Assembly (NCBI RefSeq): GCF_009467795.1
Contig: NZ_WIAX01000002.1
Coordinates: forward strand, 1 to 64,000
Direction: 5' to 3'
From: Nesterenkonia halophila
GTDB taxonomy: Bacteria; Actinomycetota; Actinomycetes; Actinomycetales; Micrococcaceae
Length of the DNA stretch: 64,000 nt
The position numbers and the translations under genes were made by a program. This document shows, in pieces, positions 1-64,000 of this stretch. Within the stretch, counting starts at the first letter, position 1. Every line of letters begins with the position of its first letter. The notes under the pieces were generated by a model. The model saw nothing but the letters and a program-made list of their open reading frames with translations, searched no databases and was not told where the DNA came from.

Positions 1-18
1 GAGAAGGCTGAGGACTGA
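1..18 (+). CDS. rpmC: 50S ribosomal protein L29, C-terminal end only
   Basis: The first 18 bases read Glu-Lys-Ala-Glu-Asp-stop, in the position where L29 always precedes S17 in the S10 operon. Only the last five codons are inside the window, so the identity rests on synteny and on the acidic/lysine-rich ending, not on a domain. The stop is 2 bases before the S17 start, which fits one operon. Confidence 0.6.
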
Positions 19-20
19 TC

Positions 21-305
21 ATGAGCGAAACCAACACCGAGGCACAGGGCACCGAGCGCGCCTACCGCAAGAACCTGCGCGGCGTCGTGGTGTCCGACAA
101 GATGCACAAGACCATCGTGGTCGCCGTCGAGGACCGCAATAAGCACTCCCTGTACGGCAAGGTGATGAAGCGGCACTCGAAGTTCACCGCGCACGATGAG
201 AACGAGGAGGCCGGCGTGGGGGACACCGTCCAGCTCGCCGAGACTCGTCCGCTCTCGGCGACCAAGCGCTGGCGCCTGGTGCGCATCATCGAGAAGGCGA
301 AGTGA
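21..305 (+). CDS. rpsQ: 30S ribosomal protein S17
   Basis: Primary 16S rRNA-binding protein of the small subunit, an OB-fold protein. The 94-residue product has a short variable N-terminus (about 15 residues) followed by the conserved core [18 protein letters not shown], the [13 protein letters not shown] block and the C-terminal [14 protein letters not shown] motif. Length is normal for actinobacterial S17. The ATG is 2 bases after the L29 stop, so translation is probably coupled. It is the last gene of this transcription unit: a strong hairpin follows at 363-407 before rplN. Confidence 0.97.
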
Positions 306-362
306 TCTCCGGACTCTCCGGCATCACCGCGTCACCGCTCGACGCTGCGGCCTAGCATGACG

Positions 363-407
363 GCTCGGGGCCCGACTCACCTGCTGAGTTGGGCCCCGAG
401 CTGTTTT
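363..407 (+). terminator. Terminator of the S10 operon after rpsQ
   Basis: A 17-bp stem (363-379 with 385-401, one G-T pair) closes a 5-base loop and is followed by TGTTTT. This is an intrinsic-terminator structure directly after rpsQ, separating the S10 and spc transcription units. Its right arm also carries the likely -35 box of the next promoter. Confidence 0.8.
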
Positions 408-417
408 CAGGTATGCT
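389..417 (+). promoter_or_regulatory. Promoter of the spc operon (upstream of rplN)
   Basis: TTGGGC at 389-394 and TATGCT at 412-417 are separated by 17 bp, a good sigma-70-type promoter. The -35 lies inside the right arm of the terminator stem. Transcription would begin near 424. Comparable boxes precede infA and rplM. Inferred from sequence only. Confidence 0.6.
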
Positions 418-423
418 ATTGAG

Positions 424-683
424 GCTGTGCGCCCTTGTATGCGGGGCCTCCACCCCGCAGTCCTCCCGCGGTGATCATCGCGGGGAGGGTCGGAGGACAG
501 CGCACGTCCCCCATCCATGCCGCCTCGGCCTCGTGAATCAGGCGCCGCGTCGTTGCGGCCGGACTCGTTCCGGCCGGCACGACGCAGTCCACGTGGGTAA
601 GCGGCCGGGGGAGGTTCATTCGGAAGTTCCGCCAGGCTCGCCGCACCAGCGGGGAGAACCGGCGAGACGACAGGAGTAGACAA
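424..683 (+). other. Long untranslated leader of the spc operon
   Basis: About 260 bases without a convincing gene. It is GC-rich with several short inverted repeats (for example CCGCGGTGATCATCGCGG near 467-484) and ends with AGGAG 8 nt before the rplN GTG. Ribosomal-protein leaders often carry autoregulatory structures, but I recognise no known motif here. Confidence 0.45.
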
Positions 684-1055
684 GTGATTCAGCAGGAATC
701 GCGGCTGAAGATCGCTGACAACACCGGGGCCAAGGAACTCTTGGTCATCCGTGTGCTCGGCGGATCCGGACGCCGCTATGCAGGCATCGGCGACATCTTC
801 GTCGCCACCGTGAAGGACGCCATCCCCGGCGGCAACGTCAAGAAGGGCGATGTCGTCAAGGGCGTGGTCGTGCGGTCGCGGAAGAAGTCCCGTCGCCACG
901 ACGGGTCCTACATCAGCTTCGACGAGAACGCTGCCGTCATCCTCAAGGGTGAGACCCAGGACCCGCGTGGTACCCGCATCTTCGGCCCCGTGGGCCGCGA
1001 GCTGCGCGACAAGAAGTTCATGAAGATCGTCTCGCTCGCGCCGGAGGTGCTCTGA
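684..1055 (+). CDS. rplN: 50S ribosomal protein L14
   Basis: L14 binds 23S rRNA at the subunit interface. The 123-residue protein starts from GTG with [18 protein letters not shown], the standard L14 N-terminus, and holds the conserved [12 protein letters not shown], the [16 protein letters not shown] block and the C-terminal [22 protein letters not shown]. The GTG is supported by AGGAG just upstream and by protein alignment from memory. First gene of the spc operon here, preceded by its own promoter and a 260-base leader; rplX follows after 3 bases. Confidence 0.97.
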
Positions 1056-1058
1056 CTC

Positions 1059-1394
1059 ATGGCAAACATCAAGAAGGACGACCTCGTCCAGATCCTGTCC
1101 GGCAAGGACAAGGGCATGCAGGGCAAGGTCCTCGAGGTGCGGCCGCGCGAGGAGCGCGTCGTCGTCGAGGGCGTCAACCGGATGAAGCGCCACCTGCGCG
1201 CCGGCCAGGCCGGCAGCACCGAGGGCGGCATCGTGGAGTCCGAGGCCCCGCTGCACATCTCCAACGTGGCCGTGGTGGACCCGGAGACGGGCAAGCCCAC
1301 CCGCGTCGGCCACCGGGAGGAGACCGTCGAGCGTGACGGCCGCACCAAGACCGTGCGGGTCCGCTACGCCAAGGCCTCCGGAAAGGACCTGTGA
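1059..1394 (+). CDS. rplX: 50S ribosomal protein L24
   Basis: Assembly-initiator protein of the large subunit. The 111-residue product opens with a KOW motif ([20 protein letters not shown], about residues 4-24) followed by [15 protein letters not shown] and the typical [19 protein letters not shown] segment. Start ATG is 3 bases after the rplN stop. The stop TGA overlaps the rplE ATG by one base (TGATG), a translational coupling arrangement. Length and motifs are ordinary for the family. Confidence 0.96.
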
Positions 1395-1972
1395 TGACCG
1401 AGGTGCAGAGCGTGACGCAGAAGATCACCCCCCGACTGAAGACCAAGTACCGCGACGAGATCCGCGGCACGATGCAGGAGCAGTTCTCCTACGGCAACGT
1501 CATGGAGGTGCCCGGCCTGGTGAAGGTCGTGGTGAACATGGGCGTCGGCGAGGCGGCCCGCGACTCCAAGATCATCGACGCCGCCGTGGCGGACCTGACC
1601 AACATCACCGGCCAGAAGCCGAAGATCACCCGGGCCCGGAAGTCGATCGCGCAGTTCAAGCTGCGCGAGGGCCAGCCGATCGGCGCGCACACCACGCTGC
1701 GCGGCGACCGGATGTGGGAGTTCCTCGACCGTCTGGTGACCTTCGCGCTGCCGCGCATCCGCGACTTCCGCGGGCTGAGCGACCGGCAGTTCGACGGCAA
1801 CGGCAACTACACCTTCGGACTGAGCGAGCAGTCGGTGTTCCACGAGATCGATCAGGACAAGATCGACCGCCCGCGCGGCATGGACATCACCGTCGTGACC
1901 TCCGCGAAGACCGACGACGAGGGTCGCGCGCTGCTGAAGGCGCTCGGCTTCCCGTTCAAGACCGACCAGTAA
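1394..1972 (+). CDS. rplE: 50S ribosomal protein L5
   Basis: 5S rRNA-binding protein of the central protuberance. The 192-residue protein carries [57 protein letters not shown] and the terminal [24 protein letters not shown], all hallmarks of L5. I place the start at ATG 1394, which overlaps the rplX stop and sits 6-7 nt after GAAAGGA; an in-frame GTG at 1391 would add one residue and is too close to that site. Unlike most bacteria, no S14 gene follows: the next gene is rpsH, 117 bases on. Confidence 0.96.
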
Positions 1973-2089
1973 GCACTACGCCGCAGGTCCTTTCACCAGA
2001 GGTTCTGTCGGGTCGCCGCCCCTCCGGGCGGCGGGCCCAGAGTTCCTTCGGAGATCGGAAACCGTGGCGGGGAAGGGCGAACGCCCCTC
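1973..2089 (+). other. L5-S8 gap where S14 normally sits
   Basis: A 117-base gap with no open frame for a zinc-type S14 (about 61 codons, two CxxC motifs) in any frame. It contains short GC-rich inverted repeats such as CCGCCCCTCCGGGCGGCGG near 2016-2034. The gap is the likely scar of an ancestral rpsN loss in this lineage. Confidence 0.6.
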
Positions 2090-2488
2090 ATGACAATGAC
2101 TGACCCAGTCGCAGACATGCTCACGCGTCTGCGCAACGCCAACTCGGCTTTCCACGACGAGGTCTCCATGCCCAGCTCCAAGCTGAAGGTGCGTGTGGCC
2201 GACATCCTGAAGGCCGAGGGATACATCACCGACTGGCGCGAGGAGGAGGCCGAGGTCGGCAAGACCCTGGCCATCGACCTCAAGTTCGGTCCCGACCGCG
2301 AGCGGTCCATCGCCGGCCTGCGTCGCATCTCCAAGCCCGGTCTCCGGGTGTACGCGAAGTCCACGAACCTCCCGCACGTGCTGGGCGGCCTGGGCATCGC
2401 GATCCTGTCCACCTCCTCCGGTCTGCTGACCGACCGGCAGGCAGCCAAGAAGGGCGTCGGCGGGGAAGTCCTCGCCTACGTCTGGTGA
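2090..2488 (+). CDS. rpsH: 30S ribosomal protein S8
   Basis: S8 binds helix 21 of 16S rRNA and is a translational regulator of spc operons in other bacteria. The 132-residue protein begins [18 protein letters not shown], contains [20 protein letters not shown] and ends [22 protein letters not shown], which is the complete family pattern. Two ATGs are possible (2090 and 2096); 2090 gives the usual MTMTDP start. The preceding 117-base gap contains no S14 gene. Confidence 0.97.
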
Positions 2489-2509
2489 CGCGAAGGGAGT
2501 CGAAGCACT

Positions 2510-3046
2510 ATGTCACGCATCGGTAAGCTTCCGATCACCATTCCTGCCGGCGTCGAGGTCGACCTGAAGGGTCGCGACCTCACCGTCAAGGGACCGAAGG
2601 GCGAGCTCGCCCGCACTCTGGCCGAGGGCATCGAGGTGTCCCTCGAAGAGGACACCATCACGGTGACCCGTCCCGACGACGAGCGGGAGTCCCGCTCGCT
2701 GCACGGCCTGACCCGGACGCTGGTCGCCAACATGGTCCACGGCGTCACGGAGGGCTTCACCAAGAAGCTCGAGATCGTCGGGACCGGCTACCGCGTCCAG
2801 GCCAAGGGCTCGGACCTCGAGTTCGCGCTGGGCTACTCGCACTCCATCGAGATGGCGGCCCCCGAGGGGATCTCCTTCCAGGTGGAGGGCGCGAACAAGC
2901 TCTCGATCTCCGGCATCGACAAGCAGCAGGTCGGACAGGTCGCCGCGAACATCCGCAAGCTGCGCCGTCCCGACCCGTACCAGGGCAAGGGCGTCCGCTA
3001 CGAGGGCGAGCAGATTCGCCGCAAGGCCGGAAAGGCAGGTAAGTAA
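2510..3046 (+). CDS. rplF: 50S ribosomal protein L6
   Basis: L6 lies near the factor-binding site of the large subunit and is two duplicated alpha/beta domains. The 178-residue product starts [15 protein letters not shown] and ends with the signature [20 protein letters not shown]. First repeat spans roughly residues 5-80, second 85-165. Length is normal. It follows rpsH by 21 bases with a GAAGGGAG-type ribosome site, and rplR starts 3 bases after its stop. Confidence 0.97.
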
Positions 3047-3049
3047 ACC

Positions 3050-3421
3050 ATGGCTATTGGTATCCAGGGCAAGTCCAAGTCCGCTGCCCGCGGCCGCCGC
3101 CACATCCGCCTGCGCAAGAAGATCGACGGCACCGCCGAGCGTCCGCGCCTGGTGGTCACCCGGTCCTCCCGGCACATGGTCGCCCAGGTCGTCGACGACC
3201 AGCAGTCCCACACGCTGGCCTCGGCCACCACGATGGAGGCCGACCTGCGCAGCTTCGACGGCGACAAGACCGCCAAGGCGAAGAAGGTCGGCGAGCTCAT
3301 CGCCGAGCGCGCTCAGGCGGCCGGCATCGACGCCGTGGTCTTCGACCGCGGCGGCAACAAGTACCACGGTCGCGTGGCCGCCGTCGCCGACGGCGCCCGG
3401 GAGGGTGGTCTGCAGCTGTGA
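3050..3421 (+). CDS. rplR: 50S ribosomal protein L18
   Basis: L18 binds 5S rRNA with L5 and L25. The 123-residue protein has a basic N-terminus ([20 protein letters not shown]), the core [20 protein letters not shown] and the C-terminal [25 protein letters not shown] signature. Its TGA stop overlaps the GTG of rpsE (GTGA), so the two genes are probably translationally coupled. Confidence 0.97.
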
Positions 3422-4191
3422 GTGAGAACACCGACAACACTGAGAAGGTTTCATCTGTGACTGAGACCAACGACAACTCCGTCGAGGCCGCCGAGAAGGC
3501 TCAGGGCGGCGGCGACACCCAGCAGGCCGACCAGAACAGCTCGTCCCAGGGCGGCCGTGAGGACCGCGGCGGCCGTGGTGGCCGCGGCGGTCGCGGTCGC
3601 GGCGAGGGCGGCGGTCGCGGCGGCGGCCGCGGCGGCGGCCGGGACGACGACCGGGACAAGTTCCTCGAGCGCGTCGTCACCATCAACCGCGTCTCCAAGG
3701 TGGTCAAGGGCGGTCGTCGCTTCAGCTTCACCGCGCTGGTCGTCGTCGGCGACGGCGACGGCATGGTGGGCGTCGGCTACGGCAAGGCCAAGGAGGTCCC
3801 CGCGGCCATCCAGAAGGGCGTCGAGGAGGCGAAGAAGAACTTCTTCCGCGTCCCCCGCGTCGGCTCCACCATCCCGCACCTGGTCAAGGGAGAGGACGCC
3901 GCCGGCGTCGTGCTCCTGCGTCCGGCCTCGCCGGGTACCGGTGTGATCGCCGGCGGCCCGGTGCGTGCGGTCCTCGACTGCGCGGGCGTCCACGACGTGC
4001 TGACCAAGTCCATGGGCTCGGTCAACTCGATCAACATCGTGCACGGCACGATCGACGCGCTGAAGCAGCTCGAGGAGCCCGAGGCTGTGGCCGCCCGCCG
4101 CGGCAAGCCGCTCGACGAGGTCGCTCCGGCGCCGATGCTCCGCACTATGGAGGCGGACCGTGCCGCCCGGGCAGATAAGGCAGGTGCATGA
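3418..4191 (+). CDS. rpsE: 30S ribosomal protein S5 with RGG-rich N-terminal extension
   Basis: S5 helps decoding accuracy and mRNA unwinding at the entry channel. The conserved part starts near residue 80: [20 protein letters not shown], then [20 protein letters not shown] and [20 protein letters not shown]. At 257 residues it is far longer than E. coli S5 (167). The extra N-terminus has an acidic/Gln-rich part (1-42) and an Arg-Gly stretch (about 43-75; [19 protein letters not shown]). Start GTG 3418 overlaps the L18 stop; an in-frame GTG at 3457, with GAGAAGG upstream, would shorten it by 13 residues and is a real alternative. Confidence 0.95.
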
Positions 4192-4418
4192 GGATGAACG
4201 ACATCCAGACCACCGCGAAGAACGTGGTCGCCAGCGACGCGAAGCTGGAGATCACCCAGTCCAAGTCCACCATCGGCGCCACGCCGGCCCACCGCGAGAC
4301 GGTGCGGTCGCTGGGCCTGAAGCGCGTGGGACACACTGTCGTCCGCGACGCCGACGCCGTGACCGTGGGCATGCTGAACTCCGTGAAGCATCTCGTGACC
4401 GTCGAGGAGGCGAAGTGA
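4188..4418 (+). CDS. rpmD: 50S ribosomal protein L30
   Basis: Small large-subunit protein. Residues 20-76 carry the L30 pattern ([20 protein letters not shown], then [20 protein letters not shown] and the [13 protein letters not shown] ending). At 76 residues it is slightly longer than the usual 60 because of a short N-terminal tail. ATG 4188 overlaps the rpsE TGA (ATGA); ATG 4194 is also possible and would drop two residues. Operon neighbours rpsE and rplO are in the standard spc order. Confidence 0.95.
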
Positions 4419-4420
4419 CG

Positions 4421-4897
4421 ATGGCAGACAACAACGCTGCAGAGTCCGACGTCCTCAAGGTCCACGACCTGCGTCCGGCCCCCGGCTCCAAGAAGTCCCG
4501 CCAGCGTGTGGGTCGTGGCGAAGCGTCGAAGGGCAAGACCGCAGGCCGTGGCATGAAGGGGACCAAGGCTCGCTACCAGGTGCCGGCAGGCTTCGAGGGC
4601 GGGCAGCTTCCGCTGCACATGCGTCTGCCGAAGCTGCGCGGCTTCAAGAGCCCGTTCCGCGTCGAGTACTCGCCGGTCAACCTCTCCAAGCTGGGCGAGC
4701 TGTACCCGTCCGGCGGCGACGTGACCGTCGACGACCTCGTCGGCCAGGGCGTGGCGAAGAAGGGGCGGCCGGTGAAGGTCCTCGGCTCCGGGGAGATCTC
4801 CGTGGCCGTGAACGTGACGGCGCACGCCTTCTCGTCCTCGGCCGTGGAGAAGATCCAGGCCGCCGGCGGCTCGGTCACCACGATCGAGCAGGGCTGA
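4421..4897 (+). CDS. rplO: 50S ribosomal protein L15
   Basis: L15 is an early assembly protein of the large subunit. The 158-residue product has [33 protein letters not shown], the [18 protein letters not shown] signature and the C-terminal ILGSGEIS-like segment. The reading frame is open further upstream, but ATG 4421 just after the rpmD stop, with GAGGAGG at 4404-4410, is the right start; an in-frame GTG at 4415 is less well placed. A long hairpin after the gene ends the unit before secY. Confidence 0.96.
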
Positions 4898-4922
4898 GAA
4901 GTCCTCTCGCCGATCTGACATG

Positions 4923-4987
4923 ACGGCCCCCGTCGACCTCCGCAGATCCCGCTGACGCGGGGCTGCGGAGGGTCCGGCGGGGGCCGT
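4923..4987 (+). terminator. Hairpin after rplO
   Basis: ACGGCCCCCG (4923-4932) pairs with CGGGGGCCGT (4978-4987), and the inner GACCTCCGCAG (4935-4945) pairs with CTGCGGAGGGTC (4963-4974) with one bulge. The structure is strong but has no clear T-tract, as is common in high-GC actinobacteria. It would end or attenuate transcription before secY. Confidence 0.6.
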
Positions 4988-5046
4988 CGTGCATCTGCGG
5001 GCACGCGTGTCCGTGCCACGATTCATCCCGCCCGCGTCACGGGCGT

Positions 5047-5052
5047 TAGTAT
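5047..5052 (+). promoter_or_regulatory. Possible -10 box for secY
   Basis: TAGTAT lies about 140 bases before the secY start, after the rplO hairpin. No good -35 box is visible at 17 bp. Suggests that secY-adk-map has its own promoter rather than relying only on spc read-through. Confidence 0.35.
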
Positions 5053-5192
5053 GGCTGTCTGTGTGACCGCACACCTCGGCAGACACCGGGGCGCGCCGCA
5101 GGCTCGGAATCCGTCCACGACGGAGCCGGACCGCGGCGCCCAGCGTGCCCGACGGTCGCCGCACGGACTGCTTCAGCCCCACAGGAGGACGC

Positions 5193-6496
<1,304 letters not shown>

Positions 6497-6500
<4 letters not shown>

Positions 6501-7066
6501 CACGTATGCTGATCGTCGGACCGGCCGGCTCGGGCAAGGGCACCCAGTCGACGCGCATCTGCCAGGCCCTGGGGATCGTGGCGATCTCCACCGGGGACAT
6601 CTTCCGCGCCAACATCAAGGGCGGCACCGAGCTGGGCCGGGAGGCCCAGCAGTACGTCGACGCCGGCGAGCTGGTGCCGGACTCGGTCACCAACCGGATG
6701 GTGGAGGACCGGCTGTCCTGGGACGACGCCGCCACCGGCTTCCTGCTCGACGGCTATCCGCGCAACCTGAGCCAGGTGAGCGCGCTGGACGAGATGCTCG
6801 AGCGTCTCGACGTCTCGCTCGACGTGGTCCTGGAGCTCACCGCCGACCGCGAGGAGCTGATCCAGCGGCTGACGAGGCGCGCCGAGATCGAGGGCCGCGA
6901 GGACGACGCCGACGAGGACGCCATCCGTCGCCGCCTCGAGCTCTTCGACACCGAGACGGCGCCGATGATCGCCGAGTACGAGTCCCGCGGCCTGCTGCGG
7001 CGTGTGGACGGCCTCGGCGACATCGACGAGGTCACCGCCCGCATCATGGACGTGCTGAAGGGCTGA
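6497..7066 (+). CDS. adk: Adenylate kinase
   Basis: Interconverts ATP + AMP and 2 ADP. The 189-residue protein has a P-loop GPAGSGKGTQS (residues 8-18), AMP-site ISTGDIFRANI and VPDSVTNRMVEDR, and the FLLDGYPRN motif. The LID is the short form without zinc cysteines (RLTRRAEIEGREDDADEDAI), normal for actinobacteria. Both ends overlap neighbours: ATG overlaps the secY stop and the TGA overlaps the map ATG, so secY-adk-map is one coupled unit. Confidence 0.97.
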
Positions 7067-7917
7067 TGGGGATGCTTTCGCGCCGGCGCATCGAGCTGAA
7101 GACTCCGGAGCAGCTGCAACACATGGACGCCGCCGGCTCCGTGCTGGCCGGCGCGCTGGACGCCGTCGTCGCGGCCGCGGTCCCCGGGGTGACCACCGGG
7201 CAGCTGGACCGGGTGTTCGCCGCCTTCATCGCCGAGCGCGGCGCGACGCCGAACTTCCTGGGCTACTACGGCTTCCCGGGCAGCATCTGCGCCTCGGTCA
7301 ACGACGAGGTCGTCCACGGCATCCCGGGGGAGCGGGTGCTCGCCTCCGGGGACGTGCTGACCGTCGACGCCGGCTGCATCATCTCCGGCTGGCACTCCGA
7401 CTCGGCCCGCACCGTGGTGCTGGGCTCCTCCGCGCAGGGAACCGCCGACGCCGGCGACGAGCGGCTCTCGGCGATCACCCGCGGGGCGATGTGGGCCGGC
7501 GTCGCCGCCTTCGCCGAGGCGAAGCACATCGGCGAGGTCGGCGAGGCGATCGAGGCGTTCGTGGCTTCCCAGGAGGGGGAGCGGCTGGGCATCCTCGAGG
7601 AGTACGTCGGCCACGGCATCGGCTCGGCCATGCATATGGCGCCGGACGTGTTCAACTATGCGGCCGGATTCCGCGGCGCGCGGGTCCGTCCGGGCATGGC
7701 CGTGGCGATCGAGCCGATGCTCACCCGCGGCGGGATCGCCACCCGCGTGCTCGACGACGACTGGACCGTGGTCACCGAGGACGGCGCCCGGGCCAGCCAG
7801 TGGGAGCACTCGGTGGCCCGCCACGACGACGGCATCTGGGTGCTCACCGCCCACGACGGCGGGGCCGCCGAGCTCGAGCCGCTGGGCGTGACGCCGACGC
7901 CGATCCCGCAGGGCTGA
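7066..7917 (+). CDS. map: Type I methionine aminopeptidase
   Basis: Removes the initiator methionine from nascent proteins. The 283-residue protein has the pita-bread fold motifs and all five metal ligands: Asp in LTVDAGC, Asp in HSDSARTVV, His in YVGHGIG, Glu in VAIEPM and Glu in EHSV. N-terminus RRRIELKTPEQLQHMDAAGSV is typical. The ATG overlaps the adk stop (TGATG); ATG 7072 is an alternative two codons later. No N-terminal zinc-finger extension is present. Confidence 0.95.
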   Translation: MGMLSRRRIELKTPEQLQHMDAAGSVLAGALDAVVAAAVPGVTTGQLDRVFAAFIAERGATPNFLGYYGFPGSICASVNDEVVHGIPGERVLASGDVLTVDAGCIISGWHSDSARTVVLGSSAQGTADAGDERLSAITRGAMWAGVAAFAEAKHIGEVGEAIEAFVASQEGERLGILEEYVGHGIGSAMHMAPDVFNYAAGFRGARVRPGMAVAIEPMLTRGGIATRVLDDDWTVVTEDGARASQWEHSVARHDDGIWVLTAHDGGAAELEPLGVTPTPIPQG

Positions 7918-8010
7918 GCGGCGCCGTCGGCCGCGCCGGGGTCTCCGAGCGGCCGGGGCGAGGCTCGCGGCGGCCCTACCCGCGCCGGTGAGGAGGGCGC
8001 GGGTGGGGAA

Positions 8011-8040
8011 TTGCCCGAGCCCGTCGGATTCGGGTACTAT
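8011..8040 (+). promoter_or_regulatory. Promoter of the infA-rpmJ-rpsM unit
   Basis: TTGCCC at 8011-8016 and TACTAT at 8035-8040 with 18-bp spacing. The predicted transcript would carry a leader of about 245 bases to infA. The same TTGCCC -35 is seen before rplM. Sequence-based inference. Confidence 0.55.
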
Positions 8041-8292
8041 TGACTGCTGGTTGTCTCTGTGGGTCGACTGTGCCCTCATGCGCGCCGACGGGTCCTCTCC
8101 CGTCGAGCATGCAGAGACGTCTGACCAGAAACTGAACCAGATTCTCCCCGGTCTGCCCCGACGATGACGGCGCTCTGCGTCGGCCGTGCGGCGACGTGCC
8201 CTCGTGCGCGCGCCGCGGCCGCCGTCCGAGCCGACCCCGCTCCGAGCGGCGGCGTCGACGGGATCGGAGGGATCGCGAACGGTGTGGAGCAT
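8041..8292 (+). other. Untranslated leader upstream of infA
   Basis: About 250 bases without a gene; the reading frame is open upstream of infA but the translated sequence is not conserved-looking. Short inverted repeats such as GACGGG...CCCGTC (8087-8105) are visible. No known riboswitch or attenuator recognised. Nothing gene-like is seen in 7918-8010 either. Confidence 0.4.
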
Positions 8293-8514
8293 ATGGGTAA
8301 AAAAGAAGGTGTGATCGAGGTGGAGGGCCGGGTGACCGAGGCTCTCCCCAATGCGATGTTCCGCGTGCGTCTGGAGAATGAGCACGTGGTGCTCGCCACG
8401 ATCTCGGGCAAGATGCGTCAGCACTACATCCGGATCCTCCCCGAGGACCGGGTCGTGGTGGAGATGAGCCCGTATGACCTCAACCGTGGACGAATCGTCT
8501 ACCGCTACAAGTAA
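8293..8514 (+). CDS. infA: Translation initiation factor IF-1
   Basis: Binds the A site of the 30S subunit during initiation. The 73-residue OB-fold protein is a full-length match: [40 protein letters not shown] and the ending [18 protein letters not shown] 8293 gives exactly the family length. rpmJ follows after 11 bases with a GAGGAAAG ribosome site. Confidence 0.97.
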
Positions 8515-8525
8515 AGAGGAAAGCC

Positions 8526-8642
8526 ATGAAGGTTCACCCGAGCGTGAAGCAGGTCTGCTCTGAGTGCAAGATCATCCGCCGCCGCGGTGTGATCCGAGTG
8601 ATCTGCAAGAAGAACCCGCGTCACAAGCAGCGCCAGGGCTGA
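8526..8642 (+). CDS. rpmJ: 50S ribosomal protein L36 (zinc-type)
   Basis: Thirty-eight residues, starting [20 protein letters not shown] and ending [10 protein letters not shown]. It keeps the zinc ribbon ligands Cys11, Cys14, Cys27 and His33, so this is the C+ form. It sits in the standard infA-rpmJ-rpsM order with a GAGGAAAG site upstream. Only short-ORF inspection reveals it. Confidence 0.95.
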
Positions 8643-8863
8643 CCCTCACCTTCTCGACGTAGAACGCGTGAGGGCGCGCCGAGCGCCTCGACAGCTCAAT
8701 ACCAGCACGGCAGTGCAGTCCGTCGATGAGCTGGACGGACAGACCCCCGGTTGCCGAAGGCCGGGGACCCGCTGAAGGCGTCGCCTCCGACGTCGGCCGC
8801 GAGCGGTCCAGATGGGAGCGCACTGTCGAAGACCTTCGGACGACAGCAAGGAGGACTGCCACG

Positions 8864-9232
8864 ATGGCACGTCTGGCAGGTGTGGACATCCCGCGCGAGA
8901 AGCGCACGGAGATCGCACTCACTTACATCTACGGCGTCGGCAAGACCCGTGCAGCAGAGACCGTCGAGGCCACGGGCATCTCGCCGGAGACCCGCGTGAA
9001 GGACCTCACGGACGAGCAGCTGGTCGCACTGCGTGACTACATCGAGGGCAACTTCCAGGTGGAGGGCGACCTTCGCCGCGAGGTGGCCGCCGACATCCGC
9101 CGCAAGGTCGAGATCGGGTCGTACCAGGGTCTGCGGCACCGCCGCGGCCTGCCGGTCCGCGGTCAGCACACGCAGACCAACGCCCGCACCCGCAAGGGTC
9201 CGAAGAAGACCGTCGCAGGCAAGAAGAAGTAG
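8864..9232 (+). CDS. rpsM: 30S ribosomal protein S13
   Basis: Head protein of the small subunit that contacts the P-site tRNA and bridge B1. The 122-residue product begins [20 protein letters not shown], has YGVGKTRA and ends with the basic tail [23 protein letters not shown] 8864 follows AAGGAGGA at 8848-8855; the open frame upstream has no S13 character. A 221-base spacer separates it from rpmJ, with no clear promoter. Confidence 0.97.
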
Positions 9233-9297
9233 TTCGGCGCGCCGAGGATCCCTGAGGATCCCCCGCTGATCCGACCAACTCGAGTCACGGAGAAGAT

Positions 9298-9699
9298 ATG
9301 CCCCCCAAGAACCGCGCAGCGGCCCGCAAGCCGCGCCGCAAGGCAAGCAAGAACATCACGCAGGGTCAGGCCCACATCAAGTCGACCTTCAACAACACCA
9401 TCGTCTCGATCACCGACTCCACCGGTGCGGTGATCTCCTGGGCGACCTCCGGCGAGGTCGGGTTCAAGGGCTCCCGCAAGTCCACCCCCTACGCCGCGCA
9501 GATGGCCGCCGAGCAGGCCGCCAAGCGGTCGCAGGAGCACGGCCTGAAGAAGGTCGACGTGTTCGTCAAGGGCCCGGGCTCCGGGCGCGAGACCGCGATC
9601 CGCTCTCTGCAGGCCGCCGGCCTCGAGGTCGGCTCCATCCAGGACGTCACGCCGAGCGCGCACAACGGCTGCCGCCCGCCGAAGCGTCGTCGCGTCTGA
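9298..9699 (+). CDS. rpsK: 30S ribosomal protein S11
   Basis: Platform protein near the 3' end of 16S rRNA. The 133-residue protein has a basic N-terminus ([15 protein letters not shown]), then [38 protein letters not shown] and the ending [18 protein letters not shown]. Length is normal. It follows rpsM by 65 bases. S4, which is next to S11 in many bacteria, is absent here and rpoA follows directly. Confidence 0.97.
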
Positions 9700-9722
9700 G
9701 CGACCTTCTACAGACAGCGCCT

Positions 9723-9748
9723 CCGCCGCGGCCTGCGGGCCGCGGCGG
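9723..9748 (+). terminator. Hairpin between rpsK and rpoA
   Basis: CCGCCGCGGCC (9723-9733) pairs perfectly with GGCCGCGGCGG (9738-9748) around a TGCG loop. No T-tract follows, so it may attenuate or process the transcript rather than terminate it. Its position suggests a way to set rpoA expression apart from ribosomal proteins. Confidence 0.45.
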
Positions 9749-9812
9749 GGTGAGAGCATCATCATCAGTGAGAATGCGTCATATAGCGGATGCACTCTGA
9801 AAGGAATCATCA

Positions 9813-10823
9813 GTGCTCATTGCACAGCGCCCCACGCTGACCGAAGAAGTTGTCGCAGATGACCGTTCGCGCTTCGTCATCGAGCCCCTGGAGCCGGGCT
9901 TCGGCTACACCTTGGGCAATTCGCTGCGTCGCACGCTGCTCTCCTCCATCCCGGGGGCGGCGGTGACCAGCGTCCGCATCGACGGCGTGCTGCACGAGTT
10001 CAGCACGGTCGCCGGTGTCAAGGAGGACGTCACCGAGCTGGTGCTGAACATCAAGCAGCTCTCGGTCTCCTCGGAGCACGACGAGCCGGTCGTGGCCTAC
10101 CTCCGCAAGGAGGGGCCCGGCCAGGTGACCGCCGCGGACATCACTCCGCCGGCCGGCGTCGAGGTCCACAACCCGGACCTGCACCTCGCCACGCTGAACG
10201 AGGAAGGCCGGATGGACGTCGAGTTCACCGTCGAGCGCGGCCGTGGCTATGTCTCCGCGGAGCAGAACAAGACGGCCGACGCCGAGATCGGCCGGATCTC
10301 GGTGGACTCCATCTACTCGCCGGTGCTGAAGGTCAGCTTCAAGGTCGAGGCGACGCGCGTCGAGCAGCGCACCGACTTCGACAAGCTGATCGTCGACGTC
10401 GAGACCAAGCCGTCGGTCGCCCCGCGGGACGCGCTGGCCTCGGCCGGCACCACGCTGGTGGAGCTGTTCTCGCTGGCCCGCGAGCTCAACATCGCCGCCG
10501 AGGGCATCGAGATCGGCCCCTCGCCGACCGACGCCGCCCTGGCGCAGGACATGGCCCTGCCGATCGAGGATCTGGAGCTCACCGTGCGCTCCTACAACTG
10601 CCTCAAGCGCGAGGGCATCCACACCGTCGGCGAGCTGGTGGCCCGGTCCGAGGCCGACCTGATGGACATCCGCAACTTCGGTGCGAAGTCCATCGACGAG
10701 GTCAAGGACAAGCTGACCGAGCTCGGTCTGTCGCTGAAGGACTCCCCGGCCGGGTTCGACCCGACGGCGGCCCGCTTCCAGGAGGCGGGCGACGAGGAGC
10801 CCTCCGTCGACGAGCAGCTGTAA
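9813..10823 (+). CDS. rpoA: DNA-directed RNA polymerase alpha subunit
   Basis: Scaffold for RNA polymerase assembly and target of activators. The 336-residue protein has the N-terminal dimerisation domain (about 1-230; [45 protein letters not shown]), a linker, and the C-terminal domain (about 245-315; [37 protein letters not shown]). GTG 9813, preceded by GAAAGGA, gives the standard [11 protein letters not shown] start. rplQ follows after 89 bases. Confidence 0.98.
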
Positions 10824-10912
10824 GTTCGGCGACGACCACATCATTCTGCGCGCCGGCCGCGCCGAGCTGAGCTCTCGGGGCGTCCGGAGCCCCATCCAAG
10901 GAGAACGAGACC

Positions 10913-11470
10913 ATGCCTACCCCCACCAAGGGACCGCGCCTGGGCGGGAGCCCGACGCACGAGAAGCAGATGCTGGCGAACCTGTCCGCGAACCTGATCG
11001 AGCACCGCTCGATCACCACGACGCTGACGAAGGCCAAGCGGCTGCGCCCCTACGCCGAGCGGCTGATCACCATCGCCAAGAAGGGCGACCTGCACGCTCG
11101 TCGTCAGGTGGTCAGCAAGATCAGCGCGCGCAACTCCACCAACCAGGCGGTGGTGCACGAGCTGTTCACCGTGATCGCCCCGGCGATGGAGAACCGTCAC
11201 GGCGGCTACACCCGCATCACCAAGATCGGCAACCGCAAGGGCGACAACGCCCCGATGGCCGTCATCGAGCTCATCATGGAGCCGGTGTCCCCGAAGCAGG
11301 CCGTGGTCCAGGAGGCCGAGCAGGCCGCCGCCACCGCGCCCGCCGAGGAGAGCCCGGCCGAGGAGACCGAGCAGCCGGCCGAGGAGACCGAGGCCGTCGA
11401 GGCTGAGGCCGCCGAGCCGTCGGAGCAGGCTGAGGGCGAGGAGTCCGAGGAGACCTCCGAGGAGAAGTGA
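10913..11470 (+). CDS. rplQ: 50S ribosomal protein L17 with acidic C-terminal tail
   Basis: L17 lines the exit region of the large subunit. Residues 1-120 are the conserved domain ([60 protein letters not shown]). Residues 121-185 form a low-complexity tail dominated by Glu and Ala (repeats of AEET and EEAE type). Total length 185 compares with about 127 in E. coli. Such tails occur in several actinobacterial L17 proteins; their role is unknown to me. A very strong terminator follows. Confidence 0.95.
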
Positions 11471-11515
11471 TCCTCGCCTGATCCTCGACCGTCGCCGGTC
11501 CGCCGGCGACGTCGC

Positions 11516-11560
11516 CGCACTGAGGCCCCCGACCCGTGACGGGTCGGGGGCCTCAGTGCG
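11516..11560 (+). terminator. Terminator after rplQ
   Basis: A perfect 21-bp stem (11516-11536 with 11540-11560) around a 3-base TGA loop, starting 46 bases after the rplQ stop. One of the strongest hairpins in the window. It ends the alpha operon before truA. Confidence 0.85.
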
Positions 11561-11630
11561 TCCGGGGCCGGGACCTGGAAGGGGAGTCTCGGGACGGGAG
11601 CGGTGAGCCCGAGGCGGGGTGAGTGCTCGA

Positions 11631-11636
11631 TAGGCT
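11631..11636 (+). promoter_or_regulatory. -10 box of truA (leaderless type)
   Basis: TAGGCT ends 7 bases before the truA ATG. With a -10 this close, transcription would start at or within a few bases of the start codon, giving a leaderless mRNA. The same arrangement recurs at ten genes in the window. Confidence 0.55.
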
Positions 11637-11643
11637 GGAGATC

Positions 11644-12555
11644 ATGTCCTCCGCCGCAGATGTCAGTGCCCCGCAGGAGATCGTGACTCCGGTCCGCGTC
11701 CGCCTGGACCTCGCCTATGACGGCGCGGCGTACCACGGCTGGGCCGCCCAGCCGGGACTGCGCACTGTCGAGGGGGCGCTGCGCGAAGGGCTGGCCACGC
11801 TGATCCGGCGGGAGGTGCCGGTCGTCGTCGCCGGGCGCACTGACAGCGGCGTCCACGCCCGCGGCCAGGTGGTGCACTTCGACCTCAGCGCGGAGGAATG
11901 GGCCGGGCTCTCCCGCGGGCGGGACATCGCCCCGCAGGATGCGCTGCTGCGCCGCATCGCCGGTGTGCTGGCGCGTCAGGAGGGCGCCGTCGTCGTCCGT
12001 GCCGCCCGTCGCGTCCCGCCGGCCTTCGACGCGCGCTTCTCGGCGCTGAGCCGCAGCTACAGCTACCGGATCGTCGACGACGACGCACAGCGTGACCCGC
12101 TGAGCCGCGGGCACACGGTGTGGCATCGCCGGGGGCTGGACGTGACGCTGATGGACGCCGAAGCCGCCCTCGTCACCGGGCTGCACGACTTCGCCAGCTT
12201 CTGCCGGCCGCGGGAGACGGGCACCACCGTCCGCGAGCTGCAGGACTTCCGGATCCGCCGCGACGCCGACGGCGTGATCATCGCCGAGCTGACCGCCGAC
12301 GCTTTCTGCCACCACATGGTCCGCGCGCTGGTCGGCGCTTGCCTGGAGGTGGGCGAGGGGCGACGCGCGCCCGGATGGCTCGTCGAACGGCTGGGACGGC
12401 GCAGCTGGGACGCCGAGGTCCGCCTGGCCCCGCCGCACGGTCTGGTGCTGGAGGCGGTGAGCTACCCGCCCGACGACCAGCTGGCCGCCCGCGCCGCACT
12501 GACGCGGGCGCTGCGCGACGCGCCCTCGGCCGGCGGAACCCCGGGGCAGACGTGA
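11644..12555 (+). CDS. truA: tRNA pseudouridine(38-40) synthase TruA
   Basis: Makes pseudouridine at positions 38-40 of the tRNA anticodon arm. The 303-residue protein has LDLAYDGAAYHGWAAQPGLR, the catalytic aspartate in AGRTDSGVHARGQVVHF, and FCHHMVRALVGACLEVGEG near the C-terminus. I use ATG 11644; an in-frame GTG at 11623 exists, but TAGGCT at 11631-11636 looks like its -10 box and would exclude it. TruA following rplQ is common in actinobacteria. Confidence 0.93.
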   Translation: MSSAADVSAPQEIVTPVRVRLDLAYDGAAYHGWAAQPGLRTVEGALREGLATLIRREVPVVVAGRTDSGVHARGQVVHFDLSAEEWAGLSRGRDIAPQDALLRRIAGVLARQEGAVVVRAARRVPPAFDARFSALSRSYSYRIVDDDAQRDPLSRGHTVWHRRGLDVTLMDAEAALVTGLHDFASFCRPRETGTTVRELQDFRIRRDADGVIIAELTADAFCHHMVRALVGACLEVGEGRRAPGWLVERLGRRSWDAEVRLAPPHGLVLEAVSYPPDDQLAARAALTRALRDAPSAGGTPGQT

Positions 12556-12814
12556 GGTTCCTCACGGCCCTGAGGTCGACTGTCGGGCCGCCCGCTCGGC
12601 GCGTTCCGCCTCATGTCGGGGATCCGCCGGTGAGCCAGCCCACGAGACGCCGATCATGTCGTCGGATGCCGCGTGGCGGGACGCACGTCTGAGGCGCATA
12701 CTCGTGCGGGCGCTCTCACCATGAGCGACGACCGGCGGCCTCTGCACGGATTCACCTCCCGGCGGCGAGGCCCTCCCCACGTGACACCCGCAACCTGAAG
12801 GAACGACGACCAGA
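12556..12814 (+). other. Spacer upstream of the sugar transporter
   Basis: About 260 bases without a recognisable gene. A possible -10 box CATACT lies at 12697-12702, and AAGGA about 12 bases before the next ATG serves as ribosome site. No -35 of good quality and no operator symmetry were found. Confidence 0.3.
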
Positions 12815-14245
12815 ATGAGCATCAACTCCCGCTCACAGGACCTCGCGGCCACCTCAGTGGCCTGGGTCGTGCTGGTGGCCGCGTTCGGCGGCTTCCTCTT
12901 CGGCTTCGACACCGCCGTCATCAACGGTGCCGTCTCGGCCATCCAATCCGCCTTCGGCCTCTCCGACTGGCTGATCGGCTTCGCCGTCTCCTCCGCCCTG
13001 CTCGGCTGCATGGTCGGCGCCTGGGTCGGCGGCTCGCTCTCCGACCGGCTCGGTCGCGTCGGGGCGATGCTGATCGCCGCCTCGGCCTTCTTCGTCTCCG
13101 CGATCGGCTCCGGGCTCTCCGTCGGCCCGGTGGACCTCATCGCCTGGCGCCTGCTCGGCGGCGTCGGGGTGGGCATGGCCTCGGTCATCGCCCCGGCCTA
13201 CATCGCCGAGGTCGCCCCGACGAACCTTCGCGGCCGGCTCGGCTCGCTGTGGCAGCTGGCCATCGTCGTCGGCATCTTCGCCGCGGCGGTCTCCAACGCC
13301 TTCGTGGCCAATCTCGCCGGCGCCTCGGACTCCGCGCTGTGGCTGGGCATGGACGCCTGGCGGTGGATGTTCATCATCGAGGCCGCCCCTGCGCTGATCT
13401 ACGGCCTGCTGGCCACGTCCATCCCGGAGTCCCCGCGCTACCTGGTCTCGCGCGGCGACGACCGCCGCGCCGCCCAGGTGCTGCGCGAAGTCGTCGGCCT
13501 CTCCGAGGAGTCCGAGGTCCGCGAGAAGATCGCCGAGATCTCCCGGACGATCAACCTCGAGTCCCGGCAGAAGATCCGCGACCTCGTCGCCGGCGGCAGA
13601 ATCATGCCGATCCTCTGGGTGGGCCTCGGCCTGGCGGTCTTCCAGCAGTTCGTCGGCATCAACGTGATCTTCTACTACTCCAACACGCTGTGGCAGGCGG
13701 TCGGCCTCACCGAGGACCAGTCCTTCCTGATCCAGGTGATCACCACCTCGGTGAACATCCTCGCCACCGTGATCGGCATCCTGATCGTCGACAAGGTCGG
13801 GCGGCGGATGCCGCTGGCCGCGGGCTCGGCCGGCATGGCCGTGGGCCTGGGCATGATGGCGGTGGCCTTCAGCCAGGCGGTCACCGTCGGCGGCGAGCTC
13901 GAGCTGCCCGGCGCCTGGGGCATGATCGCGCTGATCTCGGCCAACGTCTTCGTGCTGTTCTTCGGCGCGACCTGGGGACCGTTCATGTGGGTGCTGCTGG
14001 GCGAGATGTTCCCCAACCGCATCCGCGCCATCGCCCTCGGCGTCTCGGCGGCGGCCAACTGGCTGGCGAACTTCGTCATCTCGACAGTCTTCCCGTCCAT
14101 GGCGGACCTCTCGCTGGTCTTCGCCTACGGCTTCTACGCCGTCTCGGCGCTGCTCTCGCTGGTCTTCGTGCTCAAGTGGGTCCCGGAGACCAAGGGCCGC
14201 GAGCTCGAGGACATGTCCGAGGGGGCCTACGAGCGGTCGCACTGA
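12815..14245 (+). CDS. Sugar porter family MFS transporter
   Basis: Proton-coupled sugar or polyol uptake in the inner membrane is likely. The 476-residue protein has twelve hydrophobic segments and sugar-porter signatures: GGFLFGFDTAVINGA in helix 1, RLGRVGAM after helix 2, PESPRYLV at the end of helix 6, QQFVGINVIFYYSNTLW in helix 7 and PETKGRELEDMS after helix 12. It resembles XylE/GalP/IolT types; the sugar cannot be read from sequence. It lies next to the mannitol locus, convergent with mtlR, and a hairpin separates them. Confidence 0.88.
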   Translation: MSINSRSQDLAATSVAWVVLVAAFGGFLFGFDTAVINGAVSAIQSAFGLSDWLIGFAVSSALLGCMVGAWVGGSLSDRLGRVGAMLIAASAFFVSAIGSGLSVGPVDLIAWRLLGGVGVGMASVIAPAYIAEVAPTNLRGRLGSLWQLAIVVGIFAAAVSNAFVANLAGASDSALWLGMDAWRWMFIIEAAPALIYGLLATSIPESPRYLVSRGDDRRAAQVLREVVGLSEESEVREKIAEISRTINLESRQKIRDLVAGGRIMPILWVGLGLAVFQQFVGINVIFYYSNTLWQAVGLTEDQSFLIQVITTSVNILATVIGILIVDKVGRRMPLAAGSAGMAVGLGMMAVAFSQAVTVGGELELPGAWGMIALISANVFVLFFGATWGPFMWVLLGEMFPNRIRAIALGVSAAANWLANFVISTVFPSMADLSLVFAYGFYAVSALLSLVFVLKWVPETKGRELEDMSEGAYERSH

Positions 14246-14264
14246 CCCGCGCCGTCCCCACCAC

Positions 14265-14336
14265 CGATGGCTCTGGAGTTCGTGCCCGGGCTCCCCGGTT
14301 CCGGCCGGGGGTCCGGCCCGAACTCCAGAGCCATCG
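14265..14336 (+). terminator. Terminator between the sugar transporter and mtlR
   Basis: CGATGGCTCTGGAGTTCG (14265-14282) pairs perfectly with its complement at 14319-14336, with further GC pairing inside. Placed between two convergent genes, it probably works in both directions. Confidence 0.75.
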
Positions 14337-14385
14337 TCCTGTGTGCGGCCTGCAGCGGCCGGGCCGCGCCGGGGTGGGACGGTGC

Positions 14386-16311
14386 TCAGCCGTCGATGAC
14401 GGCGGCGAGCTCGTCCAGGAAGCCGGCGAAGCCCTCGCCGCGGCGGATGATCCGGGTGACGCTGTCGCGTTCGCTGAAGACTTCGACGAGCTGCTCGAAG
14501 ACGGTCTGGAAGGCCTCGCGCTCCTCCTCGCTGAATGCTGTCAGCGCCACCACCTGGACCCGGGAGTCGCCCCAGGGCAGCGAGCCGTCGGCGATCCCGA
14601 TGGAGATCGCCGTCCGCGAGGCGGTCATCCGCAGCGCGTGCGGCACCGCCAGCGTCTCGGTGAAGGCGGTGGAGGAGAGCTGCTCGCGCTCGACGGTGTT
14701 CTCCACGTACTGCTGATCGATGACCCCGCGGGCGACGAGCGGCTCGGCGAGCGCGCGGATCGCCTCCTCCTCGTCGGCGGCGACCAGCGGGCGGATGAAG
14801 GCGTCCTCGCTCAGGTACCGCGACAGCTCCGCGCGCAGCCGGGCCAGCCGCAGGCTCCGCCGCCGTCGGGCGGCCGCCGCGGAGATCCGCCCCAGGTCCC
14901 CCTCGGAGAGGAACGGCGGCAGCCGCACGGTCCGCTCGTCGGGCTGCGGCGGCTCGATGGTGGTCAGCACCAGGTCGGTGTCCACCGCCTCCCAGTCCGG
15001 GTCGACGCCGGTGAGCACCTCGGTGACCTCGATGGAGGGACCCAGCGAGCGGGCGATGCGCGAATGCAGCAGCTCGTGCAGCTCGTAGTAGCCGGGGCAG
15101 ACGATCGTGGCGGTCAGCACCGTCTCGGCCTGCCGGCTGCGCTCCAGGCGCCCGCCGACGTGCATGGCGATATAGGCGATCTCGTCGTCGTGGATGGTCA
15201 CCTCCAGCTGCTCGCCGACGTCGCTGGCGATGGAGACTGCGACCTGGAAGATCATCGGGAAGTCGGACTTCAGCGAGCGGGTCAGCGGGTTCCGCGACGG
15301 CGCGTGCTCCCGGGCGCGCAGCACCAGGTTCTGTACATGCAGGGTCAGCCGGCGGATGAAGTCCTCATGGGCGATGTCGACCAGGTAGCCGTGGGCGGCC
15401 CGGGTCACCGCCGTGCGCACCGCCTCCTCGACCGTCGGATCCAGGCGCACCCGCTCCTCGGCCGCGCCGCCGGGGGCGACGACGCGGGTGAGCACCAGCG
15501 AGGTCAGATGCTGCAGATCGCCGGAGCCCATGGCGACGTCGAAGTGTCGGAGGCACAGAGTGTCGAGCACCTCGGCGAGGCGCCGCTGGTCCTCGTCGGC
15601 CTCGCCGCGGGTGGTCTCCAGCGCCCGGCCGCGCGAGACGCGGTCGGCGGCGATCGCGATGTGCAGCGCGACGTCGGCGGCGGCGAACTCGTTGACGTAG
15701 TAGCCCAGGGCGGCCAGTTCGGCGCCCAGCTGCTGGGTGAAGGGGCCGAAGGCCCGGTCGTCGACCGTCTCCAGTCCGGCGGCCCGGCGCAGCACGCCGA
15801 CGTCGAAGGTGCCCTCCTCCATCTCGTCGTGGGCCAGTCGGGAGACCAGCCGACGCCGGGAGATCTCGTCGCCGTCGAGCGTCACGATCGAGCCGCTGCG
15901 GCGCAGTCGCAGTGCCGTGTCCTCCAGCAGGCCGCGGATGCGGGCGAGGTCGGCCTCCACGGTGGCGTCGCTGACGTGATGCCGCTCGGCGGCGGCGAAG
16001 ACGTCGAGGCCCTGATCGGCGTCGAGCAGCTCGCGCACCAGGCGGTGCAGCCGGTCGCGCGGGCTGGCGCGCTGTTCGCCGCGCAGCGTGGCCAGCACGG
16101 CCCGGTCGGCTCGGTAGCCGGCCGGGCCGGACTCCACGGCCTCGCCCTGGCCGGCGTGTGCGGCGCGGGCGTTGATCCGGGCGATGTAGGAGCGCACGCT
16201 GCGCGGGGTGACCCCGAGCCGGTCGGCGAGTGCGGCGGCGGTGATCCAGCCGTCGCCGTGCAGCAGGATGCTGATCAGCTTCTCCCGGCGCTGGCCGGTC
16301 ATGCGCTCCAC
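14386..16311 (-). CDS. mtlR: BglG/MtlR-type PTS-regulated transcriptional activator
   Basis: Likely controls the divergent mannitol PTS operon in response to PTS phosphorylation. The 641-residue protein has an N-terminal helix-turn-helix (REKLISILLHGDGWITAAAL, about 10-60), a second HTH-like region, two PRD domains (about 180-400; conserved histidines in SIASDVGEQ and AYIAMHVGGR areas), a IIB-like domain (TIVCPGYYELHELLHSRI, about 400-490) and a C-terminal IIA domain (about 500-641; AVPHALRM with the phosphorylatable histidine). Start GTG 16311 is 7 nt after GGAGG; ATG 16302 is an alternative. The product is called MtlR from its neighbours. Confidence 0.88.
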   Translation of the reverse strand: MERMTGQRREKLISILLHGDGWITAAALADRLGVTPRSVRSYIARINARAAHAGQGEAVESGPAGYRADRAVLATLRGEQRASPRDRLHRLVRELLDADQGLDVFAAAERHHVSDATVEADLARIRGLLEDTALRLRRSGSIVTLDGDEISRRRLVSRLAHDEMEEGTFDVGVLRRAAGLETVDDRAFGPFTQQLGAELAALGYYVNEFAAADVALHIAIAADRVSRGRALETTRGEADEDQRRLAEVLDTLCLRHFDVAMGSGDLQHLTSLVLTRVVAPGGAAEERVRLDPTVEEAVRTAVTRAAHGYLVDIAHEDFIRRLTLHVQNLVLRAREHAPSRNPLTRSLKSDFPMIFQVAVSIASDVGEQLEVTIHDDEIAYIAMHVGGRLERSRQAETVLTATIVCPGYYELHELLHSRIARSLGPSIEVTEVLTGVDPDWEAVDTDLVLTTIEPPQPDERTVRLPPFLSEGDLGRISAAAARRRRSLRLARLRAELSRYLSEDAFIRPLVAADEEEAIRALAEPLVARGVIDQQYVENTVEREQLSSTAFTETLAVPHALRMTASRTAISIGIADGSLPWGDSRVQVVALTAFSEEEREAFQTVFEQLVEVFSERDSVTRIIRRGEGFAGFLDELAAVIDG

Positions 16312-16512
16312 TCCACGGCCTCCACCCTACCGCCCGTGCCGCGGGCCGGTCCGAGGGCGGGAGAGGTCCGGGTGACCGCGCGGCGAGCGGCGGATGGACG
16401 CGGGGAGACGGGCGCGTGGCCTGCAGATTTCCGCCCCCGGGGAAACAGCCATGGTTGTGACCCAGGTCGCCGGGGCAGAGAATCTGAGAGGAAGAGGAGG
16501 AGTGAGCGATCG
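16312..16512 (+). promoter_or_regulatory. Divergent control region between mtlR and the mtl operon
   Basis: A 201-base region between oppositely oriented genes. On the plus strand TTGTGA (16455-16460) and GAGAAT (16478-16483) are 17 bp apart, a plausible promoter. On the minus strand TAGGGT (16324-16329) is the likely -10 of mtlR. TTTCCGCCCCCGGGGAAA near 16428-16445 is a small inverted repeat that could be a regulator site. All inferred. Confidence 0.4.
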
Positions 16513-16902
16513 ATGGAGATCCTGGTGGTCTGCGGCGCCGGCGCGTCCAGCACGTTCGTCGCCCAGCGCATCCGCCGCGGCGCGGAGGCCGAGGGCCTGG
16601 ATCTCCGCGCGTCCGCCGGCACCGAGGCGATGCTGCCCGGGGCCGTCGACACCGTCGACGTCGTCCTCCTGGGGCCGCAGCTGGCGGACCGCGCCCCGGA
16701 GATCCGCCGCCGCGCCGCGCTCGTCGGCGCCGCCGCGGCGGTGCTGCCGGAGAACGTCTTCCGCGATCCCGACGGGACGGCCGCCCTCGAGCTGGCCCGC
16801 CGCGAGCTCGCCGCCGTCCGGGCGGGCGCCGGCCCCGCCGGCCCCGCCGACACTGCCGACACCGCTGACGCCGATCACTCTGCTCAGGAGGATTCCCCAT
16901 GA
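16513..16902 (+). CDS. Stand-alone PTS IIB-like protein
   Basis: The 129-residue protein starts MEILVVCGAGASSTFVAQRI, the phosphocysteine loop of lactose/cellobiose-type IIB domains (Cys7), and continues with a short Rossmann-like core ending VLLGPQLADRAPEI. A Pro/Ala/Asp-rich tail of about 30 residues follows. It would pass phosphate from a IIA to a IIC sugar channel. It heads the mtl operon, although MtlA already carries its own IIB, so its partner is unclear; a regulatory link to MtlR is possible. AGGAGG is 12 nt upstream of the ATG. Confidence 0.75.
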   Translation: MEILVVCGAGASSTFVAQRIRRGAEAEGLDLRASAGTEAMLPGAVDTVDVVLLGPQLADRAPEIRRRAALVGAAAAVLPENVFRDPDGTAALELARRELAAVRAGAGPAGPADTADTADADHSAQEDSP

Positions 16903-16967
16903 TCATCCGCACCCATGACCGCCCGACGGCCGCCTCGGCCGCGACGCCCTCGGAGGTGAGCCGCTGA
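16899..16967 (+). CDS. 22-residue mini-ORF coupled to both neighbours
   Basis: ATG 16899 overlaps the IIB stop (ATGA) and its own TGA overlaps the ptsI ATG (TGATG). A near-ideal ribosome site, AGGAGGA at 16886-16892, lies 6 nt before its ATG. The 22-residue peptide (MIIRTHDRPTAASAATPSEV and two more residues) matches no family I know. It sits where an HPr gene often precedes ptsI but has no HPr phosphohistidine motif. It could be a coupling peptide that sets ptsI translation, a real small protein, or a vestige. Confidence 0.5.
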   Translation: MIIRTHDRPTAASAATPSEVSR

Positions 16968-18631
16968 TGGCGCGCCTGGAGGGCATCGGCGTCGGCCAGG
17001 GCGTCGCGCACGGACCGGTGGCCCGCATGGCCCCGGTCCCCGAGGCTCCGGGGGAGGAGCAGTCCGCGCTCACCGCCGAGCAGGAGACGACCCGGGTCGA
17101 GGAAGCCGTGGCCGCCGTCGCCGAGGACCTGAAGGCCCGCGGCGAGGCCGCCGGCGGCTCCGCCCGCGACGTGCTGCAGGCCCAGGCCATGATGGCCAAG
17201 GACCCCACGCTGAAGAAGGCCGCGGCCGCGCGGCTGGAGAAGGGACTGACCGGCGAGTTCGCCGTCCACGACGCCTTCGCCGAGTTCCGCGCCACGCTGG
17301 AGGGCATGGGCGGCTACATGGCCGAGCGCGCCGCCGACCTCGCCGACGTCTCGCAACGGGTCATCGCCCGGCTGCGCGGGCTGCCGGCTCCGGGCGTGCC
17401 GACGCCGGGCCACCCGTTCGTGCTGGTCGCCGAGGACCTCGCCCCGGCCGACACTGCGCTGCTGGACCTGGATCAGGTGCTCGCCGTGGTGACCATCCAG
17501 GGCGGGCCGACCTCGCACACTGCGATCCTCGCCCGGGAGAAGGCGATCACCGCCGTCGTCGGCGCCGTCGAGGCCGACCAGCTGCACGACGGACAGACGG
17601 TGATCGTCGACGCCGCCGACTCGGCGGTGCTCACCGAGGTGAGCGAGGGGCAGCGCGCCGAGGTGCAGCGGCGCATCGACGAGCGCGCCGCCGCCGTGGC
17701 CGCACCGGTGACCCCCGGGGCGCTCGCCGACGGCAGCGAGATCCCGCTGCTGGCCAACCTCGGCTCGCCCGACGGCGCGGCCGAGGCCGTGGAGCTCGGC
17801 GCCGAGGGCGTGGGCCTGTTCCGCACCGAGTTCCTCTTCCTCTCCGCCGACGCGGCGCCCGACGTCGCGACCCAGCGGGAGGCCTATCGGCGGATGCTGG
17901 AGGCCTTCCCCGGGAAGAAGGTCGTCGTCCGCGCGCTCGACGCCGGGGCGGACAAGCCGCTGCCCTTCCTCACCGAGGAGGAGGAGAACCCGGCGCTGGG
18001 TCGTCGCGGGCTGCGGGCGCTGCTGGCGCACGAGCAGATCCTGCGCGACCAGCTGACCGCGCTGGCCGAGGCGGAGGCGGAGAGCGAGGCCGACGTCTGG
18101 GTGATGGCCCCGATGGTCTCCACCGTCGCCGAGGCCGAGCAGTTCGTCGCCCTCGCGCGCGAGCACGGGCTGCGCACCGCCGGGGTGATGGTCGAGGTGC
18201 CGTCCTCGGCGCTGGTGGCCGAGCCCATCCTGAGGCATGCGGACTTCGCCTCGATCGGCACCAACGACCTGACCCAGTACACGATGGCCGCCGACCGGCT
18301 GCTCGGCTCGGTCGCCGATCTGCAGGACCCGTGGCACCCCGCGGTGCTGCGGCTGGTCGGCGAGGTCGGCTCCGCCGGAGCGGCCACCGACTCGCCGGTG
18401 GGCGTCTGCGGCGAGGCCGCCGCCGACCCGCTGCTGGCCCTGGTGCTCGTCGGCCTCGGGGCGACCAGCCTGTCGATGGCCCCGGCCGCGCTGGCCGACG
18501 TCCGCCTCGAGCTGCGCCGGCACACTGCCGAGACCGCTCGGGCCGCCGCGCAGGCGGCGCTCGCGGCGGGAGACGCCGCGGGCGCGCGCGGCGCTGCGCA
18601 GCAGGTCCTGCGCGAGGCCGCGCAGGGCTGA
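16967..18631 (+). CDS. ptsI: Phosphoenolpyruvate-protein phosphotransferase (Enzyme I)
   Basis: Takes phosphate from PEP and passes it to HPr, the first step of all PTS transport. The 554-residue protein has the N-terminal HPr-binding/phosphohistidine domain (GGPTSHTAILARE, phosphorylated His184), the linker, and the C-terminal PEP-binding barrel (GVGLFRTEFLFL, SIGTNDLTQYTMAADR, and the catalytic cysteine in VGVCGEAAADP). ATG 16967 overlaps the mini-ORF stop and has GGAGGTGA upstream. It is transcribed with the IIB gene; no HPr gene is visible in the window. Confidence 0.95.
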   Translation: MARLEGIGVGQGVAHGPVARMAPVPEAPGEEQSALTAEQETTRVEEAVAAVAEDLKARGEAAGGSARDVLQAQAMMAKDPTLKKAAAARLEKGLTGEFAVHDAFAEFRATLEGMGGYMAERAADLADVSQRVIARLRGLPAPGVPTPGHPFVLVAEDLAPADTALLDLDQVLAVVTIQGGPTSHTAILAREKAITAVVGAVEADQLHDGQTVIVDAADSAVLTEVSEGQRAEVQRRIDERAAAVAAPVTPGALADGSEIPLLANLGSPDGAAEAVELGAEGVGLFRTEFLFLSADAAPDVATQREAYRRMLEAFPGKKVVVRALDAGADKPLPFLTEEEENPALGRRGLRALLAHEQILRDQLTALAEAEAESEADVWVMAPMVSTVAEAEQFVALAREHGLRTAGVMVEVPSSALVAEPILRHADFASIGTNDLTQYTMAADRLLGSVADLQDPWHPAVLRLVGEVGSAGAATDSPVGVCGEAAADPLLALVLVGLGATSLSMAPAALADVRLELRRHTAETARAAAQAALAAGDAAGARGAAQQVLREAAQG

Positions 18632-18661
18632 GCCCGCCGGGGACCTGCTCGGCTTCCTCCT

Positions 18662-18692
18662 CGGGGCGGGGAGACCGTTCCTCCCCGCCCCG
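18662..18692 (+). terminator. Hairpin between ptsI and mtlA
   Basis: CGGGGCGGGGAG (18662-18673) pairs perfectly with CTCCCCGCCCCG (18681-18692) around a 7-base loop. No T-tract. It may reduce read-through from ptsI into mtlA or stabilise the upstream message. Confidence 0.55.
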
Positions 18693-18769
18693 CCGGGGTC
18701 CTGTCCCGCACCGGTCAGGGCGTCCGCCCTCCGATCACTCCCGACACCCACTGATATGAAAGGTCGACG

Positions 18770-20794
18770 ATGACCACCCAATCCCCCGAGCGCGGCTCGT
18801 CGCCGGGCAGCCTGCGTGTCGGCGTCCAGAAGTTCGGCTCCTTCCTCTCGGGCATGATCATGCCCAACATCCCCGCGCTGATCGCCTGGGGACTCTTCAC
18901 CGCGTTCTTCATCGAGGTCGGGTGGACCCCGCACGCCGCCCTGGCGACGGTGGTCGGGCCGATGATCCACTACCTGCTGCCGGTGCTGATCGCCATGCAG
19001 GGCGGCAAGATGGTCCACGACGTCCGCGGCGCCGTGGTCGGCGCCGTGGCCACCTTCGGCGCGATCGCCGGGTCGGATCACCTCATCGCGCAGTTCAACG
19101 CCTCGCTGCCCGAAGGCGAGGACGCGCTCGGCGAGGTGCACATGTTCATCGGGGCGATGATCCTGGGCCCGCTGAGCGCCTGGGCGATGAAGAAGGTCGA
19201 CGGCGTCCTCGACGGCCGCATCAAGGCCGGCTTCGAGATGCTGGTCTCGATGTTCTCCGGGGGCTTCCTCGCCTTCGGCATGAGCCTGGTGGGCTTCTTC
19301 GGCGTCGCTTCGCTGGTCAACATGATCATGGACGTGCTCGGCCGCGGCGTGGAGTGGCTCATCTCCACGAACCTGCTGCCGCTGACCAGCGTCCTCATCG
19401 AGCCGGCCAAGGTCTTCTTCCTCAACAATGCCATCAACCACGGCGTGCTCACGCCGTTGGGCGTCTCGGAGGTCGACTCGGCCGGCCAGTCGATCCTGTT
19501 CCTCCTCGAGGCGAACCCCGGTCCGGGGCTGGGTCTGCTGCTGGCGTTCTCGGTCTTCGGCGTCGGTGCGGCGCGAGGCTCCGCCCCGGGCGCGGCGATC
19601 ATCCAGTTCTTCGGAGGCATCCACGAGGTCTACTTCCCCTACGTGCTGATGAAGCCCACGCTGCTGATCGCGGTGATCGTCGGCGGCGCCACCGGCGTGG
19701 GCACCAACGTGCTCTTCGACACCGGTCTGCGCGGACCGGCGGCTCCGGGATCGATCTTCGCCGTGGTCGGGCAGACAGCCTCGGGCAGCTACCTGGGTGT
19801 CATCCTCTCCGTGGTGCTCGCCGCGGCGGTGACCTTCGTCGTCGCCTCGTTGATCCTGCTGGCCGGGCGGAAGAAGGACCTGGAGAGCGCGGACGACTTC
19901 GCCGAGGCCGTGGCGAAGACCGAGGCCACCAAGGGCAAGTCCTCGGCGGCGCTCTCCGGCCTCGCCGCACAGGCCTCCGGGGGAGCCGCCGTCGCGCAGA
20001 AGAAGATCGAGCGGATCATCTTCGCCTGCGACGCCGGCATGGGCTCCTCGGCCATGGGCGCCTCGGTGCTCCGGAACAAGATCAAGGACGCCGGCATCGG
20101 GGGCGTCTCGGTGACCAACAAGGCCGTGGCCGCCCTGCCGGGCGACACCGACCTGGTCATCACCCAGCAGCAGCTCACCGACCGGGCGAAGGGCCAGGAG
20201 CCCGATGCCGTCCACGTCTCGGTGGACAGCTTCATGGACGCCCCCGAGTACGACGAGGTCGTCGAGATGGTCCGGCAGTCCGCCGAGGACGGCGGCGCCG
20301 AGCCGGCCGAGGCCGCTGCGCGGGGCGCGGCGGACGAGCCCGCCGCCCAGGACGGCCCCGGCGAGATCCTCACTCTGGACCGGGTGCGCATCCATTCCGG
20401 CTCGGCCACTCAGCAGGAGGCCATGGCCGAGGCCGCCGAGGTCCTCGTCGCCGCCGATGCGGTCACCGAGGACTATCTGGCGGCGATGCAGGCCCGCGAG
20501 GAGACCGTCTCGACCTTCATGGGCAACGAGCTGGCCATCCCGCACGGCACCGGTGAGGCCAAGGACGCGGTCAAGGCCTCCGCGCTCTCGGTCGCCCGCT
20601 ATGACGGCGGCGTCGACTGGAACGGCCAGCGGGCCATCTTCGTCATCGGCATCGCGGGCGTCGGGGACGAGCATCTGCAGATCCTCTCGCGGATCGCGAA
20701 GCTCTTCTCGAAGGTCGAGACCGTCGAGCAGCTGAAGGCCGCGACCACCGAGCGGGAGCTGCACGAGCTGCTCTCGTCGATCGAGCAGAGCTGA
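18770..20794 (+). CDS. mtlA: Mannitol-specific PTS enzyme IICBA
   Basis: Imports mannitol and phosphorylates it to mannitol-1-phosphate. The 674-residue protein contains the membrane IIC domain (about 1-365; QKFGSFLSGMIMPNIPALIA, FLNNAINHGVLTPLG, GGIHEVYFPYVLMKP), the IIB domain (about 410-510; ACDAGMGSSAMGAS with phosphocysteine Cys420) and the IIA domain (about 530-674; LAIPHGTGEAKDAV with phosphohistidine His592). The domain order and motifs match E. coli MtlA. mtlD follows after 11 bases, which confirms the substrate. Confidence 0.95.
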   Translation: MTTQSPERGSSPGSLRVGVQKFGSFLSGMIMPNIPALIAWGLFTAFFIEVGWTPHAALATVVGPMIHYLLPVLIAMQGGKMVHDVRGAVVGAVATFGAIAGSDHLIAQFNASLPEGEDALGEVHMFIGAMILGPLSAWAMKKVDGVLDGRIKAGFEMLVSMFSGGFLAFGMSLVGFFGVASLVNMIMDVLGRGVEWLISTNLLPLTSVLIEPAKVFFLNNAINHGVLTPLGVSEVDSAGQSILFLLEANPGPGLGLLLAFSVFGVGAARGSAPGAAIIQFFGGIHEVYFPYVLMKPTLLIAVIVGGATGVGTNVLFDTGLRGPAAPGSIFAVVGQTASGSYLGVILSVVLAAAVTFVVASLILLAGRKKDLESADDFAEAVAKTEATKGKSSAALSGLAAQASGGAAVAQKKIERIIFACDAGMGSSAMGASVLRNKIKDAGIGGVSVTNKAVAALPGDTDLVITQQQLTDRAKGQEPDAVHVSVDSFMDAPEYDEVVEMVRQSAEDGGAEPAEAAARGAADEPAAQDGPGEILTLDRVRIHSGSATQQEAMAEAAEVLVAADAVTEDYLAAMQAREETVSTFMGNELAIPHGTGEAKDAVKASALSVARYDGGVDWNGQRAIFVIGIAGVGDEHLQILSRIAKLFSKVETVEQLKAATTERELHELLSSIEQS

Positions 20795-20805
20795 GGAGCA
20801 CGATC

Positions 20806-21987
20806 ATGGCTGACAGCACGAACAGCGCCGCCCGGCCCACGGCGGTCCATTTCGGCGCCGGCAACATCGGCCGCGGCTTCGTCGGGATGCTGCTGCACGA
20901 GGGCGGCTACGAGGTCGTCTTCTCCGACGTCGCCGCGCCGCTGGTCGACGCGCTGGCCGCGGCCGACTCCTACACCGTCCACGAGGTGGGCACGGGCGGC
21001 GTCGACCGCGAGGTCACCGGGTTCCGCGCGGTCAACTCTGCGCAGGACCCGGAGGCCGTCGCCGCCGAGCTCGCCGGAGCCGCCGCGGCGACCACCGCCG
21101 TCGGCCCGACGGTGCTGCGCTTCATCGCCCCGCATCTGGTCGAGGGGCTGCGCCGGCGCGACGCCTCGGCCGAGCCGCTGCAGATCATGGCCTGCGAGAA
21201 CGCCATCGGCGCGACGGACACGCTGCGCGAGCACATGGTCGCCGCGGCCGCCGACGTCGGTGCGGACTGGGCGGAGCTCGCGGCGAAGGCGGTCTTCGCC
21301 AACACGGCGGTCGACCGCATCGTCCCCGGCCAGCCGGAGGACGCCGGACTGGACGTGACGGTCGAGCCCTTCTACGAATGGGCCATCGAGCGCGGTCCCT
21401 TCGGTGACCGGCCGCCTGAGGTGCCCGGGGCGCACTTCGTCGACGCGCTGGGTCCCTATATCGAGCGCAAGCTGTTCACCGTCAACACCGGCCACGCCGC
21501 CGCGGCCTACCTGGGCGCACGGGCCGGACACGGCACCGTCGCCGAGGCGCTGGCCGACGAGCGGGTCGCCGCCGGCGTCGCCGCCGCGCTGCAGGAGACC
21601 TCGGCGGTGCTGCACGCCCAGCACGGGTTCAGCGAGGCGGAGATGGCAGACTACCGGGCCACGATCCTGCGGCGCTTCGCCAACCCGGCCCTGCCCGACA
21701 CCGTCGGCCGGGTGGGGCGCCAACCGCTGCGCAAGCTCTCCCGGCACGAGCGGCTCATCGGCCCGGCCGCCGCGGCCGCGGAGCGGGGGTTCTCGGTCGA
21801 CGGGCTGCTCGCCGTCGTCGACGCCGCGCTGGCCTTCCGTGACGCCGGCGACGAGCAGGCCGGCCAGCTGGCGCGGCTGCTCGCCGAGCTGCCGCCGGGC
21901 GAGCTGGTCGCGCGGATCACCGGGCTGGAGGACGAGCATCCGCTGGCGCCGCGGGTGCAGGAGCTGATGGCCCGCCACCAGACTTGA
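20806..21987 (+). CDS. mtlD: Mannitol-1-phosphate 5-dehydrogenase
   Basis: Oxidises mannitol-1-phosphate to fructose-6-phosphate with NAD+. The 393-residue protein has an N-terminal Rossmann motif (VHFGAGNIGRGFVGMLLHEG), ACENAIGATDTLREHM, and the catalytic-region NTGHAAAAYLGARAGH with the lysine of ERKLFTVN just before it. Length and motifs match the polyol-specific long-chain dehydrogenase family. Last gene of the mtl operon; one of the 60-bp palindromes begins 9 bases after its stop. Confidence 0.95.
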   Translation: MADSTNSAARPTAVHFGAGNIGRGFVGMLLHEGGYEVVFSDVAAPLVDALAAADSYTVHEVGTGGVDREVTGFRAVNSAQDPEAVAAELAGAAAATTAVGPTVLRFIAPHLVEGLRRRDASAEPLQIMACENAIGATDTLREHMVAAAADVGADWAELAAKAVFANTAVDRIVPGQPEDAGLDVTVEPFYEWAIERGPFGDRPPEVPGAHFVDALGPYIERKLFTVNTGHAAAAYLGARAGHGTVAEALADERVAAGVAAALQETSAVLHAQHGFSEAEMADYRATILRRFANPALPDTVGRVGRQPLRKLSRHERLIGPAAAAAERGFSVDGLLAVVDAALAFRDAGDEQAGQLARLLAELPPGELVARITGLEDEHPLAPRVQELMARHQT

Positions 21988-21996
21988 CGCCCTCAG

Positions 21997-22056
21997 GATG
22001 ACTCGGCGGAAAGCGTGGGAGAATACTCGCATTCCCGCACTTTCCGCCGAGTCATC
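21997..22056. repeat. 60-bp palindrome, copy A
   Basis: One of six related palindromes. It begins GATGACTCGGCGGAAAG and ends CTTTCCGCCGAGTCATC, with a central GCATTC region; arms are nearly perfect over about 25 bp. It lies 9 bases after the mtlD stop. Hairpin RNA from this element could terminate or protect the mtl message. Confidence 0.85.
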
Positions 22057-22100
22057 CCGAGGTGGGAGGAGAGGGAGCGGAGCGGGGCGGAGGGCAGTCT

Positions 22101-22129
22101 TTGCCCCGCCCGGCCCGAACGGCTATACT
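22101..22129 (+). promoter_or_regulatory. Promoter of rplM-rpsI
   Basis: TTGCCC (22101-22106) and TATACT (22124-22129) are separated by exactly 17 bp, the best promoter match in the window. Transcription would start near 22136. Confidence 0.7.
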
Positions 22130-22135
22130 CTATTC

Positions 22136-22365
22136 CTGTTGTGCGTGTCCACCCCCGCGGGCACTCGTGTCGAGGCGGCTCAGTTGCATGGCCGGATGCC
22201 TCCACGAGCGGCAGGGGAAACCACGGGCCCGGCATCTTCTCGGTCCTCACCCGAGAAGCCGGACGGCGCACTCGCGAAGAAACAGTCGCCGACGCGCGGT
22301 GTCTCTCACACCATCGGGCGTCCGGCGAGCTGAACCGTAGAACACCGACCGAAGGCATCATCACC
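22136..22365 (+). other. Leader of the rplM-rpsI operon
   Basis: About 230 bases between the promoter and the rplM GTG, with no supported gene. The reading frame of rplM is open through it but the translation looks random. Other ribosomal operons in this window have leaders of similar length, which hints at a shared control mode. Confidence 0.4.
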
Positions 22366-22809
22366 GTGCGTACGTACACCCCCAAGCCTGGCGACGCCGA
22401 CGCTCAGTGGCACATCATCGACGCCACTGACGTCGTGCTGGGTCGTCTCGCCAGCCAGACCGCCGCCCTGCTGCGCGGCAAGCACAAGCCGACCTTCGTC
22501 CCCCACCAGGACATGGGCGATCACGTCATCATCATCAACGCCGACAAGGTCACCGTCACCGGTGACAAGGCCTCCAAGAAGACCTACTGGCGGCACTCCG
22601 GCTTCCCGGGCGGCATCCGTTCGGCGAACTTCGAGCAGCTGATGGAGCGTCATCCCACCCGCGCGGTCGAGCAGGCCGTCAAGGGCATGGTGCCCCACAA
22701 CAAGCTCGGTGCGGTCCAGCTGAAGAAGCTGCACGTCTACGCCGGCTCGGAGCACCCGCACACGGCCCAGAAGCCGAAGCCGTACGAGATCTCCCAGGTC
22801 GCTCAGTAG
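22366..22809 (+). CDS. rplM: 50S ribosomal protein L13
   Basis: Early assembly protein of the large subunit. The 147-residue product starts [20 protein letters not shown] and has [36 protein letters not shown] and [19 protein letters not shown], all diagnostic. GTG 22366 yields the family-standard start; the upstream open frame is leader. rpsI follows after 39 bases with AAGGAGAACC, as in nearly all bacteria. Confidence 0.97.
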
Positions 22810-22848
22810 TCCTGGCCACCCGATCACGAAACATTTTCAAGGAGAACC

Positions 22849-23352
22849 GTGGCTCAGAACACTGAAGAGCTGAACGAAGCCGAGGGCCTGTCGCAGTACA
22901 CCTCGGAGTCCACCGGCCCCGCCGCCGAGGAGACCGCCGGCGAGACCGAGCGCGCCCCGCTGACCATCGGCGGCGCCGCCGTCGGTCGTCGCAAGCGTGC
23001 TCGCGCCCGCGTCCGCCTGGTGCCCGGCACCGGCCAGTGGACCATCAACGGCCGCAGCCTGGAGGACTACTTCCCGAACAAGCTGCACCAGCAGGAGGTC
23101 AACGACCCCTTCACCCTGCTGGGCCTCGAGGGTGCCTATGACGTCATCGCCCGCATCGACGGCGGCGGCCCCTCCGGCCAGTCCGGCGCGATGCGCCTGG
23201 GCGTGGCCCGCGCGCTCAACGAGATCGACCGGGACCACAACCGTCCGGCGCTGAAGAAGGCCGGCTTCCTGTCCCGCGACGACCGCGCCGTCGAGCGCAA
23301 GAAGGCCGGTCTCAAGAAGGCCCGCAAGGCCCCGCAGTACTCCAAGCGATGA
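22849..23352 (+). CDS. rpsI: 30S ribosomal protein S9
   Basis: S9's C-terminal tail reaches the P-site tRNA. The 167-residue protein has an extra acidic N-terminus (about 1-40, rich in Glu, Thr, Ala) before the conserved [39 protein letters not shown] and the basic ending [15 protein letters not shown]. The extension is common in actinobacteria. Start GTG 22849 has AAGGAGAACC upstream. A strong terminator follows at 23471. Confidence 0.96.
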
Positions 23353-23470
23353 ACCGCGCCTGCTCCACACGGCTTCGTCGTGGGGAGCCTCGCGGCCCGG
23401 CTCATCGCTCGGATCCCCAAGCGCTGAACATCGCTGGGATCCACAGGCGCTGAACCGCGTTCGCGGATCG

Positions 23471-23508
23471 ACGAAGGCCCCGAGGACTCCGGTCCTCGGG
23501 GCCTTCGT
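23471..23508 (+). terminator. Terminator between rpsI and glmM
   Basis: Perfect 17-bp stem (23471-23487 with 23492-23508) around a TCCG loop. It ends the rplM-rpsI transcript; the 118 bases before it, after rpsI, hold only degenerate GGATCC..CGCTGAAC repeats. Confidence 0.8.
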
Positions 23509-23576
23509 GCGTCGGCCGGAGGGGCGTGTGGGGCGGGGCCCCCGCGCCGTGCGCGGCTCCGGCCCTCGGTCGGCGC

Positions 23577-23582
23577 TAGACT
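23577..23582 (+). promoter_or_regulatory. -10 box of glmM (leaderless type)
   Basis: TAGACT, 8 bases before the glmM ATG, with no ribosome-binding site between. Suggests a leaderless transcript. Confidence 0.55.
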
Positions 23583-23590
23583 TGATCTCC

Positions 23591-24940
23591 ATGGCACGAC
23601 TCTTCGGAACCGACGGAGTGCGCGGGGTGGCCAATGAGCTGCTCACCGCCGAACTCACGCTCAGACTCTCCCAGGCGGCCGCCGCGGTCCTCGGCGCCGA
23701 CGTCCCCGAGGGGCGGCGCCCGCTGGCTGTCGTCGCCCGCGACCCGCGCATCAGCGGCGACTACCTCGCCGCCGCCGTCGAGGCCGGACTGGCCAGCTCC
23801 GGGGTGGACGTCCACGACGCCGGCGTGCTGCCGACTCCGGCGGCCGCCTTCCTGGTCGCCGACGTCGACGCCGACTTCGGCGTGATGATCTCGGCCTCGC
23901 ACAATCCGGCCGAGGACAACGGCATCAAATTCCTCGCCCGCGGCGGACAGAAGCTCGACGACGCCGCCGAGGACGCCATCGAAGAGCGCATGGGCCAGGA
24001 CCCGCCGCGGCCCACCGGCGGCGACGTCGGGCGCGTGCGGCGCTTCGCCGACGCCGAGGACCGCTACCTGGTCCACCTGCTCGGCACGCTGGACGGCACG
24101 CGGCTCGACGGGCTGAAGGTCGTGCTGGACTGCGCCCACGGCGCCGCCAGCGGTTGTTCGCCGCAGGTCTTCACCGATGCGGGCGCCGAGGTCGTGGTGA
24201 TCGGCGCCGACCCCGACGGCCTCAACATCAACGACGACTTCGGCTCGACCCACCTGGATAATCTCCAGGAGGCGGTGGTCAGCCATGGCGCGGACCTGGG
24301 CATCGCCCACGACGGCGACGCCGACCGCTGTCTGGCGGTCGACCACGCCGGCGCCATGGTCGACGGCGACGAGATCATGGGCATCCTGGCCGCCAAGCTG
24401 CAGGCGGAGGGCCGGCTGGCCGACGACACGCTCGTCGTCACGGTGATGAGCAACCTGGGCCTGAAGCTCGGCATGCGGGCCGCCGGCGTGCAGATCGTCG
24501 AGACCGGCGTCGGCGACCGCTACGTGCTGGAGGCCATGCGCTCCGGGGGATACTCGCTCGGCGGCGAGCAGTCGGGCCATCTGATCCTCTCCGAGCACGC
24601 CACCACCGGCGACGGCGTGCTCACCGGTCTGCAGCTGGCCGCCCGCGTCGCCTCCACCGGGTCGTCGCTGCGCGAGCTCGCCGATGCGGCGATGACTCGC
24701 CTGCCGCAGGTGCTGGTCAACGTCAAGGACGTGGACAAGGCGCGGGTGAAGTCCCATGAGGCGGTCCGGAGCGCGGTCGCCGAGGTCGAAGGCCGGCTCG
24801 GCGAGGCCGGCCGGGTGCTGCTGCGTCCCTCGGGGACCGAGCCGGTGGTCCGCGTGATGGTCGAGGCCACCACGGCGGAGATCGCGCAGTCCGAGTCCGA
24901 GTCGCTGGCCGAGGTGGTCCGCGCGGAGCTCGCCCTCTGA
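23591..24940 (+). CDS. glmM: Phosphoglucosamine mutase
   Basis: Converts glucosamine-6-phosphate to glucosamine-1-phosphate for peptidoglycan precursors. The 449-residue protein starts [20 protein letters not shown], carries the phosphoserine loop [20 protein letters not shown], the metal-binding DGDADRC, the sugar-specificity loop GGEQSGH and the phosphate-binding [15 protein letters not shown]. Its partner glmS lies 4 kb downstream. It meets mscL tail to tail; both stop codons lie in the palindrome TGAGGCCTCA. Confidence 0.97.
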
Positions 24941-24944
24941 GGCC

Positions 24945-25370
24945 TCAGGACCGGTCGCGGGAGGATCCGGAGGAGCCGGTCTCGCGCTGCTCGGCGAGCA
25001 GATCGCGGATCTCGTGGAGCACCTGGAGGTTCGGGTCGACGTCCTCGGCGGCCGCGTCGCCCCGGCGGCGTTCGCGCGCTTCGCGATACCGGGTCATCGG
25101 CAGCACCACGGCGAAGTAGACGGCCGCGGCGACCAGCAGGAAGTTCACCAGCGCCGTCAGCAGCATCCCGAACTGCAGCAGATTGCCGTTGATCTCGACG
25201 ACGGCGAAGTCGTCGAAGCTCGGCGAGCCCACCAGCGCCGAGATCAGCGGCATCAGCACGTGCTCGACGAGTGCGGTGATCACTGTGCCGAAGGCGGCCC
25301 CGATGACGACGGCGACCGCGAGGTCGACGACGTTCCCCTTCATGATGAAATCTCTGAATCCGGTGAGCAT
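24945..25370 (-). CDS. mscL: Large-conductance mechanosensitive channel
   Basis: Opens under membrane tension to release solutes on osmotic downshock. The 141-residue protein has the N-terminal amphipathic helix and pore helix (MLTGFRDFIMKGNVVDLAVA, VVIGAAFGTVITALV), a periplasmic loop, a second membrane helix (LVNFLLVAAAVYFAVVLPM) and a charged cytoplasmic tail ending in Ser/Arg. Length matches mycobacterial MscL (about 150). TAGCAT at 25377-25382 on the minus strand lies 6 bases before the ATG, again a leaderless-type promoter. Confidence 0.95.
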   Translation of the reverse strand: MLTGFRDFIMKGNVVDLAVAVVIGAAFGTVITALVEHVLMPLISALVGSPSFDDFAVVEINGNLLQFGMLLTALVNFLLVAAAVYFAVVLPMTRYREARERRRGDAAAEDVDPNLQVLHEIRDLLAEQRETGSSGSSRDRS

Positions 25371-25509
25371 CCTCCGATGCTAGCCGCCGCGCGGCGTCGA
25401 CGGGGTCCCCGCACCGCGTCCGGGCCGTCCCGTCGCCCCGGGACGGCTCGGCGGAGGCTCGTCGGCGGGCCCGATGCGGTCACCTAGAGTCGTGGCCTAC
25501 GCTCGATCC

Positions 25510-26847
25510 ATGGCCGCCCGTGTCGTTCACCCCGCCCCCGTCTCCTCGCCCCGGCCCGCATCGGTGGCGACGGCGTGCGCCGGGCTGCTCACCGGGCTCG
25601 TTCTGCTGAGCTCCTGCGCGGCTGCCCCCGACGGCGGCACGGGGGAGGAGCCCTCGACCGCGGTGCCGCCCTCGGACTCGCCCTCGAGCTCCTCCTCAGA
25701 TACGTCGACGGGCGCGCCCTCGGGCTCATCGTCGGCGCAGGCCGCGGAGCAGTTCACAGTCTTCGCCGCCGGGGACGTGCTGCCCCACGGCAATGTCCTG
25801 GCCACAGCGCAGACCGACGGCGGCGCCTATGACTTCAGCCCGATGATGGCGGAGATGCAGGACTGGGTCTCCGGCGCGGATCTGGCGCTCTGCGGCATGG
25901 AGGTCCCGGTGGCCCCGCGGGGCCAGGAGCCGATCGGCTACCCGGTCTTCGGCGCCCCGGCCACCCTGGTCTCCGACCTCGCCGAACTCGGCTTCGACGG
26001 CTGCAGCACGGCGACCAACCACTCCATGGACCAGGGGATCGCCGGGCTCGAGCGCACGCTGGAGGTCTTCGACGAGCAGGGGCTGGGACATGTGGGCACC
26101 GCCCGCAGCGCCGAGGAGGCCGCGGCCCCGCAGACCTACAGGCTCGAACGCGGCGGACAGGAGGTCACCGTGGCCCATCTGTCCGCCACGCGCAACCGCA
26201 ACGGGGCCCACGAGCTGCCCCAGGGGCGGGACTGGGCGCTCGACGAGTCCTCGCCCGAGGAGCTGACCGCCCGCGCCCGCGCCGCCCGCGAGGCCGGGGC
26301 CGACGTCGTCCTCGCCTCGGTGCACTGGGGAGAGGAGTACACCGACGGCCCGACGGCGGCGCAGCGCTCCTACGGCGAGGAGCTGGCCGCCGGCGGCGAG
26401 ATCGACGTCGTGCTGGGCAGCCATTCGCACACGCCGCAGCCGATCGAGGTGCTCGACGGCGGCCCCGACGGCGAGGGCATGCAGACCGTCTGGTCGATGG
26501 GGAACTTCCTGACCAACCAGGACGAGGAATGCTGCGTGCAGGCCACGGCCACCGGCGCGGCGGTGCTGACGACCATCACTGTGCCCGAGGACGGCGATCC
26601 GCAGGTCACCGCCATGGACTGGACCCCGGTGACAGCGGACCGCGGCCCCCATGACGAAGGCTCCCACCGGGGCATCTGGCCGCTGGACGAGCTCGTCGCC
26701 GACGGCGTACCGGAGCAGCTGCAGCTCGGCGAGGAGCGGGTGCGCGCCCGGCTGGAGGGGATCGTCGAGGTGATGGGCGAGCAGCGCCACCGCACCGCCC
26801 CGCCCGAGCCGACCGGACCGGAACCTGCAGTCGAGCCGCGCCCCTGA
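25510..26847 (+). CDS. CapA-family lipoprotein (PGA synthesis/metallophosphatase-like)
   Basis: An exported lipoprotein of 445 residues. Signal peptide and lipobox LLSSC place lipid attachment at Cys36, followed by a Ser/Thr/Pro linker (about 37-80). The rest is a CapA/PGA_cap domain: FAAGDVLPHGN, TNHSMDQGIAGLERTLEVF, VLASVHWGEEYT, DVVLGSHSHTPQPIEV and WSMGNFLTNQ, which supply the predicted metal-binding Asp, Asn and His residues. CapA relatives act in polyglutamate capsule export or on other polymers, but no capsule genes are nearby, so the substrate is unknown. TAGAGT at 25485-25490 may be its -10. Confidence 0.85.
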   Translation: MAARVVHPAPVSSPRPASVATACAGLLTGLVLLSSCAAAPDGGTGEEPSTAVPPSDSPSSSSSDTSTGAPSGSSSAQAAEQFTVFAAGDVLPHGNVLATAQTDGGAYDFSPMMAEMQDWVSGADLALCGMEVPVAPRGQEPIGYPVFGAPATLVSDLAELGFDGCSTATNHSMDQGIAGLERTLEVFDEQGLGHVGTARSAEEAAAPQTYRLERGGQEVTVAHLSATRNRNGAHELPQGRDWALDESSPEELTARARAAREAGADVVLASVHWGEEYTDGPTAAQRSYGEELAAGGEIDVVLGSHSHTPQPIEVLDGGPDGEGMQTVWSMGNFLTNQDEECCVQATATGAAVLTTITVPEDGDPQVTAMDWTPVTADRGPHDEGSHRGIWPLDELVADGVPEQLQLGEERVRARLEGIVEVMGEQRHRTAPPEPTGPEPAVEPRP

Positions 26848-26908
26848 ACCGCGGTGCCGCGAGGCGGGGCCGGGCGACGGCGCCGGCGGCGGGCGCGGTC
26901 CGAGCTGG

Positions 26909-27595
26909 TCAGCCCTCGGCGCCGGGGTACTCGGCCGCGGCCGGCTCGCCCCAGCACTCCTCCAGCGTCACGCCGGCCTGATGCACCGCCCGGGCGGTCT
27001 CGACGCCGACATAGCGCAGATGCCAGGGCTCGTAGGAGTAGCCGGTGATGTCGGCCGCGCCCTCCGGGTAGTGGACGACCAAGCCGCGCTCGGTCGCATG
27101 CTCGGCCGCCCACTCGCCCTCCGGCGTGTCGCCGAAGCAGCCCTTCAGCTGGCAGTCATGGCTCGCGGCGACGTCCATCGCCAGGCCGGTCTGGTGCTCC
27201 GAGTAGCCCGGCCGTGCGGCGTACTCGTCGGCGACCTCGCGGCCCGAGGCCTCCAGCCGCTGATCCTAGAGCGCCTTCTGGTGGTCGTAGGTGCGGTATG
27301 CGGTGGTCACCTTCAACACATGGCCCTGCTGCTCCGCCGCGGCGACGAGCTCCTCCAGCGCGTCGGCGGCCTGCGGCCGCATCTCCTGGTCGGGGTAGAC
27401 CATCTCGACGTCCAGGGCGCGGACCTCGGGCACGTAGTCCTGCGGCTGCAGCGGATCGCGCCGGTCGACCAGCACATGCTTCGACTCCGGATCTCGGGAG
27501 GCCGAGCTCACCGCGTCCGCGGCGGCATCGGTGCCGCCGGCGACCAGCCCTCAGGCTCCGAGACCCAGCGCGACCGCCAGGTCGACGAACAGAGT
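26909..27595 (-). pseudogene. VanY/DacB-type D-alanyl-D-alanine carboxypeptidase, broken by nonsense codons
   Basis: On the minus strand one frame encodes an M15-family peptidase: VTTAYRTYDHQKAL, stop, DQRLEASGREVADEYAARPG, SEHQTGLAMDV and YEPWHLRYVG. The zinc ligands (His and Asp in SEHQTGLAMD, His in EPWH) and catalytic Glu are intact. A TAG at 27266-27268 replaces the residue expected to be Tyr or Phe in the ALYDQR-like motif, and a TGA at 27551-27553 cuts the hydrophobic N-terminal segment (LFVDLAVALGLGA-stop-GLVAGG). No start codon precedes that segment in frame. It once trimmed peptidoglycan stem peptides. It lies 76 bases downstream of coaA. Confidence 0.8.
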
Positions 27596-27671
27596 CCGAC
27601 AGGCCCCGCGCTATGCCATGGGGTCGACGCCGGGCCCGCGCCTCGGGGCGCCGTGCGCCGCAGGCGGGGCC

Positions 27672-28739
27672 TCAGACCTTGCGCAGCAGCACCCGCGAGA
27701 CCGAGTGGTCGCGGCTCTTGCTCATCACCAGTCGGGCCCTCGACCGGGTCGGCTGGATGTTCTCGCGCAGGTTGGGCCCGTTGATCCGGTTCCAGATGTC
27801 GGTGGCCCGCTGCACGGCCTCCTCGTCGGAGAGGTAGGAGTACTGGTGGAAGTAGCTCTCCGGGTTCGCGAAGGCGCCGTGGCGCCACCGCATGAAGCGG
27901 TCCACGTACCACTGCTCGATGTGCGCCGGATTGGCGTCCACGTAGATCGAGAAGTCGAAGAAGTCGCTGAGCGCCAGCCCGGTGGTCCCGTCGGCGCGGA
28001 CCCTGGCCGGCTGCAGGACGTTGAGCCCTTCGACGATCAGCACGTCGGGGCTGCGGATGACGACTTCGCGGTCCGGGACGATGTCGTAGTGCAGATGCGA
28101 GTACCACGGGGCGCGGACCTCGGGCTTGCCGGACTTGACCTCCGAGACCATGCGCAGCAGCTTCCGCCGGTCATAGGCCTCCGGGAAGCCCTTGCGCTCC
28201 ATCAGTCCGCGTCGGCGCAGCTCGGCATTGGGGTGCAGGAAGCCGTCGGTGGTGACCAGCTCCACCCGCGGAGTCGACGGCCAGCGGCGCAGCAGCTCCT
28301 GCAGCACGCGGGCGCTGGTGGACTTGCCGACGGCGACCGAGCCGGCCACGCCGATGACGAAGGGCGTCCGCCGGGTGGTCCCGCCCAGGAAGTCGTTGGT
28401 GGCCGCACGCAGATGGGCCGCCGACTCGACGTAGATGGACAGCAGCCGGCTCAGCGGCAGATAGACCTGGGCGACCTCATCCAGGGAGAGGTGCTCGCCG
28501 ATGCCGCGGAGCCGGTCGACGTCGTCCTGGTTCAGCGGCTGCTCAAGCCGGTGGGCCAGCCGGGCCCAGTCGCGGCGGGCCAGCTCGACGAACGGGCTGT
28601 AATGCTCGGAGCCGCCGCGGGCCGGAGAGCCGGCCCAGGGGGCGGTGCCGGCGACCTCCGCGGGGAGCGGCCCCGTGGGGTGCGGCTCGCTGGGGATCGG
28701 CGCCGCGGGGCGCGGATCATCGTTCGAGTGCGAAGACAC
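27672..28739 (-). CDS. coaA: Type I pantothenate kinase
   Basis: First step of coenzyme A synthesis: pantothenate + ATP to 4'-phosphopantothenate. The 355-residue protein has a Pro-rich N-terminal 45 residues, then [15 protein letters not shown], the P-loop [12 protein letters not shown] (Lys139), [53 protein letters not shown] and FDFSIYVDA. The frame is open upstream, but GTG 28739 gives the expected start. It is divergent from glmS, and the two share a -10 region. Confidence 0.94.
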
Positions 28740-28749
28740 GGGAACACGA

Positions 28750-28756
28750 TACGCTA
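28750..28756. promoter_or_regulatory. Shared symmetrical -10 element of coaA and glmS
   Basis: The heptamer TACGCTA contains TACGCT on the plus strand (28750-28755; 7 bases before the glmS ATG) and TAGCGT on the minus strand (28756-28751; 11 bases before the coaA GTG). Both are TAnnnT -10 boxes, so the two promoters would overlap almost completely. Confidence 0.55.
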
Positions 28757-28762
28757 TGAGAC

Positions 28763-30634
28763 ATGTGTGGAATCGTCGGCTACATCGGCCGCCCCGAGAA
28801 GACATCTGACCACGCGGCGCTCGACGTCCTGCTCGAAGGACTGCGCCGTCTCGAGTACCGAGGCTACGACTCTGCAGGCGTCGCGACCGTCTCAGCCGGC
28901 AGCGTCGAGACTCGCAAGAAGGCCGGCAAGCTCGTCAACCTGGAGGACGAGATCGCCTCCAGCCCGGTCGCGGAGTCCCCGGTCGGCATCGGTCACACCC
29001 GCTGGGCCACCCACGGCGGGCCGAACGACCTGAACGCCCACCCCCACCTGGGCGACGGCGGCAAGCTCGCCGTCATCCATAACGGCATCATCGAGAACTT
29101 CGCCGAGCTGAAGGCCGGCCTGACCGCCGAGGGCATCACCTTCGCCTCGCAGACCGACACCGAGGTCGCCGCCCAGCTGATCGGTCACCACTTCGCCGGC
29201 GACGCCGCCGGGGACCTGACCGAGGCGATGCGTCTGGCCTGCGGGCAGCTCGAGGGCGCCTTCACCCTGCTCGCCGTCCACGCCGACCAGCCCGACCGCG
29301 TCGTCGCCGCCCGCCGCAACTCGCCGCTGGTGGTCGGCCTGGGCGAGGGCGAGAACTTCCTCGGCTCCGACGTCTCTGGATTCATCGACTTCACCCGTGA
29401 GGCCGTGGAGCTCGCGCAGGACCAGATCGTGACGATCACCAGCGAGCAGCTGGACATCATCGGCTTCGACGGCCGGCCCGCCGAGGGCCGGCGCTTCACC
29501 GTCGACTGGGACGCCGCGGCCGCCGAGAAGGGCGGCTACGACACCTTCATGGAGAAGGAGATCAACGAGCAGCCCAAGGCGGTGGAGGACACTCTGCTGG
29601 GCCGCACCGACGCCGACGGCCGCCTGGTCCTCGACGAGCTGCGCATCGACGCCGAGGACCTGAAGGCCGTGCAGAAGATCATCGTGCTGGCCTGCGGCAC
29701 CGCCGCCTACGCCGGCACCGTGGCCAAATACGCCATCGAGCACTGGACCCGCGTGCCGGTGGAGGTCGAGCTCGCCCACGAGTTCCGCTACCGCGACCCG
29801 ATCATCGACGAGACGACGCTGGTCGTGTCCATCTCGCAGTCCGGCGAGACCATGGACACCCTCATGGCGGTGCGCTACGCCAAGGAGCAGGGCGCGAAGA
29901 CGCTGGCCATCTGCAACACCAACGGCTCGACCATCCCGCGCGAGTCCGACGCGGTGCTCTACCTGCATGCCGGCCCGGAGATCGCCGTGGCCTCCACCAA
30001 GGCCTTCCTGGCGATGATCGCGGCCTCCTACCTGCTGGGCCTGTACCTCGCCCAGCTGCGCGGCCAGCTCTTCCAGGGCCAGATCACCGACATCCTCGCC
30101 GACCTGCACAGCATCCCCGCCAAGATCGAGCAGATCCTCGACGACTCGGGGCAGATCAAGCAGCTCGCCCGGGACATGGCCGAGACCCCGTCGGTGCTGT
30201 TCCTGGGCCGCCACGTCGGCTACCCGGTCGCGATGGAGGGTGCGCTGAAGCTCAAGGAGCTGGCCTACATCCACGCCGAGGGCTTCGCCGCCGGCGAGCT
30301 CAAGCACGGCCCCATCGCGCTGATCGACGAGGGCCAGCCGGTCTTCGTCGTCGTCCCCTCGCCGCGGGGCCGCCACTCGCTGCACTCCAAGGTGGTCTCC
30401 AACATCCAGGAGGTCCGCGCCCGCGGGGCGAGGACCATCACCGTCGCCGAGGAGGGCGACGCGACGGTCGAGGACTTCTCCGAGTCCGTCTTCCGGGTGC
30501 CGGAGACCCAGCCGCTGCTGATGCCGCTGCTGACCACGGTGCCGCTGCAGATCTTCGCCTGCGCGCTGGCCGCGGAGAAGGGCTACGACGTCGATCAGCC
30601 GCGCAATCTGGCCAAATCTGTCACCGTCGAGTGA
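28763..30634 (+). CDS. glmS: Glutamine-fructose-6-phosphate aminotransferase (isomerizing)
   Basis: Makes glucosamine-6-phosphate, the entry to amino-sugar and cell-wall synthesis. The 623-residue protein has the glutaminase domain with the N-terminal nucleophile Cys2 ([46 protein letters not shown]) and two SIS isomerase domains ([36 protein letters not shown]; and the C-terminal [15 protein letters not shown]). No glmS ribozyme is present: the ATG lies only 7 bases after the -10. The product feeds glmM nearby. Confidence 0.97.
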
Positions 30635-30670
30635 TCTCGAGCAGGTGACCGGGCGCTGACGCGCCGGACC

Positions 30671-30735
30671 GCCGGGCCCCGCACCGCCCGCCGTCGTCGA
30701 GACCCTCGACGACCGTCGGCGGCGCGGGGCCCGGC
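30671..30735 (+). terminator. Terminator after glmS
   Basis: GCCGGGCCCCGC (30671-30682) pairs with GCGGGGCCCGGC (30724-30735); an inner stem pairs GCCGTCGTCGAG with CTCGACGACCGTCGGC with a bulge. Located 37 bases after the glmS stop, before acpS. Confidence 0.7.
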
Positions 30736-30799
30736 GTCGCCGTGCGGGAGCGCAGGTCGGGCGAGCGCGCCCGACGACCATGTCGAGGGAGGACCACAC

Positions 30800-31156
30800 G
30801 TGATCATCGGGATCGGCGTCGACGTCGTCGAGGTCAGTCGCTTCGGCGGCCAGCTGGGCCGTGCGCCGGGGCTGCGCGAGCGACTGTTCACCGACGCCGA
30901 GCGCGGGCTTCCGCTGCGCTCGCTGGCCGCACGCTTCGCGGCCAAGGAGGCCGTGGCCAAGGCGCTGGGCGCCCCGGCGGGGATGTCCTGGCAGCACTGC
31001 GAGATCGTCGTCGACGCCTCCGGCGCGCCGCGCGTGGCCGTCACCGGCACAGTGGAGGCCGTCGCCGAGCGGCGCGGCGTCGCATACTGGCATCTGTCGC
31101 TGTCGCACGACGGCGACGTCGCGACCGCGATGGTGGTCGCCGAGGGGAGGAGCTGA
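30800..31156 (+). CDS. acpS: Holo-[acyl-carrier-protein] synthase
   Basis: Transfers 4'-phosphopantetheine from CoA to acyl carrier protein. The 118-residue protein has [20 protein letters not shown] (metal-binding Asp), FTDAERG, and [20 protein letters not shown] (the Glu and Lys of the active site). GTG 30800 follows GAGGGAGGA. The nnr ATG is only 2 bases after its stop. The acpS-nnr-alr order after glmS is typical of actinobacteria. Confidence 0.95.
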
Positions 31157-31158
31157 TC

Positions 31159-32919
31159 ATGAGCATGCCGATGAGGCGCAGGCCTGCGACGCGCACGACG
31201 GCGTCGAGGCCGCGTCCGACGCCGGCCCCCGCGCCGATCGCACCCGGCGGCGCGGGCCGGTCCGGAGCGTCCGCCGCGCCCGGCGGAGCCGGGGGTGGAC
31301 CCCGACGCGCCGAGGTCCCGCTGATCCCGCTGCACACCGCCGCGCAGGTTCGGGCGGCCGAGGCCCCGCTGGTCGAGGCCGGCCACGGCGAGACGCTGAT
31401 GCGCCGAGCCGCCCACGCCCTCGCCCAGGAGGTCCTGGATCGCCTGGAGACCGGCTGCGGGCGGGTCTACGGCGCCGTCGTCGTCGGACTGATCGGGTCC
31501 GGCAGCAACGGCGGGGACGGGCTGCACGCGCTGGCGAAGCTGCGCCGCCGCGGCGTCGACGCCCGCGCGGTGCTGCTGCGCGAGGATGTGCATCCCGACG
31601 GGCTGGCGGCCTTCCGCGCCGTCGGCGGACGCATCGTCGAGGTGATCCCGGCGAGCACCGAGGTGCTGCTCGACGCGATCATCGGCACCGGATCGCGCAG
31701 CGGCTTCACCCTTCCGGACGTCGAAGGGCTCGCCGAGCTGCTGGAGTGCCGCCGGGAGTCCATCGTCGACGAGCGCCGACCCCAGGTCGTCGCCTGCGAC
31801 GTGCCCTCCGGGGTCGACGTCGACACCGGCACCGTCGCCGGCGACGTCATCGAGGCCGACTGCACGGTGACCTTCGGCGGCTGCAAGACCGGGCTGGTGA
31901 TCGGCGCCGGGTCGCAGGCCGCCGGCGTGGTGCGCACCGTGCCCATCGGCATCGAGGCGAATCTCGAGCTGCCGGTCCGCTGGCTGGTCGGCGAGGACCA
32001 GTCGGTGGGCTCCGAGGCCGGTCAGCGTCGTCGGCGCGGCCAGTGCGCCCCGGGCGGCGACGAGCGGCCGGCTCCGCTGGTGCGGCCGCGTCCGGCGGAC
32101 GGCGACCACAAGTATTCGCGGGGGGCGGTCCACGTGATCGCCGGCTCCCGGGAGTTCCCCGGCGCCGCGCAGCTGACCTCGGCCGCGGCGGTGTCCACCG
32201 GAGTGGGCATGGTCGTGCTGCAGGCGCCGGAGGAGGTCCGCGACCGGCTGGTGACGATGATGCCGGAGGTGGTCACCACCTCCGGCCGGGGCAGCTCGGT
32301 GCTGCAGCGGGCGACGGCGGCGGCCGTCGGCCCGGGCATCGGCCGCGACGTCTTCCAGCTGGCGGCCCTGGGCCGCGCCCTGGAATGGGCGGGGCCGGGA
32401 CGACCCTGCGTCATCGACGCCTCGGCGCTGTCGCATCTCAACGACTCCTCCTTCACCGACGTCGAGCTCGGTCCGCATGTGCTGCTCACCCCGCACCTCG
32501 GCGAGATCCGCGGGGTGATGGCCGACCTCGACCGCGACGACCTGATCGAGCTGCTGGAGTCCGATCCGGCCGCCGCCGTCGAGCAGCTGGCCGAGCAGCT
32601 GGAGGTCACCGTGCTGCTGAAGGGCCCCAGCACCGTCATCGCGGCCCCGGACGCGCCGACAGTGGTCCACCGCGTCGACGCCCCGGGACTGGCGACCGCC
32701 GGCAGCGGCGACGTGCTCACCGGCATCATCGGCGCGCTGGCCGCCGTGCGGCCCGAGGAGCCGATGTGGCGCACCGCCGCGCTGGGCGTGCGCATCCATG
32801 CCCAGGCGGCCGGTCGGATCGACCCCTTCGGGTGCGGGGCCTTCGGCGCCGGACGCCTGGTCGAGGCGGTCAGCCCGACGTCGGGCACTGTCGCCGTCGG
32901 CGTCGACCACCGGGCCTGA
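31159..32919 (+). CDS. nnr: Bifunctional NAD(P)H-hydrate epimerase / ADP-dependent dehydratase
   Basis: Repairs hydrated NADH and NADPH. The 586-residue protein has a 50-residue Pro/Gly/Ala-rich leader, the YjeF-N epimerase domain (about 55-265; GLIGSGSNGGDGLHALAKLR, VACDVPSGVDVDTG) and the YjeF-C kinase-like dehydratase domain (about 300-586; KYSRGAVHVIAGSREFPGAA, LTPHLGEIRGVMA, TAGSGDVLTGIIGALAAV). The order is that of E. coli Nnr. The ATG at 31159 has GGGGAGGAG upstream and follows acpS directly. The low-complexity N-terminus is odd, and ATG 31165 or 31171 could also be used. Confidence 0.92.
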   Translation: MSMPMRRRPATRTTASRPRPTPAPAPIAPGGAGRSGASAAPGGAGGGPRRAEVPLIPLHTAAQVRAAEAPLVEAGHGETLMRRAAHALAQEVLDRLETGCGRVYGAVVVGLIGSGSNGGDGLHALAKLRRRGVDARAVLLREDVHPDGLAAFRAVGGRIVEVIPASTEVLLDAIIGTGSRSGFTLPDVEGLAELLECRRESIVDERRPQVVACDVPSGVDVDTGTVAGDVIEADCTVTFGGCKTGLVIGAGSQAAGVVRTVPIGIEANLELPVRWLVGEDQSVGSEAGQRRRRGQCAPGGDERPAPLVRPRPADGDHKYSRGAVHVIAGSREFPGAAQLTSAAAVSTGVGMVVLQAPEEVRDRLVTMMPEVVTTSGRGSSVLQRATAAAVGPGIGRDVFQLAALGRALEWAGPGRPCVIDASALSHLNDSSFTDVELGPHVLLTPHLGEIRGVMADLDRDDLIELLESDPAAAVEQLAEQLEVTVLLKGPSTVIAAPDAPTVVHRVDAPGLATAGSGDVLTGIIGALAAVRPEEPMWRTAALGVRIHAQAAGRIDPFGCGAFGAGRLVEAVSPTSGTVAVGVDHRA

Positions 32920-32951
32920 ACGGCGCGGCCGCCCCGATCTGGAAGAATGTG

Positions 32952-33395
32952 ATGACGATGACATCTGCCGCCGCTCGCCCCGGACCTCGCCACCTGCTGC
33001 GCCGCCTGATCACCGCACTGGTCGCAGTGCTGGTCGCCACTCTGGTCGTGGTGGTGATCGCGCTGCCGGTGGACCTGATCACCGGCTTCCTGGCCCCGGA
33101 GACTCTGTTGTCCGGGCTCGGCGGCTATCTCTGGCTGCTGACTCCGGTCGCGGCCGTCTCCGGTCTCCTCGGCGCGGCAGTGGGCACGGCCTCGCAGTGG
33201 CTCTCGGCCTCCACGCCCCGAGCCGCGGCGATGGTCTCCGGGATCAGTGCGGCCGCGGTGCCGCTGCTGGCCACCTTCGCGCTGCTCTGGTCGCCGCTGA
33301 TCGCCGTGCTCCAGGTGCTGTGGATCGTCGTGATCGGCCTCGCCGCCGGGTGGGCCAGCTGGCACGCCGACCGGCGGGGGCGGCCGCAGTCATGA
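32952..33395 (+). CDS. Small membrane protein of unknown function
   Basis: A 147-residue protein with four hydrophobic segments: LITALVAVLVATLVVVVIAL, a short loop, YLWLLTPVAAVSGLLGAAVG, AAMVSGISAAAVPLLATFAL and VLQVLWIVVIGLAAGWASW. It has a positively charged N-terminus (RPGPRHLLRRL) and an Arg/His-rich C-terminus. I recognise no family. It lies between nnr and alr with 32 bases to nnr and 26 to alr, so it may be transcribed with nnr. GTG 32949 is an alternative start one codon earlier. Confidence 0.7.
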   Translation: MTMTSAAARPGPRHLLRRLITALVAVLVATLVVVVIALPVDLITGFLAPETLLSGLGGYLWLLTPVAAVSGLLGAAVGTASQWLSASTPRAAAMVSGISAAAVPLLATFALLWSPLIAVLQVLWIVVIGLAAGWASWHADRRGRPQS

Positions 33396-33408
33396 CGGCC
33401 GCTCCTCG

Positions 33409-33414
33409 TAGAGT
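33409..33414 (+). promoter_or_regulatory. -10 box of alr (leaderless type)
   Basis: TAGAGT, 7 bases before the alr ATG. Same arrangement as truA, glmM and tsaB. Confidence 0.5.
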
Positions 33415-33421
33415 AGAGGGC

Positions 33422-34666
33422 ATGAGTACCGTCAGCGGCACAGCCGTGCCCGAGGTCCACGCCCCGGAGCGCGCGGCGATCATCGATCCCGCCGCCATCC
33501 GGCACAACGTGGCCACGATCGCCGCCTACGTCCGGCCCGCGAAGGTCATGGTCGCCGTCAAGGCCGACGGCTACGGCCACGGGGCGGTGACCGCCGCGCA
33601 CGCCGCCGTCGACGGCGGCGCCGACTGGATCGGCGTCGCCCACGTCACCGAGGCGCTGCAGCTGCGCGCCGCCGGGATCGAGGCGCCGATGCTGGCCTGG
33701 CTGCACACGGCCCGCACCGACTTCGCCGAGGCGATCTCCCAGGACGTGGACCTGGGGATCTCCGGCTGGGAGATCGACGAGGTCGCCGCCGCGGCCGAGC
33801 AGCTGCAGACGCCGGCGCATGTGCATCTGAAGGTCGACACCGGTCTGGGACGCAACGGCTGCACTCCGGAGCGTTGGCCGGAGCTGGTGGCCCGCGCCGT
33901 CGAGTTCCAGGACCGCGGGCTGATGAGCGTGGTGGGACTGTTCACCCATCTGGCCGTCGCCGACGAGCCCGATCGGCGGGAGACCGACGAGCAGCTCGAG
34001 GTCTATCGCTGGGCGGTGGAGACCGCCGAAGAGGCGGGGCTGAGCGTCTCGCTGCGGCATGTGGCCAACACCCCGGCCGCGCTGTCCCGGCCGGATGCGC
34101 ACTTCGACATGGTCCGCGTCGGCGTCGGCGTCTACGGGCAGAGCCCCTTCGTCGACCGCTCGGCCGAGGACCTCGGGCTGGAGCCGGCGATGGAGCTGCG
34201 GACGACAGTGGCCAACGTCAAGCAGGTCCCGGCCGGCCAGGGCATCAGCTACGGACTGACCCACCGGGTGGACCGGCCGACGTCCCTGGCGCTGATCCCG
34301 ATGGGCTACGGCGACGGCGTGCCGCGGATCGCCGTCCACGCCCCGGTGCGGATCGGGGAACGGACGTACCAGTCGGCCGGCCGTGTGGCGATGGACCAGT
34401 TCGTCGTCGACCTCGAGGACGTCGACACCGAGGTCTCGGTGGGCGACGACGTCGTGCTCTTCGGCGGCGACTCCGGCATCTCGGCCGCCGACTGGGGCGC
34501 GGCCGCGCAGACGATCAATTACGAGATCATCACCCGCATCGGCTCCCGCGTGCCCCGGCAGGTGATCGATTCCGAGCGCGGCCGGCCCGACGACGTGCCG
34601 ACGGGCACGGCATCGGGCCCGGCATCGGGCACGACGTCGGGCGGCACGACCGGGGGCGCGTGGTGA
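33422..34666 (+). CDS. alr: Alanine racemase
   Basis: Supplies D-alanine for peptidoglycan. The 414-residue PLP enzyme has the lysine motif VMVAVKADGYGHGAVTAAHA (PLP Lys47), HVHLKVDTGLGRNGCTPERW, GLFTHLAVADEP, ISYGLTHRVDRPTSLALIPM with the catalytic tyrosine region, and GRVAMDQFVVDL. The C-terminus (about 390-414) is a Gly/Ser/Thr repeat (GTASGPASGTTSGGTTGG) that is probably disordered. Its stop overlaps the tsaE GTG (GTGA). Confidence 0.95.
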   Translation: MSTVSGTAVPEVHAPERAAIIDPAAIRHNVATIAAYVRPAKVMVAVKADGYGHGAVTAAHAAVDGGADWIGVAHVTEALQLRAAGIEAPMLAWLHTARTDFAEAISQDVDLGISGWEIDEVAAAAEQLQTPAHVHLKVDTGLGRNGCTPERWPELVARAVEFQDRGLMSVVGLFTHLAVADEPDRRETDEQLEVYRWAVETAEEAGLSVSLRHVANTPAALSRPDAHFDMVRVGVGVYGQSPFVDRSAEDLGLEPAMELRTTVANVKQVPAGQGISYGLTHRVDRPTSLALIPMGYGDGVPRIAVHAPVRIGERTYQSAGRVAMDQFVVDLEDVDTEVSVGDDVVLFGGDSGISAADWGAAAQTINYEIITRIGSRVPRQVIDSERGRPDDVPTGTASGPASGTTSGGTTGGAW

Positions 34667-35295
34667 GCGGGGCCGCGACGCCGGCGGATCCGCAGTGGCG
34701 GCTCGAGCGGCGGCTCGACGATCTGCAGTCCACCGAAGAGTTCGCGCAGGCGCTGGCCGCGGAGCTGCGCGCCGGCGACGTGCTGATCCTCACCGGCGGT
34801 CTCGGTGCGGGCAAGACGACCTTCACCCAGGCGCTGGCCGCGGCGCTGGGAGTCTCCGGGCGGGTGAGTTCGCCGACCTTCGTGCTCAGCCGGATCCACC
34901 GCGCGGAGCACGACGGGCCCGACCTGGTCCACGTCGACGCCTATCGCACCGACGCCGCCGGTGTGGAGGGCCTGGACCTGGTCTCCACGCGCGAGCGGTC
35001 GGTGACCGTGGTCGAGTGGGGCCGCGGCGTGGTCGAGGAGGCGCTGGTCGGCGTCGACGGCTCCTGGCTCGACCTGGAGCTGGTGGATCCCGCCCTTCCC
35101 GCCGCCCCCGGCACGACGACGCCGCAGGCCGCCGGCTCCGGGAACGGCTCCGCGCCCTCCGACGGTGACGACGCCCCGGAGATCATCACCGACTTCTCCG
35201 AGTCGGAGGCCGATGTGTTCGGCCGCAGCCGTCGGGCGGTGCTGTGCGGCCACGGCCCCCGCTGGTCCGCCCCGCCGGCCGGTCTGCCCGGCTGA
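34663..35295 (+). CDS. tsaE: tRNA t6A biosynthesis ATPase TsaE
   Basis: Works with TsaB and TsaD to place threonylcarbamoyl on A37 of tRNAs reading ANN codons. The 210-residue protein has the Walker A LTGGLGAGKTTFTQALAAAL (Lys51), SSPTFVLSRIH, LVHVDAYRTDAAGVEGLDL (Walker B-like) and VTVVEWGRGVVEE. The last 60 residues are a low-complexity extension ending RAVLCGHGPRWSAPPAGLPG. GTG 34663 overlaps the alr stop. The partners tsaB and tsaD lie 1.9-3 kb downstream, after an antiporter gene. Confidence 0.93.
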   Translation: MSGAATPADPQWRLERRLDDLQSTEEFAQALAAELRAGDVLILTGGLGAGKTTFTQALAAALGVSGRVSSPTFVLSRIHRAEHDGPDLVHVDAYRTDAAGVEGLDLVSTRERSVTVVEWGRGVVEEALVGVDGSWLDLELVDPALPAAPGTTTPQAAGSGNGSAPSDGDDAPEIITDFSESEADVFGRSRRAVLCGHGPRWSAPPAGLPG

Positions 35296-35699
35296 GGGTC
35301 GCCCGCTGAGGGGCGTCCACGGGAGGACGCCGGCTGAGGGACGCTGCCTGAGGGACGCCGCCTGAGGGATGCCGGCCCGGCCGCGGCCCACGGCATCGGC
35401 GAGGTTCGGAGCGCCGGGCCGTCGCGTCAGGGCTGGCGTCCGGCATGGTCTCTGACGCTCCCTCGCAGTCCTGCACCGCGCCCGGCGATCCCGCGCCGCC
35501 TCGAGCCTCGGGAATCTCGCACGGTGCCGCATCGAGTCGCCGAGGTTGCGTATGTTCCGGATCACATTTTCAATAGTCAGGACGTGAGTACCACTTGATG
35601 AAATTGATGTGGGTCACGTCATGACGTGGCGACTGCGCCCCCGGGCGGTCGATCACGCCAGCCCTTCCCATACACCGTCGAGAACGAGGTGAGCCGAGA
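35296..35699 (+). other. 404-base spacer with CTGAGGG repeats and a CACGTCATGACGTG palindrome
   Basis: The first 80 bases contain five imperfect direct repeats of CTGAGGGnCGCC type, spaced about 14-28 bases apart, with a small GGCGTCC/GGACGCC hairpin. No gene is supported in 35296-35699. From about 35540 the GC content falls, and the perfect 14-bp palindrome CACGTCATGACGTG lies at 35615-35628, 72 bases before the antiporter start. Likely a regulatory region for that gene. Confidence 0.55.
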
Positions 35700-37040
35700 G
35701 TGTCCGAACTCCTCAACCCGGTCGTGCTCTCCGTGCTGGTCCTGGCCGTGCTGAGCCTGGCACGGGTCAATGTCGTCGTCGCCCTGCTGATCGCCGCCCT
35801 GGTGGCCGGTCTGACCGGAGGGCTGTCCATCGAAGAGACCTTCAACACGCTGGTCGAGGGCCTGGGAGGCCAGGGCGAGACCGCCCTGAGCTACATCCTG
35901 CTGGGCACGCTGGCGGTGATGGTCTCCCGCTCGGGGCTGACCGAGAAGCTCATCCGCAGGGTCCTGCCGCTGCTCAAGGGCCCGCGGGCGGTGGTGCTCT
36001 TCGCCATCGCGGGGCTGGCGAGCCTCTCGCAGAACCTCGTGCCGGTGCACATCGCCTTCATCCCCATCCTGATCCCGCCGCTGCTGGCGGTCTTCGACCG
36101 TCTGCAGGTCGACCGGCGAGCCATCGCCACGGCGCTGACCTTCGGGCTGAAGGCGCCCTACCTGCTCGTCCCGCTGGGCTTCGGCCTCATCTTCCAGGGC
36201 ATCGTCGCCGACGAGATGACCAAACACGGCATGGAGATCTCGGTCGGACGGATCCCGCTGGCCATGGCCATCCCGGTGGGCGGGATGGTCGTCGGCCTCG
36301 CGGTGGCCGTATTGATCACCTATCGGAAGCCGCGCGTGTACTCGACGGTCGCCGCCGGCTCCGGCGGCGCGGCGCTGCCCGATCCCGAGTCCACCGCGGC
36401 GGGCGAGGCTCCGACGACGCGCTGGGGGCGCGGCGACGTCGTGGTGCTGCTGGGGCTGGCGGTGACGCTGGTGCTGCAGCTGGTCTACAGCTCGCTGGTG
36501 ATCGCCGCTCTGGCCGGCATCCTGGTGATCTTCCTGCTGCGCGCAGAGTCCTGGCGCGACGGCGACCCGATCATCGACCGCGGCGTGGCCATGATGGGCA
36601 CGATCGCCTTCATCATGCTCATCGCCTCCGGCTACGCCGGGGTGCTCACCGAGACCGGCGCCGTGGAGTCGCTGGTCTCGGCGGCCGGCGACTGGATCGG
36701 GGGCAGCCAGCTGCTCGCCGCGGTGACGCTGATGCTGGTGGGCATGCTGGTGACCATGGGCATCGGCACCTCCTTCGGCACTGTGCCGGTGCTCGCGGCG
36801 ATCTTCGTGCCGCTGGCGGCGAGTCTGGGCTTCAGCCCGCTGGCGACCGCCGCGCTCATCGGGGCGGCCGGCGGCATCGGCGACGCCGGCTCCCCGGCCT
36901 CGGACAGCACGCTGGGCCCGACGTCGGGGCTGAATGCCGACGGCCAGCACAACCACATCTGGGACACCTGCGTGCCGACCTTCCTGCATTACAACATCCC
37001 GCTGTTCCTCGGCGGGGTCGTCGCGGCGATGGTGCTCTGA
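35700..37040 (+). CDS. YuiF-type Na+/H+ antiporter or amino-acid permease family protein
   Basis: A 446-residue inner-membrane protein with about eleven hydrophobic segments. Features include NVVVALLIAALVAGLTGGLS, SQNLVPVHIAFIPILIPPLL, GIGTSFGTVPVLAAIFVPLA and GAAGGIGDAGSPASDSTLGP, the paired hairpin motifs of the ion transporter superfamily members annotated as Na+/H+ antiporter family (YuiF-like; some relatives are described as histidine permeases). Substrate is open. GTG 35700 has GAGGTGAG upstream. It interrupts the otherwise conserved alr-tsaE-tsaB-rimI-tsaD run. Palindrome copy B begins 17 bases after its stop. Confidence 0.82.
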   Translation: MSELLNPVVLSVLVLAVLSLARVNVVVALLIAALVAGLTGGLSIEETFNTLVEGLGGQGETALSYILLGTLAVMVSRSGLTEKLIRRVLPLLKGPRAVVLFAIAGLASLSQNLVPVHIAFIPILIPPLLAVFDRLQVDRRAIATALTFGLKAPYLLVPLGFGLIFQGIVADEMTKHGMEISVGRIPLAMAIPVGGMVVGLAVAVLITYRKPRVYSTVAAGSGGAALPDPESTAAGEAPTTRWGRGDVVVLLGLAVTLVLQLVYSSLVIAALAGILVIFLLRAESWRDGDPIIDRGVAMMGTIAFIMLIASGYAGVLTETGAVESLVSAAGDWIGGSQLLAAVTLMLVGMLVTMGIGTSFGTVPVLAAIFVPLAASLGFSPLATAALIGAAGGIGDAGSPASDSTLGPTSGLNADGQHNHIWDTCVPTFLHYNIPLFLGGVVAAMVL

Positions 37041-37057
37041 GCATCCCTCCCGGAGGC

Positions 37058-37117
37058 GATGACTCGGCGGGACGGGTGGGAATGTGACGGCATCCCCACG
37101 CTTTCCGCGGAGTCATC
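37058..37117. repeat. 60-bp palindrome, copy B
   Basis: Begins GATGACTCGGCGGGACG and ends CTTTCCGCGGAGTCATC, exactly 60 bp; about four mismatches between arms. Lies between the antiporter stop and the tsaB promoter. Confidence 0.85.
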
Positions 37118-37147
37118 CCCGAGTGAAGGGCGACGTCGGCGAGCCGA

Positions 37148-37153
37148 TAGCAT
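37148..37153 (+). promoter_or_regulatory. -10 box of tsaB (leaderless type)
   Basis: TAGCAT, 6 bases before the tsaB GTG. GGAGGGG lies between, but is too close to the start to act as a ribosome site. Confidence 0.5.
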
Positions 37154-37159
37154 GGAGGG

Positions 37160-37828
37160 GTGCTGCTCGCGATCGACTCCTCCGCCGGGGCCTCGGCCGC
37201 CGTCACCGACGGCGAGACCGTGCTGGCCCATCGGCGCACCGATGCCACCACCACCCACGCCGAAGTCCTCGCCCCGGCCGTGCGTGAGGTGCTGATCGAA
37301 GCCGGGATCCGCGGCGCGGAGCTCGACGGCGTCGTCGTCGGCGTCGGGCCCGGACCCTTCACCGGTCTGCGCGTCGGGCTGGTGCTGGCCCACAGCCTGG
37401 CCGAGGCCTGGGACCTGCCGCTGCACGGCATCGGCAGCCTGGAGTCCCTCGCCCGACGCGCGGCCCGCCACGGGCTGACCGGCGAGTTCCTCGTCACCGC
37501 CGACGCCCGACGCCGCGAGGTCCACTGGGCGCGCTGCCGCGCCGCCGCCGGCGCCGCCGAGCTGCTCGACGGCCCGCACGTCGGCCCGGCCCCCGACCCG
37601 GCCGCCCGCGGCCTCGGCGACCTGCCGGCCGTCGGCCGCGGCGTCTCGCTCTACCCCGAGGACCTGGCCCCGGCGCCGGGTCTTCCCGAGGACGCCGCCC
37701 GCTGGACCGCCGACGCCGCCGAGCTGGGCCAGCTCGCCGCCGCCGGCGCGGTGCTGCGCGATCCGCTGCCGCTGTACCTGCGCGAATCCGACGCGGTGGC
37801 GCCGACGGCGCGGAAGGCGGTCTCATGA
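37160..37828 (+). CDS. tsaB: tRNA t6A biosynthesis protein TsaB
   Basis: Non-catalytic partner that binds TsaD in t6A synthesis. The 222-residue protein starts MLLAIDSSAGASAAVTDGET (ASKHA N-lobe), with TTTHAEVLAPAVREVL, VVVGVGPGPFTGLRVGLVLA and FLVTADARRREVHWARCRA. Length is normal. Its stop overlaps the rimI ATG (ATGA). First gene of a tsaB-rimI-tsaD operon, a conserved grouping. Confidence 0.94.
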   Translation: MLLAIDSSAGASAAVTDGETVLAHRRTDATTTHAEVLAPAVREVLIEAGIRGAELDGVVVGVGPGPFTGLRVGLVLAHSLAEAWDLPLHGIGSLESLARRAARHGLTGEFLVTADARRREVHWARCRAAAGAAELLDGPHVGPAPDPAARGLGDLPAVGRGVSLYPEDLAPAPGLPEDAARWTADAAELGQLAAAGAVLRDPLPLYLRESDAVAPTARKAVS

Positions 37829-38346
37829 GCACCGGAACGCACGAGGAGCCCGCCGCCACGACCGTCCGCGCGATGACTGAGGACGACGTCGCCGCCGTCC
37901 TGGCGCTGGAGCAGCGACTCTTCCCGCACGACGCCTGGCCGGAGTCCTTCTTCCGCGAGGAGCTCGCCGAAGTCGCCTCCGGCACCCGGCAGTACTGGGT
38001 CGTCGTCGACGCCGACGGGGCGGTGCTCGGCTACGCCGGACTGATGTGCGTGCTGCCGCTGGCCGACGTGCAGACGCTGGCGGTGGCCCCCGAGGCCCAG
38101 GGCCGCGGGCTGGGCACGCGGCTGCTGCGGCTGCTGGTGGACACCGCCGCCGCGCGCCGCGCCGACCAGGTGCTGCTCGAAGTCCGGGCCGACAACCCCG
38201 GGGCCCAGGCCCTCTACGCCCGCGAAGGCTTCGCGGCCATCCACACCCGCCCGCGCTACTACCCCGACGGGGCGGACGCGCTGATCATGCAGAAGCCGCT
38301 GCGCGATCTCGACGCGCCGACGTCGGCCTCGACGCTGAGGAGCTGA
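37825..38346 (+). CDS. rimI: Ribosomal protein S18 alanine N-acetyltransferase
   Basis: GNAT-family enzyme, 173 residues. Motif A is visible as [20 protein letters not shown] (acetyl-CoA binding), with motif B-like [20 protein letters not shown] and [18 protein letters not shown]. The N-terminal [20 protein letters not shown] is typical RimI. RimI acetylates S18 in E. coli; in actinobacteria relatives can have wider N-terminal acetylation activity. It is coupled to tsaB and is 1 base from tsaD. Confidence 0.92.
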
Positions 38347-38347
38347 G

Positions 38348-39493
38348 ATGACCCCCGCTGCCACCGAAGAGACGTCCGGCGCCGCCGGCGCGCCGGAAGC
38401 CCCGCTGGTGCTCGGCATCGAGACCTCCTGCGACGAGACCGGAGTGGGCATCGTCCGCGGCACCGAGCTGCTGGCCAACGCGGTCTCCTCCTCGATGGAG
38501 GAACATGTCCGCTTCGGCGGGGTCATCCCGGAGATCGCCGCCCGCGCCCATCTGGAGGCCTTCCTGCCCACGCTGCGCCGGGCGCTGACGGCCGCCGGAG
38601 TGGAGCTCGACGACGTCGACGCCGTCGCCGTCACCGCCGGGCCCGGACTCGCCGGAGCGCTGATGGTCGGCGTCTCGGCGGCCAAAGGGCTGGCGCTGGC
38701 CGCCGAGAAGCCGCTCTACGGGGTCAACCATCTCGTCGCCCACGTCGGTGTCGGGCTGCTGGTGGGCCAGGACAGCGCAGACGGCGCCGGCGGCGACGAG
38801 GCCGCCGCGGCGCTGCCGCCGCGCACCGGCGCGCTGCTGGTCTCCGGCGGGCACACCGAGATCCTGCGCGTCGGCTCGCTGACCGACGACGTCGAGCTGC
38901 TCGGCGCGACCATCGACGACGCCGCCGGCGAGGCCTACGACAAGGTCGCCCGGCTGCTCGGCCTGGGCTACCCGGGCGGGCCGGCCATCGACCGGGCGGC
39001 CGCCGACGGCGACCCGGCGGCCTTCCGCTTCCCGCGGGCGCTGACCATGCCGAAGTTCGTCGGCACGGCGGAGGAGCCCGGGAAGCATCGGCACGACTGG
39101 TCCTTCTCCGGCCTGAAGACCGCCGTGGCCCGGGCGGTGGAGCAGTTCGAGGCCGCCGGCCGCGAGGTGCCGACCGCCGACATCGCCGCGAGCTTCCAGG
39201 AGGCGGTGGTCGACGTGCTCACCGCCAAGGCTGTCCGCGCCGCGACCGAGCACGAGCTGACCACGCTGCTGCTCGGCGGGGGAGTGGCCGCCAACCGCCG
39301 GCTGCGCGAGCTGCTCGCGCAGCGCTGCGCGGCGGCCGGCCTCGAGCTGCGCATCCCGCCGGTGAGCCTGTGCACCGACAACGGGGCGATGGTCGCCGCG
39401 CTCGGCGCCCAGCTGGTCGCCGCCGGCGTCGCGCCCTCGGCGCTGGACATCGGCGCCGACTCCTCCCAGGCGGTGGAGCGCATCAGCGTCTGA
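38348..39493 (+). CDS. tsaD: tRNA N6-adenosine threonylcarbamoyltransferase TsaD
   Basis: Catalytic subunit that transfers threonylcarbamoyl to A37. The 381-residue protein has [33 protein letters not shown] (metal-binding His), [13 protein letters not shown] (second metal His), [44 protein letters not shown] and the C-terminal [15 protein letters not shown]. The last signature completes the metal site. Length is slightly above average because of an insertion of about 25 residues before [11 protein letters not shown]. Ends against the convergent LysR gene. Confidence 0.96.
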
Positions 39494-39504
39494 GGAGCCG
39501 CGGC

Positions 39505-40401
39505 TCACCCGGCCTCGGCGACCTCCAGCAGCTGGGCCGCGGTTCCGGGCGGGCGCCGCGGCCCGTTCCACACTGCGGTCAGCGGCCGCCGCACCGGCGC
39601 TCCGGCCAGCGGCACGCGGAGCAGCTCGCCGGTGCGCAGCTGGTCCTGCACCGCCAGGGCGCTGAGCACCGCCGGTCCGGCGCCGGAGCGCACGGCGATG
39701 CGCACGGCCGCATTGCTCCGCAGGATCTGGGCGGGAGCGGTCATGCCGCGGGCGCCGACCACCGCCTCCAGCGCCTCCCGGGTGCCCGAGCCGTCCTCGC
39801 GGACGACCAGCGCAGTGGCGACCAGCTCGTCCAGCGTCACCGGGGCCGAGCGCTCGGCCCACGGATGGTCCGGGGCGATGACCAGGACCAGCTCGTCGTC
39901 GCGGACGGTGCGCGCCTGCAGATCCCCGGGCAGATGCGGGGTCTCGACGAATCCCAGCGCAAGTCGTCCCTCGCGCACGCCGGCGAGCACGGCCGCGGAG
40001 TTCTGCACGCTCGGGTCCACGGAGATCGCCGGGGCGCGACGGCGCAGCGCGGCGAGCCAGGCCGGCATCAGATGCTCGGCGATGGTCAGGCTCGCCCCGA
40101 CGCGCAGCGCCGCCACATCGCCCTGCTGCTCGATGGTGCGCCGCCAGTCCATGAAGGTCCCGGCGGCGTCGAGCAGCCGGCGCGCCTGCGCGAGACAGCG
40201 CAGGCCGGTCTCGGTGGGGCGCGCCCCGTGCGGGTGCCGGTCGATCAGCCGCGCGCCGACCTGGGACTCCAGCCGCGCGATGAGCCGGCTGGCGTTGGGC
40301 TGATGCAGTCCGCGGCGACGCGCCCCGGCTCCCAGGCCCCCCTCCTCGACGACGGCGACGAACAGCGCGAGCGCGGGGAGATCGGGGAGGTCATCGGTCA
40401 T
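39505..40401 (-). CDS. LysR-family transcriptional regulator
   Basis: A 298-residue regulator with an N-terminal winged HTH (about 8-66; LFVAVVEEGGLGAGARRRGL, HQPNASRLIARLESQVGARL) and an effector-binding domain (about 92-290; LRVGASLTIAEHLMPAWLAA, RLALGFVETPHLPG). It is divergent from a YeiH-family exporter, so it probably controls it, as CysB/YeiE-like regulators do elsewhere. The minus-strand TATGAT (40408-40413) is 6 bases before its ATG, a leaderless-type promoter. It could be related to sulfur or organic-acid stress, which is inference. Confidence 0.9.
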   Translation of the reverse strand: MTDDLPDLPALALFVAVVEEGGLGAGARRRGLHQPNASRLIARLESQVGARLIDRHPHGARPTETGLRCLAQARRLLDAAGTFMDWRRTIEQQGDVAALRVGASLTIAEHLMPAWLAALRRRAPAISVDPSVQNSAAVLAGVREGRLALGFVETPHLPGDLQARTVRDDELVLVIAPDHPWAERSAPVTLDELVATALVVREDGSGTREALEAVVGARGMTAPAQILRSNAAVRIAVRSGAGPAVLSALAVQDQLRTGELLRVPLAGAPVRRPLTAVWNGPRRPPGTAAQLLEVAEAG

Positions 40402-40472
40402 ATCAGGATCATATGCCCCGGTGCCGATCGGCCGTCTACCAGAGACGCCGGCCGGCTGGCAGAGTGCTCAGC
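40402..40472. promoter_or_regulatory. Divergent LysR/YeiH promoter region
   Basis: Seventy-one bases between the two starts. The LysR -10 TATGAT is clear. On the plus strand only a weak CAGAGT (40461-40466) precedes the exporter ATG by 6 bases. The ATAT-rich patch CATATCAGGATCATATG near 40399-40415 is nearly symmetrical and may be the LysR autoregulatory site. Confidence 0.4.
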
Positions 40473-41513
40473 ATGACCACTGCCGCGCCGTCGCCCCGGA
40501 CCGCCGATTCCGGGAGCGTCCGGAGCGCGGGGAAAGGCCGGATCCCGGGCATCCTCCTCGGCGGCGCCGTCGCGGGGCTCGCGGCCGCGTGCGGCCCGCT
40601 GCTGCCCGGAGCGAGTCCGCTGATCCTGGCCATGGTCGCCGGCGTGGTCCTGGCCAACACCGTCGGCCCGCCGGCCGCGGCCGGTCCGGGGCTGACGTTC
40701 TGCTCACAGACGCTGCTGCGCGCCGGCATCGTGCTGCTGGGCCTGCAGATCGTCCTCGGCGACATCCTCGCGCTGGGGGCGGGGGCCTCGGCGGTGCTGG
40801 TCGCCGTCGTCGTCTGCGGGCTGCTCGGGACGCTGCTGATCGGTCGGGCGCTGCGCCTGCCGCCGTCGCTGACGCTGCTGGTCGCCTGCGGGTTCTCGAT
40901 CTGCGGCGCGGCGGCGGTGGGAGCCGCCGCCGGCGTCGCGGATCCGCGGAGGGAGCGCGACCAGGACGTGGTCACCGCTGTGGCCCTGGTGGTGCTGTGC
41001 GGGACGCTGATGATCCCGCTGCTGCCGCTGGCGGCCGCGTCGCTGGGACTCGACGCCGCCGACGCCGGGCTGTGGGCCGGGGCCGCGGTCCACGAGGTCG
41101 CGCACGTCGTCGCCGTCGGGGCGGTGCTCGGCGGCGACGCGCCGGAGACGGCTGTGGTGGCCAAGCTCGGCCGGGTGCTGATGCTCGCGCCGGCCGTCGC
41201 CGTGCTGGGCCTGCACCTGCGCCGCCGCAGGGCCGTCTCGGCCGGCGGGCGGCGCCCGCCGATCGTGCCGCCCTTCGTCCTCGGCTTCCTGGCGATGGTC
41301 GCGCTGCGCTCCACCGTCCCGCCTCCGGAGGTCGTCCTCGACGTCGCCGCGGCGGCGCGCACGCTGCTGCTCGCCGCGGCGATGTTCGCCCTGGGCTGCG
41401 GGGTGCGGCTGCACGCACTGGTCGCAGTGGGGCCGCGACCGTTGATCCTGGCCGGGCTGTCGACGCTGCTCGTCGCCGCCGTCGCGCTCGGCGGAGTGCT
41501 GCTGGTCGGCTGA
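40473..41513 (+). CDS. YeiH/UPF0324-family membrane protein (putative sulfate exporter)
   Basis: A 346-residue inner-membrane protein with about ten hydrophobic segments. It has the family pattern LLRAGIVLLGLQIVLGDILA, VACGFSICGAAAVGAAAGVA and GLWAGAAVHEVAHVVAVGAV, plus KLGRVLMLAP. The family (Cons_hypoth698) is usually annotated as putative sulfate exporter on thin evidence. I take ATG 40473 rather than the open frame starting further upstream because it fits the promoter region and the TM topology. Paired with the divergent LysR regulator. Confidence 0.87.
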   Translation: MTTAAPSPRTADSGSVRSAGKGRIPGILLGGAVAGLAAACGPLLPGASPLILAMVAGVVLANTVGPPAAAGPGLTFCSQTLLRAGIVLLGLQIVLGDILALGAGASAVLVAVVVCGLLGTLLIGRALRLPPSLTLLVACGFSICGAAAVGAAAGVADPRRERDQDVVTAVALVVLCGTLMIPLLPLAAASLGLDAADAGLWAGAAVHEVAHVVAVGAVLGGDAPETAVVAKLGRVLMLAPAVAVLGLHLRRRRAVSAGGRRPPIVPPFVLGFLAMVALRSTVPPPEVVLDVAAAARTLLLAAAMFALGCGVRLHALVAVGPRPLILAGLSTLLVAAVALGGVLLVG

Positions 41514-41529
41514 GCGGCGCCGGCCGGGT

Positions 41530-42717
41530 TCAGCGCCCCAGCGTGCCGTCGGGGCCGCGGCGCAGCGTCCCCTCGATCGAGGCCCGGGTCAGCGCCGCCG
41601 AGTCCACCACCACCGGGTGCAGATCGCCGGCGTGGGCCGCGGCGACCTCGCGCTGGCGCTGGTATCCGGCGCCGTCGCGCATCATCTGTTCGACCAGCCC
41701 GAGCTCGTCGGCGCAGCCCAGCTCCGCGGCCACGGGCTCAAGCCGGTTCAGCTCGCGCATCAGGTGGTCGGTGACCAGCTCTTCGGTCCCGGCGGCGTCG
41801 AGGATGATGATCGCGTCGAGGCCGTAGCGGGCCGCCCGCCACTTGTTCTCCTGGGTGTGCCAGGGCGGCATCGTAGGGATCCTCCGGCCCTGTTCGACGT
41901 CGCGGACGATGGAGTGGACCAGGCACTGGGTCAGCGCGGCGATGCCGGCGATGTGCTCCAGCGTGGCCAGCCCGTCGCAGACGCGCATCTCCACCGTCCC
42001 CAGCCGCGGCACCGCTCGGATGTCCCAGCGGACCTCGGAGACGTCGTCGATGACCCCGGTGTGGGTCATGTCCTCGACGCAGCCTTCGAAGCCCGACCAG
42101 TCGTCGAACTGGAAGGGCAGCCCGGCGGTGGGCAGCTGCTGGAACATCAGCGCCCGCTGCGAGGCATAGCCGGTGTCCTCGCCGGACCAGTAGGGCGAGG
42201 AGGCCGAGAGCGCCTGGAAATGCGGATAGTAGTTCAGCAGCCCGTCCACGGCGGGCATCGCCTGGCGCCGGTCGGTCAGCCCGACGTGGACGTGGACGCC
42301 GTAGATGACCATCTGCCGGCCCCACCACTGGGTGCGGCGGATCAGCTCGGCGTAGCGCTCCTTGTCGGTCACCGGCTGCTCGCGCGGCGGGGCGAAGGGG
42401 TGCGAGCCCTGCGAGTAGAGCTCGACGCCGAGCGGGTCGCAGTGCCGCTGCACGCCGCGGGCCGTCTCGCGCAGCGAGGAGATGCCCTCGTCGACGGTGT
42501 CGCAGACGTCGGTGATGACCTCGACCGTGTTGGTCAGCAGCTCGCGCTTCACATACGGGTGGTCGTCCTCCGGCCCGAGGCTCGGCATCTCGTCGTGGCA
42601 GGCGGTGAGGATGTGGTCGGCCACCGAGCGCAGATCGCCGGTCTCGCGGTCGACGAGGGCCAGCTCCCACTCCAGGCCCAGGGTCGAGCGCTCGGATGGG
42701 GCGAAGGGCAGGTCCAC
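41530..42717 (-). CDS. YbdK-type carboxylate-amine ligase (glutamate-cysteine ligase family)
   Basis: The 395-residue protein is a GCS2-family enzyme: STLGLEWELALVDRETGDLR (metal-binding Glu), KRELLTNTVEVITDVCDTVD, VYGVHVHVGLTDR-like histidine cluster, ALSASSPYWSGEDTGYASQR, and PRLGTVEMRVCDGLATLEHI. Family members ligate glutamate to cysteine or other amines; whether this one makes gamma-glutamylcysteine is not certain, since actinobacteria use mycothiol. GTG 42717 sits 6 nt after GAGGAG and gives a normal length; the frame is open further but not conserved. Confidence 0.9.
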   Translation of the reverse strand: MDLPFAPSERSTLGLEWELALVDRETGDLRSVADHILTACHDEMPSLGPEDDHPYVKRELLTNTVEVITDVCDTVDEGISSLRETARGVQRHCDPLGVELYSQGSHPFAPPREQPVTDKERYAELIRRTQWWGRQMVIYGVHVHVGLTDRRQAMPAVDGLLNYYPHFQALSASSPYWSGEDTGYASQRALMFQQLPTAGLPFQFDDWSGFEGCVEDMTHTGVIDDVSEVRWDIRAVPRLGTVEMRVCDGLATLEHIAGIAALTQCLVHSIVRDVEQGRRIPTMPPWHTQENKWRAARYGLDAIIILDAAGTEELVTDHLMRELNRLEPVAAELGCADELGLVEQMMRDGAGYQRQREVAAAHAGDLHPVVVDSAALTRASIEGTLRRGPDGTLGR

Positions 42718-42882
42718 GGGCAGCTCCTCGGCGGGTCGGGCCGCGGACCGGAGAGATCGGGGACCGGACGGCGCGGCGGATTCGGCAGCGGTGCGGCGAC
42801 GGCGCCGGCGGATGTGCAGGCTCTCACGATACCGGCCCCGCCGCAGTGCCCGGCGACGGCGCCGCGACCAGGCTCGGCTCGT

Positions 42883-42888
42883 TACAGT
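42883..42888 (+). promoter_or_regulatory. -10 box of the GH3 lipoprotein gene (leaderless type)
   Basis: TACAGT, 7 bases before the ATG at 42896. No ribosome-binding site between. Confidence 0.5.
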
Positions 42889-42895
42889 GGTCGGC

Positions 42896-44686
42896 ATGAC
42901 GCACACCCTCCCGCGCCGGCGCGCGGCCGCCGTCGGCCTGGCCCTGTCCCTGCTGCTCACCGGCTGCGCGGCCGGCGGCGACGGCTCGAGCTCGCCGGGC
43001 CCGTCGGAGACGACGACGGCCGGCGACGGAGGATCCGACCAGGGGCTCAGCGCCGAGCAGCGTCGTGAGCAGCGCCGTCGTGAGGCGCAGCAGCAGCGCG
43101 AGGATGCGCTGGCTGGTCCGGCGGAGGAGCATCGGGAGCAGGCCGAGGAGCTGGTCTCCGGGATGAGCGCGGAGGAGCGGGCAGGACAGGTGCTCGTCGG
43201 CCAGTACGACGGCGTCGACGCCTCGACGATGGCCGAGGAGATCGAGCGGCTGCATCTGGCCGGGGCCATCGTGATGCCGCCGAACGTGCCGACCGGAGCC
43301 GACGGCGGCGTCGACGTCGAGGCGCTGGGCGGACAGCTGGAGCGGCTCCAGGCCGCGACCGACGACGAGGTCCCCGGCATCGTCGCCGTCGACCAGGAGG
43401 GCGGGCTGGTCACCCGGGTCGGGGAGCCGCTGACCGAGTGGCCGACGCCGATGGCCTACGGGGCCGCGGCCGCCGGCGACGGGTCCGAGGATGACGCGGC
43501 CGACGGCTCCGGGTTGGCCGTTTCTGGACACCGGGCGATGGCCGCGGATCTGGCCGAGCTGGGCTTCACCATGGACTTCGCCCCGACCGCCGACGTCACC
43601 GTCGGACCGGCGGATCCGACGATCGGGGCACGGTCGTTCAGCACGGATCCGCAGCTGGTCGGCGAGCTGTCGCTGGCGGCGACCCGCGGCCTGGCCGCGG
43701 GCGGGCTGGCCGGTTCGCTGAAGCACTTCCCCGGGCACGGCTCGGTGGAGGAGGACTCGCATGTGGCGCTGCCGCGACAGGACGGCTCGCGGGAGCAGCT
43801 GCGCGAGCGGGACTGGAAGCCCTTCGCCGCAGGGATCGAGGCCGGGGTGCCGATGGTGATGATGGGCCACCTCGAGGTGCCGGCCCTGGAGGAGGGCGTG
43901 CCGACGTCGCTGTCCGCGGCGGCCTATGGAGAGATCCGGGACATGGGCCACGACGGGGTGATCGTCACCGATGCGCTGAACATGGGGGCGATCGTCGACG
44001 GCTACGGGCCGGCTCGAGCCCCGGTGCTGGCGCTGCAGGCCGGAGCGGACCTGCTGCTGATGCCCTCGGATGTGACCACCGCCCATGCCGCGATCGTCGA
44101 CGCGGTGGATTCCGGCGAGGTGTCGGAGGATCGGCTGCGGCAGGCGGCCGAGCGGGTGATCGCGCTGCAGCTCTGGCGGGAGGAGCTGGCCGACGGCGAG
44201 CTCGCCGCCGGGCCGGGCGTGGAGGCCCCGGAGGTGCTCTCCGAGGAGGCCGAGGGCGGTTCCGGCGGGTCCGCCGACTCCGGCGGGTCCGCCGACGTCG
44301 CGGGCGATCTGGCCGAGGAGGCGGTGACGCTGGTCTCCGGGACCTGCGGCGAAGACCTGGCGAGCGAGGGGATCCGGATCCTCGGCGGGGACGCGCAGGA
44401 TCGCGCGCGGCTGTCCGCCGCGGCCGAGGACGCCGGGATCCCCACTGGACAGGGGATCACCGTCCGGCTGATCGGCGGCGGCCAGGGCGCGCCCGGCGGC
44501 GACGTCGCCGTCGCGCTGGACCGGCCGTCGTCGTTGGAGGACGCCGACGCCGCGACGCGGATCGCCCTCTACGGACGGACGCAGGAGTCCTTCGCCGCAC
44601 TGGTCGAGGTGCTCTCCGGCGCCGAGGCCCCCGGGCGGCTGCCGGCGTCGGTCGGCGAGCTGGCCGTCGGCGACGGCGGCTGCTGA
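42896..44686 (+). CDS. Glycoside hydrolase family 3 lipoprotein (NagZ-like beta-N-acetylhexosaminidase)
   Basis: A 596-residue exported lipoprotein with signal peptide and lipobox LLLTGC (Cys24), then a Glu/Gln/Arg-rich coiled stretch (about 50-90). The GH3 barrel spans about 95-430: ERAGQVLVGQYDG, IVAVDQEGGLVTRVGEPLTE, FAPTADVTVGPADPTIGARS, the KHFPGHGSVEEDSHVALP loop with the catalytic histidine and HDGVIVTDALNMGAIV with the nucleophile Asp. The last 130 residues form a second domain. Likely removes N-acetylglucosamine from cell-wall fragments outside the membrane. Confidence 0.9.
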   Translation: MTHTLPRRRAAAVGLALSLLLTGCAAGGDGSSSPGPSETTTAGDGGSDQGLSAEQRREQRRREAQQQREDALAGPAEEHREQAEELVSGMSAEERAGQVLVGQYDGVDASTMAEEIERLHLAGAIVMPPNVPTGADGGVDVEALGGQLERLQAATDDEVPGIVAVDQEGGLVTRVGEPLTEWPTPMAYGAAAAGDGSEDDAADGSGLAVSGHRAMAADLAELGFTMDFAPTADVTVGPADPTIGARSFSTDPQLVGELSLAATRGLAAGGLAGSLKHFPGHGSVEEDSHVALPRQDGSREQLRERDWKPFAAGIEAGVPMVMMGHLEVPALEEGVPTSLSAAAYGEIRDMGHDGVIVTDALNMGAIVDGYGPARAPVLALQAGADLLLMPSDVTTAHAAIVDAVDSGEVSEDRLRQAAERVIALQLWREELADGELAAGPGVEAPEVLSEEAEGGSGGSADSGGSADVAGDLAEEAVTLVSGTCGEDLASEGIRILGGDAQDRARLSAAAEDAGIPTGQGITVRLIGGGQGAPGGDVAVALDRPSSLEDADAATRIALYGRTQESFAALVEVLSGAEAPGRLPASVGELAVGDGGC

Positions 44687-44693
44687 CTGCGCC

Positions 44694-44728
44694 GAACAGG
44701 CGGGGACAGGGTCCGGTCCCGCCTGTTC
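44694..44728. terminator. Bidirectional hairpin between GH3 and the ompA-like pseudogene
   Basis: GAACAGGCGGG (44694-44704) pairs with CCCGCCTGTTC (44718-44728). Lies between two convergent reading frames, 7 bases after the GH3 stop. Confidence 0.6.
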
Positions 44729-44756
44729 AGCGTCGCGGCGGTGTCACGAGGGCGGG

Positions 44757-45689
44757 TCAGTCGCCGGAATAGCGGATCTCCACGCGGCGGTTGGCCGCCA
44801 GCGTGCTGGGTTCCTCCGGGTCCTCGGAGACGGCGGGATCCGAGTCGCCGGCGCCGGAGACTGCGTCGGCCACTGCCTGGGCCCGATTCTCGGAGAGCTC
44901 GCCGTTGTCGAAGGTCTCGCCGGTGGGCGTGGAGTCGGTGTGGCCGGTGATCGTCACGGCGGCGCCGTCGGGGACGTCGGCGATCAGCTCGGCGATGCTC
45001 TCCTCCGCGGAGCCCGGCAGCTCCCAGGCGTTGACCTCGAAGAGGATGTCGGTCGCCAGGTCGATGACCGTCGTCCCCTCCTCCTCGCGGGTCTGTTCCA
45101 GCGGCTGGACGGAGTCTTCGAGGCTTTCCGTCGTCCACTGGTGGACTGACGCGTCGATCCCGCTCTGCGTCCATGCGTGGACCGAGCCATCGAACGCCGA
45201 GGAACTCGGGTCGGGGAGATCCTCGGGCGAGGTCGGGTCCGCGACGGTCCCGATAACACCGGCGACCACTCCCACGAGCGCCGTCGCACCGATGCGGAGG
45301 CCTGTCGCACCGATGCGGAGGCCTGTCGCGCCGATCTTGCGGACTCCTCGATCGGCACGTCGGTGAACTCCGACATGTCGGACCGGAGGCGGACGTCCAC
45401 GCTGTCGATCTGATCCTGGGGAGCGGCGTAGACGCCCCACCACACCATCGGCTCGCCGTTGCCGGTCTCGAGGCCTTCAGCATGCCACCACGTGGCGGCG
45501 CCTTCGGTGATGATGGAGTACTCCTTGAGATTCTCGCGGTCGACCAGCGTGGGGGCGAAACGGCGGATCCCGAAGCTGACGGTGCCGTCGACGCGTGTGG
45601 GCTCGTAGTCCTGCTCGGCGAGCACCTGCGAGGCATCGACCGAGGCGACGCCGACGTCGTGCTCATCGTCCGAGGCGTCGTCGGCGGTC
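44757..45689 (-). pseudogene. OmpA-domain protein, 5' truncated and frameshifted
   Basis: Downstream minus-strand frame (44757-45443) encodes an OmpA/MotB peptidoglycan-binding domain (DILFEVNAWELPGSAEESIA, TITGHTDSTPTGETFDNGEL, ENRAQAVADAV, ANRRVEIRY). The upstream part (about 45340-45689) lies in another frame and encodes the matching N-terminal half (VSFGIRRFAPTLVDRENLKE, GEPMVWWGVYAAPQDQIDSV, EFTDVPIEES). The frames join near 45340, where losing one base from GAG TCC GCC AAG explains the shift. A 21-bp tandem repeat (GTCGCACCGATGCGGAGGCCT, two copies plus a diverged third, about 45295-45345) adjoins it. No signal peptide or start codon precedes the fragment: its open frame runs into the neighbouring methyltransferase's end. 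Confidence 0.75.
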
Positions 45690-47015
45690 TCAGCGCCGGG
45701 GGAGGGGCTCGACGACGGCGGCCACGCGGTCCTCGCCGAGCCGGGTGATCACCAGGGTGGCCGCCGCGCCGTCGCGCTTCTTCCTCCCGCCGAGCAGCTG
45801 GGTGCGCAGCTGCTCGGGCACGACGTCGACGCCGCGCTTCTTGATCTCCAACCGTCCGACGCCGTGTTCGGCGACCCAGCGCTTGAGGCGCTTGATCGAG
45901 AAGTCCAGCACGTCGATCACCCGGTAGGCCCGCACGGTGGCGGTGGAGGCGGCGGCCTCCTCCACTTCCTCGGCGTCGACGCAGAAATAGGCGATGTGCT
46001 CGTCCAGCATCCGCCCGCCCAGCCGCTCGGCGAGGTCGGCGACCAGGCCGGCGCGGATCACTGCGCCGTCGGGCTCGCAGAGCAGCCCGGTCAGCCCCGC
46101 GACGCCGGCGGCCTCGCCCTCCGGCGTCGCGGTGAAGTCCTCGCCGCTGGTCAGCTCCTCGACGGCGAGGCCCGCGTCGTCCGTGCCCGCGTTGCCTGCG
46201 GTGCGCAGCACCGTCGCCGCACGCCGGACCCCGGGGCGGGCCAGGGCGTTGAACCACAGCACCACCTCGACCACCTGCCCGTCGAGGCTGACCCACTCGG
46301 CCTCGCAGTCGGCCGGGATGAGCTCGTGCGGCAGTCCCGGGCCCAGCTTCACGCCCAGCGGCGCGCCGGTCGCGGCCAGCTCGGTGACCAGGCTCAGCGG
46401 CGGGGAGAAGGTCTCGGGATCCCAGAGGCGCCGGGTGCGTCCGCCGGCGGAGCGGCCGGCGTCGACGTCGCGGCGTGCCGGGTCCAGCCACACTCCCCAG
46501 CCGAGGGAGGCCGCCCGGCCGGGCTCGAGGAGCCGGCGGGCGGCGATGAAGTCCTCGGCGGCGGTGTGCTCCACCCGGGCCTCGGGGAAGGCGGCGAGGT
46601 TCATCGTCGCCGCGGCGGCGGTGGTCTCGTCGGACTCGACGCCGACGACGTCCAGTCCCAGGGCCGCGGCGGCCATGGCGTCGGCGCCGAGACCGCAGCC
46701 CAGATCCGCCACCGAGGTGACTCCGGCGTCGCGGAAGCGGCGGGCGTGGTGGGCGGCGACCGGCAGGCGGGTGGACTGCTGCAGGCCGTCGTCGGTGAAG
46801 AGCATCCGTTCGGCGAAATCGCCGAACTTGACCCGCGCGTCGCGGCGCAGCCGGGACTGGGTCAGGGCGGCGGCGACCAGCTCGGCGTCGTGGCCGGCGT
46901 CGCGCAGCCGCTGGTTCAGCGTCATGGAGGCGGCGTCGTCATAGACCGGCAGGGAGTTCAGCAGCTCCCACCCGTCATGGGTGAGCACCGGCGCCAGCGG
47001 GGAGGTCTCGGTCAT
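45690..47015 (-). CDS. Class I SAM-dependent methyltransferase with THUMP-like C-terminus
   Basis: A 441-residue protein. The Rossmann core has VADLGCGLGADAMAAAALGL (SAM motif I, about 105-125), DVVGVESDETTAAAATMNLA and WLDPARRDVDAG-like motif IV. N-terminal ALTQSRLRRDARVKFGDFAE and the C-terminal FSIKRLKRWVAEHGVGRLEI with KRGVDVVPEQLR match the actinobacterial family annotated as THUMP-like domain methyltransferase, probably acting on RNA. TAGGGT (47024-47029, minus strand) lies 8 bases before the ATG, a leaderless-type promoter. Confidence 0.88.
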   Translation of the reverse strand: MTETSPLAPVLTHDGWELLNSLPVYDDAASMTLNQRLRDAGHDAELVAAALTQSRLRRDARVKFGDFAERMLFTDDGLQQSTRLPVAAHHARRFRDAGVTSVADLGCGLGADAMAAAALGLDVVGVESDETTAAAATMNLAAFPEARVEHTAAEDFIAARRLLEPGRAASLGWGVWLDPARRDVDAGRSAGGRTRRLWDPETFSPPLSLVTELAATGAPLGVKLGPGLPHELIPADCEAEWVSLDGQVVEVVLWFNALARPGVRRAATVLRTAGNAGTDDAGLAVEELTSGEDFTATPEGEAAGVAGLTGLLCEPDGAVIRAGLVADLAERLGGRMLDEHIAYFCVDAEEVEEAAASTATVRAYRVIDVLDFSIKRLKRWVAEHGVGRLEIKKRGVDVVPEQLRTQLLGGRKKRDGAAATLVITRLGEDRVAAVVEPLPRR

Positions 47016-47114
47016 CGCGCTCCACCCTAGCGCGGGGCGGGTCTCCGGGGCAGGGCGGAACGTCGCGTCATATACGAGACGTCCAGGGGTGCATATGAGT
47101 ATGCTCTTAAGGCA

Positions 47115-47133
47115 TTAGGTGAGGCTAAGCTCG
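47115..47133 (+). promoter_or_regulatory. DtxR/IdeR-type iron box upstream of the siderophore transporter
   Basis: TTAGGTGAGGCTAAGCTCG resembles the DtxR/IdeR operator TTAGGTTAGGCTAACCTAA in its 5' two thirds. TATGCT at 47100-47105 is a likely -10, so the box overlaps the start of transcription, which suits repression by iron-loaded DtxR. About 100 bases of leader follow, including a small GCCGGA/TCCGGC hairpin. Confidence 0.65.
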
Positions 47134-47237
47134 TCGAAGGCGTCGGTGCACCCAGGGGCGACGTCGACGATGCCGGATCTCCTCCGGCAGGTCCCCGCCC
47201 GACGCATCCGATCATCACTCGTCCTTCAGGAGGAACT

Positions 47238-48278
47238 GTGCTCGTCCCTCGCGCATCCCGCAGCGCCGTCCCCGCCGCCGTCGCCCTGCTGGCGCTGACC
47301 GCCTGCTCCGGACAGGCCTCGGCCGACGACCCCGAGGCCGGCTCGTCCGATTCCTCGAGCGGGTCCGAGGCGACCACCGTCGAGGTCGCCGACAACTACG
47401 GCACCCACGAGGTCGACCAGGACTACGACTCGGTCATCGCCACCGACAACCGCTCCTTCCGGATCCTGGAGGAGCTCGGCGTCGAGCTCTCGGCGGCACC
47501 GCGCCAGCTGATGGCCGACGAGGTCTCCTACAAGGACGACGAGTCGATCCTCGACATGGGGGTGCATCGCGAGCCTGACCTGGAGCAGGTCGTCGCCGCC
47601 CAGCCGGATCTGATCATCAACGGTCAGCGCTTCGCCCAGCACCGCGAGGACATCGCCGAGCTCGCCCCGGAGGCGACGCTGCTGGAGTTCGACCCGCGCG
47701 ACGGCGAGCCCTTCGACCAGGAGCTGATCCGTCAGGTCGAGGCGCTGGGCACCGTCTTCGGCGAGGAGGAGGCCGCCGCCGGGCTCGTAGAGGACTTCGA
47801 GGCACAGATCGACCGGGCGAGAGAGGCCTACGACGGCGAGTCCTCGACGATGGGGCTGCTGACCTCCGGCGGCGACATCTCCTACGTCGCTCCGACCACC
47901 GGCCGCGCCGTCGGACCGGTCTTCGACATCCTGGGACTGGAGCCGGCGCTGGAGCAGACCGGCGAGGACGAGTCCCACGGCGACGACATCTCGGTGGAGG
48001 CCATCGCCGCCGCCGAGCCGGAGTGGCTGCTGGTGCTCGACCGCGACGCGCAGATCGCCACCGCCGAGGACGACTACGCTCCGGCCGCCGAGCTCATCGA
48101 GGAGTCCGAGGCGCTGCAGGACGTCCCCGCGGTGGAGGAGGACCAGATCGTCCACCTGCCGGCGAACTTCTACACCACCGAGGACATCCAGGCCTACACC
48201 GAGTTCTTCTCCGACTTCGCCGACGCGCTGGAGTCCGCCGGCGAGACCTCCGACGAGTCGGAGGAGTCCGACCAGTGA
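47238..48278 (+). CDS. Siderophore ABC transporter substrate-binding lipoprotein
   Basis: A 346-residue lipoprotein: signal peptide with lipobox LALTAC (Cys23), Ser/Asp-rich linker, then a periplasmic-binding fold of the FecB/CeuE class (VEVADNYGTHEVDQDYDSVI, MGVHREPDLEQVVAAQPDLI, GLEPALEQTGEDESHGDDIS, EEDQIVHLPANFYTTEDIQA). It resembles the petrobactin/catecholate binding proteins FatB, CeuE and YclQ in length and gene context. GTG 47238 has AGGAGGAACT upstream. First gene of a four-gene operon behind an iron box; the stop overlaps the next GTG. Confidence 0.9.
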   Translation: MLVPRASRSAVPAAVALLALTACSGQASADDPEAGSSDSSSGSEATTVEVADNYGTHEVDQDYDSVIATDNRSFRILEELGVELSAAPRQLMADEVSYKDDESILDMGVHREPDLEQVVAAQPDLIINGQRFAQHREDIAELAPEATLLEFDPRDGEPFDQELIRQVEALGTVFGEEEAAAGLVEDFEAQIDRAREAYDGESSTMGLLTSGGDISYVAPTTGRAVGPVFDILGLEPALEQTGEDESHGDDISVEAIAAAEPEWLLVLDRDAQIATAEDDYAPAAELIEESEALQDVPAVEEDQIVHLPANFYTTEDIQAYTEFFSDFADALESAGETSDESEESDQ

Positions 48279-49333
48279 GTCGGCCCTCCGCCGAGGCGGC
48301 CCGTCCGTCGTCGCCCGACGTCGCGGCCGTCCGCGACGCCGACGACGGGCGGGCCGCCGCGCGTCGCCCGACCGGGCGGCGGCTCGGCGGCCGTTGGTTC
48401 CTGCTCGGCGTCGCCGTCACGCTGGTGCTGCTGGGCTGCTCCGTGGCCGTCGGCCAGTACGACGCCTTCAGCGCCGACGGCTTCTGGATGGTCGGCATCA
48501 CCCGCATCCCGCGGACGATCGGACTGATCCTCGCCGGGGCCTCGATGGCGATGTGCGGGCTGATCATGCAGCTGCTGACGCAGAACCGCTTCGTCGAGCC
48601 CACCACCACCGGCACCACCGAGTGGGCCGGACTCGGCCTGCTGCTGGTGATGATCGTCGCCCCGCAGGCCAGCCTGACGGTGAAGATGCTCGGCGCGACG
48701 ACGATGGCCTTCCTCGGCACGATGGTCTTCTTCCTCTTCCTGCGCCGGGTCTCGCTGCGCTCCTCGCTGGTGGTGCCGATCATCGGCCTCATGCTCGGCG
48801 CCGTCGTCGGGTCCATCTCCACCTACCTGGCGCTGATGACCGACATGCTCCAGACGCTGGGGGTCTGGTTCGCCGGATCCTTCACCTCGGTGATCCGCGG
48901 CCAGTACGAGGTGCTGTGGATCGTGCTGATCGTCGCGGTGCTCATCTTCTTCGTCGCCGATCAGTTCACCGTCGCCGGGCTCGGCAAGGAGACCGCGACC
49001 TCCGTCGGGCTGAACCACGGCGCGGTGGTGCTGCTCGGCACGGCGATGGTCGCCGTCGCCACCGGAGTGACCGCCACTGTGGTCGGCACGCTGCCCTTCC
49101 TGGGGCTGGTGGTGCCGAACCTGGTCTCGATGATCCGCGGCGACGACCTGCGCTCGAATCTGCCCTGGGTCTGCCTGGCCGGCATCAGCGTGGTCACCGC
49201 CTGCGACCTGCTGGGGCGCACGATCCGCGCGCCCTTCGAGGTCCCCGTCGGCCTGGTGCTCGGCCTGGTCGGCTCGGTCGTGTTCGTGGCGCTGCTGCTG
49301 GTGCAGCGGCGGAGAGGAGCGATCAGCACATGA
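48275..49333 (+). CDS. Siderophore ABC transporter permease, FecCD family (first)
   Basis: A 352-residue permease with about nine membrane helices. FecCD signatures are ITRIPRTIGLILAGASMAMC, QLLTQNRFVEPTTTGTTEWA (the substrate-gate loop), FAGSFTSVIRGQYEVLWIVL and GTLPFLGLVVPNLVSMIRGD (coupling helix). It corresponds to FatD/CeuB. GTG 48275 overlaps the preceding stop. The first 45 residues are a Pro/Ala/Arg-rich cytoplasmic tail. The stop overlaps the next ATG. Confidence 0.92.
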   Translation: MSRPSAEAARPSSPDVAAVRDADDGRAAARRPTGRRLGGRWFLLGVAVTLVLLGCSVAVGQYDAFSADGFWMVGITRIPRTIGLILAGASMAMCGLIMQLLTQNRFVEPTTTGTTEWAGLGLLLVMIVAPQASLTVKMLGATTMAFLGTMVFFLFLRRVSLRSSLVVPIIGLMLGAVVGSISTYLALMTDMLQTLGVWFAGSFTSVIRGQYEVLWIVLIVAVLIFFVADQFTVAGLGKETATSVGLNHGAVVLLGTAMVAVATGVTATVVGTLPFLGLVVPNLVSMIRGDDLRSNLPWVCLAGISVVTACDLLGRTIRAPFEVPVGLVLGLVGSVVFVALLLVQRRRGAIST

Positions 49334-50406
49334 GCCCGCAGTCCTCGCCGGCCTCGCCCGCGACGGTTCCCGCGACGCGGCCCGTCGAGGGCGCCCCGCG
49401 CTCGCGGGCGCGCGAGACGCGACCGGACGGCCGCCGCGGCCGCCGGCGTCGGCTGGGGCTGCTGGTCGGGCTGGCGGTGCTCGCCGTCGCCGCCTCCGTG
49501 GGCGTGCTGACCTGGAACAACCCGATGACAGTCGGCTCCGAGGGGTTCTGGCTCATCGCGCAGATGCGCGTCGAGACGCTGGTGTCCGTCGCGGTGGTCG
49601 CCGTCGCCCAGGGCGCGGCGACGGTGGCCTTCCAGACGGCGACGCACAACCGCATCCTCACCCCGTCGATCATGGGCTTCGAGTCGCTCTACACCGCCGT
49701 GCAGACCGGGGCGGTGTTCCTCTTCGGCATCGCCGGGGCCACGATGGTCGTCGGCCTGCCGCAGTTCCTGCTGCAGGCGGTGCTGATGGTGGCCTTCGCC
49801 TCCGCGCTCTACGGCTGGCTGCTCTCCGGACGGTTCTCCAACATGCACCTGATGCTGCTGGTCGGGGTGGTCATCGGCGGAGGGCTGGGGTCGCTGTCGA
49901 CGTTCATGCAGCGGCTGCTCACGCCCTCGGAGTTCGACGTGCTCACCGCCCGGATGTTCGGCAGCATCGCCAACGCGGAGTCGGCCTACCTGCCCTATGC
50001 GCTGCCGGCGGTGCTGGTGGTCGCCGCCGTGCTGTGGCTGCGCGGTCGCCGGCTCGACGTCGTCGCCCTCGGCGCCGACGCGGCGACCAGCCTGGGGCTG
50101 AACCACCGGCGCGAGGTCATGCTCATCCTGCTGATGGTCTCGGTCCTGATGGCCATGTCGACCTCGCTGGTCGGGCCGATGACCTTCCTCGGGTTCCTCG
50201 CCGCGACGCTGACCTACCAGCTGTTCGACACGCCCTCGCACCGGCTGCTGCTGCCGGCGGCGGGGCTGGTGGCCTACACCATCCTGACCGTCGCCTACTT
50301 CCTGCTGCGCCATGTCTTCTACGCCCAGGGCGCGGTGACGATCATCGTCGAGCTGATCGGCGGCGGCGTGTTCCTGATCGTGCTGATGAGAAAGGGGCGC
50401 CTGTGA
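49330..50406 (+). CDS. Siderophore ABC transporter permease, FecCD family (second)
   Basis: A 358-residue permease paired with the previous gene, corresponding to FatC/CeuC. An N-terminal Pro/Arg-rich tail of about 45 residues precedes nine hydrophobic segments; motifs include RVETLVSVAVVAVAQGAATV, QTATHNRILTPSIMGFESLY, ARMFGSIANAESAYLPYALP and LVGPMTFLGFLAATLTYQLF. ATG 49330 overlaps the previous gene by 4 bases, and its stop overlaps the ATPase GTG (GTGA), so stoichiometric translation is likely. Confidence 0.92.
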   Translation: MSPQSSPASPATVPATRPVEGAPRSRARETRPDGRRGRRRRLGLLVGLAVLAVAASVGVLTWNNPMTVGSEGFWLIAQMRVETLVSVAVVAVAQGAATVAFQTATHNRILTPSIMGFESLYTAVQTGAVFLFGIAGATMVVGLPQFLLQAVLMVAFASALYGWLLSGRFSNMHLMLLVGVVIGGGLGSLSTFMQRLLTPSEFDVLTARMFGSIANAESAYLPYALPAVLVVAAVLWLRGRRLDVVALGADAATSLGLNHRREVMLILLMVSVLMAMSTSLVGPMTFLGFLAATLTYQLFDTPSHRLLLPAAGLVAYTILTVAYFLLRHVFYAQGAVTIIVELIGGGVFLIVLMRKGRL

Positions 50407-51158
50407 TCACCCTCGACGCAGTCACCAAGACCTACTCCTCGGAGGTAGCCATCGGGCCGGTCTCGGTGGAGATCGCCCGCGGCGGTATCACCGCGCTGGT
50501 CGGTCCCAACGGGGCCGGCAAGTCCACCGTGCTGACGATGATCGGGCGGCTGCTCGGCGCCGACGAGGGCAGCATCGAGGTCGGCGGCCACGACATCGCG
50601 ACGACGCGCTCGCGGACGCTGGCGACGGTGCTGTCGATCCTGCGCCAGGAGAACCACTTCGTCACCCGGCTCACCGTCCGCCAGCTGGTGGGCTTCGGCC
50701 GATTCCCCCACTCGCGGGGCCGGCTCACCGCGGAGGACGAGCGGCACATCGACGCCGCGATCGACTTCCTGGACCTGGCCGACCTGCAGGACCGGTATCT
50801 GGACCAGCTCTCCGGCGGCCAGCGGCAGCGGGCCTATGTGGCGATGGTGCTGGCCCAGGACACCGAGTACGTGCTGCTCGACGAGCCGCTGAACAACCTG
50901 GACATGCAGCACGCGGTGCAGATGATGCGCCAGCTGCGCCGCGCCGCCGACGAGCTCGGCCGCACTGTGGTCGTGGTGCTGCACGACGTGAACTTCGCCG
51001 CCCACTACGCCGACAGGATCCTGGCGATGCAGGACGGTCAGGTCGTCGAGCACGGCGCCCCGCGCGAGATCATGACCGACGAGGTGCTCACCCGCGTCTT
51101 CCACACCGAGGTGCAGGTCATCGAGGGCCCGCACGGTCCGCTGGCGGTGTACTACTGA
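50403..51158 (+). CDS. Siderophore ABC transporter ATPase
   Basis: A 251-residue ATPase of the FecE/CeuD class. Walker A ALVGPNGAGKSTVLTMIGRL, Q-loop ILRQENHFVTRLTVRQLVGF, signature LSGGQRQRAYVAMVLAQ, Walker B YVLLDEPLNNLDMQHAVQMM and H-loop VVVVLHDVNFAAHYADRILA are all intact. Last gene of the siderophore operon; GTG 50403 overlaps the preceding stop. Palindrome copy C begins 41 bases after its stop. Confidence 0.95.
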   Translation: MITLDAVTKTYSSEVAIGPVSVEIARGGITALVGPNGAGKSTVLTMIGRLLGADEGSIEVGGHDIATTRSRTLATVLSILRQENHFVTRLTVRQLVGFGRFPHSRGRLTAEDERHIDAAIDFLDLADLQDRYLDQLSGGQRQRAYVAMVLAQDTEYVLLDEPLNNLDMQHAVQMMRQLRRAADELGRTVVVVLHDVNFAAHYADRILAMQDGQVVEHGAPREIMTDEVLTRVFHTEVQVIEGPHGPLAVYY

Positions 51159-51199
51159 TCGCCGGTCCGGCCGAGTTGGCCGTGCCCGCCGGGCCGGGG

Positions 51200-51259
51200 G
51201 ATGACTCCGTGGGAGGTATGGGAAAGCGCGCGCATTCCCACACCTCCCACGGAGCCATC
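51200..51259. repeat. 60-bp palindrome, copy C
   Basis: Begins GATGACTCCGTGGGAGGTAT and ends ACACCTCCCACGGAGCCATC. It differs from copy D by only two bases. It lies between the convergent siderophore ATPase and dctM genes, 16 bases from the dctM stop. Confidence 0.88.
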
Positions 51260-51275
51260 GCAGGGATGGGCTGCC

Positions 51276-52571
51276 TCAGGGGGAGAGCCACTCCAGCGGG
51301 GTCATGATCAGCTGCGGGAACACGGCCATGAGCAGGATCAGACAGGTCTGGGCCAGCAGATAGGGCAGGACCGGCTTGATGACCTGATCGATCTTGACCT
51401 TCCCCACGGCGCAGGCCACATTCAACGAGGGGCCGATCGGCGGGGTGATGAGGCCGATGACGTTCGCGAGGGTGAAGATGATGCCGAAGTACACCAGGTC
51501 GACGTCGGCCGCCTCCAGCAGGGGCACGACGATCGGGGTGACGATGAGGATCGTCGGGACGACGTCCAGCACGGTGCCGACCAGGATCACGAACAGCATC
51601 AGTCCGACGACCAGCAGGGTCGGGTGTTCGGCGAGTCCGCCGAAGGTCGCGGTGATCGTGTCGGGAAGCCCGGAGATCGTCATGTAGTAGGCCAGGACCT
51701 GCGCCGCCGCGGCGAGGAACATGACGACGGCGGACATCTTCGCCGTCGAGCGGAGCGCGGCGAGGAGGGTCCGGACGGTGAGCTCTCGATAGATCACTCC
51801 GCCGACGATGAGCGCGTAGAACACAGCGACGACGCCGGCCTCCGTCGCGGTGAAGACGCCGCCGCGGAGTCCCACGAGGATGATGACGGGGAGCAGGAGA
51901 GCCCAGACGGCCCCGAGGGCGAGCTTGATCAGGCCCAGCGCGGAGGGGCGTTCCACCGCTTCCCCGTCACCCGATCCGCGTGTCCGCGAGATGACGAACC
52001 AGACGGCGCACATCGTCAGCGTCAGGTAGAGGGCCGGGGCCAATCCTCCGAGGAAGAGCGACTGGATGGAGACGCCGGCTGTGGCGCCGTAGACGATGAG
52101 CGGCACCGACGGCGGCATGACCGGCGTGACCAGATTGGCGCTCGCCGTCAGCCCGGTGGCCCGTGCCCGGTCGTAGCCGGCATTGGCCATCATCGGGATG
52201 AGGATGGCCCCCAGGGCGGCGGTGCTGGCCACTGCCGAGCCCACCAGGCTGCCGAACAGCAGGCAGGCGATGATGGTGACGTAGCCCAGCCCGCCGCGGA
52301 CCCGTCCCACGGTCGCGCGGCAGAGTGCGATGAGCCGGTGGGTGAGGCCGCCGCGGTTCATCAGCTCGCCGGTGAGGATGAAGAACGGCAGGGCCATCAT
52401 CGCGATGGAGTCGGCGCCGCGCATGAGCTGCGCGGCCATGACCTGCTGGTCCGCCGCGCTTCCCAGCTGGAGGCCCATGACCATCGCGCAGAAGAGCAGG
52501 GCGAAGGCGATCGGGACGCCGATCGCGATGGCGCTGACGAGGTATCCGAACATCTGTGCCAGTGCAGGCAT
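51276..52571 (-). CDS. dctM: TRAP transporter large permease (DctM/SiaM family)
   Basis: A 431-residue inner-membrane protein with about twelve hydrophobic segments, the channel subunit of a sodium-coupled tripartite transporter. Family features: ALPFFILTGELMNRGGLTHR, GSLVGSAVASTAALGAILIP, SANLVTPVMPPSVPLIVYGA and ITPPIGPSLNVACAVGKVKI. The dctQ stop lies 8 bases upstream. It belongs to the minus-strand operon dehydrogenase-dctP-dctQ-dctM, whose neighbours indicate a sugar-acid substrate. Confidence 0.94.
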   Translation of the reverse strand: MPALAQMFGYLVSAIAIGVPIAFALLFCAMVMGLQLGSAADQQVMAAQLMRGADSIAMMALPFFILTGELMNRGGLTHRLIALCRATVGRVRGGLGYVTIIACLLFGSLVGSAVASTAALGAILIPMMANAGYDRARATGLTASANLVTPVMPPSVPLIVYGATAGVSIQSLFLGGLAPALYLTLTMCAVWFVISRTRGSGDGEAVERPSALGLIKLALGAVWALLLPVIILVGLRGGVFTATEAGVVAVFYALIVGGVIYRELTVRTLLAALRSTAKMSAVVMFLAAAAQVLAYYMTISGLPDTITATFGGLAEHPTLLVVGLMLFVILVGTVLDVVPTILIVTPIVVPLLEAADVDLVYFGIIFTLANVIGLITPPIGPSLNVACAVGKVKIDQVIKPVLPYLLAQTCLILLMAVFPQLIMTPLEWLSP

Positions 52572-52579
52572 GGTGTCTC

Positions 52580-53116
52580 CTAGTTGTGCTTCGCCGCCTG
52601 CGGCAGCACATCGCTGTCGTCTTCAGGGATGGCCAGGAGCTCTTCGACGGAGAGCTTGAGGACGAGCAGTCTGAAGATGTTGGTCAGTGAGATCAGGGAG
52701 ATGGCGGCGCCGGTGACGATCCCGATCGCGTAGATCAGCGAACGCGGATACTGGGTCGCGACCCATCGGTCGCCGACGCTCTGGACCACGAGGTCCCAGC
52801 TGCCGCTGACCAGGAGCACCATCACCCAGATGATGATCAGCTGGACGACGACGTAGAGGGTCTTCTTCGCGAGGGAGGGGAGCCGCTCCAACAGGGTCTG
52901 CATGCCCAGGTGGCGGTTGTCCCGAAAGGCACCGACGGCTCCCAGATAGACGAGATAGATGAAGCACAGCCGGGCGATCTCCTCCGACCACACCAGTCCG
53001 TAGTCGAAGAGGTACCGCAGGCTCATGTTGAGGAAGACCAGGAGGACCATCACCACGAGGAAGATGATCATCAAGGTCTCGACGGCTTTGAACAGCCCGT
53101 TGAAGAGGCGCGTCAT
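52580..53116 (-). CDS. dctQ: TRAP transporter small permease (DctQ family)
   Basis: A 178-residue protein with four hydrophobic segments: VETLMIIFLVVMVLLVFLNM, the WSEEIARLCFIYLVYLGAVG region (family signature), VVVQLIIIWVMVLLVSGSWD and IYAIGIVTGAAISLISLTN. It joins with DctM to form the membrane complex. I choose ATG 53116, 7 nt after CGGAG; the frame is open further up, and GTG sites exist there, but they have no better ribosome site. dctP ends 23 bases upstream. Confidence 0.9.
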   Translation of the reverse strand: MTRLFNGLFKAVETLMIIFLVVMVLLVFLNMSLRYLFDYGLVWSEEIARLCFIYLVYLGAVGAFRDNRHLGMQTLLERLPSLAKKTLYVVVQLIIIWVMVLLVSGSWDLVVQSVGDRWVATQYPRSLIYAIGIVTGAAISLISLTNIFRLLVLKLSVEELLAIPEDDSDVLPQAAKHN

Positions 53117-53139
53117 GGCATTGCTCCGTCCCACAGTGA

Positions 53140-54144
53140 TCACTCCACCGCGTCGATGTCTGCGACGAGGTCTTCCGCCCACTCATGCTCGGCGTAGAGG
53201 TCCTGGTAGAGAGGCTCCAGCTCGTCGATCATCTGCTGCCGCTCGGCCTCGCTCGGCCGGGTCACGGTGACGCCGTTCTCCTCGAGGAACTCCCGCTCCT
53301 CGTCGATGCCCCCGACGTAGCCGGACCAGGCCTGCTCCGCCGTCTTCGCGGCGGCGGAGCGGACGATCTCCTGCTGATCGGCGGGGAGTTCGTCGAGGAA
53401 GTGGGCATTGGTCACCAGCGGCAGGACGGCGGTGATGTGGTTCGTCTCGTAGACGTAGTCCTGCACCTCGTACAGGGCCTCGCCGATGAGCGTGACCATG
53501 CCGTTGTCCTGGCCGTCGACCACGCCCGTCTCGAGAGCGGTGAAGAGTTCGCCGAAGGGGATGACCTGCGGATTGGCCCCGAGCTCTTCGGCGATGCCGA
53601 GGTGGATGGGGTTGCCGGGCATGCGGAAGCGCTGTCCCTCGAAGTCCTCCACGGATTCCAGAGGACGGCTCGAGGAGAAGACCCGTGCGCTGTTGGGGCC
53701 CCAGCCCAGGACGTACGTCGACGAGAACTGGTCGTGGAAGTCGTCGGCCAGGTCCTCGGCCACCGGTGAGTCCGTCCAGACGGTCTGGGCATGCTCGAGA
53801 TCCCGATAGAGGAACGGCCAGTCCGAGATCAGCATCTTGGGGTAGGCCTGGTTCATCCCGGACCCGACGACGGCGATGTCCAGGGAACCGTTCCGGACGC
53901 TGTCCCACAGCTCGTTCTCGGTCCCCAGCGTGCCGCCGTGGAACGTCTTGACCTCGAGGGCGCCGTCCGAGCGTTCCTCGACCTCCTCGACGAACACGTC
54001 CTCGATGGCTTGGGACATGGGATGCTTGGTGTCCCAGATGTTCGCGAGGGTGATGGTCGTCGTGCCGTCGGACTCCTCGGCTCCGCAGCCGGTGAGCGAG
54101 GCGACGAGCGCCGCGGCGGTCAGCAACGATGCTGACGTCTTCAT
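53140..54144 (-). CDS. dctP: TRAP transporter solute-binding lipoprotein (DctP family)
   Basis: A 334-residue exported protein with signal peptide and lipobox LTGC (Cys20). The DctP fold shows ITLANIWDTKHPMSQAIEDV, FHGGTLGTENELWDSVRNGS, the arginine-containing GQRFRMPGNPIHLGIAEELG (carboxylate-binding), and FGELFTALETGVVDGQDNGM. ATG 54144 has AAGGAGTCACC upstream. As SBP of a sugar-acid island it probably binds L-gulonate, D-mannonate or a related hexonate, which is inferred from context only. Confidence 0.93.
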   Translation of the reverse strand: MKTSASLLTAAALVASLTGCGAEESDGTTTITLANIWDTKHPMSQAIEDVFVEEVEERSDGALEVKTFHGGTLGTENELWDSVRNGSLDIAVVGSGMNQAYPKMLISDWPFLYRDLEHAQTVWTDSPVAEDLADDFHDQFSSTYVLGWGPNSARVFSSSRPLESVEDFEGQRFRMPGNPIHLGIAEELGANPQVIPFGELFTALETGVVDGQDNGMVTLIGEALYEVQDYVYETNHITAVLPLVTNAHFLDELPADQQEIVRSAAAKTAEQAWSGYVGGIDEEREFLEENGVTVTRPSEAERQQMIDELEPLYQDLYAEHEWAEDLVADIDAVE

Positions 54145-54182
54145 GGTGACTCCTTGATGCGTGACATGAGCAGCTGCGGGAT

Positions 54183-55220
54183 TCATCCGATGCGGAGCAT
54201 GATCTTGCTGGTCGGCACGGAGGGATCCAGCGCCGCGTCGAATGCTCCCTGCGCCTCGGAGAGGGGGAACTCGTGGCTGATGATCGGTTCGACGTCGAGC
54301 CCCTCGGCGAGGAGCCTGATGGCGTCGTCCATCTCGTCCTCGAAGCGGAATGAGCCGAGCCAGGTGATCTCTCGGCTCACGAGGTCTCCGAGGGCGGCAG
54401 GAGACGGAGTCTTCGGCAGGTTGCCGACCTGCACCAGCCGGCCTCCGCGCGCCGTCGCCGCGAGCGCCGTCTCGAGCGCCGCGGGCGCTCCCGAGGCTTC
54501 GAAGACGACCGGCGCCTCGTGCGACAGGGCTGTCTGCGAGAGGTCGACGGTCTCGTCGGCGCCGAGGCGCGTCGCCTGGGTCAACCCGTGCGTCGAGATG
54601 TCCGTGGCGATGATCCGGTGGCCTGCTCCGCGGTGGGCGAGGGCGGCGATGATCAGCAGCCCGATGGGGCCGCAGCCGTTGACGATGACGTCGGATCCCG
54701 GGCGGGCGTCGTGGAGGGGCGTTCCGGCGCGGTTCACCGCGTGGAGCGCCACGGCGAGCGGTTCGGCCAATGCGCCGCGCCGCGTGCTGACGCCCTCCGG
54801 CAGCGGGAGAGCCTGTGCCGCCGGGATCGCGAGAAGCTCGCGGAAGCCTCCGTCGGTGTGCGGGGAATGGGCCGCCGAGCCGAGATACCGGGAGCGCGGG
54901 TCCAGGTGCCGGCGCGGGGCGGTCTGTCCCTCCGGCGCGGGCTCCGGGATCGAGGCGGGCAGGACCGCGACCGGACGTCCGTCCAGGTCGGCGGGAGCCG
55001 AGGAGCCGCATTCCACGACACGGCCGGCCACCTCGTGGCCCAGGACCAGCGGCTGACGAAGCTGCGCGGTCCCTGAGACTCCTGAACCGACATAGGCGAT
55101 GTCGGAGCCGCAGATGCCGCCCCATTCGACCGCCACCAGCACCTCGTCGGGTGCCGGTGTCGGGCGTGGGTGATCGTCGATGCGCAGATCCTGCGCTCCG
55201 TGGGCGACTGCAGCCTTCAC
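54183..55220 (-). CDS. Zinc-dependent sugar-acid dehydrogenase (L-gulonate/L-idonate 5-dehydrogenase type)
   Basis: A 345-residue medium-chain dehydrogenase. The catalytic zinc motif is WGGICGSDIAYVG (Cys) with LGHEVAGRVVECG (His-Glu), and the nucleotide fold has VNGCGPIGLLIIAALAHRGA. The structural-zinc cysteine cluster is missing, as in idonate dehydrogenases. RspB in other bacteria oxidises L-gulonate to D-fructuronate; beside a mannonate dehydratase and fructuronate reductase this is the best guess, though L-idonate oxidation is possible. GTG 55220 start. First gene of the minus-strand operon with the TRAP transporter; the operators upstream suggest GntR control. Confidence 0.85.
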   Translation of the reverse strand: MKAAVAHGAQDLRIDDHPRPTPAPDEVLVAVEWGGICGSDIAYVGSGVSGTAQLRQPLVLGHEVAGRVVECGSSAPADLDGRPVAVLPASIPEPAPEGQTAPRRHLDPRSRYLGSAAHSPHTDGGFRELLAIPAAQALPLPEGVSTRRGALAEPLAVALHAVNRAGTPLHDARPGSDVIVNGCGPIGLLIIAALAHRGAGHRIIATDISTHGLTQATRLGADETVDLSQTALSHEAPVVFEASGAPAALETALAATARGGRLVQVGNLPKTPSPAALGDLVSREITWLGSFRFEDEMDDAIRLLAEGLDVEPIISHEFPLSEAQGAFDAALDPSVPTSKIMLRIG

Positions 55221-55320
55221 TCGGTGCCTCCGTCGGGTCGTGGTGTCGCGGTCCGGTCCTCAGACGGCTTCGTTCCGGTCCCGTGCGCCGGACACTGCCT
55301 GCTCGACGGCCTGCCGCCAA

Positions 55321-55346
55321 CTTGTATCCAAGAACTTGTATTCAAG
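55321..55346. promoter_or_regulatory. Paired operators upstream of the dehydrogenase-TRAP operon
   Basis: CTTGTATCCAAG (55321-55332) and CTTGTATTCAAG (55335-55346) are near-palindromes whose starts are 14 bp apart. They overlap a minus-strand CATACT (55345-55350); TTGACA on the minus strand (55371-55376) is a good -35 but lies 20 bp upstream of it. The matching pair at 56304-56329 suggests sites of the adjacent GntR regulator. Confidence 0.65.
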
Positions 55347-55425
55347 TATGGTGTGACCTGCATCAAGTGATGTCAAGTCGAGGGGAGAGGGTTGCGATGC
55401 AGACTATGACGGGCGTCGGGCGACG

Positions 55426-55431
55426 TAGACT
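55426..55431 (+). promoter_or_regulatory. -10 box of the gntR gene (leaderless type)
   Basis: TAGACT, 6 bases before the ATG at 55438. Confidence 0.5.
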
Positions 55432-55437
55432 GAGGGA

Positions 55438-56151
55438 ATGGTGAGTCGCAGCATGGGTCAGACTGAGCGTCACAAGGTGTATCGGGGGATCCGTGCTCAG
55501 ATCATCGGGCTGGACCTCCCCCCGGGCGGCGCGATCTCCGAGAACGAGCTGGCTCGGACGCTCGGCGTCTCGCGCACGCCGATCCGGGAGGCCGTCCTCC
55601 TGCTCACCGAGGAGGGTCTCGTGGAGGTCTTCCCGAAGGTCGGCACGTTCGTGTCCCGCGTCGACCCCTCTCGGGTGGCCGAGGCGCAGTTCCTGCGCGA
55701 GGCCGTGGAGCTCGCCTCTCTGCGGACTCTGGAGCCGCCCTATGACGAGAAGGCTCTCCAGATGCTGCGGCAGAACCTCGAGGAGCAGGCGCGCATCTCG
55801 GAGGACGTCCGGGCCTTCTTCGCCCTGGACGAGGAGTTCCACCGCGGGCTGATGGCCCTCGCCGGGCATGACAGCTCCTGGTCCACCGTGGCCGGCGCCA
55901 AGGGGCATCTCGACCGGGCGCGCATGCTCGGCATCCAGGAGGTGCCGCGCGTGGACACTTTCGTCGACGATCACCGGGCCATCTTCCGCGCCGCGGTCGA
56001 CGGGGATCTCGCCGAGGCGGAGCGGCTGCTCGCCTCTCATCTGCGGGTGGTCTTCGACGACGTCGAGGAGATCCGGTCCAGGTCTCCCGAGCTCTTCGTC
56101 GGGGACGCGTCGGCGCGGCCGGTGCGTCGCCCGACGTACGTCTGGGAGTAG
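55438..56151 (+). CDS. GntR-family regulator with FCD domain
   Basis: A 237-residue regulator, likely the local repressor of the sugar-acid genes. N-terminal winged HTH (about 12-75): [60 protein letters not shown] effector domain (about 85-215) with metal-site residues in [37 protein letters not shown] and LASHLRVV (Asp and three His). It lies between the two operons of the island and is flanked by their paired operators. The usual FCD ligands are sugar acids, which fits. Confidence 0.92.
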
Positions 56152-56296
56152 ACGGACGCCTCCGGAGGGCGTCGTCCCGACGGCCCTCGATCTCTGGCCG
56201 CCCGGATCCCGTCGGGCGCCTCGAGCTTCGATCGTCTGTCGAGTCGTCATGCCGTCGGCGTGCCCCGCTCCGGTTCTCGGCGAAGGGCGAATGCTC

Positions 56297-56302
56297 TAGA
56301 CT
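56297..56302 (+). promoter_or_regulatory. -10 box of the mannonate dehydratase operon
   Basis: TAGACT, 76 bases before the manD ATG. Its -35 is unclear. The paired operators start 2 bases after it, so a bound regulator would block the transcription start. Confidence 0.45.
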
Positions 56303-56303
56303 C

Positions 56304-56329
56304 CTGGTATACAAGGTCTGGTATACAAG
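56304..56329. promoter_or_regulatory. Paired operators upstream of manD
   Basis: CTGGTATACAAG at 56304-56315 and the identical 12-mer at 56318-56329, again 14 bp start to start. The core GTATAC is symmetrical. Same design as the sites at 55321-55346, so one regulator probably binds both promoters. Confidence 0.65.
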
Positions 56330-56378
56330 ACTGGACGCACAGTCGGCCGGCACGTCCCGGCCGGTGAGGAGGAGAACC

Positions 56379-57590
56379 ATGAGGATCACCGACGCCCGCG
56401 TCGTCGTCTGTTCCCCCGGGAGGAACTACGTCACGCTGATCATCGAGACCGACGAAGGGCTCGTCGGGATCGGGGACGCCACGCTGAACGGCCGCGAGAT
56501 GGCCGTCGTCGCCTATCTCCGCGAGCACGTCTGCCCGCTGCTGGTCGGCCGGGACGCCCGGCGCATCGAGGACATCTGGCAGTACCTCTACAAGGGCGCC
56601 TACTGGCGGCGGGGCCCGGTCACGATGACGGCGATCGCCGCCGTCGACGTCGCGCTCTGGGATCTCAAGGGCAAGGCCGCGGACATGCCCGTCTACCAGC
56701 TGCTCGGCGGAGCCGCGCGGGACGGCGTCATGGTCTACACGCACGCCAGCGGCGAGGACCTCGCCGCTCTGCACCGTGACGTCCAGGAGAACCTGGACCT
56801 GGGTTACCGGGCCGTCCGGGTGCAGGCCTCCATCCCGGGGCTCGCCTCGACGTACGGCGTGCCGTCCGCCGGGGACGCGGTCTATGAACCGGCCAGCGGA
56901 AACCGGCCTCAGGAGGACCGGTGGGACACGGCGGCCTACTTGGACTTCGCGGCCGAGATGATCTCATCCGTCCGCGAGGAGTTCGGCTACGGCTTCCACC
57001 TGCTGCACGACGTGCACCATCGTCTGAGCCCCATCGAAGCCGCGCATCTCGGCAAGGCGCTGGAGCCGTACCGGATGTTCTGGATCGAGGACCCGACGCC
57101 GGCCGAGGACCAGAGCGCCTTCCGCACCATCCGGCAGCACACGACCACGCCGCTCGCCGTCGGCGAGGTCTTCAACTCGATCTGGGACTGTCAGCACCTC
57201 ATCACCGAGCGGCTGATCGACTACATCCGCACCTCCGTGTCGCATGCCGGCGGGATCACACATCTGCGCCGGATCTTCGCGCTGGCCGACCTCTACGGCG
57301 TCCGCTCCGGCTCCCACGGGGCCGGTGACCTCTCTCCGGCGTCCTTCGCCGCGGCGCTGCACGTGGACATGAGCATCCCGAACTTCGGCGTCCAGGAGTA
57401 CATGGGGCACCGCTCGCCGGCCGAGGAGGTCTTCGACGTCTCCTACTCGGTGGTCGACGGCCACGCGCACCCGGGCGACGCGCCCGGCATCGGCGTGACC
57501 TTCGACGAGGAGGCCGCCGCGCGCCACCCCTACGAACCCCGCTATCTGCCCATCAACCGGCGACTCGACGGGACGGTGCATGACTGGTGA
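56379..57590 (+). CDS. manD: D-mannonate dehydratase, enolase superfamily (ManD/RspA type)
   Basis: Dehydrates D-mannonate to 2-keto-3-deoxy-D-gluconate. The 403-residue protein has the enolase-superfamily capping domain ([40 protein letters not shown]) and the barrel with metal ligands in [20 protein letters not shown] (Asp), [20 protein letters not shown] (Glu) and [15 protein letters not shown] (Glu), and [20 protein letters not shown] and SHGAGDLSP (His). These match the ManD/RspA group. ATG 56379 follows GAGGAGGAG. The kinase GTG overlaps its stop. Confidence 0.93.
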
Positions 57591-58567
57591 GCACTGATCG
57601 CACGACGGAACATGACTCAGGAGACTTCGACGTCGTCGTCCTCGGCGAAGTCCTGGTGGAGGTCTCCACCGACGCACCGTTCGACGACGGCGTGGAGGCG
57701 CGCCTCGGCGTCTCCGGCGACGCCTTCAACGTCGCGGCCGCCGCGGCGGCCGCCGGGGCCCGGGTCGGGCTCGTGGCGGTCCTCGGCGAGGACGAGCTCG
57801 GGGACGCGGTGCGGCGTCGCGTCGAGGAGCTGGGCATCGCGCCAGACCTGCTGCGGCGGCGTCCGGGGCAGCAGGGCGTGTACTTCGTGCACGGCGACCC
57901 GGACGGCGAGCGGGAGTTCGCCTACGTGCGAGCACACAGCGTGGGGTCGACCCTGTCGCCCGAGGACCTCGACCTGCCGGTGCTGAAGCGGGCCGGAGCG
58001 GTGGTCGCCAGCGGCATCACCTGCGCCCTCTCTGAATCCGCGGAGGCCGCGGTGCACGCCGCCGCGGAGGTCGCCGAGCGGTTCGTCCTCGACCCGAATC
58101 ATCGCCCCCGGCTGAGCAGCGTCGACGACGCGCGTCGACGCCTCCGGGACCTGGCCCCGTCGGCCTGGTTGGTCACGCCCTCGCACCCGGGGGAGACTGC
58201 GGAGCTGCTCGACGCGACGTCCGCGGCCGAGGGAGCGCGGTCGCTGGTCGACCTCGGCGCCCGGCACGTGGCGGTGACCTGCGGGGCCGACGGCGTCCAT
58301 CTGCTCGAGGGCGGCGTCGAGCAGTGGATCCCCGCGATCCCGGCTCACCGCGTGGTGGACCAGACCGGCGCCGGCGACGCCTTCCTGGGATCCGTCGCCG
58401 CCCGGTCGGTGCTGGGGGATCCGCTGCCCGAGGCGGTGCGCTGGGGCGTGGCCGCGGCGTCGCTCGCCGTCGGAGGACGGGGAGGCACCGGAGTCGTGCC
58501 GACTCCGGACCAGATCCGCGCGCACCTGCAGCACGAGGACCCGCACAGCGAAGGAGGACGGGCATGA
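57587..58567 (+). CDS. kdgK: PfkB-family sugar kinase, probably 2-keto-3-deoxygluconate kinase
   Basis: A 326-residue ribokinase-type kinase. It has [40 protein letters not shown] (the N-terminal PfkB signature region), [20 protein letters not shown] and the C-terminal signature [20 protein letters not shown] with the catalytic Asp. In this operon KDG phosphorylation is the obvious step between manD and the aldolase. A fructokinase function cannot be excluded by sequence. GTG 57587 overlaps the manD stop and its own stop overlaps the next ATG. Confidence 0.87.
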
Positions 58568-60078
58568 CACGCCGGCTCAGCCGCGAGACCGCCGGGCAGG
58601 CCGGTCTGCTCAGCGATGCGGCCCGACCACAGCCTGCCGCAGATTCGGACCGCCCGCTGATCGTCCACCTCGGGTTCGGAGCATTCGCCCGGGCCCACAC
58701 GGCGGTGTACACCGATGAGGCGAATCGAGGCGCCCAGCAGCTCGACGAGCCGAGCTGGGGGATCGTGGGGGTCACCCAGCGGTCCCGCACCGTCGCCGAT
58801 CAGCTCGATCCGCAGGACGGGCTGTTCAGCGTCGTGGAGCAGGACCGGGGCACCACCGACGTGCAGCTGGTCACCTGTGTCGAGGAGGTCCTCTCCGGCC
58901 CGGACCAGGCCGACGAGGTCGTGCAGAAGATCGCGGATCCCCGGACACGGATCGTCAGCCTCACCGTCACCGAGAAGGGATATCGGCTGGACCCCGCGCA
59001 GCAGACGGTGGATCTGGCGGCCCCCGAGGTCCGGGCCGATCTCGACGGCGGCGAGCCCGGCACACCGATCGGTCAGATCGTCGCCGGCCTGCGGCGTCGT
59101 GCCGAGGCCGGTGCCGGCCCGCTCACCATCCTCTCCTGCGACAACCTCCCGGGCAACGGAGCCCTCACGCGCCGGGCCGTGCGCACGTTCATCGGAGCGC
59201 TGCCGGACGGGGAGGCGAGCCGGGAGCTGCTCGACTGGCTCGACCAGCACGTGACCTTCCCGAGCACCATGGTCGACCGGATGGTCCCGCAGCCGACGGC
59301 CGAGACCGCGGAGCTGGCCCGAGGAGCTCTGGGCCTGCAGGACGAGGGAGCCGTGCCGAGCGAGTCCTTCCGGCAATGGGTCCTCGAGGACGCCTTCGCC
59401 GCCGGCCGCCCCCGGTGGGAGGCGGCCGGCGCCACCTTCGGCGAGGACGTCGCCGCCTGGGAGGAGACCAAGCTGCGGATCCTCAACGCGGGACACTCGC
59501 TGCTGGCCTACCTGGGGCGGTACGCGGGGCTGTCGACGATCTGCGAGGCCGCCGAGGACGAGATCTGGGCCGCGGCCTGTCGGGAGCTGTACCGCGCCGA
59601 CGTGCTGCCCGTGCTCGAGACCCCGGGCGACGTCGACGGCGCCGCCTATGCCGACTCGGTGCTGCGGCGCTTCGCCAATCCCGCCCTGGGCCACACCACC
59701 GCGAAGGTGGGATCCGACGGGTCGCAGAAGCTCGGCCCCCGGTTCGGCACCACAGTGCGGCGCAGCATGGAGCGCGGAGCGGTCCCGCAGTGGGCGGCGC
59801 TCGCCGTCGCCGGGTGGGTGCACGACATCCTCGAGGCACCGGGCCCTGAGGCGACGGATCCAGCCGCCGAGCGGCTTCGTCGCCGGGCGAGCGGGGAGCA
59901 TGGCACGGCGCGTGCCGTGGAGTCCGTCCTCGACGAGGCCGGACTCTTCCAGGACGCGGCCGACCGCGGCCGGTTCGTCCAGGCGGCGGCGGAGTGGCTC
60001 GAGCTCATGCAGGACGACGCCGACATGGTGAGGCAGGAGATCCGCGCACGGATCGGGAAGGGGAGGACCGATGTCTGA
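58564..60078 (+). CDS. uxuB: D-fructuronate reductase (mannitol dehydrogenase family)
   Basis: Reduces D-fructuronate to D-mannonate with NADH, or runs the reverse. The 504-residue polyol-specific dehydrogenase has IVHLGFGAFARAHTAVYTDE, the LTVTEKGYRLDP segment, ILSCDNLPGNGALTRRAVRT, DQHVTFPSTMVDRMVPQPT and the catalytic ETKLRILNAGHSLLAYLGRY (Lys then His). UxuB and YeiQ share these patterns. ATG 58564 overlaps the kinase stop; the aldolase begins 8 bases before its end. It links the L-gulonate dehydrogenase product to mannonate dehydratase. Confidence 0.92.
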   Translation: MTRRLSRETAGQAGLLSDAARPQPAADSDRPLIVHLGFGAFARAHTAVYTDEANRGAQQLDEPSWGIVGVTQRSRTVADQLDPQDGLFSVVEQDRGTTDVQLVTCVEEVLSGPDQADEVVQKIADPRTRIVSLTVTEKGYRLDPAQQTVDLAAPEVRADLDGGEPGTPIGQIVAGLRRRAEAGAGPLTILSCDNLPGNGALTRRAVRTFIGALPDGEASRELLDWLDQHVTFPSTMVDRMVPQPTAETAELARGALGLQDEGAVPSESFRQWVLEDAFAAGRPRWEAAGATFGEDVAAWEETKLRILNAGHSLLAYLGRYAGLSTICEAAEDEIWAAACRELYRADVLPVLETPGDVDGAAYADSVLRRFANPALGHTTAKVGSDGSQKLGPRFGTTVRRSMERGAVPQWAALAVAGWVHDILEAPGPEATDPAAERLRRRASGEHGTARAVESVLDEAGLFQDAADRGRFVQAAAEWLELMQDDADMVRQEIRARIGKGRTDV

Positions 60079-60724
60079 CTCGGGACGCGACATCCACGAC
60101 ATCCACGACATCATGGGGCTCGCCCCGGTGATCCCGGTGGTGACCGTCGAGGACCCGGAGACGGCCGTGCCGCTGGCCCGGGCCCTGGTCGACGGCGGGG
60201 TGCCGACGATCGAGGTGACCCTGCGGACGCCCGCAGCCCTGGAGGCGCTGAGGCGGATCGCGGCGGAGGTGCCGGAGATCGCGATCGGAGCCGGCACCGT
60301 CCTGGACCCGCGGCAGGCGGATCGTGCCGTGGACGCCGGGGCCGGCTTCGTCGTCACTCCCGGCCTGACGCCGAGCCTCCTCCGGTGGATCGGCGAGGCC
60401 GAGGTGCCCTGTCTTCCCGGCGTCTCGACGGTGAGTCAGCTCATGGAGGCTCTCGAGCAGGGGATCACCGGGCTGAAGTTCTTCCCCGCGGAAGCGGCCG
60501 GAGGGGCCCCGTATCTCCGCGCCGTCGGCGGGCCCGTGCCCGAGGTGACGTTCTGTCCGACCGGAGGGATCACCCCCTCCAACGCCTCCGGCTACCTCGC
60601 GCTGGGGAACGTCGCCTGTGTGGGCGGCAGCTGGCTCACGCCTCGCGAAGTGCTGGCCGCCGGTGACTTCGCCGAGGTCACGCGACGTGCTCGCGAGACC
60701 CGGCAGCTCGCCCCGACCGCCTGA
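60071..60724 (+). CDS. eda: 2-keto-3-deoxy-6-phosphogluconate aldolase
   Basis: Cleaves KDPG to pyruvate and glyceraldehyde-3-phosphate. The 217-residue class I aldolase has APVIPVVTVEDPETAVPLAR, TIEVTLRTPAALEALRRIAA (catalytic Glu), IGAGTVLDPRQADRAVDAGA, FVVTPGLTPSLLRW and TGLKFFPAEAAGG with the Schiff-base lysine, plus FCPTGGITPSNASGYLALGN. ATG 60071 overlaps the uxuB stop by 8 bases. Last gene of the manD-kdgK-uxuB-eda operon. Confidence 0.94.
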   Translation: MSDSGRDIHDIHDIMGLAPVIPVVTVEDPETAVPLARALVDGGVPTIEVTLRTPAALEALRRIAAEVPEIAIGAGTVLDPRQADRAVDAGAGFVVTPGLTPSLLRWIGEAEVPCLPGVSTVSQLMEALEQGITGLKFFPAEAAGGAPYLRAVGGPVPEVTFCPTGGITPSNASGYLALGNVACVGGSWLTPREVLAAGDFAEVTRRARETRQLAPTA

Positions 60725-60754
60725 GGCACAGCCCGGCGGCCTCCGTCCGGAGGG

Positions 60755-60814
60755 GATGACTCCGTGGGAGGTGTGGGAAAGCGCGCGCATTCCCACACCT
60801 CCCACGGAGCTATC
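60755..60814. repeat. 60-bp palindrome, copy D
   Basis: Begins GATGACTCCGTGGGAGGTGT and ends ACACCTCCCACGGAGCTATC. It is 58/60 identical to copy C, which lies at the other end of the sugar-acid island 9.5 kb away. Starts 30 bases after the eda stop. Confidence 0.88.
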
Positions 60815-60825
60815 GGGGGGGCGGA

Positions 60826-60877
60826 ACGACGACGGCGACGGTCCCGGCAGGTGCGCCGGGGCCGTCGCCGTCGTCGT
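60826..60877. terminator. Second hairpin between eda and the MHS transporter
   Basis: A perfect 16-bp stem pairs 60826-60841 with 60862-60877 (ACGACGACGGCGACGG and its complement). Together with palindrome copy D it separates two convergent genes. Confidence 0.65.
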
Positions 60878-60888
60878 CTCCGTTCACG

Positions 60889-62295
60889 TCACTCCGCGGC
60901 GGAAGTGTACAGCGAGCGGGTCTTCGTCTCCGGGGCCAGCCAGAGGGCGACGAAGGTCAGCGCGCCGAGCAGGGCCAGATAGTAGCCGACGGCGTCCACG
61001 CCCTGGACCTGCACCAGCCAGGAGGCGGCGAAGGGAGTCAGCGCCGCCCCCAGGATGGAGGCGGCGTTGTAGGCCACGCCGGATCCGGTGTAGCGGGTGT
61101 TGGTCGGGAAGAGCTCCGGCAGCACCGCCGACATCGGACCGAAGGTCAGGCCCATCAGCGCCATGCCCACGCAGAGGAAGACCAGCATGAGCCCGACGTT
61201 CATGCCCTCGCCGGTGCCCATCGACGCCGGCGCCAGCCAGAAGCCGAAGGTGAAGCCGAAGACGATGATCGCCGCGGTGACCAGCAGCAGCATCGGCCGG
61301 CGGCCGAACTTGTCGGCCAGCGCGCCGGAGACCGGGATGAAGGCGGCGAAGAACAGGATGGAGATCAGCTGCAGGATCAGGAACGAGTGGTACCCGTACT
61401 GCAGCCCGCCGGTCTCCTCCGAGCCGATGGCGTAGGACAGGATCCAGGTGGTCATCAGGTAGAAGAGCCCGTAGGTGGCCAGCATGATGAAGGTGCCCAG
61501 GATGATCCGGCGCCAGTCCTTGGCGAAGACCTCGCCGATGGGCGCCTTGACGCGCTCGTCGTTCTGCATCGCGCGGGCGAAGACCGGAGTCTCCTCGATG
61601 CGCAGCCGCACGTAGAGTCCGACGCCGATCATGACGATCGACAGCAGGAACGGCAGTCGCCAGCCCCAGACGACGAACGGGTCGTCGAGCGACGGCGAGG
61701 TCGAGTCGTAGGCGAAGAGGCTGGTGAGCACCAGGAAGAGGCCGTTGGCCAGGATGAAGCCGAAGGGTGCGCCCAGCTGCGGCCACATCGCCGCCGAGGC
61801 GCGCTTGCCGGGCTTGGCGGTCTCGCTGGCCAGCAGCGCCGCGCCGGACCACTCGCCGCCCAGGCCCAGCCCCTGGCAGAAGCGCAGGATCGTCAGCATC
61901 GTCGGCGCCCAGAGCCCGATCTGGTGATAGGTGGGCAGCGTGCCGATGAGGAAGGTGGCGAGCCCCATGATCAGCAGCGCGCCGACCAGAGTGGCCTTGC
62001 GGCCGACGACGTCGCCGAAGTGGCCGAAGACCACCGAGCCCAGCGGCCGGGCGAGGAAGGCGACGCCGAAGGTCGCCATGGACAGCAGCAGGTTCATCCC
62101 CGGGTCGTCGCCGTGGAAGAACAGCAGCGGGAAGATCGACACCGCCGCGGTGGCATAGATGTAGAAGTCGTAGAACTCGATCGTGGTGCCGATGAGCGAC
62201 GCCAGGATGATGCGGTGTCGGGGGATCTCGGCGTGGGCGGCCTCGGCGGCGCCCGCCGAGACGCTCGTCGACCCCTGCGACGGACTGCTGGACAT
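60889..62295 (-). CDS. MHS-family MFS transporter (metabolite:H+ symporter)
   Basis: A 468-residue protein with twelve hydrophobic segments. MHS signatures are visible: ASLIGTTIEFYDFYIYATAA in helix 1, FLARPLGSVVFGHFGDVVGR after helix 2, RFCQGLGLGGEWSGAALLA in helix 4, LRIEETPVFARAMQNDERVK after helix 6 and GMALMGLTFGPMSAVLPELF in helix 10. Relatives carry shikimate, proline/betaine, citrate or other organic acids; the substrate here is not determined. It is convergent with the sugar-acid operon and may or may not be part of it. Copy E lies 135 bases upstream of its start. Confidence 0.92.
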   Translation of the reverse strand: MSSSPSQGSTSVSAGAAEAAHAEIPRHRIILASLIGTTIEFYDFYIYATAAVSIFPLLFFHGDDPGMNLLLSMATFGVAFLARPLGSVVFGHFGDVVGRKATLVGALLIMGLATFLIGTLPTYHQIGLWAPTMLTILRFCQGLGLGGEWSGAALLASETAKPGKRASAAMWPQLGAPFGFILANGLFLVLTSLFAYDSTSPSLDDPFVVWGWRLPFLLSIVMIGVGLYVRLRIEETPVFARAMQNDERVKAPIGEVFAKDWRRIILGTFIMLATYGLFYLMTTWILSYAIGSEETGGLQYGYHSFLILQLISILFFAAFIPVSGALADKFGRRPMLLLVTAAIIVFGFTFGFWLAPASMGTGEGMNVGLMLVFLCVGMALMGLTFGPMSAVLPELFPTNTRYTGSGVAYNAASILGAALTPFAASWLVQVQGVDAVGYYLALLGALTFVALWLAPETKTRSLYTSAAE

Positions 62296-62430
62296 GGACA
62301 GGACTCCTCGATCAGGTCAGCGATGACAGGATGACCTCGTCACTGTAGGGCCGGTTCGACCTGGTCGGGGCGGATCAGCAAGCCGGTTCCGCATGCTGAG
62401 ATCGAGCGTCCGCTGGTCCGCCCGCCGGGC

Positions 62431-62490
62431 GACGACTCGGCGGGACGAGTGGGAATACGGCCGCATTCCCACATCTTCCGCGGAGTCATC
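62431..62490. repeat. 60-bp palindrome, copy E
   Basis: Begins GACGACTCGGCGGGACGAGT and ends ACATCTTCCGCGGAGTCATC. Its last two bases are part of the RibD-like gene's stop codon (TCA 62489-62491 on the plus strand). Confidence 0.85.
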
Positions 62491-63097
62491 ACTGGGGGAG
62501 CGGCGTCGGGGCGTACTCCACCATCTGCAGCCGGCCGTCGAAGAGTCGGCTGGAGAGCATCGTCAGCGCGACGTCGCCGAAGCCCTCGAAGATCCGCTCG
62601 CGGCCGGAGGCGCCGGTGATCACCGGAAAGATGACCAGCCGCAGCCGGTCGACGACGCCGGCGGCCATCAGCGAGCGGCAGAGGCTCAGGCTGCCCAGGG
62701 TGCGCAGCGACTGTCCCTCGGCCTTCATCCGTGCCACCGCCGCGGCGGCGTCGTCGCGGACCAGCTCGGTGTGCGGCCAGCTCAGCGGCTCGGCGAGCGA
62801 GGAGGAGCAGACGACCTTGTCGGCGTCGTCGAGGGCGACCAGCGTCTCGGCCTCCTCCTCGGACATGCCGGCGTCGCCGTCGCGGGCCGCCCGGGACATT
62901 CCCGACATCACCTCATAGGTGGTCGTCCCCATCAGCAGGCGGTGGGAGTTCTCCGGCTGGTGGTCCAGCCAGCGCAGGTACTCCGGGCCCTCGCGGCCCC
63001 ACCAGCCGGGCCATCCCTCCGCGGAGGCGTAGCCGTCCAGCGAGGTGATGACGTCCATCAGCAGCTCCGGCTCCCGCCGGCGGGCGCTCCCAGTCAT
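62489..63097 (-). CDS. RibD C-terminal/dihydrofolate reductase-like protein
   Basis: A 202-residue protein of the YwjB/YyaP group: ELLMDVITSLDGYASAEGWP, LLMGTTTYEVMSG, EETLVALDDADKVVCSSSL-like core, IWTLGSLSLCRSL-like loop seen here as TLGSLSLCRSLMAAGVVDRL, LVIFPVITGASGRERIFEGF. These are stand-alone reductase folds, often of unknown substrate, and not the riboflavin pathway RibD. ATG 63097 has CAGGAGGC upstream; TAGGGT (63117-63122, minus strand) is a likely -10 box. It lies between palindromes E and F. Confidence 0.88.
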   Translation of the reverse strand: MTGSARRREPELLMDVITSLDGYASAEGWPGWWGREGPEYLRWLDHQPENSHRLLMGTTTYEVMSGMSRAARDGDAGMSEEEAETLVALDDADKVVCSSSLAEPLSWPHTELVRDDAAAAVARMKAEGQSLRTLGSLSLCRSLMAAGVVDRLRLVIFPVITGASGRERIFEGFGDVALTMLSSRLFDGRLQMVEYAPTPLPQ

Positions 63098-63180
63098 GAT
63101 CGTGCCTCCTGAGGCCACCCTAGTGCGCGGACTCCGCCGGCGGAATGGTCGATCCCTCCGCCTCACCGGGCCCGGTGCAC

Positions 63181-63242
63181 GATGACCCCGCGGGACGGGG
63201 TGGGAATGAGCGCTCATTCCCACCCCGTCCCACGGGGTCATC
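63181..63242. repeat. 62-bp palindrome, copy F
   Basis: Begins GATGACCCCGCGGGACGGGG and ends CCCGTCCCACGGGGTCATC, with a perfectly symmetrical centre GGGAATGAGCGCTCATTCCC. It lies between the RibD-like gene and the carboxylase gene, 49 bases from the latter's stop. Confidence 0.88.
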
Positions 63243-63291
63243 GAGGAAGCGAGGAGGCGGGGCGGCGCAGAGCAGCGCCGGGCGGGACGCC

Positions 63292-64000
63292 TCAGCCCTC
63301 GATGGTGGCCACGACCTCGCCGGCCGAGAGGGTCGCGCCCGGTTCCACCGACAGACCCTTCAGCGTGCCGGACTTATGGGCGGTCAGCGGCTGCTCCATC
63401 TTCATCGCCTCGAGCACCAGGATCTGGTCCCCTTCGGCGACTGTCGCACCGTCCTTCGTCTGGACCTTGACCACAGTGCCCTGCATCGGCGAGGTCAGCG
63501 AGTCGCCCGAGGGTGCGGCCGCCGAGGAGCGGCGGGACCGGCGTCGGCGCTTCTTCGCCGGGGCCGCGGCGAGCTTGCCGGCGGCCAGCGAGGCCGGCAG
63601 CGAGACGTCGACGCGCTTGCCGTTGACCTCCATGACCACCGACTGCCGCTCCGGCTCCGGGGCGGCCTGGGCCGCCGGGGCGTGGTGCGGGGCGATGGTG
63701 TTGGCGAACTCGGTCTCGATCCAGCGGGTGTGCACCGAGAAGGCCTCGGGCTTCTTCTTCGCCCCGGCGGCGGCGCGCAGCTCGGGGGCGAAGGCCGGGT
63801 CCTCGACGACGACCCGGTGGAAGGGCAGCACTGAGGGCATGCCCTCGACCTGCATCTCCGCCAGCGCGCGCTTCGAGCGCTGCAGCGCCTGCTCGCGGGT
63901 CGCACCGGTGACGATCAGCTTGGCGATCATCGAGTCGAAGGCTCCCGAGATCGACTCGCCGGAGCGGACGCCGGAGTCCACGCGCACGCCGGGGCCGGTG
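63292..64000 (-). CDS. Acyl-CoA carboxylase biotin-carboxylase/biotin-carrier subunit, C-terminal part
   Basis: The gene runs off the window end. The visible 236 residues open with [20 protein letters not shown] and [20 protein letters not shown] (end of the biotin-carboxylase domain), then a linker with [12 protein letters not shown] (the BT/BCCP-linker motif of AccA3/PccA) and an Ala/Lys/Arg-rich region, then the biotinyl domain with [20 protein letters not shown] (biotin on the Met-Lys-Met lysine). It belongs to the acetyl-/propionyl-CoA carboxylase alpha subunits of actinobacteria that supply fatty-acid and mycolate-type precursors. The stop is at 63292. Confidence 0.93.

Follow-up and report, generated by a model that had tools for sequence, protein, structure and literature searches.

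The locus between the IIB gene and ptsI

The window, by which we mean the whole stretch of 64,000 nucleotides that was analysed, carries a mannitol operon of the phosphotransferase system (PTS) on its forward strand: a gene for a small IIB-like protein, ptsI for Enzyme I, mtlA and mtlD, with a divergent regulator gene on the other strand (Table 1). The comparison was made within a set of 30 genomes of the genus Nesterenkonia, the window genome being G000. A match to the window IIB is found in 19 of these 30, and the protein of G021 is 94% identical.

Between the IIB gene and ptsI lies a short open reading frame, the slot ORF, with its ATG at 16899, 22 codons and a TGA at 16965-16967. The initial annotation had described a 22-codon ORF that bridges the PTS IIB and Enzyme I genes and overlaps both, by ATGA on the left and TGATG on the right, and the sequence bears this out; the interval that it singled out, 16886-16969, takes in the ORF, its Shine-Dalgarno sequence (SD) and the ptsI ATG. 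The AGGAGGA ribosome site with 6-nt spacing is also present as described. The assignment of the product to no family holds as well, since the 22-residue peptide gave zero Pfam or NCBIfam matches at E 0.01 and contains no HPr domain. If the slot ORF is disregarded, IIB and ptsI are 64 nt apart in G000 and 72 nt in G021.

Table 1. Features of the IIB-ptsI locus and its surroundings, numbered from the first letter of the window
Feature	Position	Strand	Evidence or remark
Divergent transcriptional regulator with PRD/EIIA (HTH_11, PRD, PTS_EIIA_2)	14386..16311	-	PF00874 1.5e-16, PF00359 1.1e-18, PF08279 4.7e-10
Small PTS IIB-like protein, 129 aa, ends in ATGA	16513..16902	+	PF02302 5.7e-11; TIGR00853 2.7e-13 (below its cut-off)
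Shine-Dalgarno AGGAGGA of the slot ORF, 6 nt 5' of the ATG	16886..16892	+	Sequence; anti-SD match 6 nt
Slot ORF MIIRTHDRPTAASAATPSEVSR, in the ptsH position of relatives; proposed translation relay	16899..16967	+	Sequence, relatives, GC3
ATGA, 4-nt overlap of IIB stop and slot-ORF start	16899..16902	+	Same as the IIB-ptsH junction in 10/20 ptsH-bearing relatives
ptsI Shine-Dalgarno GGAGGTGA, within the slot ORF	16952..16959	+	8-nt exact anti-SD match
TGATG, 1-nt overlap of slot-ORF stop and ptsI start	16965..16969	+	Same as the ptsH-ptsI junction in 10/20 relatives
ptsI, Enzyme I, 554 aa	16967..18631	+	TIGR01417 2.6e-114 (above cut-off); PF02896, PF00391, PF05524
Enzyme I codon Q71	17177..17179	+	D/E in 19/19 slot-type and 4/4 outgroup rows; 25 other-type rows: E 19, Q 4, K 2
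Enzyme I codon K84	17216..17218	+	K in 3/3 ptsH-less and 25/25 other-type rows; D/E in 23/23 slot-type/outgroup rows
Mannitol PTS IICBA (mtlA)	18770..20794	+	NF011663 2.8e-200 (above cut-off)
Mannitol-1-phosphate 5-dehydrogenase (mtlD)	20806..21987	+	NF002652 1.2e-116 (above cut-off)

The slot ORF as such is unremarkable. When the gap was shuffled 5000 times with its dinucleotides kept, 84% of the shuffles still had an open frame of 22 codons, so that openness is expected. Of 83 ORFs in the window that look coding (roughly chosen, and perhaps including false ones), 22 end in [AG]TGA. Openness and the ATGA by themselves therefore carry little weight. It is the context that goes beyond chance, as the two junctions of the slot ORF recur around ptsH in 10 of 20 relatives.

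The ptsH slot in the genus

Of the 30 congeneric genomes, 23 have a ptsI with 69% or more identity to that of the window; in G001 this gene is cut by a contig end, and in G014 a stop interrupts it. A ptsH of 88-90 codons immediately precedes ptsI in 20 of the 23 (the ptsH of G014 has an in-frame stop), which confirms the remark of the initial annotation that the slot ORF occupies the position where HPr often precedes Enzyme I. The slot is without ptsH in G000, G021 (ptsI 93% identical) and G001 (ptsI 75%); no further genome of the set has this ptsI without ptsH before it. Most relatives thus lack the slot ORF because ptsH occupies the slot there, although absence from relatives was to have spoken against the ORF. 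Among 80 loci from named genomes, scored by motif only, an HPr motif was present within 450 nt 5' of ptsI in 19 and absent in 60, and one locus was too short.

Both the 4-nt ATGA junction with IIB and the 1-nt TGATG junction with ptsI surround ptsH in 10 of the 20 relatives, including G016, the nearest ptsH genome by ptsI identity. As for the others, IIB and HPr form a single uninterrupted frame in G005 and G010, there is a gap of 29-33 nt in G014 and G015, and no IIB precedes ptsH in G003, G006, G007, G013, G017 and G027. Since the same two overlaps are found around ptsH in half of these genomes, the junctions of the slot ORF are, by this comparison, of the ptsH kind. In G000 the slot ORF is joined to each neighbour by a short stop-start overlap (4 nt or 1 nt); in G021 this holds for the right side only.

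In the maximum-likelihood ptsI tree (midpoint root, G014 left out, two outgroup rows falling among the genus), G000, G021 and G001 stand on one side of a branch with support 94/96, and a single ptsH change is required in 93% of 200 bootstrap trees. HPr-coding sequence, read by eye, lies 5' of ptsI in the four outgroup rows, which were chosen by the analyst. Since the three ptsH-less genomes group together, ptsH was probably lost once in their lineage, which is the simplest history.

A trace of ptsH was looked for in the slots of G000 and G021 by local and by start- and stop-anchored alignment to the 20 ptsH genes, with shuffles for comparison, and none was detectable. The anchored scores of both genomes did not exceed the shuffle means, or did so only slightly, and the best case of G000, a local DNA alignment, was equalled by 82 of 500 shuffles. 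In the slot of G001 a weak signal was seen, with its first 51 nt matched by 18 of 600 codon shuffles and 36 nt by 57 of 600; its local score is unexceptional (121 of 500 shuffles). Because residual homology is absent in G000 and G021 and weak in G001, the proposed descent of the slot from ptsH is argued from its position, its junctions and the phylogeny. The slot ORF could be what remains of ptsH after shrinkage, or sequence that arose anew between junctions of the ptsH type.

In each of the three ptsH-less genomes an open frame begins at an SD-preceded start at the end of IIB and either reaches Enzyme I or is fused to it in frame. The slot of G021 holds a GTG-start ORF of 30 codons, VIIRTHDSRAPRPAARAEATAIPTTAEVVR, with the same TGATG end; a one-base difference lets its IIB run on, so that the left overlap is 20 nt instead of 4 and the ATGA is not kept. 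In G001 the ATGA start is in frame with ptsI and gives an Ala/Ser-rich N-terminal extension of Enzyme I (MTSSLLPHASSQEVAPAVSAASAATAEQPAPGARTLSGTG...), and the IIB frame that ends at the ATGA is broken further upstream. The SD of the slot ORF has a longest exact anti-SD match of 6 nt, compared with 3-5 nt for the ptsH SDs of the 20 relatives. For ptsI the exact match is 8 nt in G000 and 7 nt in G021 (GGAGGTG), compared with 0-4 nt in the 20 ptsH relatives, where the start was chosen by the analyst if several were possible; the fused start of G001 has 5 nt.

A candidate translation relay and its rivals

On balance, we lean towards the reading that the vacated ptsH slot acts as a translation relay, or initiation module, for Enzyme I, the peptide being incidental. 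The ancestral operon was most likely IIB-ptsH-ptsI, with ptsH tied to its neighbours by the 4-nt and 1-nt overlaps. The loss of ptsH in the lineage of G000, G021 and G001, which is supported by the comparison of slots and by the grouping in the ptsI tree, would have left a short open frame between IIB and ptsI. Ribosomes finishing IIB would reinitiate at the start of the slot ORF, translate a throw-away peptide and terminate on the ptsI start beside its strengthened SD. Enzyme I would thereby be kept translationally tied to the operon despite the 64-nt gap, and HPr would now presumably come from a fructose-locus gene, the only HPr found. The suggestion of the initial annotation that the slot ORF regulates ptsI translation is plausible in this passive form, and we read the slot as a relay plus a strong ptsI SD. 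It would be a variation on ordinary translational coupling, in which translation of the slot ORF is predicted. Two studies (PMC10666635, PMC6728339) report that 4-nt and 1-nt overlaps couple translation, that hardly any coupling or termination-reinitiation is left across gaps of about 20 nt, and that the last 15 nt of the upstream gene are enough for coupling in E. coli.

The base composition of the frame fits translation with an irrelevant product. In the part that differs between G000 and G021, with both genomes pooled, G or C is found at 38 of 38 third positions, at 28 of 38 first and at 31 of 38 second positions, a pattern that was reached in 4 of 5000 shuffles of the letters and in 1 of 1000 of the dinucleotides. 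The evidence is modest, as the bias becomes weaker without the six final codons, where the ptsI SD lies (106 of 5000 letter and 34 of 1000 dinucleotide shuffles), and in G000 alone it is not striking (58 of 1000 shuffles).

Some observations count against a relay. The 20-nt overlap of G021 with its GTG start is less favourable for reinitiation, the IIB frame of G001 is broken upstream, and ptsI has a strong SD of its own from which it may initiate by itself. The slots of G000 and G021 show no ptsH trace and no conserved RNA structure, and the ptsH-less genomes number three.

Independent initiation of ptsI is the main rival, and we regard it as possible though doubtful. Here the ORF is incidental: after the deletion of ptsH, ptsI gained a strong SD and now starts on its own, and the frame, a by-product of the GC richness of the sequence, is translated little or to no effect, an account to which we give rather less than even credence. 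The frequency with which the frame stays open in shuffles and the commonness of [AG]TGA stops in the window agree with it, as does the poor conservation of the peptide and its length, and the 7-8 nt SD of ptsI in G000 and G021, where relatives have 0-4 nt, fits independent initiation. It accounts less readily for the 6-nt SD that the slot ORF has of its own, for its place between two ptsH-type junctions, for the third-position GC bias of the frame and for the TGATG of G021, which is kept in frame across a 24-nt indel (one chance in three).

A small PTS-associated peptide had been the other suggestion of the initial annotation; a microprotein under selection for its sequence is unlikely. The good SD and coding-like GC3 of the slot ORF would suit such a product, and residues 2-7, IIRTHD, are common to G000 and G021 (MIIRTHD and VIIRTHD, respectively). 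However, this shared part lies next to IIB, where identity is 97% in any case (354 of 366, with 19 gap columns; ptsI 1537 of 1665, 92%), and from codon 8 to the ptsI SD only 19 of 32 aligned bases are identical, with a 24-nt gap besides, so that the slot beyond codon 7 is the least conserved stretch compared between the two genomes. The identities of the slot ORF at codon positions 1, 2 and 3 are 12/22, 18/22 and 20/22 (the alignment is uncertain there); highest at third positions, they are the opposite of what protein constraint would leave. IIRTHD is missing in G001, and no family matches the peptide. Judged by length, residues and third-position substitutions, the slot ORF does not behave as a conserved small protein: there are 22 codons in G000, 30 in G021 and an Enzyme I fusion in G001. 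The proposal of a small PTS-associated peptide thus finds no footing, as sequence, length, start codon and independence of the ORF all vary across the three ptsH-less genomes. The first 21 bases of the slot ORF have matches with at most 3 mismatches in 83 of 295 family genomes; among the matches listed only that of G000 is exact (G021 is outside the 295-genome sample), and the remaining ones have 2-3 mismatches.

It is very unlikely that the slot ORF is a regulatory sensor, an intergenic ORF of the mgtQ type or an attenuation leader that gates ptsI by a signal. It is similar in position and SD to mgtQ of Salmonella, an intergenic ORF of 8 residues with AGGAGG (PMC8092293); the mgtQ start is nevertheless placed 51 nt past the upstream stop and does not overlap it. 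The peptide starts (MIIRTHD, VIIRTHD) have no run of acidic residues, and no conserved RNA fold that might gate ptsI was found among minimum-energy and local folds of G000 and G021. The whole slot folds like its shuffles (minimum-energy fold, z 0.19). The fold at the ptsI start is somewhat strong in G000, where 8 of 200 shuffles reached its stability, and not in G021 (98 of 200). As this fold is not common to G021, and with the slot z of 0.19, a conserved RNA gate of ptsI finds no support in these folds.

An assembly or sequencing artefact that dropped ptsH, which might be thought of in view of the completeness of G000 (65.52%), is extremely improbable, as the window runs through the slot without a break and G021, a separate genome of 93% completeness, has no ptsH there either.

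The relay reading would suggest a way in which an operon may lose an internal gene that overlaps both neighbours: what it encoded disappears, a short frame with the junctions stays, and the leftover frame could keep downstream translation coupled. Bridge ORFs of this kind would be ignored or annotated as small proteins of unknown function. Among the papers listed by literature searches, none described a small ORF in a former ptsH slot or a bridge ORF left behind by gene loss.

HPr supply, Enzyme I and known systems

By PF00381, one HPr each was found in G000 (65.5% complete), G021 (93%) and G001 (96%). The HPr gene of G000 (contig C11:129287-129535, outside the window) lies beside a fructose EIIC gene (TIGR01427 3.6e-99), then come a SixA-like phosphatase gene (TIGR00249 3.9e-14, below cut-off; PF00300) and a Trans_reg_C regulator gene. 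The HPr gene of G021 is also beside a fructose EIIC gene (TIGR01427), and that of G001 adjoins a second ptsI-like gene, which was found in two pieces. The G000 protein shares 80-99% identity with five fructose-type HPrs; with four HPrs of a second fructose type the value is 55-56%, and with the 20 slot HPrs it is 47-56%. Because it is the only HPr found in G000, the fructose-locus HPr presumably feeds the mannitol Enzyme I.

The Enzyme I alignment, from which G014 was left out as broken together with the columns without a G001 residue, contains only three positions, Q71, K84 and D299, that are identical in G000, G021 and G001 and differ from each of the 19 slot-type and the 4 outgroup rows. 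The 25 other-type rows of Table 1 comprise 22 family members and G012, G028 and G029. Counted from the alignment, Q71 and K84 correspond to positions 74 and 87 of E. coli Enzyme I, and both are within the N-terminal part, the one that binds HPr. For E. coli, PMC8509676 gives HPr residue 20 as a main contact with Enzyme I. Position 20 of HPr is K in 20/20 slot HPrs and A/S in 28/28 fructose-type and family HPrs (6 from the genus, 22 from the family), and position 40 is K in 20/20 and D/E in 28/28, respectively. The family genomes hold 1-4 HPr matches each, of which the best was used. In the second fructose type (four HPrs), residue 20 is A and residue 40 is not acidic.

The change of D/E84 to K in Enzyme I looks complementary to the charge exchange at positions 20 and 40 of HPr. 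Tentatively, the entry step of the PTS may have been rewired, with the ptsH slot shrunk to a ribosome relay and the HPr-docking face of Enzyme I re-tuned to the fructose-locus HPr; we hold this for a possibility well short of probable.

There are 47 type-diagnostic Enzyme I columns, a set outside which K84 falls since the slot types vary between D and E there. In 35 of these columns the ptsH-less rows agree with the slot type, in 12 they are mixed, and in none do they agree with the other type. A general convergence of the ptsH-less Enzyme I on the other type was therefore rejected (0 of 47 columns). Acceleration of the HPr-binding part in the ptsH-less group was likewise dismissed, the ratio being 1.26 compared with 1.34 for the C-terminal domain.

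Against a switch of partner it counts that the two big groups provide one contrast only, the ptsH-less group being the second. A charge swap between the big groups at column 361 is not followed by the three ptsH-less rows, and Q71 is not the usual residue of the other type. The 0 of 47 columns and the lack of acceleration speak against it as well. The pair of states in close relatives, with and without a local HPr, would be a test case for the keeping or switching of partners between Enzyme I and HPr.

Translationally coupled pairs are among the closest known systems. According to PMC6728339 and PMC10666635, such pairs are joined by ATGA (-4) or TGATG (-1), and a short end of the upstream ORF was enough in the E. 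coli constructs; both junctions, with SDs before both starts, are also present here. The difference is that the middle cistron has 22 codons and no conserved product, and stands at the site of a lost ptsH; its coupling is predicted. Compared with ptsH of the genus, in the order IIB-ptsH-ptsI, the slot is the same and the start and stop junctions are those of 10 of the 20 relatives, whereas the slot ORF has 22 codons as against 88-90, no HPr domain and no detectable residual similarity.

Like mgtQ of Salmonella, which precedes mgtB, the slot ORF is a short intergenic ORF of an operon with an AGGAGG SD and a length that varies among species. According to PMC8092293, acidic residues of mgtQ cause translation to abort, and alternative stem-loops take part in its action; the slot ORF shows no acidic run at its start and no conserved minimum-energy or local fold. 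Finally, an HPr gene at the fructose locus is known from actinobacteria in the order deoR-fruK-fruA-ptsH (PMC2405797), and the sole HPr gene found in G000 is also beside a fructose EIIC gene. What sets G000 apart is that this HPr would have to serve a mannitol-operon Enzyme I whose relatives own a ptsH.

Mannitol operon in the sister genome and other congeners

Window 15467-20128, which covers part of the mannitol operon of N. halophila, was compared with the corresponding locus of its sister genome, G021 (L121), and the identity was found to be uneven over the operon, with 97% for IIB, 92% for ptsI and 80% for the mtlA part. Because the divergence jumps along the operon, the aligned sequences suggest that recombination may have taken place between ptsI and mtlA.

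A single unbroken frame of 240 residues spans IIB and HPr in two congeners, G005 (L094) and G010 (L098), apparently as an IIB-HPr fusion or else as one frame with two starts. In G001, which has no ptsH between IIB and ptsI, the IIB frame is broken (L141, contig C97) and Enzyme I carries an Ala/Ser-rich N-terminal extension that begins at this slot; a second ptsI-like gene adjoins the sole HPr gene found in that genome (L113, L146).

Interrupted and possibly absent PTS genes

In G014, a genome of 62% completeness, an in-frame TAA codon breaks ptsH and the match to ptsI is interrupted as well (L105/L142 loci), which indicates either an operon in decay or sequence error. In four of the 30 genus genomes (G002, G009, G020 and G025), three of which are at least 98% complete, no match was obtained for HPr or for ptsI. 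Part of the genus may thus be without a PTS.

SixA-like gene near the fructose-locus HPr

Loci with a SixA-like motif near the HPr gene of the fructose locus
Feature	Loci	Basis
SixA-like motif	L110, L111, L116, L117, L119	motif

A motif search placed a SixA-like (phosphohistidine phosphatase) motif near HPr at five of the ten fructose-type loci searched, the family being checked for the N. halophila protein only and the other loci resting on the motif. Judged by sequence, the encoded protein is a candidate HPr phosphatase.
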